Source: a virus
Length of the DNA: 24,369 nt
Reading direction: 5' to 3' (one strand)
IMG/VR virus record: IMGVR_UViG_3300025000_000410
Coordinates: 1 to 24,369 of that record
Positions 1 to 24,369 of the stretch are shown here, in pieces. Every line of letters begins with the position of its first letter. Positions within the stretch are counted from its first letter, which is position 1. Below the pieces are notes generated by a model. It was given only the letters and a program-made list of their open reading frames with translations, made no database searches and was not told the origin of the DNA. The position numbers were made by a program, and so were the translations under genes.

Positions 1-2
1 CC

Positions 3-401
3 TCTACATACTCAAATGAAAGCGTATCGATGAGTGGTGTCTCAGGCCATCTCAATGACAGCCAGTGGCACTTTACCTCAGCCCGTGGTGGAGGTGCTAA
101 CGGATCTTCATTCATGAAAAACGGTGTTGTCTCTCATGGTGCAGCTTACAACGAGCCTGAGACATTCAACCGCATGAACCTTGGTTGTCACTACAAAAAC
201 AACCGGAATTTTACCGGTGTTTTAGCAATGGCTTTTTTCTGCACAGCCGATCCCGGTGTGTACGATATGATGCGCCTGGATAAATGGGTTGCTGATCGGT
301 TCAGTCTTACGGGTAGATTGACAACCTCACATTGGTTTAAGACTCGCCCATTACTGACAAAGAGACTGTTGTGGGGAAATGAGGTTTTTAAGAATATCTA
401 A
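3..401 (+). CDS. C-terminal part of a LamG/concanavalin-like structural protein (5' end outside the window)
   Basis: The reading frame is open from the first bases of the window and ends at TAA 399-401, so this is the tail end of a longer protein. The visible 132 residues follow a LamG-like beta-sandwich pattern: a QWHF strand, a turn with SSFMKNGVV (compare the usual 'YVNG' strand), a strand MNLGCHYKNNRNFTG, then GVLAMAFF. Such domains sit at the ends of phage tail fibres, spikes or other virion proteins and bind carbohydrate. An internal ATG at position 30 has no convincing ribosome binding site, so I do not take it as the start. It lies just upstream of the lysis cassette. The domain assignment rests on pattern only. 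Confidence 0.6.
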   Translation, partial: STYSNESVSMSGVSGHLNDSQWHFTSARGGGANGSSFMKNGVVSHGAAYNEPETFNRMNLGCHYKNNRNFTGVLAMAFFCTADPGVYDMMRLDKWVADRFSLTGRLTTSHWFKTRPLLTKRLLWGNEVFKNI

Positions 402-430
402 ATTGCGTTACGCCTACTGGAGAAGACGAC

Positions 431-514
431 ATGACCAGCCTCATCAACACCCTACTCGTCGTGCTCGCTATCTAACTGGCTGCGGTGCTGTGGCTAATTG
501 CTGGGCCGATGTGA
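431..514 (+). pseudogene. Small hydrophobic membrane peptide interrupted by an in-frame TAA
   Basis: An ATG at 431 has a good GGAG site (419-422, spacing 8). It encodes MTSLINTLLVVLAI, then TAA at 473-475. The same frame continues as LAAVLWLIAGPM before TGA at 512-514. Joined, the two halves would make one 27-residue transmembrane helix with one residue unknown. The final TGA overlaps the next gene's ATG (TGATG, 512-516), as expected for a real coupled gene. Possible readings are a recent nonsense mutation, a genuine 14-residue peptide, stop-codon readthrough or a sequence error. Function is unknown; small one-helix peptides are common next to phage lysis genes. Confidence 0.4.
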
Positions 515-741
515 TGAGCACCAAAACTGACCTCAACGCCGAAAAGGTATCCAGGGCGAAAACTGCCCTCAGAGCATGGATACCTCCAGACACTGACGGC
601 TTTGATATCAACCATCTGGAAACTGATATTTTGGGATTGATGATTGATCTTCTCCACTTTGCTGATCAATCAAAGATGGAAATTAAACCATTACTAGATT
701 TAGCTGTATTAAACTTTGAACTGGAAACTGGTAAAGCATGA
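514..741 (+). CDS. Hypothetical 75-residue phage protein
   Basis: The frame is open from position 379, but the earlier codons give an Arg/His-rich run unlike a protein start. The ATG at 514 overlaps the upstream TGA (TGATG), so I chose it as a translationally coupled start. The product is soluble and mostly helical: an N-terminal basic stretch (STKTDLNAEKVSRAKTALRA), then an acidic and hydrophobic region with LGLMIDLLHFADQ, ending in NFELETGKA. This resembles small phage proteins that sit beside tail or lysis genes, but I recognise no family. Its stop overlaps the next ATG (ATGA at 738-741). Confidence 0.6.
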   Translation: MSTKTDLNAEKVSRAKTALRAWIPPDTDGFDINHLETDILGLMIDLLHFADQSKMEIKPLLDLAVLNFELETGKA

Positions 742-1199
742 ATTCTATTGATAAATATGTATCCAGTATCTTATGGCTTATTGCTATAGTGCTTACAATT
801 TCCCAACTAATTGGATGTGGGAAAGTATATTTAGAACCAGTAGAACAGTTACCGATCGAAGAAATGTTTACTGTTCCAATAGAACCGAAAAAAGAAACCA
901 GTAATTTTACTAACTGGAATAAGTTTTGGTTAGGAACAGCCATAGCCGGACAAGTAGCAGATACCATAACCACTTTTGATAAACTTGATGAAGGATACAT
1001 TGAAGCAAATCCTCTATTTGGTAAAGAACCAGAAAAAGGAGTAGTCATTGCTTCAAAGGTGGCGGCGACTGTGTTCGTTATCTTGATAGGGGAATATTAT
1101 TTTAAAGATGATCCAAGACAACAGGAATACAGGAATTGGTTGTACGGAACATTTGGTGTAATTGGTGGAAGTTTTGCTTTATGGAATTCATTGCAGTAG
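738..1199 (+). CDS. Membrane lipoprotein with a DUF5658-like motif
   Basis: 153 residues. Residues 9-27 form a hydrophobic signal ending in a lipobox, LIGC (Cys27), so the protein is probably lipidated and anchored after export. The C-terminal half has three hydrophobic segments (about 62-72, 104-120 and 135-150). Between the first two lies DTITTFDKLDEGYIEANPLF (75-94), matching the D-x2-TT ... G-x2-E-x-NPL signature I associate with DUF5658 membrane proteins, whose function is unknown. The start overlaps the previous stop (ATGA). It could belong to the lysis machinery or modify the host envelope; the sequence does not decide. A few bases separate it from the next lipoprotein gene. Confidence 0.65.
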   Translation: MNSIDKYVSSILWLIAIVLTISQLIGCGKVYLEPVEQLPIEEMFTVPIEPKKETSNFTNWNKFWLGTAIAGQVADTITTFDKLDEGYIEANPLFGKEPEKGVVIASKVAATVFVILIGEYYFKDDPRQQEYRNWLYGTFGVIGGSFALWNSLQ

Positions 1200-1209
1200 G
1201 GGGATCAGA

Positions 1210-1713
1210 ATGAAAAAATTAATGGTTTTAGTGTTATTGATGTTATCCTTACTTTTGGTAACTTCCTGTTCCAGCGATAACGATAACAAACAGACAGGGC
1301 CAGGAGATACTACCGCAAAGTATGATCCATTTGCTAAAGATGATGAAGATAGAGCAATTGAGCAAGATATTGATGCTGAGGAACTTGAAGGAGTACAGTG
1401 GGTAGAAGCTACCCCTGTAGCATACTCTGGAGCTGGTCAATTTGCAGCAGGGGTAACAAGTACTGGGACATATGGGGTACGTAATGGCAATCGTCAAGCA
1501 TTCCGTACCTTTCCCATGTTTAGTAGTGGTACTGCAATAGTGGTATTCTCAGATAGACCAAGACAAGGATATAGAGTACAGTTAGGTAAAGCAAATAGGA
1601 TAAGTAGTGGTGAACATAATGGATTCGTAGTAAAGAACTCGAAGGATAAGACCAATACATTTGCTCATTCACCATATGGCAGGCATCCATCTCGGATAAC
1701 TTATTACTTTTAA
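1210..1713 (+). CDS. Predicted lipoprotein of unknown function
   Basis: 167 residues. I start it at ATG 1210, preceded by GGGGG and followed by a classic lipoprotein signal peptide (MKKLMVLVLLMLSLLLVTSC, lipobox VTSC at 17-20). An earlier in-frame ATG at 1162 lies inside the upstream gene and would bury the signal peptide. After the Cys comes an acidic, low-complexity linker (DNDNKQTGPGDTTAKYD, then repeated D/E). The globular C-terminal part is rich in Gly, Ser and aromatic residues, with VQWVEATPVAYSGAGQFAAG and ending RITYYF. It is predicted to sit at the host envelope. I recognise no family; possible roles are an outer-membrane spanin partner, superinfection exclusion or another envelope function. 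Confidence 0.75.
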   Translation: MKKLMVLVLLMLSLLLVTSCSSDNDNKQTGPGDTTAKYDPFAKDDEDRAIEQDIDAEELEGVQWVEATPVAYSGAGQFAAGVTSTGTYGVRNGNRQAFRTFPMFSSGTAIVVFSDRPRQGYRVQLGKANRISSGEHNGFVVKNSKDKTNTFAHSPYGRHPSRITYYF

Positions 1714-1725
1714 GGAGGAACCAGC

Positions 1726-2358
1726 ATGAAAAGAATTGCCACTGTAATATTGCTTTCTGTTATTGTTTTATTAACTGGATGTGGTATGCATGAATTTAAG
1801 CAAGGGGATCCACTACTTGCTCTTGAACTGTCAAAGGAAAGTGCAAAAGCAGCATGTTACCAGGCACAGGCTAGAAATGTGGTAAATACTACTGGTATGA
1901 CTGCAATGGAAAGGGTACTGGTATTACAGCAGCAGAGTTATGAGAGATTGGTTGGTGCTTTGACCGGTAAGAGTTTTGACCCATGTAGTAATGGGACTAA
2001 TCTAAATGATGTAATTATTGCCGATTCCAATAACCGTAATCGGAGCGTTCAAGTTCTTGGTGGTGGTGTTCTGAATGCAACGAAATGGGTTGCTGGTGCA
2101 TGGGCAGCAACTGAGATAGTTGATTCTATTGGAAAGAACGCTGGAAGCACATCTAATATTGATGGCGTTGATGGTGATGTTTCCGTGTCAAATACTCGGA
2201 CAAATATGGAAACCCATTCTACTGCTACTAATGCAGGGGAAGGGGAAGCAGTTACCAACCCTGGTGCTGATAGCACGATACCAGGAACAACCACTGATCC
2301 AGTTGTCCCTGTAGGGGTGGATATTGTAGATACACCAGTTACTGTTACCAATGACTAA
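1726..2358 (+). CDS. Predicted lipoprotein with a Thr/Val-rich tail
   Basis: 210 residues with a strong AAGGAGG site just before ATG 1726. The N-terminus MKRIATVILLSVIVLLTGCG is a lipoprotein signal (lipobox LTGC, Cys19). Residues 25-80 are helical (LALELSKESAKAACYQAQ). A short segment near 103-118 is hydrophobic (GGGVLNATKWVAGAWAA). The last 70 residues are low complexity, rich in Thr, Asn, Asp, Gly and Val, and end in PVTVTND. The layout suggests an anchored helical domain with a flexible tail, which is not enough to assign a spanin. Its TAA overlaps the next ATG (TAATG at 2356-2360). Confidence 0.75.
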   Translation: MKRIATVILLSVIVLLTGCGMHEFKQGDPLLALELSKESAKAACYQAQARNVVNTTGMTAMERVLVLQQQSYERLVGALTGKSFDPCSNGTNLNDVIIADSNNRNRSVQVLGGGVLNATKWVAGAWAATEIVDSIGKNAGSTSNIDGVDGDVSVSNTRTNMETHSTATNAGEGEAVTNPGADSTIPGTTTDPVVPVGVDIVDTPVTVTND

Positions 2359-2546
2359 TGTCTTACGTTTGTCCGTATTGTAAACATAATGGTATGAATG
2401 GGTGCAGGTGCCCAATATGCAATATGCCGAATGAGGCCACACATGAACGATTACCCTCCACCCCCAAAGGACAGAATAATTGGAGTGAAAGTGAACGTGA
2501 AGAAAGTAATATCATGGCTGAAAAAGGTTTTAAAACGGAAAGGTAA
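2358..2546 (+). CDS. Small zinc-ribbon protein
   Basis: 62 residues. The N-terminus carries four Cys in two CxxC knuckles, CPYCKHNGMNGCRCPICN, a typical short zinc ribbon that may bind nucleic acid or stabilise a small fold. The remaining 40 residues are hydrophilic (WSESEREESN) and probably disordered. The start overlaps the upstream stop, implying coupled translation. The second half is overlapped in another frame by the interrupted lipoprotein frame at 2443-2688, so this stretch may carry two coding frames. No specific function can be given. Confidence 0.6.
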   Translation: MSYVCPYCKHNGMNGCRCPICNMPNEATHERLPSTPKGQNNWSESEREESNIMAEKGFKTER

Positions 2547-2688
2547 AGGCTGACTGTTACTGCTTCTTTTATTGGTACCGTCATGCAGCAGAACGGCAAC
2601 TTGCGAGGATTACCTGCAAGCTATAACCGGAGAATATATTGAATGCCCAAAACAAGGAGAAGGGTATGAACATTTTGGACAGCATTAA
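2443..2688 (+). pseudogene. Stop-interrupted lipoprotein / candidate outer-membrane spanin frame
   Basis: In the +1 frame relative to the zinc-ribbon gene, ATG 2443 follows a GAGG site (2433-2436, spacing 6). It encodes 36 residues beginning MNDYPPPPKDRIIGVKVN and ending in the basic run KKVLKRKGKG, then TGA at 2551-2553. Directly after the TGA the same frame reads LLLLLLLVPSC, then SRTATCEDYLQAITGEYIEC, ending at TAA 2686-2688. A basic n-region, hydrophobic core and lipobox (VPSC) in one frame, separated only by TGA, look like a small Rz1-type lipoprotein. No ATG, GTG or well-placed TTG start serves the second half alone. It may be a nonsense mutation, readthrough (the stop is followed by C), or two separate short products. 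Confidence 0.4.
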
Positions 2689-2977
2689 GGTTTTATCAGA
2701 GTTTGGAAAAGCAGTGGATATTGGTAAAGAAATAAAAGACCCCGCTAAGTGGAAAGATCGCCAGGTACTGACAAACAAAGTTGGCCTTATTCTCGTTACC
2801 CTTACCACTATTGCAAAGGTTTCCGGTTTAGAAATACCAGAAAGCACTGTACCGTGGCAGGATATGATTGATTATGCCACGCAAGCTATTGTCGGAATAA
2901 TGATGTTCGTAAATATCATTCTCACTTGGTCAACATCAAGAAAAGTCGGTCCCCCCGAAGTAAAGGAGAAACCATGA
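2666..2977 (+). CDS. Candidate holin with two membrane segments
   Basis: 103 residues from ATG 2666, chosen because AAGGAGA lies just upstream; an earlier ATG at 2639 has no such site. After a charged N-terminus (KAVDIGKEIKDPAKWKDRQ) come two hydrophobic stretches, about 41-54 (VGLILVTLTTIAKV) and 72-88 (AIVGIMMFVNIILTW), then a short charged tail. Small size, two membrane helices and position a few genes before the endolysin fit a class II holin, which would make the inner-membrane lesion that releases the muramidase. I recognise no named holin family. The start overlaps the interrupted lipoprotein frame, and the end overlaps the next start (ATGA). Confidence 0.5.
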   Translation: MNILDSIKVLSEFGKAVDIGKEIKDPAKWKDRQVLTNKVGLILVTLTTIAKVSGLEIPESTVPWQDMIDYATQAIVGIMMFVNIILTWSTSRKVGPPEVKEKP

Positions 2978-3234
2978 AATATGTATTACTGTTTTTGCAA
3001 ATGATTCCAGCAATAATTGAAGCTATGGTTAAGATCGAAGAATTTATCCCAGTAGATGGTTGGGGTAAAGAGAAGATAGCTGTTTTACGAGATGGTCTTG
3101 GTAAGATTTTTAAGGAAGTCAATGAGGTTTGGCCAGCTATTGAAGTAGTAGTGGCTGGACTGGTAAAACTTGCTAATGCTACTGTATGGAAAAAAGATTC
3201 CACCGTAAAAGTAATTGAACCTATTGAAAACTAA
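2974..3234 (+). CDS. Small amphipathic membrane-associated protein
   Basis: 86 residues from ATG 2974, with AAGGAGA upstream and an ATGA overlap with the candidate holin. The N-terminus is hydrophobic (MKYVLLFLQMIPAIIEAMVK), followed by GWGKEKIAVLRDGLGKIF and a second moderately hydrophobic helix, WPAIEVVVAGLVKLANAT. Short phage proteins with this plan (N-terminal helix, a Gly-Lys-Glu-Lys motif, then a helix) are frequent beside holin genes, but their function is not known to me. It may be an accessory holin, an antiholin or a membrane adaptor. Confidence 0.6.
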   Translation: MKYVLLFLQMIPAIIEAMVKIEEFIPVDGWGKEKIAVLRDGLGKIFKEVNEVWPAIEVVVAGLVKLANATVWKKDSTVKVIEPIEN

Positions 3235-3266
3235 TACAACCAGTTGTACAATGGAGAACATGCCCA

Positions 3267-3689
3267 ATGTGTGCAATCAAACACCTTATAATTATGGTAG
3301 TAGAGCAGGATGATGATGAGTTGGATAAGACCTGTATGTCCTTACGATCTTTGGGAGTAGAAACCATTATATGTGTTCATGATTACAGAGAGGCATTAAC
3401 CATAATTGAAAAAGATCCAAATATAGATTTAGTCATTGCAGATTTAACCGATGAAGATTTACGCCCCACAGGAATTTTTCTATGTGGGATAGCGAAGAAA
3501 GTACGACCAGATATATTGTTTCTTATATCATCTAAAAAATCTGGTGTTACTTTTGTAGGGCAATCATTAAGTGCCGGTGCTGATGGTACTTTATCCAAAA
3601 ACCACTTAAATGAAATAGAAGGGAAATTGCCAGTATGGTTGGAACTATTGGTAAAGAGAAAGAATTTTAACGAACTTTTGGAGAAGTGA
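3267..3689 (+). CDS. CheY-like response-regulator receiver domain protein
   Basis: 140 residues forming a stand-alone receiver (REC) fold. Strand 1, HLIIMVVEQDDDELDK, carries the acidic cluster (E13, D15, D16). The phospho-acceptor is probably D59 in DLVIADL; Ser88 (ILFLISS) takes the conserved Thr/Ser place, and Lys111 (GTLSKNH) the conserved Lys. No output domain follows, as in CheY or Spo0F. A GGAGA site lies 9-14 bases before ATG 3267. A perfect 6-base inverted repeat with 2-base spacer (3235-3248) lies in the short upstream gap and could be an operator or a chance palindrome. Phosphate from a host histidine kinase is plausible but not shown; no kinase is nearby. Confidence 0.8.
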   Translation: MCAIKHLIIMVVEQDDDELDKTCMSLRSLGVETIICVHDYREALTIIEKDPNIDLVIADLTDEDLRPTGIFLCGIAKKVRPDILFLISSKKSGVTFVGQSLSAGADGTLSKNHLNEIEGKLPVWLELLVKRKNFNELLEK

Positions 3690-3693
3690 TTTT

Positions 3694-4164
3694 ATGGATG
3701 ATTCCCCTGAAGAAAGACGAAGATCGGTCTATGAGACTATGGAAAGGCTGGAAAGCAGGGTAGAAGAATCCATAGAAAAATCAGAGAATCGGGTAATGGT
3801 TTCCATTAAAGAGAAATTGGAAGCTCTCCGTGATTTAGTAAATTCTACTACTACAGCAAGACAAGGTTCTATTGATACCGAGTTACAAAGAATAGAGAAA
3901 AATAATACCAGTTGCTCTGCTAAATGTGAAGTTAGGCGTGGTGAAATATATGCCAGAATGAAAGGGGTGGAAACCGATAAAGTTGATAAGATAGATTATA
4001 AAGCAGAGTATGGTTTACTGGTAGCCCGAGTAGTTGCTTTAGAAGATTGGAAGAAAACAAACTGGCAAAGACTCATCGTTTACTTGGTTGTAGCATCTGT
4101 TGCAGCAGTTAAAGTTTTGGAGTGGATTCAACCGCTTTTGAAGTCCACTGAGACAGTCCAATGA
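3694..4164 (+). CDS. Coiled-coil protein with C-terminal membrane anchor
   Basis: 156 residues. Residues 1-55 are highly charged and predicted coiled coil (RRRSVYETMERLESRVEES). A Cys pair (SCSAKC, near 73-78) lies in the middle, and a hydrophobic helix near the end (RLIVYLVVASVAAVKVLEW, about 126-144) is the single membrane span. This resembles XhlA-type and other tail-anchored phage membrane proteins found beside holin and endolysin genes. It could assist lysis or act as an inner-membrane spanin-like partner, but its topology is the reverse of a classical i-spanin. GGAGAAG precedes the start. Its stop overlaps the next ATG (4161-4164). Confidence 0.7.
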   Translation: MDDSPEERRRSVYETMERLESRVEESIEKSENRVMVSIKEKLEALRDLVNSTTTARQGSIDTELQRIEKNNTSCSAKCEVRRGEIYARMKGVETDKVDKIDYKAEYGLLVARVVALEDWKKTNWQRLIVYLVVASVAAVKVLEWIQPLLKSTETVQ

Positions 4165-4742
4165 AAAAGATAGTCCTATGTATTTTGGTTTTATTTTTGT
4201 TTCCCAATTTTGCATATACGGAACAGTACAACAGAAATAAACATTTTAAACATTGGTCAGATTTAGATGGAAATGGTTTTAATACCCGTAAAGAAGTTTT
4301 AATAAGACACGCTGCCCAAACATATAATGGGGTTTACCTTGTTACTATTGTTGAAAATGATGTAAAGGTCGGTATATGGGTTTGTCCATATTCTGGTAAG
4401 GTATTCCACTCTTCCAGTAATTTAGATATTGATCATGTTGTTCCACTGAAATATGCTTGGGAACATGGTGCTGAGAATTGGTCAGATAAAGAAAGAGAAG
4501 TATTTGCCAATGATATGGATAATCTTCTAGCAGTAAACAGAATTGTGCATAGTGGTAAAGGGGATAGTAGCCCAGATAAATGGTTGCCTCCTAATATCTC
4601 ATTTCATGCGGAATACATCGCTAAATTCATTTCTATCTGTGACAGGTACAAACTATCATATGACAAAGAAAAAGTGAATGCCGCACTAAAATTCTCGCGG
4701 GAATATGCAAGAGGAATAAGGGACTATGAGAGAGAAAATTAA
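4161..4742 (+). CDS. Exported HNH endonuclease (DUF1524-like)
   Basis: 193 residues. The first 20 (MKKIVLCILVLFLFPNFAYT) form a Sec signal peptide with a likely AYT/EQ cleavage site and no lipobox. The mature part holds an HNH/beta-beta-alpha-metal nuclease: WVCPYSGKVF, then LDIDHVVPLKYAW with the DH pair at 91-92, then DMDNLLAVNRIVHSGKG and SPDKWLPP. This spacing is that of the DUF1524/GmrSD-C group and of secreted bacterial nucleases. It is expected to cut DNA non-specifically in the periplasm or outside the cell. It sits between the tail-anchored protein and the endolysin with overlaps on both sides, so it is made with the lysis proteins. Confidence 0.85.
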   Translation: MKKIVLCILVLFLFPNFAYTEQYNRNKHFKHWSDLDGNGFNTRKEVLIRHAAQTYNGVYLVTIVENDVKVGIWVCPYSGKVFHSSSNLDIDHVVPLKYAWEHGAENWSDKEREVFANDMDNLLAVNRIVHSGKGDSSPDKWLPPNISFHAEYIAKFISICDRYKLSYDKEKVNAALKFSREYARGIRDYEREN

Positions 4743-5241
4743 AAAGTGGCTTATCCGAATTAATGGACATGAAGGTGGTTATTCCTTTCGATCCCCTCAA
4801 GCTGATCCAGGTGGAGAAACTAAGTGGGGAATCTCGAAACGATCATACCCTTACCTTGATATCAAAAACCTGTCTCTTGAAGATGCCGCAGCAATATACG
4901 AGCGGGATTTTATTGCTCCTATCTCTTCAAGAGATTTGCCTGAAGGAATTACTTTCCAGTTGATAGATTTTGCTATACATAGTGGCATCCGTACTGCGGT
5001 AAAAGAGTTACAGCGGCAAATGAATATAGTAATCGATGGTGTAAAAGTTAAACCGGATGGAGTAATTGGACCATTAACCAGAGCAAAGATTCTCAGTTTT
5101 ACCGATAGTGATTTGGTTATGAGGCTTACAGCAGGAAGAATAAAGTTTATGAAAGAACTGGATAACTGGCCTGAGAACTCACGTGGATGGATGGATAGGA
5201 TAGCAAATAACTTATTATATGGTGCGGAAGATACCGACTAA
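4726..5241 (+). CDS. Endolysin: GH108 N-acetylmuramidase with PG-binding domain
   Basis: 171 residues, the usual size for this family. The N-terminal glycoside hydrolase 108 domain shows GHEGGY with the presumed catalytic Glu16, then ADPGGETKWGISKRSYP, the hallmark of the group. The C-terminal part (about 75-165) matches the associated peptidoglycan-binding domain: FQLIDFAIHSGIRTAVKELQ, KPDGVIGPLT, and AGRIKFMKELDNWPENSRGW. It should hydrolyse the MurNAc-GlcNAc bond of host peptidoglycan at the end of infection. No signal peptide or N-terminal membrane helix is seen, so it probably needs the holin to reach the wall. The start overlaps the nuclease gene by 17 bases. Confidence 0.92.
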   Translation: MREKIKKWLIRINGHEGGYSFRSPQADPGGETKWGISKRSYPYLDIKNLSLEDAAAIYERDFIAPISSRDLPEGITFQLIDFAIHSGIRTAVKELQRQMNIVIDGVKVKPDGVIGPLTRAKILSFTDSDLVMRLTAGRIKFMKELDNWPENSRGWMDRIANNLLYGAEDTD

Positions 5242-5253
5242 AGGAGAACTATT

Positions 5254-5460
5254 TTGCGCTATAAGCACGTTCTGAAACTGGATAAAAGAAAATGTGAGAA
5301 CTGTGGATCTTGTGAAAAGATTTTGCCAAGATTTAAAACTGTTTATGATGGACGAATAGACGTTTCTGATTGGGCAATGGAACGTGAGGACGTTAAAGCT
5401 GGAATAGCTTTGGTAGTTGATTCCTGCCCTACCAAAGCTATTTCTTTTTCACCATTATGA
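5254..5460 (+). CDS. Single [4Fe-4S] cluster ferredoxin
   Basis: 68 residues starting at TTG 5254, which has AAGGAG 7 bases upstream. Four Cys fit one iron-sulfur cluster: C14-x2-C17-x2-C20 (RKCENCGSCEKILPRF) and C58 in DSCPTKAISF. This is the pattern of short monocluster bacterial and archaeal ferredoxins. The protein would carry one electron between host redox enzymes in the cytoplasm. It is the last gene of the plus-strand operon, right after the endolysin. Its 3' end doubles as a terminator hairpin, and its stop overlaps the end of the opposing gene. The electron donor and acceptor cannot be read from this window. Confidence 0.85.
   Translation: MRYKHVLKLDKRKCENCGSCEKILPRFKTVYDGRIDVSDWAMEREDVKAGIALVVDSCPTKAISFSPL
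5401..5449 (+). terminator. Intrinsic terminator inside the ferredoxin coding sequence
   Basis: A perfect 14-base inverted repeat (left arm 5403-5416, AATAGCTTTGGTAG; right arm 5429-5442) extends by a G-T and a G-C pair at 5401-5402/5443-5444. The loop is 12 bases and a run of five T follows (5445-5449). For plus-strand transcripts this is a standard Rho-independent terminator. The arms code for the last residues of the ferredoxin; the TGC codon of its fourth cluster Cys lies in the loop. Read on the minus strand, no T run follows, so it should act in one direction only. Confidence 0.8.
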
Positions 5461-5631
5461 TTTCTTTTTATCCTTATCAGGTGGATCGTCCACTACTCTG
5501 ATTAGAGTAGGACTAATCACTATTTGTTTCAGTGGATATATAGGACCAGTAGAGACGGGATCACCAGTATAGTTATACACTTTGGTGATCCCGTCTCTTA
5601 TAAATGCTCGTATTACTTGAATAGTTGCCAT
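5455..5631 (-). CDS. Hypothetical 58-residue protein at the end of the minus-strand operon
   Basis: ATG at 5631 follows AGGGG with 8-base spacing and overlaps the previous stop (TAATG); an upstream extension to 5715 would start inside that gene. The product begins MATIQVIRAFIRDGITKVYN and ends in a charged tail, DDPPDKDKKKS. I recognise no family; it looks like a small beta-rich phage protein. Its stop lies within the last codons of the convergent ferredoxin gene. A perfect 16-base inverted repeat with 16-base loop (5551-5598) occupies the codons for RDGITKVYNYTGDPVS, which constrains this stretch at the nucleotide level. Confidence 0.55.
   Translation of the reverse strand: MATIQVIRAFIRDGITKVYNYTGDPVSTGPIYPLKQIVISPTLIRVVDDPPDKDKKKS
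5551..5598. repeat. Perfect 16-base inverted repeat with nested palindrome in its loop
   Basis: Left arm 5551-5566 (AGAGACGGGATCACCA) and right arm 5583-5598 are exact reverse complements. The 16-base loop contains a second inverted repeat, GTATA-GT-TATAC (5567-5578). In RNA it would form a very stable hairpin on either strand. No T run follows on either side, so it is not a canonical intrinsic terminator. It lies inside a coding sequence about 90 bases past the end of the plus-strand operon, so it could block read-through, guide RNase III processing or protect 3' ends. Confidence 0.85.
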
Positions 5632-5906
5632 TATAGTAACCCCTTTTGTTTCCGTAAAGCCAATATATATTCCTTCTCTTCTTCCTCTCTGTTTCTCCTT
5701 TTTGGTTTTTCCCATAAAGATATTTCTAATTCTGTTTTAGGTAAAGCTGGTTTACATACTCCTATTTCTTTTTTGGCTTTGCTTTCTCTACAAAGAGGAC
5801 AATAGTATTGGTCTCTGGCTTCCTTCCAGTTATGCACCATTACGGCCGTTCTACTTCCACAATCACGACAAACCTTGTCCATCTTTTTTGGATATATGGC
5901 TCTCAT
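5631..5906 (-). CDS. Zinc-ribbon protein with a charged C-terminal tail
   Basis: 91 residues. Two CxxC knuckles, VCRDCGSR and YYCPLCRE, lie about 20 residues apart and form a probable zinc ribbon. The second half is Lys/Glu/Arg-rich, ending KEYILALRKQKGLL. The ribosome site is weak (GGGG 12 bases upstream). An alternative start at residue 9 (MDKVCRDC) is possible and would not affect the domain. Zinc ribbons of this size in phages often bind nucleic acid or a host protein; the sequence does not say which. Confidence 0.65.
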   Translation of the reverse strand: MRAIYPKKMDKVCRDCGSRTAVMVHNWKEARDQYYCPLCRESKAKKEIGVCKPALPKTELEISLWEKPKRRNREEEEKEYILALRKQKGLL

Positions 5907-5913
5907 AGGAAAA

Positions 5914-6648
5914 TCAAACCCCTTCTTTAACCAGAAATTCTTTTTTATCCTTCAGTGCCTGGGCACCCACTTGCACCTTGTCAACATTTAAAGTATCTAC
6001 TATCTGGAAATATTGGTCATACAAGTGCAATCCATCTGAGAATGCAATGATCTTTCCATCTTTAATTTTAATACCAGCATCTAAGAGATATTCAAGCACA
6101 ATCTCTTTCAGCATTTGTAACCCCCCAAGATTTTCTGGTAGTCCAGCATACAGGTCCCATGACCTGAAATATACTGTCATGTTCAACTGACCATTTACCA
6201 CCTTGAAAGATATAGACCTTAGACAAGGCGGGTCATCCAGGAAAGTTGTTGAGGCATCCCCAATGCAAATAGTCGCCTGATTCGTATCACCATTAGATTC
6301 TATAAGCAACTCCACAATTCTATTCAACTGTTTGGATATAAACTCCCCATAAGTATAAACTTCATTTTCCCGTTTCTCTGAACCAAAAATATACCTATGA
6401 AAATATTCTTCTATCTTTTCATCACTTGTTGGTGCTGGAATACCTGGTGGCAGAATAGGGGCAAGTGGTCTAATCCACGGTTTATCTATTACAATCTTTA
6501 CCCCTTCCAATTGTTTACGAATCTGGCCTACGTATGATCCTCCTTTAACCATGAAATCGTACCCTTTTTTGACACACAGCCACATTGATTCCCGCCAAGC
6601 ATCTTCAATAGTTGTTGCTCTTACACAACAGAATTCCTCATTTATCAT
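5914..6648 (-). CDS. Thymidylate synthase-fold enzyme (archaeal-like ThyA type)
   Basis: 244 residues. The C-terminal two thirds carry the thymidylate synthase core: DDPPCLRSISFKV with nucleophile Cys142, YFRSWDLYAGLPENLGGLQ with phosphate-binding Arg162 and Asn173 (equivalent to E. coli Asn177, which favours dUMP over dCMP), and SDGLHLYDQYF with the His/Tyr pair. The RSWDL wording and short length resemble methanogen-type enzymes more than E. coli ThyA. Expected activity is methylation of dUMP to dTMP with methylene-tetrahydrofolate. dUMP hydroxymethylase, used by hydroxymethyluracil phages, has the same fold and cannot be excluded. GGAGA precedes the start, which overlaps the upstream stop (ATGA). 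Confidence 0.85.
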   Translation of the reverse strand: MINEEFCCVRATTIEDAWRESMWLCVKKGYDFMVKGGSYVGQIRKQLEGVKIVIDKPWIRPLAPILPPGIPAPTSDEKIEEYFHRYIFGSEKRENEVYTYGEFISKQLNRIVELLIESNGDTNQATICIGDASTTFLDDPPCLRSISFKVVNGQLNMTVYFRSWDLYAGLPENLGGLQMLKEIVLEYLLDAGIKIKDGKIIAFSDGLHLYDQYFQIVDTLNVDKVQVGAQALKDKKEFLVKEGV

Positions 6649-6827
6649 TTTGGTTCTCCATCTTTTAGAATAATAGCCATCATCTTATCACATTTCGCTA
6701 CGGCAATAATTAGACTGCTGCGTAATTCTATCCCCTTTTCCATAGTAAGTGGTGTTTCAAATTTCTTCCAGTCAATAGAATCAATTAAGTCTTGAATTCT
6801 GTTTTTAACCACATGGATATATGCCAT
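6645..6827 (-). CDS. Hypothetical 60-residue helical protein
   Basis: A strong AAGGAGA site precedes ATG 6827. The product is helical and mildly hydrophobic in its second half (LRSSLIIAVAKCDKMMAIIL), with no motif I recognise. It lies between the C-terminal half of the split Rad50 and thymidylate synthase, overlapping both neighbours by a few bases (ATGA on its downstream side), so it is certainly co-transcribed. Whether it joins the nuclease complex is unknown. Confidence 0.6.
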   Translation of the reverse strand: MAYIHVVKNRIQDLIDSIDWKKFETPLTMEKGIELRSSLIIAVAKCDKMMAIILKDGEPK

Positions 6828-7435
6828 TATTTCTCCTTTACTGAACTGATCTTGTTTTTCTTGGTTACCACAAATACTTTATCGGCAGCATCTTCCAGAT
6901 ATGTTTCATGTGTAACCACTATCATCTGTATCTGCAATTCATCCGATAGAATCTTCAGCATCTGGGATGCTCTGGGCATACGTTCTTCATCCAGGTTCCT
7001 AAACGGTTCATCTATAATCAGGCAATTTCTAGTTTCACTCAATGCCCATATAGAAACACGTAAGGCGAAACTTGCCACATCTACTGCACCGAATCCACAG
7101 GAATCAAGTGGATTCATTTCATTTACACCGTCATCCGAGAAGAACATATCACATTCCGATACGTTTCTCCTTGATATAAACCGAACAATAAACAGTGGTG
7201 CTTCCTCTTCAAAGACAATATCCAAAGCCTTTGTCGTGATCTTAGACAGGTGTTCTTCCAGATTTTTCTGGGTCAACTCTGCCGCTTTCTGCATCAACTC
7301 CCGTGCTTTAATATGACCAGCAGTAGAAGTAAACAAAACATCCAGTTCTTTGTTTAATCGGGTAATGTTGTCTTTATGGATTGCTCTCTCGGACCGTTTG
7401 TCTCTGAGTTTTTCTCTTATGGTTGCTATTTCCAT
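6827..7435 (-). CDS. sbcC: Split Rad50/SbcC: C-terminal ATPase half
   Basis: 202 residues from ATG 7435, which has GAGGGG upstream; the frame is open earlier but lacks a site there. Residues 1-60 are coiled coil. The C-terminal ATPase lobe shows a degenerate signature, DSCGFGAVDVASFALR, where Rad50/SbcC normally has LSGGE; then Walker B with D-loop, CLIIDEPFRNLDEE; then VVTHE with the switch His. No Walker A is present. It needs the partner encoded at 8559-9626, two genes upstream. Together with the Mre11-like nuclease they would process DNA ends for recombination, like T4 gp46/gp47. The GFGAVDVAS signature variant resembles other phage split Rad50 proteins I recall. Confidence 0.85.
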   Translation of the reverse strand: MEIATIREKLRDKRSERAIHKDNITRLNKELDVLFTSTAGHIKARELMQKAAELTQKNLEEHLSKITTKALDIVFEEEAPLFIVRFISRRNVSECDMFFSDDGVNEMNPLDSCGFGAVDVASFALRVSIWALSETRNCLIIDEPFRNLDEERMPRASQMLKILSDELQIQMIVVTHETYLEDAADKVFVVTKKNKISSVKEK

Positions 7436-7436
7436 A

Positions 7437-7694
7437 TTACCCCTCAAATACACTTGGAAACTTTTTCTTGAAGTCGGCAATCATCTCAGTCAGTTTATCC
7501 GTATCGGATTGTATCTCTTTAGCTAATCTCACCAATTCCTTATCTACGTCATCCAGGATATTTTTGGATCGTTTAAAACCAGCTGCCACTAATTGATCCT
7601 CTTTAGCCGATATCTTACCACGAATATTTGCAAGTGTCTCTTTGGACTTTTCCAGTTTATTCTTCAGGTCTTCAATTCGTTCCAAGTCGTTCAT
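7437..7694 (-). CDS. Small coiled-coil protein between the nuclease and the Rad50 C-half
   Basis: 85 residues, almost entirely helical and charged with a heptad-like pattern (NDLERIEDLKNKLEKSKETL ... DKELVRLAKEIQSDTDKL), ending KKFPSVFEG. GGAGA precedes ATG 7694. The gene overlaps the 3' end of the Mre11-like gene by 23 bases and ends 2 bases before the Rad50 C-half. Its place and coiled-coil nature suggest it may stand in for part of the coiled-coil arm missing from the split Rad50, or hold the halves together. That is inference; it has no zinc hook of its own. Confidence 0.65.
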   Translation of the reverse strand: MNDLERIEDLKNKLEKSKETLANIRGKISAKEDQLVAAGFKRSKNILDDVDKELVRLAKEIQSDTDKLTEMIADFKKKFPSVFEG

Positions 7695-8562
7695 GTACTT
7701 TCTCCATTATTTCTGATACAATATTTCTGGTTGTCTTGTCTGCCTTTGCCTCATCCAAAACTATCTGGAGAACTTCACTGTATTTCTTGCCTTTTGTTTG
7801 GAACTTAATATTCTGTGCCAACTCCTTAACATCCTGTTTATAGGATGCCATATCGTCCTTATCCACCTTATCCAGATCAAATACATCCCCCTCTATAGGG
7901 ATATAATAAACTTTGTATTCCAATGTATCTGTATCAATAAGTGTTACACTGGGTTTAAAGTCCATCTTATCTTTAGCACTTCTCATTATAGGCCCAGGAT
8001 TAACCAGTAACCTGTCTTTGTACTTAGTAATATGGTGATCGTGATAGTCCCCAGAAACAATTAATTGGTATTTTGGGTACTTATCCATAAACTGTTTTGC
8101 TGATAAAGCATCCGGTAAAAAGAAAGGTGGATCTTTTGGTGTAACCGGAAAATGAATGAGCAAACAATCCGATTCTTCTAAGTTTTGTGGCTCTTGTCCA
8201 AACGATACATCTTCCCATTCGTAATCAAAATAACTGGATTCTCTTATTGCCCCAGATACCAGTAATGTATTGAACGGTGTTTTATCCAATACAGGGTTGT
8301 GGTAAAAAATATCATGCTGACCAAATATACCACCTACACCGTTCTTCACTGTTTTCAATAGGAAGATGTATCGGTTTAACCAGTATAAGGAACAGTATGG
8401 TTTATCATATATATCCCCTGCTACCATTATTGTAGCATCTAATTCATTTGCCAGATCACAAATCCATTCAACCTTCCTGAATTGAACTTCTGGGTAATCG
8501 TCTTTCCTGATACGTGGCCCTTTCCCACGTATATGCCAATCTGCGGTTGCAATTATTCTCAT
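7672..8562 (-). CDS. sbcD: Mre11/SbcD-like metallophosphoesterase nuclease
   Basis: 296 residues. The metal-binding motifs appear in order: ATADWHIRG (motif I), MVAGDIYD (II), GIFGQHDIFYHN (III, with GQHD in place of the usual GNHD), LLIHFPV (IV) and VSGDYHDHH (V), then VNPGPIMR. It should act as the dsDNA exonuclease / ssDNA endonuclease subunit, like T4 gp47. I start it at ATG 8562, which overlaps the previous stop (ATGA) and has AAAGG 9 bases upstream; the ATG at 8568 would leave only 3 bases of spacing. The Asn-to-Gln change in motif III is conservative in position but uncommon. Confidence 0.9.
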   Translation of the reverse strand: MRIIATADWHIRGKGPRIRKDDYPEVQFRKVEWICDLANELDATIMVAGDIYDKPYCSLYWLNRYIFLLKTVKNGVGGIFGQHDIFYHNPVLDKTPFNTLLVSGAIRESSYFDYEWEDVSFGQEPQNLEESDCLLIHFPVTPKDPPFFLPDALSAKQFMDKYPKYQLIVSGDYHDHHITKYKDRLLVNPGPIMRSAKDKMDFKPSVTLIDTDTLEYKVYYIPIEGDVFDLDKVDKDDMASYKQDVKELAQNIKFQTKGKKYSEVLQIVLDEAKADKTTRNIVSEIMEKVHERLGTN

Positions 8563-9626
8563 ACCCATTTTCCTTTACCATTACACAATGGACATATACC
8601 GACTTCCTTTAAAAGCGAATTGAGTTCCTTTTCCTTACCATTCACTACTTTAATGGCTTTGTCTTCCATATCTTTCTGTACCTGTAAATCAGCCTTTATA
8701 GATTGCAGATGCTTTACAGATGCTTTACTGCTTTCAATTTTAGCGGAGAATGCCTCTAATTTCTTCAATTCAGTAGGGGGAGGTAGTTCGATACCCTTAG
8801 CTCTTACTTTCAAGTCCCGCAGGTCTCCCGCTAATTTTTTAATATTCTCTTCCTGATCTTCTTTACGGCACAAATTCTCATCGAATACCAGTATTGCTTC
8901 AGCAAATGGTAGGGCAGTCATATCTGGTAATTCTGCAATCTGGTTATTCAACTGAATAATTGTACCGCGGATAAAGCCAATATCGAAACATTTTTTCCCA
9001 TTTGCTTTAATCCTACTTTCTAGTTCAGACATTTTATCCAGAAATTCTATTGCTTTGTCCACCCATTCCAGTTCTTGAAACTTTTCTTTTTCCAATTTCA
9101 GTTCTGCGGTCTTCACATTATAACTGGAATTCATTCCAGTTATGGTGGAATTAATGATCTCTGTAGCTACATCCATTTCTTCCAGATGAACAATGTTGTT
9201 CAAGAACTTAGATCGCTTACCTGGTGTCCAATGTTCAGCAAGAAAGAAATTAACATCTTTCTGTAACTGGATGTTAATACCTGTCATATTGGACAGTTTT
9301 GTTATCTGTTCTGGTACCCCTGTTCGTAAAGCTGAGAACGGTTCCTCTTCCCCAGAAGCTTCATAGTAGTTATCAGTATTACTTCTTAAACGGTTTATGT
9401 ATCCACCATCATCAAAAGCAACTGATACCTCTGTACTTGGTTTCTTTTTACCATGAGGGAAGTAAGAAGTTCCCTGTGGTCTGTTTTCCAATACCCAGTT
9501 TATAGAACGGACAAGGGAACTTTTACCATAATGAGATTTGCCAATTATTACATTAACTCCTTTAGCAAAGTCCATGCAAAAATATGGGAACCCCTCCCAG
9601 TCCGCTCCTTCAATATAGTTTATCAT
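8559..9626 (-). CDS. sbcC: Split Rad50/SbcC: N-terminal ATPase half ending at the zinc hook
   Basis: 355 residues from ATG 9626, with GGAGG upstream; the frame extends to 9653 without a better start. Walker A is IIGKSHYGKSS (residues 28-37). A long coiled coil runs from about 170 to 335, and the chain stops right after a CxxC zinc-hook motif, ICPLCNGKGKW (Cys345 and Cys348). No Walker B, signature or D-loop follows; these are in the gene at 6827-7435. The gene therefore ends at the apex of what would be one continuous Rad50 arm. The hook should still dimerise around zinc, leaving the return arm to the other gene products. Confidence 0.88.
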   Translation of the reverse strand: MINYIEGADWEGFPYFCMDFAKGVNVIIGKSHYGKSSLVRSINWVLENRPQGTSYFPHGKKKPSTEVSVAFDDGGYINRLRSNTDNYYEASGEEEPFSALRTGVPEQITKLSNMTGINIQLQKDVNFFLAEHWTPGKRSKFLNNIVHLEEMDVATEIINSTITGMNSSYNVKTAELKLEKEKFQELEWVDKAIEFLDKMSELESRIKANGKKCFDIGFIRGTIIQLNNQIAELPDMTALPFAEAILVFDENLCRKEDQEENIKKLAGDLRDLKVRAKGIELPPPTELKKLEAFSAKIESSKASVKHLQSIKADLQVQKDMEDKAIKVVNGKEKELNSLLKEVGICPLCNGKGKWV

Positions 9627-9843
9627 ACGTCCTCCATTTAATAGCATCATCAATTAGAACCCTTGCAGCATTCTGTTCTTTATCATCACATGGAGGGCTA
9701 CCACAAATCCCTTGTTCCTCTAAGAAGTAGCCATTACCGTCTAACAACCACCGTAACCGTCTGGCATCTGCTTCTATGCTTGTGTCTACAGTAGTCTTCC
9801 AAGAATTCATTCTATCATATTCTTCTTCCGTATCTGGATACAT
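9610..9843 (-). CDS. Hypothetical 77-residue protein
   Basis: I take ATG 9843 (MYPDTEEEYDRMNSWKTT), preceded by AAGGGG; an open frame reaches 9894 but overlaps the MazG-like gene. The sequence contains DARRLRWLLDGNGYFLEEQG, a pattern I associate with small phage proteins of unknown function, and a CGSPPC pair. It is acidic and probably soluble. It overlaps the Rad50 N-half by 17 bases. Confidence 0.6.
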   Translation of the reverse strand: MYPDTEEEYDRMNSWKTTVDTSIEADARRLRWLLDGNGYFLEEQGICGSPPCDDKEQNAARVLIDDAIKWRTYDKLY

Positions 9844-9845
9844 GG

Positions 9846-10415
9846 TTACCCCTTCATTCTTCGTTCTATCTCGTTGGCTAAACCCCTTATCCATGCAATA
9901 ACTGGAGCAGGCATATTCCCTTCAAAATAGATTGAGTCTCTATGGACATTATCTTTCACAGTATCATACAATGATTTTTCTTCTGGCGGTTTTAACCATC
10001 CTCCACCTTGTTCTGGTGATGGTCTCATTTTAGGAACTTTTACTGTCTCTTCTTTAAGATTGGAACCTGATGGATTATTTAACCAATCTCTCCGTAAAAC
10101 TGCATCAATAACCACTTCAGTAACCTTTTCAGAATCAATGCCAAAGTGTGACAATAGCTGTTGTCCAAAAACACCAGAATCTACTACACCATCACCAATC
10201 TGTTCTACATCAAAGCCATTTACACCGTTTCTTATGCCTTGTACCCCCTTCAGTATATGATGAGCTACTTCACCAACTTCCTCAGCCATACCAAGGGAGA
10301 ATTGCATTGCAAGAATCATATCAATTAGCTGATCCTTAGTCATTTCTTCATATCTGGATCGTGGAAAATTTCTATTTTGCCACTCAGCCAGTTCTTTCTG
10401 CCTAAGATCAATCAT
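9846..10415 (-). CDS. MazG-like nucleotide pyrophosphohydrolase
   Basis: 189 residues from ATG 10415, which has GGGAG 7 bases upstream. The MazG-type all-alpha motif is clear: FSLGMAEEVGEVAHHILKG (the EExxE metal site), then QIGDGVVDSGVFGQQLLSHF (the downstream acidic helix). Enzymes of this superfamily hydrolyse dNTPs or NTPs to the monophosphate plus pyrophosphate. The C-terminal 60 residues (GGGWLKPPEEKSLYDTVKDN ... WIRGLANEIERRMKG) lie outside the usual domain. It neighbours a second MazG-like gene and is in the same operon as thymidylate synthase, so a role in shaping the dNTP pool during infection is likely. Confidence 0.75.
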   Translation of the reverse strand: MIDLRQKELAEWQNRNFPRSRYEEMTKDQLIDMILAMQFSLGMAEEVGEVAHHILKGVQGIRNGVNGFDVEQIGDGVVDSGVFGQQLLSHFGIDSEKVTEVVIDAVLRRDWLNNPSGSNLKEETVKVPKMRPSPEQGGGWLKPPEEKSLYDTVKDNVHRDSIYFEGNMPAPVIAWIRGLANEIERRMKG

Positions 10416-10632
10416 TCCTTTTCTCCCGTTCATAAATAGCCTGGCGCAAGTAAACTACCGCATCCAAAAGTTCTTGATATAAATCTATCAAAGGATCACG
10501 GCCATTGAAAGGTTGCAATCTGGTATCATATTTTTGTTTACCAATCTCGTCCCGCTCTTTCATATCAGCCAATACCAAATCCCATACAGCAGGGTAGTTA
10601 TTTTTTATTGGTGCTGGTTCCGGTTTGTTCAT
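10408..10632 (-). CDS. Small MazG-superfamily-like protein
   Basis: 74 residues from ATG 10632 with AGGAG upstream. The core reads MKERDEIGKQKYDTRLQPFN, then GRDPLIDLYQELLDAVVYLR. This second string matches the C-terminal metal-binding helix of short phage pyrophosphohydrolase-like proteins. Related small proteins in some phages trim dNTPs (for example the MazZ type in diaminopurine phages), but no purZ or datZ homologue is seen here, so I would not assign that role. It overlaps the larger MazG-like gene by 8 bases. Confidence 0.6.
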   Translation of the reverse strand: MNKPEPAPIKNNYPAVWDLVLADMKERDEIGKQKYDTRLQPFNGRDPLIDLYQELLDAVVYLRQAIYEREKRND

Positions 10633-10642
10633 TATTCCACTC

Positions 10643-11341
10643 CTATGAAAAGAAGATAAAATCACCGTGCTGGTTCATAAGTTTTGCTACATCCACAAAA
10701 CTTATTTTAGCCTGTCCCTGAATACCCCATCGCTTTCCCCATGAATTGTGGAGTAGAAAGTATTCCTCAAACCAATTTATACCAGATATAATTAAACAAT
10801 GACCACCTACCAGTTCACCAGTAACGTGAATAAATCCATCCTTGTCAACCTCTTGCATTCCTGTATACCAATTAACCCCTACTACTGGTGGACCTACATA
10901 GCATACACCAATAACAAGATCAGTAAAACTGAAGGCATGGTAATATCCATTTATGAAACCTAATTTAAGTAATACTTGTACTGCGGCTAAAACGGATGAA
11001 CCCTCATAAAATGGATCGGCCCCTGGGTAAGACCCACCTGGCCATGGGTCAATTTTCTGGGCTCCCCAGTAAACAGTTTCTCTAGCAAACTTGGCGGTAA
11101 CAATCTGCCGTTTAATTTGTTTTGGTTCTGCCAGTAAGGCATGACTGCAACCAAAACCAGGACATGCCCCTTCCGTACCTTGATCCAAGAAAGTCGTACA
11201 TAGATGAATCTTGTTTATCGGTTGCCGTTCCGTTGTCATAGCAGTTACCCGATACATTTTACTTCTTTCATCAGACTGAGGAATCCGATCAAGTCGCCTA
11301 TCTTTTGTAATGCTTCCGTCTTTTAAGATAAATTCTTCCAT
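10643..11341 (-). CDS. Papain-like (C1 family) cysteine protease
   Basis: 232 residues. The papain triad and oxyanion Gln are in order: FLDQGTEGACPGFGCSHALL (Gln54, Cys60), LVGGHCLIISGINW (His181) and LLHNSWGKRWGIQGQAKIS (Asn199, with the usual NSWG-x-WG context). There is no signal peptide or clear pro-region, so it should act in the cytoplasm. AGGAGA precedes the start. It sits between the DNA ligase and the MazG-like genes, in the replication operon, not near capsid genes, which argues against a head-maturation protease. Possible roles are cleavage of a host protein or processing of a phage protein. Confidence 0.82.
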   Translation of the reverse strand: MEEFILKDGSITKDRRLDRIPQSDERSKMYRVTAMTTERQPINKIHLCTTFLDQGTEGACPGFGCSHALLAEPKQIKRQIVTAKFARETVYWGAQKIDPWPGGSYPGADPFYEGSSVLAAVQVLLKLGFINGYYHAFSFTDLVIGVCYVGPPVVGVNWYTGMQEVDKDGFIHVTGELVGGHCLIISGINWFEEYFLLHNSWGKRWGIQGQAKISFVDVAKLMNQHGDFIFFS

Positions 11342-11351
11342 TTTGATTCTC

Positions 11352-12749
11352 CTAGATAAGCAAAGATTTAACTTTAGTTTTGGCTTCTACTGTCTTCTTC
11401 GGTTTGCATTGTTTCTCACAATACTCAGTGGTATCGGCCTCCCATTTCTCATTGAATCTGGTTTCCTCAAACGATTCCAGAAATAGTTTCTTTGTTGCCC
11501 TATTGGTTTTATCCATAATTACCGATTCAAAAGAACAGGTGACAATATCATCAAAGTGGGAATCCCACCATTCTACACCACGTGCTCGTTCTTCTTTACT
11601 GAAACCTTTCCCTATCTCAGTAACAATACCGCCATCTTCTGTTCGAACTATCAAAGCACCAAGGCAATGTTCATATTGTTTTCCCTTAGTTCCTGGTAAT
11701 GCTTTAACGATCCTGAATTCAGCAAAAGCCCGGTTCTTCATCTTGATAAACTTTCTACTGGTGGTAGGTTTCCATATTTCACCTAGGTCTTTCAGAACCG
11801 CTCCCTCAAATCCGTTATCCCGCATCTTTTTGTAGAATGCTCTGGCTTCATCTACACTATGCACTATCTCGTATGGAATAACCTCTATTGGTCCTAATCC
11901 ACCAGCAGGATAATTCTTGTTAAGAAACTTATCTACCATACCACACAGTTTAGGAAAACTCTGTGAATACGGAATAGGGCTGAACCTTTTCTCGTAATGT
12001 TCAAATGGAATAATTCCCCACAGAACGTAAACCACTCGTTCTGCTATCTCTTCTGAACCACAGCCTTGTACGAAAGAATTTAGTAAACCATTACCAGTCT
12101 TTCTATCAAGCACCTTCCCATTTTCATCTATTACTACCATTTCACCAACAGTAACAAACTTTTCACCATTAAGCAGTTCAAGAAGTTCTTCTTTCAGGTA
12201 ACCAAATAAATGGAATGTATTACCGTATCTTGTAGTGAATATTTCATCATCCTTCCACGGAAACCCATAGGCAAACATTCCATCTGCTTTCTTCTGCACA
12301 ATAGCTGGATAGCATACTCTATGTATTTCATCTTCTGTGGAACACCTCTGGTATGGAACTTCTTCCACTATGCCTCTCTTTGCCTTATTAATGGTTTTGA
12401 AAGAGAATCCCGCTCGCAAATCCTTTTTACATATTCTGGAAACAACTTCTATTGTCTCTTTATCAATGGAACATATCCAATTAAACTTTGCTTTCTCAAC
12501 ATTGGTTGCCCCGCCTTTCTGTTTCAGGAAGTCAAGGTAATCAAAAATGTTACTTATATCGGTAGCGGTACTCTCTGCCACAAAATTAACTTCCTTCAGA
12601 TTGTACGACCATCCTTGATTATAAGCATACTGAACAACTTTACGGAATGTTGGATCTTCCAGAAACTCTGCAAGTTTATCTACTTTATCATTGGTAGATG
12701 ATATGTTTTCAATTATGGTTAACTGCTCCAGTACCGATTTTAAACTCAT
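11352..12749 (-). CDS. ATP-dependent DNA ligase
   Basis: 465 residues, close to T4 gp30 in size. The adenylation site is QKKADGMFA (Lys154 in the KxDG motif). Further nucleotidyltransferase motifs are VGEMVVID, GFEGAVLKD (motif IV) and RKFIKMKNR (motif V). The C-terminal OB-fold region includes EIGKGFSKEERARG and VTCSFESVIMDKT. It seals nicks using ATP and would join Okazaki fragments or recombination intermediates. The N-terminal 140 residues form the helical DNA-binding domain. AAGGA precedes the ATG. Neighbours are the PD-(D/E)XK nuclease upstream and the protease downstream. Confidence 0.93.
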   Translation of the reverse strand: MSLKSVLEQLTIIENISSTNDKVDKLAEFLEDPTFRKVVQYAYNQGWSYNLKEVNFVAESTATDISNIFDYLDFLKQKGGATNVEKAKFNWICSIDKETIEVVSRICKKDLRAGFSFKTINKAKRGIVEEVPYQRCSTEDEIHRVCYPAIVQKKADGMFAYGFPWKDDEIFTTRYGNTFHLFGYLKEELLELLNGEKFVTVGEMVVIDENGKVLDRKTGNGLLNSFVQGCGSEEIAERVVYVLWGIIPFEHYEKRFSPIPYSQSFPKLCGMVDKFLNKNYPAGGLGPIEVIPYEIVHSVDEARAFYKKMRDNGFEGAVLKDLGEIWKPTTSRKFIKMKNRAFAEFRIVKALPGTKGKQYEHCLGALIVRTEDGGIVTEIGKGFSKEERARGVEWWDSHFDDIVTCSFESVIMDKTNRATKKLFLESFEETRFNEKWEADTTEYCEKQCKPKKTVEAKTKVKSLLI

Positions 12750-12751
12750 AG

Positions 12752-13135
12752 TTATTTCCTTTTCAAAGTTGGCCTTTCTTTCAGTAATCGGAAAAAGGTA
12801 TCCAAATCCATAACAGCTACTGGTTCACTTCCTGATCTTTTGGCAACAAGTAGCCAGTCAGTACCAGTCATCTTGTTCCCTTTAGCCTGGTCTATCCAGT
12901 CGTGTATTGACCATGACTCCTGGGCTTTGCATTCAATGGAAAAACGGAACCTTTCCTTTGCTTCCCCTATCAGTTTAACATCGGTACCAGACTGCCCCAT
13001 TTCCCTTGACTGGATAAGTTCATCCTTACCGTGAGGAATACCCAGTAGATCAGATACTTTCTGGGCTACCAGTTGCTGCAATCTTCTCCCCTTCGCCTTT
13101 GCTGACGAAACGGTGATCCGCTTTTTCCCACTCAT
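12752..13135 (-). CDS. PD-(D/E)XK family nuclease (Holliday-junction resolvase-like)
   Basis: 127 residues. The N-terminus has SAKAKGRRLQQLVAQKVSDL. The nuclease core shows SGTDVKLIGEAKERFRFSIECKA, split here as GTDVKL (Asp) and SIECKAQ (Glu-x-Lys), the PD-(D/E)XK active site, followed by WSIHDWIDQAKGN. Enzymes of this size and layout in phages act on junctions or on non-specific DNA. The best ATG (13135) lies 86 bases inside the upstream gene in another frame. Its ribosome site is loose (GGAGG about 12 bases upstream), so translation may be coupled to the upstream gene. Confidence 0.78.
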   Translation of the reverse strand: MSGKKRITVSSAKAKGRRLQQLVAQKVSDLLGIPHGKDELIQSREMGQSGTDVKLIGEAKERFRFSIECKAQESWSIHDWIDQAKGNKMTGTDWLLVAKRSGSEPVAVMDLDTFFRLLKERPTLKRK

Positions 13136-13319
13136 CCTTATCTATTGCCTCCAGTTTAACTTGAAACATTCCAAAGTATCCGTCTATCACTCTCTGTGCC
13201 AATTTTGTATTACATATAGCATACATCTTGCCTTCGGCATCCATATATATTCCAGCTTCTTTACTGGGGTTACCGTATTCGTCATTCAGATCAGGATCAG
13301 CCACTACGTAAGAGAACAT
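13050..13319 (-). CDS. Hypothetical 89-residue protein
   Basis: ATG 13319 has a GGGGGCGG site and overlaps the end of the flap nuclease gene by 16 bases. The product has a beta-rich look (MFSYVVADPDLNDEYGNPSK, AEGKMYAICNTKLAQRVIDG), then an acidic helix KLEAIDKDEWEKADHRF. I recognise no family. The last 86 bases also encode the N-terminus of the downstream nuclease in another frame, an unusually long overlap. Confidence 0.6.
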   Translation of the reverse strand: MFSYVVADPDLNDEYGNPSKEAGIYMDAEGKMYAICNTKLAQRVIDGYFGMFQVKLEAIDKDEWEKADHRFVSKGEGEKIAATGSPESI

Positions 13320-14179
13320 ATCCGCCCCCTGTTAAAGAAATTTTCCCATCGTTGCATTCCCAATTTTGTTTTATACGAATCTATCCAATATTCATCAGCA
13401 ACTTTCATCAGGTTACCCATATTGAATTCATCTTTCTTCAGTTCAAATTCTGGTGTACCTGGAAATGGAAGTCTAACCAATTGCCTATTCCTTTCAATAA
13501 TTTCTTTACCAGCAAGAATAGCTTGATACGTTTTATGTGTAGGTTTTAAAATACCAAGTAACCATTTAATAGCAGTTGTTTCCCTTACACCTTGTATTCC
13601 TGGTATTTCATCGGAAGTACATCCACCAATACTTTTTACGTTTACCCACTGACTGACAGGAATTCTATAATGGGTATTAAATTTCTCTGGTGTCCATAGA
13701 ACTTCACTTCTTGGTTTATGCATATCAGCATATTCCAACATTTGGAATAAATCTTCATCAGCTGTAACCATTAAACAATCTTCATAACCAATAACTATAT
13801 CAGCCATTATATCATCGGCTTCTAATCCGTCAACTGAAAAAGAATTTCTGAATCCTATAGATGGAATAATTTCCTGTTGAAGTCTAATAATCTGCTGTAT
13901 CATGGACTGGTAAAAAGCCCTTTCATCTTCCGTACTATCTTTCTTTTTCAGTCTACGCTTTAATTTATACTCTGGAAATAACTCTTCCCGTTTCGATCCT
14001 TTACTGTCCCAACAAAATACAAATCTATTGGTTTTGAACTGTTCTGATAAATGTAGTAGCTGATTCAAAAATCCAAAGATAACGCTTGTCTCTATCTCAC
14101 TGGTCCTCAATCCTTTCAGGGAATAAGCATCAGCATAGCAGAGACTTGAACAATCAATTACCAGTCGTTTATATTTCAT
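13304..14179 (-). CDS. 5'-3' exonuclease / flap endonuclease
   Basis: 291 residues of the PIN/FEN fold. Metal-binding motifs include RLVIDCSSLCYA, FVFCWDSKGSKREELFPEYK, VDGLEADDIMADI and LMVTADEDLFQML. The helix-hairpin-helix DNA-binding region is KSIGGCTSDEIPGIQGVRE. This corresponds to T4 RNase H, T5 D15 or the 5' nuclease domain of Pol I, which the polymerase in this window lacks. It should remove RNA primers and flaps before ligation. Its start overlaps the upstream stop (ATGA). Confidence 0.9.
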   Translation of the reverse strand: MKYKRLVIDCSSLCYADAYSLKGLRTSEIETSVIFGFLNQLLHLSEQFKTNRFVFCWDSKGSKREELFPEYKLKRRLKKKDSTEDERAFYQSMIQQIIRLQQEIIPSIGFRNSFSVDGLEADDIMADIVIGYEDCLMVTADEDLFQMLEYADMHKPRSEVLWTPEKFNTHYRIPVSQWVNVKSIGGCTSDEIPGIQGVRETTAIKWLLGILKPTHKTYQAILAGKEIIERNRQLVRLPFPGTPEFELKKDEFNMGNLMKVADEYWIDSYKTKLGMQRWENFFNRGRICSLT

Positions 14180-14379
14180 TTCCGCTCAATCCTTCTCGCT
14201 ATTATTTCAAGGGCAAGTAATTTATCGGCTATAGTTGCATCGGGTTTCTGGGCCCCCTTTACCACTAAACGATCTGAATCAGAAATAGTATGTATGGCTT
14301 CTATAAATTCCATATCATCAAAAGTAATAATAAATTTTACGGTATTAGTACCGTGTTCCTCTATCATGTGCAAATTCAT
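14176..14379 (-). CDS. Hypothetical 67-residue protein
   Basis: ATG 14379 has a clear GGAGA site. The chain is mixed alpha/beta (TVKFIITFDDMEFIEAIHTI), acidic in the middle, ending KLLALEIIARRIERK. No family is recognised. It is the first gene after the 176-base non-coding gap, so any regulation by the structured segment there would act on it and on the flap nuclease, to which it is coupled by an ATGA overlap. Confidence 0.6.
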   Translation of the reverse strand: MNLHMIEEHGTNTVKFIITFDDMEFIEAIHTISDSDRLVVKGAQKPDATIADKLLALEIIARRIERK

Positions 14380-14396
14380 ATTTTCTCCAATAGAAA

Positions 14397-14547
14397 TTGG
14401 CCTGCACCAATTTAGTTGGGACTTGCACCCTGTTCCTATCTGACGTTACCATGGATGTCAGAATTAACTTCTTTATTGGGAGTTTACCGTGTTCACAGAG
14501 GAACTGATCGTGATTCCACTTAGCTCACCTTTCAGTCTACAGGCCAA
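14397..14547 (-). ncRNA. Candidate structured RNA or leader in the 14380-14555 gap
   Basis: This is the only gap of this size in the minus-strand operon. On the minus strand an 8-base helix closes the segment (TTGGCCTG at 14540-14547 with CAGGCCAA at 14397-14404). Nested inside are a 6-base helix (14499-14504 with 14432-14437), a 6-base hairpin with 12-base loop (14457-14462 with 14439-14444), and a GGG-TGCAAGT-CCC stem-loop (14418-14430). The last resembles a tRNA T-arm and also the GGTGNAANTCC box of cobalamin riboswitches, but the rest fits neither. A similar string, GGTAAACTCCCAA, occurs once more. Pairings were found by eye, without energy or covariation support. Confidence 0.35.
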
Positions 14548-14555
14548 ACTTTATA

Positions 14556-14720
14556 TTACTCTTTAGTGGACAACTTTCGGTATTCTTTTCCGAATATCGC
14601 TACCTCTTTTGTCAACTGCCTTGCTCTCTTGTACGCGGCTTTGCTTTGGCGACCATTGAGTTCTGCCAACAATTTAGTACACTTCTCTGCCAAATTTTTC
14701 TTCACTTCTTCAAAGTCCAT
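14556..14720 (-). CDS. 54-residue basic helical protein, Hc1/histone H1-like motif
   Basis: ATG 14720 has AAGGAG 8 bases upstream, and TAA is at 14556-14558. The sequence runs MDFEEVKKNLAEKCTKLLAE, then a basic half with QSKAAYKRARQLTKEV and GKEYRKLSTKE. The spacing KAAxxRARxxTxE...KE[YF]RKxS matches what I recall of small phage and bacterial proteins annotated as Hc1-type histone H1-like. That would suggest DNA binding, but the family link is from memory. It starts right behind the RecA stop. Confidence 0.65.
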   Translation of the reverse strand: MDFEEVKKNLAEKCTKLLAELNGRQSKAAYKRARQLTKEVAIFGKEYRKLSTKE

Positions 14721-14721
14721 T

Positions 14722-15789
14722 TTAAAATCTCCTTTTCTTTTTACGATTTACTTTAAATAGAGCTTCATTCTGCTCCCACACATCAATAACCATTTCTCGT
14801 AACTCTGCTTCAAGGTCGTTTTCCTCAATGTATTCCACGGCTTTGTCCAAGGAAGTATAGGTTTTGTCCACACAATCGTAAACCGTTCCCTTGGTCATAT
14901 CCTTGTAATATTGAAGATTGCCACGCACATCATCTATACCAATACCAAACATCAAGTACATAGGAACTGTTCTGAATGGATCATCAATGGAACTCTTTTT
15001 TATAAACAGATGGGATATGATACCAACATCCTTTTTAATTATCACCCCATGTTCATTTTTTCTTTCTTTATCTATAACCTTTTTCTGGTTACAGGCAATA
15101 CGTAAAGAGGAATGAAATGGAACAGCATGTCCACCAGGAGTAGTAACACCAAATTCACCATCCCTGATTTGATTTGTAAATACTACCAGTTTATGTTCAT
15201 GGGCAATTATTCTTGCAGTCTTACGGCACAGTTCCGATAACTCTTTGGCCTTACGTTGTCCACGTTTATCACCGTCATCCATCTCCATCGCAGTAGACAG
15301 GGCAGCAATAGAATCAGCACCGAGAAGGTTTATTACATCTGGGTTTTTGGGTTCCCACCCCATTATAATACCTTCCAGCCCTAATTCCGTTACTTTCCCC
15401 TTTGCATCTTTCCTATCGCCTACTGTATTAGGACGATAGTAATGGTCTCTTGGAAGATCCAGTCCAGTTATCCTTGTGTACTCCCGATCAAGTCTTGCTT
15501 CAGGATCACAGATATCTACCTCCCCACCTTTTGCTTGTACAGATGCACCAATTTCTGTAAGAATTGCAGTCTTACCGGAACCTGACCCTCCAAACAATTC
15601 TACCATAATGCCACCAGGCATACCCCCTCCCCTGACCCTGCCACCAGAAATGGCAAGGTCAAGGAGGGTGACACCAGTAGAGACAAGGATAGAAGTATCT
15701 ATTGGGATTTTATCCTCTTCCCGTTCTGAAACTGCATCAGTATAATCTTCCGCAGTAATAGAAACTTCTTTTCTCTTTAGTGTCGCCAT
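14722..15789 (-). CDS. RecA/UvsX-like recombinase
   Basis: 355 residues. Walker A is GGSGSGKTA (67-75). The catalytic-Glu region is CDPEARLDREY, Walker B is VINLLGADSIAAL, and the DNA-binding/ATP-sensing segment is VVFTNQIRDGEFGVTTPGGH, followed by HSSLRIACNQKK. It should form filaments on ssDNA, perform strand exchange and start recombination-dependent replication as T4 UvsX does. Its ribosome site (AAGGG) lies in the last codons of the ssDNA-binding protein gene just upstream, so the two are co-expressed. The C-terminus is short and basic (KVNRKKKRRF), unlike the acidic tail of bacterial RecA. Confidence 0.92.
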   Translation of the reverse strand: MATLKRKEVSITAEDYTDAVSEREEDKIPIDTSILVSTGVTLLDLAISGGRVRGGGMPGGIMVELFGGSGSGKTAILTEIGASVQAKGGEVDICDPEARLDREYTRITGLDLPRDHYYRPNTVGDRKDAKGKVTELGLEGIIMGWEPKNPDVINLLGADSIAALSTAMEMDDGDKRGQRKAKELSELCRKTARIIAHEHKLVVFTNQIRDGEFGVTTPGGHAVPFHSSLRIACNQKKVIDKERKNEHGVIIKKDVGIISHLFIKKSSIDDPFRTVPMYLMFGIGIDDVRGNLQYYKDMTKGTVYDCVDKTYTSLDKAVEYIEENDLEAELREMVIDVWEQNEALFKVNRKKKRRF

Positions 15790-15792
15790 TGT

Positions 15793-16812
15793 TTAATCCC
15801 TTCTTCGTAAACGTCTGGTCGGGGGAGGTTCATCCGCTTTCTTCTCTGGTTCAGGTTCTGGTTCCTGACGACGGTTACGCCGAGGTTCCGGTTCCTCTTC
15901 TTTCTTTTTTTCTGGTTCTTCGTTCAACCCACCAGATTCTTCTTCAGTTCTGCGACCTCTACGTGGAGGTGGTTCCTCTTCCTGTTTAGAAGTTTCTCTC
16001 TCCTTACGTGGTTCAGGTTCTTCTTTCTCAGTATCTTCCCCTCTACGGCGACCACGAACAGGTTGTTCTGGTTCATCATCTTCATCAGATAAACCGGAAA
16101 GAACTGCTTTTGCAATAAGCTTCAGGTCTTCCACTTCAGGTTTAACCAGGTAATCCTCAATGGTGTATGCCTGATCAAGAATTTCATCATCAATTGGTGC
16201 TGGTCGATCCTCGAAAACAATACCAGTAAGTTTCTTTCCTTTGCTCTTACCGGCAATGGTGAAGGTAATAGTCTTACCACGGTCAGGATCGGAATAAGGA
16301 ATCCTTTCACCAGTACGCTTATTCTTTGCAGTCTCTTTGAACGGACCTTCTGCAAGGTATGAACTGGCTTCCCAAATCTGAACACCATTCTGTTCCTGAT
16401 TATCAGTATATACGACAACATTGTACAGGCACCTCTGGCTACCCTTCAGTGCTTCAACCACTTTCTTCCTGGGATTATCCTTTGCCATCTCTTCTGATTT
16501 TGCATCACAGAGAGGACAATCTTCTCCATAATTCCTCAGACAGATATAATCCCCTTTCTCCGGTCCTACACGTTTATGCACCCAAATCTCAACCTTGTAT
16601 ACAGGTTTTCCTTTTGGATAGTTTGGGTGATTCTCTGAAGATATCCAGGGAATTACATCTAGTGCGTGATCCCCTTCTTTATCTTTCCAGAAATTCAGAT
16701 CAGTATCTTTGACGAAAATGGTGATATAATTTCCACCAACTGTTTCGTCTGTTCTGTTCTTCAATTCCTCGTGGTACCCTTCCTGACTACGGAATTTGGA
16801 TACTTTAGCCAT
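15793..16812 (-). CDS. gp32-like ssDNA-binding protein with a polyampholyte tail
   Basis: 339 residues. The core (about 1-225) resembles T4 gp32: KFRSQEGYHEELKNRTDE at the N-terminus, DLNFWKDKEGDHALDVIPW, and a zinc site H-x11-C-x7-C-x2-C (VHKRVGPEKGDYICLRNYG then EDCPLC). The last 100 or so residues are low complexity, alternating acidic (EEPEPEP) and Arg-rich (RRGRR, PRRNRR) blocks and ending PTRRLRRRD. gp32 normally ends in an acidic tail, so the mixed, Arg-ended tail is odd. AAGGAGG precedes the start. It coats ssDNA during replication and recombination. Confidence 0.85.
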   Translation of the reverse strand: MAKVSKFRSQEGYHEELKNRTDETVGGNYITIFVKDTDLNFWKDKEGDHALDVIPWISSENHPNYPKGKPVYKVEIWVHKRVGPEKGDYICLRNYGEDCPLCDAKSEEMAKDNPRKKVVEALKGSQRCLYNVVVYTDNQEQNGVQIWEASSYLAEGPFKETAKNKRTGERIPYSDPDRGKTITFTIAGKSKGKKLTGIVFEDRPAPIDDEILDQAYTIEDYLVKPEVEDLKLIAKAVLSGLSDEDDEPEQPVRGRRRGEDTEKEEPEPRKERETSKQEEEPPPRRGRRTEEESGGLNEEPEKKKEEEPEPRRNRRQEPEPEPEKKADEPPPTRRLRRRD

Positions 16813-17314
16813 TCTTCTGCCTCCTTTTCATTCTTGGATTCGATTCCAATTCTTTAACACTTTCTTCATCCACTACTTTTTTCTCGAACTGTTCTCCATC
16901 GGTCTTACTGACATGGGGATCGGCCCAGTAACCAGAAACATATAACTTAACAATAAGCTCCAGAGCAGTCTTCTTTTGCTCCATTGCCCCTTTGCTTCCA
17001 GTAAGAATATTTACTTGATGACTTAATTCCAGAAACTCTTCTGTTTTCTTTACAACTCTAGAATCCTGAATCACTGTATTCAAGATTGCGGCTTCTGTTG
17101 GTCTTGCTGATTCAAAACCATATTCAGAAGGATCCGCCCTTATTTCAGAATCCACCTCCGCTTTCAGTACCGCTAATTCCTCCTTGCACTTATCCCGATT
17201 GAATACTGCGGAAGCCAAGTTGTCACTGTATTCCTTATACAGTTCCGCTTGACGAATACATTCCATATCCAGATTGAGTTTATCAATCCGAAAATCATTC
17301 ATTCGATCTGCCAT
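16805..17314 (-). CDS. Coiled-coil DNA-metabolism protein, possible recombination mediator
   Basis: 169 residues with GGAGA before ATG 17314. It is largely helical. Conserved-looking strings are IRADPSEYGFESARPTEAAI, LELSHQVNILTGSKGAMEQK and ALELIVKLYVSGYWADP. Phages with a gp32-type SSB and a RecA often encode a protein of this pattern (Asp-Pro ... Tyr-Gly ... Pro-Thr-Glu-Ala-Ala-Ile) beside them. By position it could load the recombinase on SSB-coated DNA like UvsY, but that is inference. It overlaps the SSB gene by 8 bases. Confidence 0.6.
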   Translation of the reverse strand: MADRMNDFRIDKLNLDMECIRQAELYKEYSDNLASAVFNRDKCKEELAVLKAEVDSEIRADPSEYGFESARPTEAAILNTVIQDSRVVKKTEEFLELSHQVNILTGSKGAMEQKKTALELIVKLYVSGYWADPHVSKTDGEQFEKKVVDEESVKELESNPRMKRRQKNG

Positions 17315-17350
17315 AACTTCTCCTATGGGTTAATAGAATAATCCCTCCTG

Positions 17351-17381
17351 AAAGTATAAGTTTACTTTACTATCCTGATAG
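17351..17381. repeat. Two adjacent inverted repeats in the 73-base gap before the SSB group
   Basis: AAAGTA (17351-17356) pairs with TACTTT (17363-17368) around a 6-base spacer. CTATC-CT-GATAG (17370-17381) follows immediately. They fill the short gap between the clamp-loader stop and the coiled-coil gene. No T run follows on the minus strand, so they are not a clear terminator. They could be an operator or a processing site. Confidence 0.4.
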
Positions 17382-17387
17382 AATCAA

Positions 17388-18320
17388 TCATTTTCTGCTA
17401 TATTCCGTAAATACAGAAAAGCAAGAGAGGATTAGACCTGCTTTACCGCTATCAAAATAGTTTTCAGAAAATGCTTCCAGAATCATAGCGGATTTTATAT
17501 CCCCTTTATCCAATAGAACCTTAGAAAACCATCCCTGAATGCTTCGCCTTGCTGCTTCTGGGTCTGAATCAAGATCGGTTATAATCTTAGATAGAATCTT
17601 CCACGGTTTCTCTTCCATCATAGCCATACATAAGTCACGTACTGAAGTCTCACAACTTATGGTTTTCTCAATCATATCCAGAGCATCTTCTTCTTTCTCG
17701 ATATCAATAACCTGATCCAGTAACTTCACTGCTTCTCTTGCAGAACCACCACATGCCATACTGATAGCTTTCAGAACTGAATTAGGAACGGCTACCTTCT
17801 CCGCTTCTGCTATATCTTTAACCAAAGAATAGGCAGTGTTAGACGGTAGAGACTTCATGTTCACTGCAACACATCTGGTTTTGATTGCTGGAATCATCTT
17901 CTCTGGATTCGTTGTAGCCAGAAAAAAGAAAGTTAATCTCGGTGAATCTTCAAGCATCTTTAGCATGGCGTTCTGGGCTGCACTGGTAAGTTGGTGGGCT
18001 TCATCGAGCAGAATCACCTTTACCTTACCGCCCATAGGGGATAATCTGGAAGTAGCATTAATTTCCCGTATAGTGTCTACACCATTTGTATTTGCTGCAT
18101 TGTATTCATGATAATCAGTATCAGCACATTCCAATATTCTGGCAATGATCCTGACCATTGTAGTCTTTCCACAACCACTTGCTCCTGTAAAAAGCCAACT
18201 TTTGGGGATATTTTTAAAATCCCTGTCAAGCATTGATTCAACTGATTTAATGGCAGCATCATTGCCATATACTTCATCAAAATATTCTGGTCTGTACTTC
18301 AACGGTAAACTGTTACTCAT
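17388..18320 (-). CDS. Clamp-loader ATPase (DnaX/RFC/gp44-like)
   Basis: 310 residues of the AAA+ clamp-loader family. Motifs in order: KYRPEYFDEVYGND (the RFC/DnaX N-terminal box), Walker A GASGCGKTT (46-54), Walker B ILLDEAHQL, sensor 1 FFLATTNPEK, the Arg-finger motif as KTRC where SRC is usual, and sensor 2 ACGGSAREAVKLLD. It should open and load a sliding clamp for the family A polymerase. No clamp and no second, gp62-like subunit is recognisable in this window. The downstream gap holds two small inverted repeats. Confidence 0.9.
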   Translation of the reverse strand: MSNSLPLKYRPEYFDEVYGNDAAIKSVESMLDRDFKNIPKSWLFTGASGCGKTTMVRIIARILECADTDYHEYNAANTNGVDTIREINATSRLSPMGGKVKVILLDEAHQLTSAAQNAMLKMLEDSPRLTFFFLATTNPEKMIPAIKTRCVAVNMKSLPSNTAYSLVKDIAEAEKVAVPNSVLKAISMACGGSAREAVKLLDQVIDIEKEEDALDMIEKTISCETSVRDLCMAMMEEKPWKILSKIITDLDSDPEAARRSIQGWFSKVLLDKGDIKSAMILEAFSENYFDSGKAGLILSCFSVFTEYSRK

Positions 18321-18507
18321 CGATATCTCCTATACGGATAAATTTTTCTGTTTTACCAAATTTAGATTCAAACCCAAAATCTGAAATATTAAGAGGAAAG
18401 GATAGTCCCTCGTAACAGATACGTACTGGTAAATCCCCATTCTCTTGCTTGAGTTTTTCCAATATTCCAATTACTTCTGATACAGAAAGTTGTAATTCGT
18501 CTACCAT
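18313..18507 (-). CDS. Hypothetical 64-residue protein
   Basis: Short protein beginning MVDELQLSVSEVIGILEKLK, then ENGDLPVRICYEG, a 'GDLPV' pattern I have seen in small phage and bacterial proteins of unknown function. The end is polar (EKFIRIGDIDE). Its ribosome site is weak (GGTAAC), but it overlaps both neighbours by 7-8 bases, so coupled translation is likely. Confidence 0.6.
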   Translation of the reverse strand: MVDELQLSVSEVIGILEKLKQENGDLPVRICYEGLSFPLNISDFGFESKFGKTEKFIRIGDIDE

Positions 18508-18683
18508 GATTTGTTACCATAAAAGAAGTTTATTTTACTGGCACCACAATCGTGACAGTCCCACCAACCCACTGTTATAACAGCATTACTATCGGTAGTT
18601 ATGTTCTCGCAGTAGTGCCGCCTACGTATATGAATACCAATAGAACATAAAAGGAATAATCCAATTTTCTTTATAATATTCAT
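18501..18683 (-). CDS. Small Cys-rich protein with a hydrophobic N-terminus
   Basis: 60 residues with GAGG upstream of ATG 18683. It reads MNIIKKIGLFLLCSIGIHIR, then RRRHYCENI ... WWDCHDCGASK. The pairs C13/C25 and CxxC (HDCGASK) with nearby His suggest a small metal-binding fold; the 'GIH ... CxxCGAsK' layout recurs in phage proteins. The hydrophobic start could instead be a membrane helix. No function is assigned. Confidence 0.55.
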   Translation of the reverse strand: MNIIKKIGLFLLCSIGIHIRRRHYCENITTDSNAVITVGWWDCHDCGASKINFFYGNKSW

Positions 18684-18692
18684 AGTTGGGCC

Positions 18693-19013
18693 TCAAGAAC
18701 CTACCATGGTTCCGTCGGGTTCCCATGTAAATTCTGCTACAGAAAAATGAGCACCACAGCCACAGCAGAATGTCCCGCTGTAAAACTCTGGATCTCTGGC
18801 GTAAGTTTCTGCCAGAGATTGCCCCATTGTTGTAACAACCCCACACTTGGTATGTTTATAGCTACGGCGTACTGGTCTAACAAAACCTTTTGCTCTCTCT
18901 TCTGGGCATAGCACTACATATCCTTTTTGCATACCAGTAATCGGATCTATTTCCCTGTGATTTGGATCAACAGCTTCACCATCAGTCATACAAGTCTTCG
19001 GTTGTTCTTTCAT
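18693..19013 (-). CDS. Conserved phage zinc-binding protein of unknown function
   Basis: 106 residues. Cys pairs occur at CGVVTTMGQSLAETYARDPE and FCCGCGAHFSVAEFTWEPDG, ending in MVGS. The second string is highly characteristic of a protein found in many phages without known role. The earlier part holds GEAVDPNHREIDPITGMQKG and VLCPEERAKGFVRPVRRSYK. It likely binds zinc. Its start overlaps the upstream stop by 4 bases. Confidence 0.7.
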   Translation of the reverse strand: MKEQPKTCMTDGEAVDPNHREIDPITGMQKGYVVLCPEERAKGFVRPVRRSYKHTKCGVVTTMGQSLAETYARDPEFYSGTFCCGCGAHFSVAEFTWEPDGTMVGS

Positions 19014-19213
19014 TGTAGTCTCCTGTTTGCGGCTTCAGTATTTGCTTTCCGTACCACTACCTCTAAATCTTTTATAGATTTAGTATGTACTACCAGTGTT
19101 AAAGTGTTATCTGTAAGACCAGGATGTTGCCCAAAACTGTACCCAGCTTCAGTCAAATGCCTCTTGAAGATAGGTAATTTCCAATCATCTATAGCTATTG
19201 CTGCTTTTGGCAT
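19010..19213 (-). CDS. Conserved small phage protein (IDDWKLPIFKRHL type)
   Basis: 67 residues with AGGAGG upstream of ATG 19213. It begins MPKAAIAIDDWKLPIFKRHL, then EAGYSFGQHPGLTDNTLTLV and KANTEAANRRLQ. The alpha/beta pattern and the strings IDDWKLPIFKRHL and KANTEAA recur in many phage small proteins whose function is not known to me. It is coupled to the following gene (ATGA). Confidence 0.7.
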   Translation of the reverse strand: MPKAAIAIDDWKLPIFKRHLTEAGYSFGQHPGLTDNTLTLVVHTKSIKDLEVVVRKANTEAANRRLQ

Positions 19214-19222
19214 ATCAGCCTC

Positions 19223-19441
19223 CTATTCTAATGCTCGGTATAATTTCATTGCTTCAATTATAGAACCCCCAATACCACACCTATACCTTCTTATAGCAAT
19301 ATTTTCTATTGACATAATCTGGTGTAGTAATATGCTTTCTTCTTCCCATTCTTCTACAGTCTCTGGGCACGGTGAATTATAGAATTCCATCAACTTTTCA
19401 TTTATGGATTTGATAAGTGATTCTCTTTCCACTTTTCCCAT
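19223..19441 (-). CDS. Hypothetical 72-residue protein
   Basis: ATG 19441 has a strong AAGGAGG site. The product is helical and acidic (MGKVERESLIKSINEKLMEF, VEEWEEESILLHQIMS) with a small C-terminal segment RRYRCGIGGSIIEAM. No family is recognised. It overlaps the membrane-protein gene by 40 bases, which is long for this operon. Confidence 0.55.
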   Translation of the reverse strand: MGKVERESLIKSINEKLMEFYNSPCPETVEEWEEESILLHQIMSIENIAIRRYRCGIGGSIIEAMKLYRALE

Positions 19442-19650
19442 TTAATCCTCCTTATATGAATATTAAGCAGTTTCCGAATAGCATAGGCGTGTATATCCAT
19501 TTGAATAAAAACAAATATAAACAAAAGGGAAGTAAACAATCCAGTTTCTTGGTAACAAGTGTATACCATATAAAAAATAAATAACCATCTAAGTGCAAAA
19601 GATAATGGGCTTTCTACTACTTCTTTTACTTCTTCGGTTTCTCTATCCAT
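19402..19650 (-). CDS. Small membrane protein
   Basis: 82 residues. Two hydrophobic segments, about 17-31 (FALRWLFIFYMVYTC) and 38-52 (LFTSLLFIFVFIQMD), are followed by a basic cytosolic-type tail (RKLLNIHIRRIKWEKWKENH). GGGGG precedes the start, which lies inside the end of the polymerase gene. Position in the early operon suggests a role in membrane association of replication or in host takeover, but nothing specific can be read. Confidence 0.6.
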   Translation of the reverse strand: MDRETEEVKEVVESPLSFALRWLFIFYMVYTCYQETGLFTSLLFIFVFIQMDIHAYAIRKLLNIHIRRIKWEKWKENHLSNP

Positions 19651-22226
19651 GCGTCCCCCGATTTAACATACTTGGTTAACTCAGCAAAATTACCATTTAC
19701 CTTTGACAATTCCACATCTATTTTGAACGGTACGTTGATCCATTCAAATTCTTTCAGCACTCTCTTAGAACATATCTCGTTCATCTCCGTCAACAGGTAA
19801 TCACGTTCATCAGGATACCATTGAAATACGCAGGAATCATGAATCTGGCCACAAAGATACGACCGTAATTTCTCCTTCTTAATGAATGCCTGTATACGGT
19901 TAATAGACCACAACAGGATATGAAACGCTGTTCCCTGGATAGGATAATTGGTTGTCTGTTTTCTGTCTAGTAGACCATAGAACCTGAAACCTAAATACGT
20001 TTCCACATAACCGTACTTAATATAGAAATCGTTTACTTCCTTTTTCCATGCAGTATAAACTTTGAATCGTTCATTCCACATCTTCTCTTCTGCTTTCTTA
20101 CAATGCTTGAGAAAATCGTCTACATTATGGATTCCCTTATCGTGCATGTGTTCCACTAATGGAGTACCATTCCGTAGAACAAATTTCTCTTTCTCAATAG
20201 CGGTTTCCCATAAAGTAGGACCACAACTTCCCCAATAGTCACCGTAGAACTGAGGGAATGTCCACTGATTCTTTATATAGAACCTGATCTTTCCATTTTC
20301 ATCCAGATTCTCTTTACGTACCTGCCAAATATCACAAGCATTATCCCTATGCATATCAGACCCATCAACAGTCAGGTAAGCAATAAAGTTTGGATCTTTA
20401 TGGTATGCTGCGGATGTACAAACTTCAACTCCAGAAAAGTCAATCTCACCAATACCACCATCAGGTTCAGTTACAATGCCCGTTCTTGTTATCTTCTTAG
20501 CATAGTCATCCCGTTTCGGAATGTTCTGGAAGCTAGGCAGGTTGGCACTTGACCTAAAACTCCTTGCAATCGTTAGATTAAAAAACGGATGAATTTTTCC
20601 GTTTACCTCTTCCCGTACAAACTGTGAGATGTAAGTATCCCGAACTTTCAACAATTTCCTTAGAGATAGAATATCTTCACATATGGGTAAACCAATATCT
20701 TTCAATGCCTTTTCATCTAAAGAGATATTGCCACCATCAGTAGTCCCCAATTTCTTAGCATCCAGTTTCATCACTTCAAAGAACAGTCTCTTCAGATCGG
20801 CTGGCTTTGAATGCTCAAATTTCTTTCGATATAGATTGGTGAACTTTTTTGCATATGGTTCATTGGCTATCTTCTCTTCTAACTCTTGGATCTTACCAGT
20901 TACTTCTGCTTCTGCCTTAATGTAATATTCTACATTTATCGGAATACCATTCTCCTGCATCGTGCAAAGAGTTCTGGCACTTTCAGTGAACAGGATACGA
21001 GGGTAATATTTCTTCTTAGAATCAAGTTGCCGATATTCCTCGTCCTCGGCATCGCTTAGTTTGAGGGTAAGATAGGCATCAGCCCCTACATAAAGCAATT
21101 GATCATACAGGGGCATTTCCCGCATTCTGTTGAGTTCCTTTGCCCCCTGCCTATCTGCTTCAATGTATTTGTCGGCTTTTTTATCGTAATCCCTGATACC
21201 CCATTTAAGGAAACAAAGTTCCTTTAGACCTTTGGCCCCTGTTCTGTGATCCAGAAGATGCTGATTTATATTGGTGCATTGTAACCATCCATTAACAGTA
21301 CAACCAAGGATAGTTTCTAGCCACATTGTATCAAACTGTAACTTGTGGGCAATCTTTTTGATATCTTCTCGTTCCAGATATTCCACAAGTAACTCAATAA
21401 TGTTCTCGTAAGCCTGATCGGAAAAAGTAACTTCACTGTGGTCAAGTGGAAATGCTATTGTTCCTTTTCTGGTAGATATACCAACAGAAGTGATACAATG
21501 CTTTTCATACTGTGGCTTTAAACCGGTTCCTTCAATATCAATCGATGAAATGAAATCAGAATCGGATAACAGGTCTTCCAATCCATTTATAATATCTTTG
21601 TACTCGATCAGCACCTTTACATTTTCAAATGGATTTACCTGTACCAATTCTTTCTTCTGCTTTATCTCGGCCATTACAAACTTAACCAGTCTGCCGAAAT
21701 AAGCTTTCTGATTCTCTGTCTTCATCTTGCCTGGGTTCAGCATAGGCAAAACCCAGGCACCGTATTCATGTACGGGAATAGCCCTCATTACCAATGTTTC
21801 TAGTGCCGGGGTTTTCCTTCCTATCTTACCAAGAATAGCTTTTGTTGCAGCATTTCCAACAGTCAAGATATATTTTGGTTTCAATTCCCTGATCTTGTCT
21901 ATCAGATTTGGTTTACATTTCAGTATATGGTCATCTTTCAGTTCCCCTTTACAGTAGCAGGAAACAGCGGAGGTTTTCCAGAAATTGTTCTCCAGGTTCA
22001 CTCCTACACTGGAAAAGAATTCTTTCAACGATTCCATAGTTTCTCCTGAGAAACCAAATCCTTTACTGTCTTCTATAGCAGAAGGTTTACCAGTAACGAT
22101 TAGGGTATTCAGTCTACCATTACCGTAATGTTTTGAGAATGGTGATTTGCAAATAGTGTGAAGCCCACAGGAATCACAATCCTCACTTATGGCAGGCCCA
22201 TCATTCCAGAAACTCTTTATCTTCAT
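19626..22226 (-). CDS. UDG-like / 3'-5' exonuclease / family A DNA polymerase fusion
   Basis: 866 residues in three parts. Residues 1-200 resemble a family 4-type uracil-DNA glycosylase domain: Cys motif CDSCGLHTIC (17-26), TLIVTGKPSAIEDSKGFGFS, Cys cluster SCYCKG ... KCKP (90-104), LTVGNAATKAILG and LNPGKM. Residues 225-390 are a DEDDy exonuclease (SIDIEGTGL, AHKLQFDTMWLE, YVGADAYLTLKL). The rest is the Pol A palm and fingers: motif A GEIDFSGVEV (Asp596), motif B RFYIKNQWTFPQFYG (Arg648, Lys652), motif C GQIHDSCVFQW (Asp797). HDS replaces the usual HDE. There is no 5' nuclease domain; a separate flap nuclease gene supplies that. This is the phage's replicative polymerase. AAGGTGA precedes the ATG. 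Confidence 0.92.
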   Translation of the reverse strand: MKIKSFWNDGPAISEDCDSCGLHTICKSPFSKHYGNGRLNTLIVTGKPSAIEDSKGFGFSGETMESLKEFFSSVGVNLENNFWKTSAVSCYCKGELKDDHILKCKPNLIDKIRELKPKYILTVGNAATKAILGKIGRKTPALETLVMRAIPVHEYGAWVLPMLNPGKMKTENQKAYFGRLVKFVMAEIKQKKELVQVNPFENVKVLIEYKDIINGLEDLLSDSDFISSIDIEGTGLKPQYEKHCITSVGISTRKGTIAFPLDHSEVTFSDQAYENIIELLVEYLEREDIKKIAHKLQFDTMWLETILGCTVNGWLQCTNINQHLLDHRTGAKGLKELCFLKWGIRDYDKKADKYIEADRQGAKELNRMREMPLYDQLLYVGADAYLTLKLSDAEDEEYRQLDSKKKYYPRILFTESARTLCTMQENGIPINVEYYIKAEAEVTGKIQELEEKIANEPYAKKFTNLYRKKFEHSKPADLKRLFFEVMKLDAKKLGTTDGGNISLDEKALKDIGLPICEDILSLRKLLKVRDTYISQFVREEVNGKIHPFFNLTIARSFRSSANLPSFQNIPKRDDYAKKITRTGIVTEPDGGIGEIDFSGVEVCTSAAYHKDPNFIAYLTVDGSDMHRDNACDIWQVRKENLDENGKIRFYIKNQWTFPQFYGDYWGSCGPTLWETAIEKEKFVLRNGTPLVEHMHDKGIHNVDDFLKHCKKAEEKMWNERFKVYTAWKKEVNDFYIKYGYVETYLGFRFYGLLDRKQTTNYPIQGTAFHILLWSINRIQAFIKKEKLRSYLCGQIHDSCVFQWYPDERDYLLTEMNEICSKRVLKEFEWINVPFKIDVELSKVNGNFAELTKYVKSGDAWIEKPKK

Positions 22227-22250
22227 TAATTCACCTTGGGAAAGTCCCCA

Positions 22251-22781
22251 TTAGTTTTGTCTACACAACTTCCATGCTTCAATAAGATACTGTGCTTGCC
22301 ATCGTGCGTCATCAATAGCTCTATGATGAGTACCAGCAATTTCAGGTAAAGATATTTTTGGCAACATTGCCCGCATAGTTCTGTAACATCTATCATTTTT
22401 AAATGACCATGGTACGGTTAAAGAACCACGATCATAAGCCGATTTCAAGATAACATTATCGAAAACTGCACCGTTGCCCCATATAGATACTTCATCTTTA
22501 AAAGATCGAAGGTAATCTTGGAACAATACCAAAGCAACTTGTATATGTTTCCCATCCCGTTTAAATTCAGCCCGTGCTGTATCGGACTGTTGCATCCACC
22601 AAAGTACGGTAGACACATCCATAACTCCACCAGCAGCAACAGAAGATTCCAGATCAACTACTTCATAGAACCCTTCTCCTATTTCACCAGTAGTAAGATC
22701 AAAGTTTACAGCACCAATAGCGGCAATAGCAGCATTGTTACCATTTCCCATAGTCTCAAGATCCAACATTATATCAATCAT
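22251..22781 (-). CDS. DEDDh 3'-5' exonuclease (DnaQ-like fold)
   Basis: 176 residues. Exonuclease motifs are IMLDLETMGNG (Asp7, Glu9), SIWGNGAVFDNVILKSAY (Asp in motif II) and GTHHRAIDDARWQAQYL (His and Asp of motif III, DEDDh type). The WWMQQSDTARAEF string is typical of the phage/Rv2179c-type subgroup. It could degrade host DNA, trim RNA or proofread; the polymerase next to it already has its own exonuclease domain, so a DNA-turnover role like T4 DexA is a fair guess. Its start overlaps the upstream stop (ATGA). Confidence 0.85.
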   Translation of the reverse strand: MIDIMLDLETMGNGNNAAIAAIGAVNFDLTTGEIGEGFYEVVDLESSVAAGGVMDVSTVLWWMQQSDTARAEFKRDGKHIQVALVLFQDYLRSFKDEVSIWGNGAVFDNVILKSAYDRGSLTVPWSFKNDRCYRTMRAMLPKISLPEIAGTHHRAIDDARWQAQYLIEAWKLCRQN

Positions 22782-22990
22782 ATTTTCCCTTTTACTGTGA
22801 GTTTGGTTTTTCCCATTTTAGCTGCCCATCTTGATAACTTACCACCAGATGTTTTGGAAACATAGGCATTATCTTTACCATTCAATTTTCTCTTTGCAGC
22901 ACGGTTTAAACTTTCAGGCAACAAATCGTATCCAGCTGGAACTCCAGTGCGATCGGTAACATTTACTAAATGATTGGTATCTACATTCAT
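22778..22990 (-). CDS. Small basic phage protein of unknown function
   Basis: 70 residues with GGAGG near ATG 22990. It begins MNVDTNHLVNVTDRTGVPAG, then YDLLPESLNRAAKRKLNGK, and ends with a basic part, TSGGKLSRWAAKMGKTKL. The 'YDLLPxxLxRAAxxxLxGK ... SGGKLSxWAAK' pattern recurs in phage replication regions. The basic charge suggests nucleic-acid contact, unproven. It is coupled to the exonuclease gene. Confidence 0.65.
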   Translation of the reverse strand: MNVDTNHLVNVTDRTGVPAGYDLLPESLNRAAKRKLNGKDNAYVSKTSGGKLSRWAAKMGKTKLTVKGKI

Positions 22991-23006
22991 GTGTTTCCTC
23001 CATTAA

Positions 23007-23948
23007 TTAAAACATGCGGTCAATTATCTCAATCAGGTAAGCTGAGTTTACCTTTTCTGGATCTTTCTCTTTCAGTTTACCGATAACTTCCAGAAAGTAA
23101 GCACAGTCCACACCGGTAAGCTGATCCTGCAATACTTCTATCTTGGTTAAATCCAGTTCCGATATCTGCATACAGATTTTCAGAAGTTGCCCAGCATTAA
23201 TGGTAAAGTTCCGTTTAATAAACTTACGGACACGAAAGATAGAACAGATCGGATACTTGCTACCAACATAAATCAGTTCTCTGGAAAGCAAACAGGCCAG
23301 TGCTTCTTTCTTCAGTTCCAGTTTATCATCCCAACTTGTCCAGTAATTTGTGCAATGCATGAAGTCGTAATACTTGTGGATCTCTTCAGGTTCCCCAAAG
23401 AAACGGAACACCATCTGAATCTTACCACTCAATGTAATTGCATTCGTACTTAGGAAGACAGGCTTATACTGTGTATCGGTATCTTCTGCCTGATCTTCAA
23501 TCTTTTCCGATACCTCTTCAAACTTATCTTCAATCTCTCCTGGATCTTGCATTACATCTGATACATAATTGGAAGCATTCTGTTCCGGTGATCCTTCAAA
23601 GTATTCATATGGTTTTTCTGTACCATCTGCACTTGCAATACCAGCAGATTTGACCACTATCTTTACCCTGTCATCATGGGATTCTACATAGATTTTACAT
23701 GGAATTCCTTCCCTATTCTTAATAGAGAACAGACCAATGTAATACTCTGCAATCTCTTTTGCTGCTAACTGTGAACGGAAATAAACATCGTAATCATTTA
23801 CCTTTTCACCCAACAGCATACTGGCTATGCAACCACCAGTTACTATTGTATTCTCTTCTGCGATCTTACGGATTCTTTCATTTGCAATGGATTTCAGCCA
23901 GCTGTCAATCTTCTTTCGCAGCACTGTCTTGATGGTTTTTGTTTTCAT
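23007..23948 (-). CDS. Nucleotidyltransferase-fold protein
   Basis: 313 residues from ATG 23948, with GGAGG upstream; the frame extends to 23978 with no ribosome site. The N-terminal part has the DNA polymerase beta-type nucleotidyltransferase signature: VTGGCIASMLLGEKVNDYDV, with Gly38-Gly39 and the DxD pair Asp52/Asp54, as in CCA-adding and poly(A) polymerases and MNT-type enzymes. A variable acidic insert follows (EEVSEKIEDQAEDTDTQ). The C-terminal half is helical with aromatic residues (YYDFMHCTNYWTSWDDKLEL). The substrate is unknown; tRNA, protein or nucleotide are all possible. Confidence 0.7.
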   Translation of the reverse strand: MKTKTIKTVLRKKIDSWLKSIANERIRKIAEENTIVTGGCIASMLLGEKVNDYDVYFRSQLAAKEIAEYYIGLFSIKNREGIPCKIYVESHDDRVKIVVKSAGIASADGTEKPYEYFEGSPEQNASNYVSDVMQDPGEIEDKFEEVSEKIEDQAEDTDTQYKPVFLSTNAITLSGKIQMVFRFFGEPEEIHKYYDFMHCTNYWTSWDDKLELKKEALACLLSRELIYVGSKYPICSIFRVRKFIKRNFTINAGQLLKICMQISELDLTKIEVLQDQLTGVDCAYFLEVIGKLKEKDPEKVNSAYLIEIIDRMF

Positions 23949-23949
23949 A

Positions 23950-24159
23950 CTATTCCTCCAAAGAATTTGCATAATCAATTACAAACTGTTTAAACTCTTC
24001 ATCAGTAGTGCCATTCCAATTTGTGTTTCTATGTTTCACAAATTTCATGTGCTGGAAATAACCACAAGCGTCAGTAGGCCAAGCAAATATCCCATGCCTT
24101 TTCTTTACCCATTCAAGCAAATGTTCTTTAACTTCTTTGTTGGTCATTTCCTTTTGCAT
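23950..24159 (-). CDS. Hypothetical 69-residue protein
   Basis: ATG 24159 has GGAGG 6 bases upstream. The chain runs MQKEMTNKEVKEHLLEWVKK, then a Cys/aromatic segment FAWPTDACGYFQHMKF, ending EEFKQFVIDYANSLEE. It looks like a compact helical protein. No family is recognised. It ends one base before the next start. Confidence 0.6.
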   Translation of the reverse strand: MQKEMTNKEVKEHLLEWVKKRHGIFAWPTDACGYFQHMKFVKHRNTNWNGTTDEEFKQFVIDYANSLEE

Positions 24160-24169
24160 GTTTCCTCCA

Positions 24170-24369
24170 TCAGAACGGGACTTCCTCTCCAGTTCCAGTT
24201 CCAGTTCCAGTATCTTCCTCTTTTACTTCCTTACCTTCAGGCAATACCATTACATGCGTGAAGTTCTTTGAAGAGAAAGAAGCCATGTTACTGGCATAGT
24301 TAATTCCAATTGTATTCGTTTTCGATAGTACACTGTTCAGCAGAGTGGGACTGATAAGGAATGTTAGGC
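24170..24369 (-). CDS. C-terminal end of an unidentified protein with an SSB-like acidic tip (5' end outside the window)
   Basis: The minus-strand frame is open from the right edge to TGA at 24170-24172, giving the last 65 or so residues. These include LISPTLLNSVLSKTNTIGIN and NFTHVMVLPEGKEVKEEDTG, ending GTGEEVPF. The tail is a Thr-Gly repeat followed by an acidic stretch and a terminal Pro-Phe, like the protein-binding tip of single-stranded DNA-binding proteins (DDIPF in E. coli SSB). The fold itself is not visible, so this is only a hint of a replication accessory protein. Confidence 0.5.
   Translation of the reverse strand, partial: LTFLISPTLLNSVLSKTNTIGINYASNMASFSSKNFTHVMVLPEGKEVKEEDTGTGTGTGEEVPF
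24188..24211. repeat. Hexanucleotide tandem repeat (TCCAGT)4
   Basis: Four exact copies of TCCAGT in the plus-strand sense. On the minus strand they encode the Thr-Gly run near the C-terminus of the partial gene at the right edge. Since 6 is divisible by 3, copy-number slippage would lengthen or shorten the linker without shifting the frame. Confidence 0.85.

Follow-up and report, generated by a model that had tools for sequence, protein, structure and literature searches.

A putative phage Mre11-Rad50 complex with Rad50 divided at the zinc hook and a dedicated small subunit

Four adjoining genes on the minus strand of a 24,369-base viral fragment from IMG/VR (hereafter the window) probably encode a phage Mre11-Rad50 (SbcCD-type) DNA end-processing nuclease in which Rad50 is made as separate chains, with an N-half and a C-half that would fold in trans into one head, and with a dedicated small subunit, S. 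We give this reading a probability of about 0.87.

The window locus and the identity of its four genes

The Rad50 N-half (positions 8559..9626, on the minus strand like all features below; 355 amino acid residues) consists of a Walker A lobe, a helical arm and a terminal zinc hook. Its Walker A motif, GKSHYGKS (residues 29-36; 9519..9542), lies in a stretch that reads GKSHYGKSS, and the hook, CPLC (residues 345-348; 8583..8594), is found seven residues ahead of the stop codon, where the chain ends in GICPLCNGKGKWV. Residues G29, G34 and K35 of Walker A and C345 and C348 of the hook are invariant in an alignment of 50 N chains (A5, with locus L082 outside it). The C-half (6827..7435; 202 residues) has a short coil, the signature region DSCGFGAVDVASFALR (7058..7105), Walker B (LIIDE, 7007..7021, within CLIIDE), a D-loop (FRNLDE) and an H-loop (VVTHE). 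The signature is divergent, with a family consensus of GGG and not SGG; G114 and G116 of the signature and D142 and E143 of Walker B are kept in all 42 C chains aligned. Walker A is absent from the window C-half, and no CxxC was seen in the C-halves examined. Between the halves are genes for an Mre11/SbcD-like nuclease (7672..8568; 298 residues) and for S (7437..7694; 85 residues), a small two-helix protein that accompanies nearly every split Rad50 seen. The N-half and Mre11 genes overlap by 10 bases and those of Mre11 and S by 23 bases, while a single base separates S from the C-half. Mre11 has the metal-binding motifs of its family (DxH, GD, GN(H)D and GxH), motif III being GQHD in the window, not GNHD; D10, H12, G51, D52, G83, H85, D86, H139, G173 and H176 are invariant in 28 chains. 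A preliminary description of this DNA had proposed a Rad50/SbcC carried by two genes, split at the zinc hook with Mre11/SbcD in between, and the positions of the four genes and their complementary motifs bear this out.

Profile searches led to the same assignment. The N-half matches AAA_23 (Pfam, 6e-6) and phrog_16465 "exonuclease" (4e-19), and the C-half matches SMC_N (8e-6), phrog_15167 "ATPase" (3e-21) and the C-terminal end of the phrog_77 SbcC profile (positions 884-954 of 967, 1.5e-11). The best PDB matches of the family profiles are Rad50 N-halves for N (3aux, 4e-16) and Rad50 C-halves for C (3qkr_B, 6e-17), which identifies the halves as complementary parts of Rad50. The nuclease gene matches Metallophos_2 (5e-7) and phrog_100 SbcD (6e-7). 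When modeled with AF2 (pLDDT 83), the N-half shows a head like that of Rad50, followed by helices 149-184, 187-232, 241-276 and 284-342, which run up to the hook. The best Foldseek match of the model in the PDB is Rad50 1f2u_A (E 5e-6), and VIA-align gave Z 12.0 against 1f2u, with RecF and cohesin heads scoring similarly.

Most of the sequence features that define Rad50/SbcC are present: the Walker A lobe in the N-half, the lobe with the signature, Walker B, D-loop and H-loop in the C-half, CxxC at the arm tip and, in nearly all loci, Mre11 inside the cluster. The exception is the single chain that joins both lobes through an ascending and a descending coil. Here the descending arm is absent, or cut down to S and the short coil of the C-half. 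Because the lobes are in separate genes, we file the protein as a split Rad50 variant and not as an ordinary member. The split-Rad50 cluster is found among genes for PolA, the clamp loader, a gp32-like SSB, RecA/UvsX, a flap exonuclease, a RusA-like or PDDEXK nuclease and a ligase, which makes phage recombination and end processing, as for T4 gp46/47, the natural reading of its role.

Distribution of the split genes

Most of the loci L006-L103 were supplied by scans of viral contigs and genomes. All four genes are present in 77 distinct records (double fetches removed; some are nearly identical), and the gene order is N-M-S-C, where M is Mre11, in 57 loci and N-S-C-M in 24. Split versions, which the preliminary description had thought possible in other phages, do occur there, and so does the gene order of the window. 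S precedes C in nearly all loci. An S model trained on the first loci recognized S in 34 of the 36 loci that were later fetched via the C-half alone (E 1e-12 to 1e-26); in the remaining two, S is inside an over-long ORF. Where a locus lacks a gene, it is cut off by a contig end or close to one, its S is hidden within an over-long ORF (L072/L073), it is the unsplit relative L062, or it belongs to a phage with dispersed genes. Complete N chains stop 2-17 residues past CxxC (once 24), with rare exceptions. The invariance of C345 and C348 in the 50 N chains, together with the same four genes in dozens of distant records, shows that the split pattern is not a chance one.

Several distant members are of particular note. 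In the Microcystis phage Mvi-JY20 (PP438412), the genes at 87-90 kb are all annotated as hypothetical; their order is that of the window, with an identity of only about 20-29%, and the N chain has the terminus CSQC...GGNPCQSSS. The Bacillus phage vB_BboS-125 (NC_048735) shares split Rad50, S and Mre11 with the window, in the order N, an AP2/HNH gene, S, C, a hypothetical gene and an unannotated Mre11. Its N-half ends in CPLCEQTHKGGGC. Beside the unannotated Mre11, the genes concerned are gp32 "exonuclease", gp34 and gp35 "ATPase", and the halves are labeled as unrelated proteins. A 485-kb phage (LR745208) also has N, M, S and C. The genes are dispersed in Microbacterium phage Magritte, with the N-half, Mre11, S and C at about 94, 120, 127 and 0.3 kb, respectively, and in Tunturi_5, where C (19 kb) lies away from N and Mre11 (124-128 kb). 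The hook and S are not absolutely universal, since the N-half of Magritte is without CxxC, the exact CxxC motif is lost from the hook region of L082 (CPFYNVICPLKT), and a search for S in Tunturi_5 gave nothing recognizable.

Plasmids carry rearranged versions. Those of Geobacillus, Paenibacillus polymyxa and Jeotgalibacillus encode an Mre11-N fusion with its end close to the hook. S comes after the fusion gene, and the C-half adjoins these genes or, in Jeotgalibacillus, is about 75 kb away. Alkaliphilus pB6464 has the order M-N-S-C. In the Pseudomonas megaplasmids pMPPla107 and pPL1, we found a circularly permuted chain consisting of C-lobe, N-lobe, arm and a terminal CxxC. Just upstream is an S-like ORF, which the S profile does not score and which we recognized by where it lies and by its helical character; a degenerate-looking Mre11 relative is found downstream. 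No relative of the permuted protein was found in viral contigs or phage records. At the sequence level, this natural fusion is direct evidence that both lobes belong together and that the break is at the hook.

The N-half arm and subunit S

The length of the N arm, measured from the post-head motif to the first hook cysteine, clusters near 146, 193, 240, 296 and 343 residues, with steps of about 47 residues within each of two groups. A Fourier scan of these lengths (periods 30-69) gave a broad signal at 47-52, because the two groups differ in offset. The same spacing appears within the chains: among lags of 25-79, a lag of 47 residues is the strongest self-similarity in 50 of 70 N arms, and it is the peak in 47 of the 58 arms that exceed the composition-shuffled 95% level. 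Self-comparison revealed no such repeat in SbcC, gp46, L062 or L119. S and the C-half hardly change with arm length: the median S length stays at 75-82 residues and the C-half length before Walker B at 139-149, a shift of about 8 residues across the arm classes.

In the AF2 model (pLDDT 91), S forms two helices, residues 3-37 and 46-78 (35 and 33 residues). Pfam, PHROG, NCBIfam and PDB profiles returned only coiled-coil noise for S, except that seven S members matched phrog_18563, a family of unknown function, and VIA-align of the model found nothing above Z 3.5. We set aside an iterated S profile with a loose cut-off, as it had drifted into another conserved protein of the replication module. 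The S model found nothing around T4 46/47 (46.1/46.2 included), E. coli sbcCD or two unsplit phage Rad50s, and with zero matches we rejected S as a relative of T4 46.1/46.2 or as a general Rad50-neighbor gene.

We consider it an even bet that the N arm is largely self-supporting, made of helical modules of about 47 residues, and that S is a cap or clamp acting at one place, for example from the C-half coil to the arm base near Mre11, or at the hook end. The dominant 47-residue lag and the jumps in arm length at nearly constant S and C favor this proposal; against it, the repeat is undetectable in the arm of the window, which the repeat profile does not recognize despite its membership in the 193 class. 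A further, tentative reading is that the hook arm has no covalent return strand at all. The hook would then be a free chain end, the number of 47-residue modules would set the arm length, S would be an exchangeable local substitute for the return strand, and the arm ring could open between S and N with the hook unbroken.

The preliminary description had suggested that the 85-residue protein perhaps forms part of the return arm. In its full form, where S and the short N-terminal coil of the C-half constitute the Rad50 return arm through a second break, one copy lying along the whole N arm, this seems to us unlikely. The order N-S-C, found in many loci including the Firmicutes-type ones, is colinear with hook, descending arm and C-lobe, S precedes C almost everywhere, and S is predicted to form two helices. 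However, these helices have a length of 33-35 residues, and the N arm varies by about 200 residues (146 to 343) with S and C hardly changed, which rules out pairing of a single S along the whole of the longer arms. Nor does the S profile significantly match Rad50 arms: Rad50 6zff scored E 0.14, ranked under unrelated coils, and unsplit L062 gave no clear match. The simple return-arm idea is weakened by this variation, and a local replacement, a cap, a clamp or several copies of S are possible.

Origin of the split and the putative complex

The dN/dS ratios between the window and near relatives are 0.12-0.14 for N, 0.08-0.10 for Mre11, 0.11-0.13 for S and 0.02-0.04 for C; judged from these coding sequences, all four genes are under strong purifying selection. 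The window is a fragment of its genome. A full-length Rad50, which the preliminary description saw as speaking against a split, was sought in longer relatives. None was found in 25 such records, among them the whole genome of vB_BboS-125 and an 86.6-kb near relative of the window: AAA_23 scored above the cut-off only once per record, at a frame of N-half size, and the phrog_77 SbcC profile matched the N and C parts at separate places. In a concatenated tree, split forms constitute one clade against four outgroups (SbcC, gp46 and two unsplit phage Rad50s) with a moderate UFBoot support of 83, and on this clade the split Rad50 looks ancient and of single origin.

The conserved split point, purifying selection, lack of a full-length Rad50 and permuted fusion together indicate that the two halves very probably combine in trans into a single ATPase head. 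Pyrococcus Rad50 heads were reportedly crystallized from two separately made segments (the A and B chains of 1f2t, 1ii8 and 3qkr), and thus a two-chain head can form. In the complex that we propose, the N-half, with Walker A, arm and hook, would co-fold with the C-half, with its signature, Walker B, D-loop and H-loop, into one ABC head. Two such heads would sandwich ATP, bind DNA, and carry and gate an Mre11 dimer, and two N-half arms would meet via zinc at their terminal CxxC motifs. S would be a dedicated fourth subunit that stabilizes the arm or head, most likely lying along the arms, either close to the C-half coil or where it would stand in, short and non-covalently bound, for part of the descending arm. 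Such a complex would most likely trim or open DNA ends for phage genome recombination and replication. Assembly from four polypeptides had been put forward in the preliminary description; the conservation of all four genes and the C-N and Mre11-N fusions favor it, while physical assembly, like the trans-ATPase, the zinc-bridged dimers, the position of S and the biological role, is inferred.

An alternative in which each half works on its own, and in which the C-half is a regulator of the ABC type unrelated to Rad50, would agree with the dispersed genes of a few phages and with the separate PHROG names. We regard this as very improbable, given that the motif sets are complementary and non-overlapping, that the best matches of the C profile are Rad50 C-halves, and that the genes co-occur constantly and are fused as C-N in nature. 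A frameshift could be expected to give a split ATPase, but gene decay or an artefactual split, whether as a pseudogene, a sequencing frameshift or the remnant of an intein or intron, is ruled out for practical purposes. The split point is identical across dozens of divergent records, most of which have Mre11 between the halves; the distance between the halves exceeds 100 kb in Tunturi_5 and is about 75 kb in Jeotgalibacillus; and the permuted fusion and the dN/dS values point the same way.

The split family resembles T4 gp46/gp47 and E. coli SbcC/SbcD in its ABC head motifs, arm, zinc hook and Mre11 partner gene and, in the case of T4, in its site among recombination genes. Gp46 and SbcC are single chains (560 and 1048 residues) with a mid-chain hook, whereas the split family has two chains cut at the hook, plus S and, unlike gp46 and SbcC, 47-residue arm modules in many members. 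PHROGs 16465 (exonuclease), 1499 (unknown), 15167 (ATPase) and 18563 (unknown) contain N-halves, C-halves and some S proteins; they are not named as one Rad50. In the usual view, Rad50 and SMC proteins work because a single chain leaves the head, follows the coil out to the hook or hinge, and returns.

An Mre11/Rad50 fusion was described in 2011 in Bacillus phage 0305phi8-36, where one SbcC P-loop NTPase segment "was not observed" (PMC3175470). This protein, A7KV18 (769 residues), ranks second among the viral structural matches to the N-half and is probably an Mre11-N fusion of the split family; the missing segment is as expected for such a fusion, and the split family probably accounts for the 2011 observation. 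A survey of jumbo phages found SbcC/SbcD practically universal in these and says nothing of a split where it treats the two proteins. No description of a "split Rad50" or "split SbcC" was found in the literature searched, which lay outside most subscription journals and bioRxiv preprints. This suggests that split Rad50, cut at the hook and joined by an S subunit, is an apparently new form of Mre11-Rad50.

The family, broad and apparently of single origin, drops chain continuity and keeps the hook at a chain end. With it come a two-chain head and a circular permutation that occur in nature, and a subunit that had gone unannotated. It also makes it possible to ask where along the arm signals are transmitted, and if the return strand has to be covalent. 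Its presence in many phages and in some plasmids suggests that a machine believed to require an unbroken chain can function when divided.

Neighbouring genes in the window

A conserved 169-aa protein (16805-17314, minus strand; phrog_1069) adjoins the SSB and RecA genes. Proteins resembling it, the 'MNYEEDIRIDETALDVEW' proteins, are encoded about 4-6 kb from the split Rad50 at many loci, and an early profile for S, the small two-helix protein encoded beside split Rad50, was misled by them. The family A DNA polymerase (19626-22226, minus strand) carries a fused N-terminal domain of the uracil-DNA-glycosylase superfamily (Pfam UDG, 1.8e-10, residues 34-167), ahead of the 3'-5' exonuclease. In the thymidylate-synthase-like protein (5914-6648, minus strand), the match is confined to the family's C-terminal half (residues 136-219). 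The replication cluster also contains a papain-like peptidase gene (10643-11341, minus strand; phrog_16701, 1e-44), which matches Peptidase_C1 weakly.

Arm and hook of the N-half

Many arms of the N-half, the Walker A chain of split Rad50, contain a 47-residue helical repeat in tandem (for example, L027:7001-8242 and L098:3447-4487), and arm lengths are quantised in steps of 47 residues. The divergent N-half of Microbacterium phage Magritte (L114:1501-2553) has lost the CxxC hook; in this genome the N-half, C-half, Mre11 and S genes are all dispersed.

Mre11 motif III and permuted Rad50

Mre11 motif III reads GQHD in the window (7672-8568, minus strand) and in Microcystis phage Mvi-JY20, Gln replacing the usual metal-ligand Asn, and GNHD in Bacillus phage vB_BboS-125. 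Circularly permuted Rad50 proteins are encoded on the Pseudomonas megaplasmids pMPPla107 (L107:5899-7806) and pPL1 (L108:3641-5623), with the domain order C-lobe, N-lobe, arm and terminal CxxC. Their Mre11-like neighbour appears to have lost nuclease motifs.
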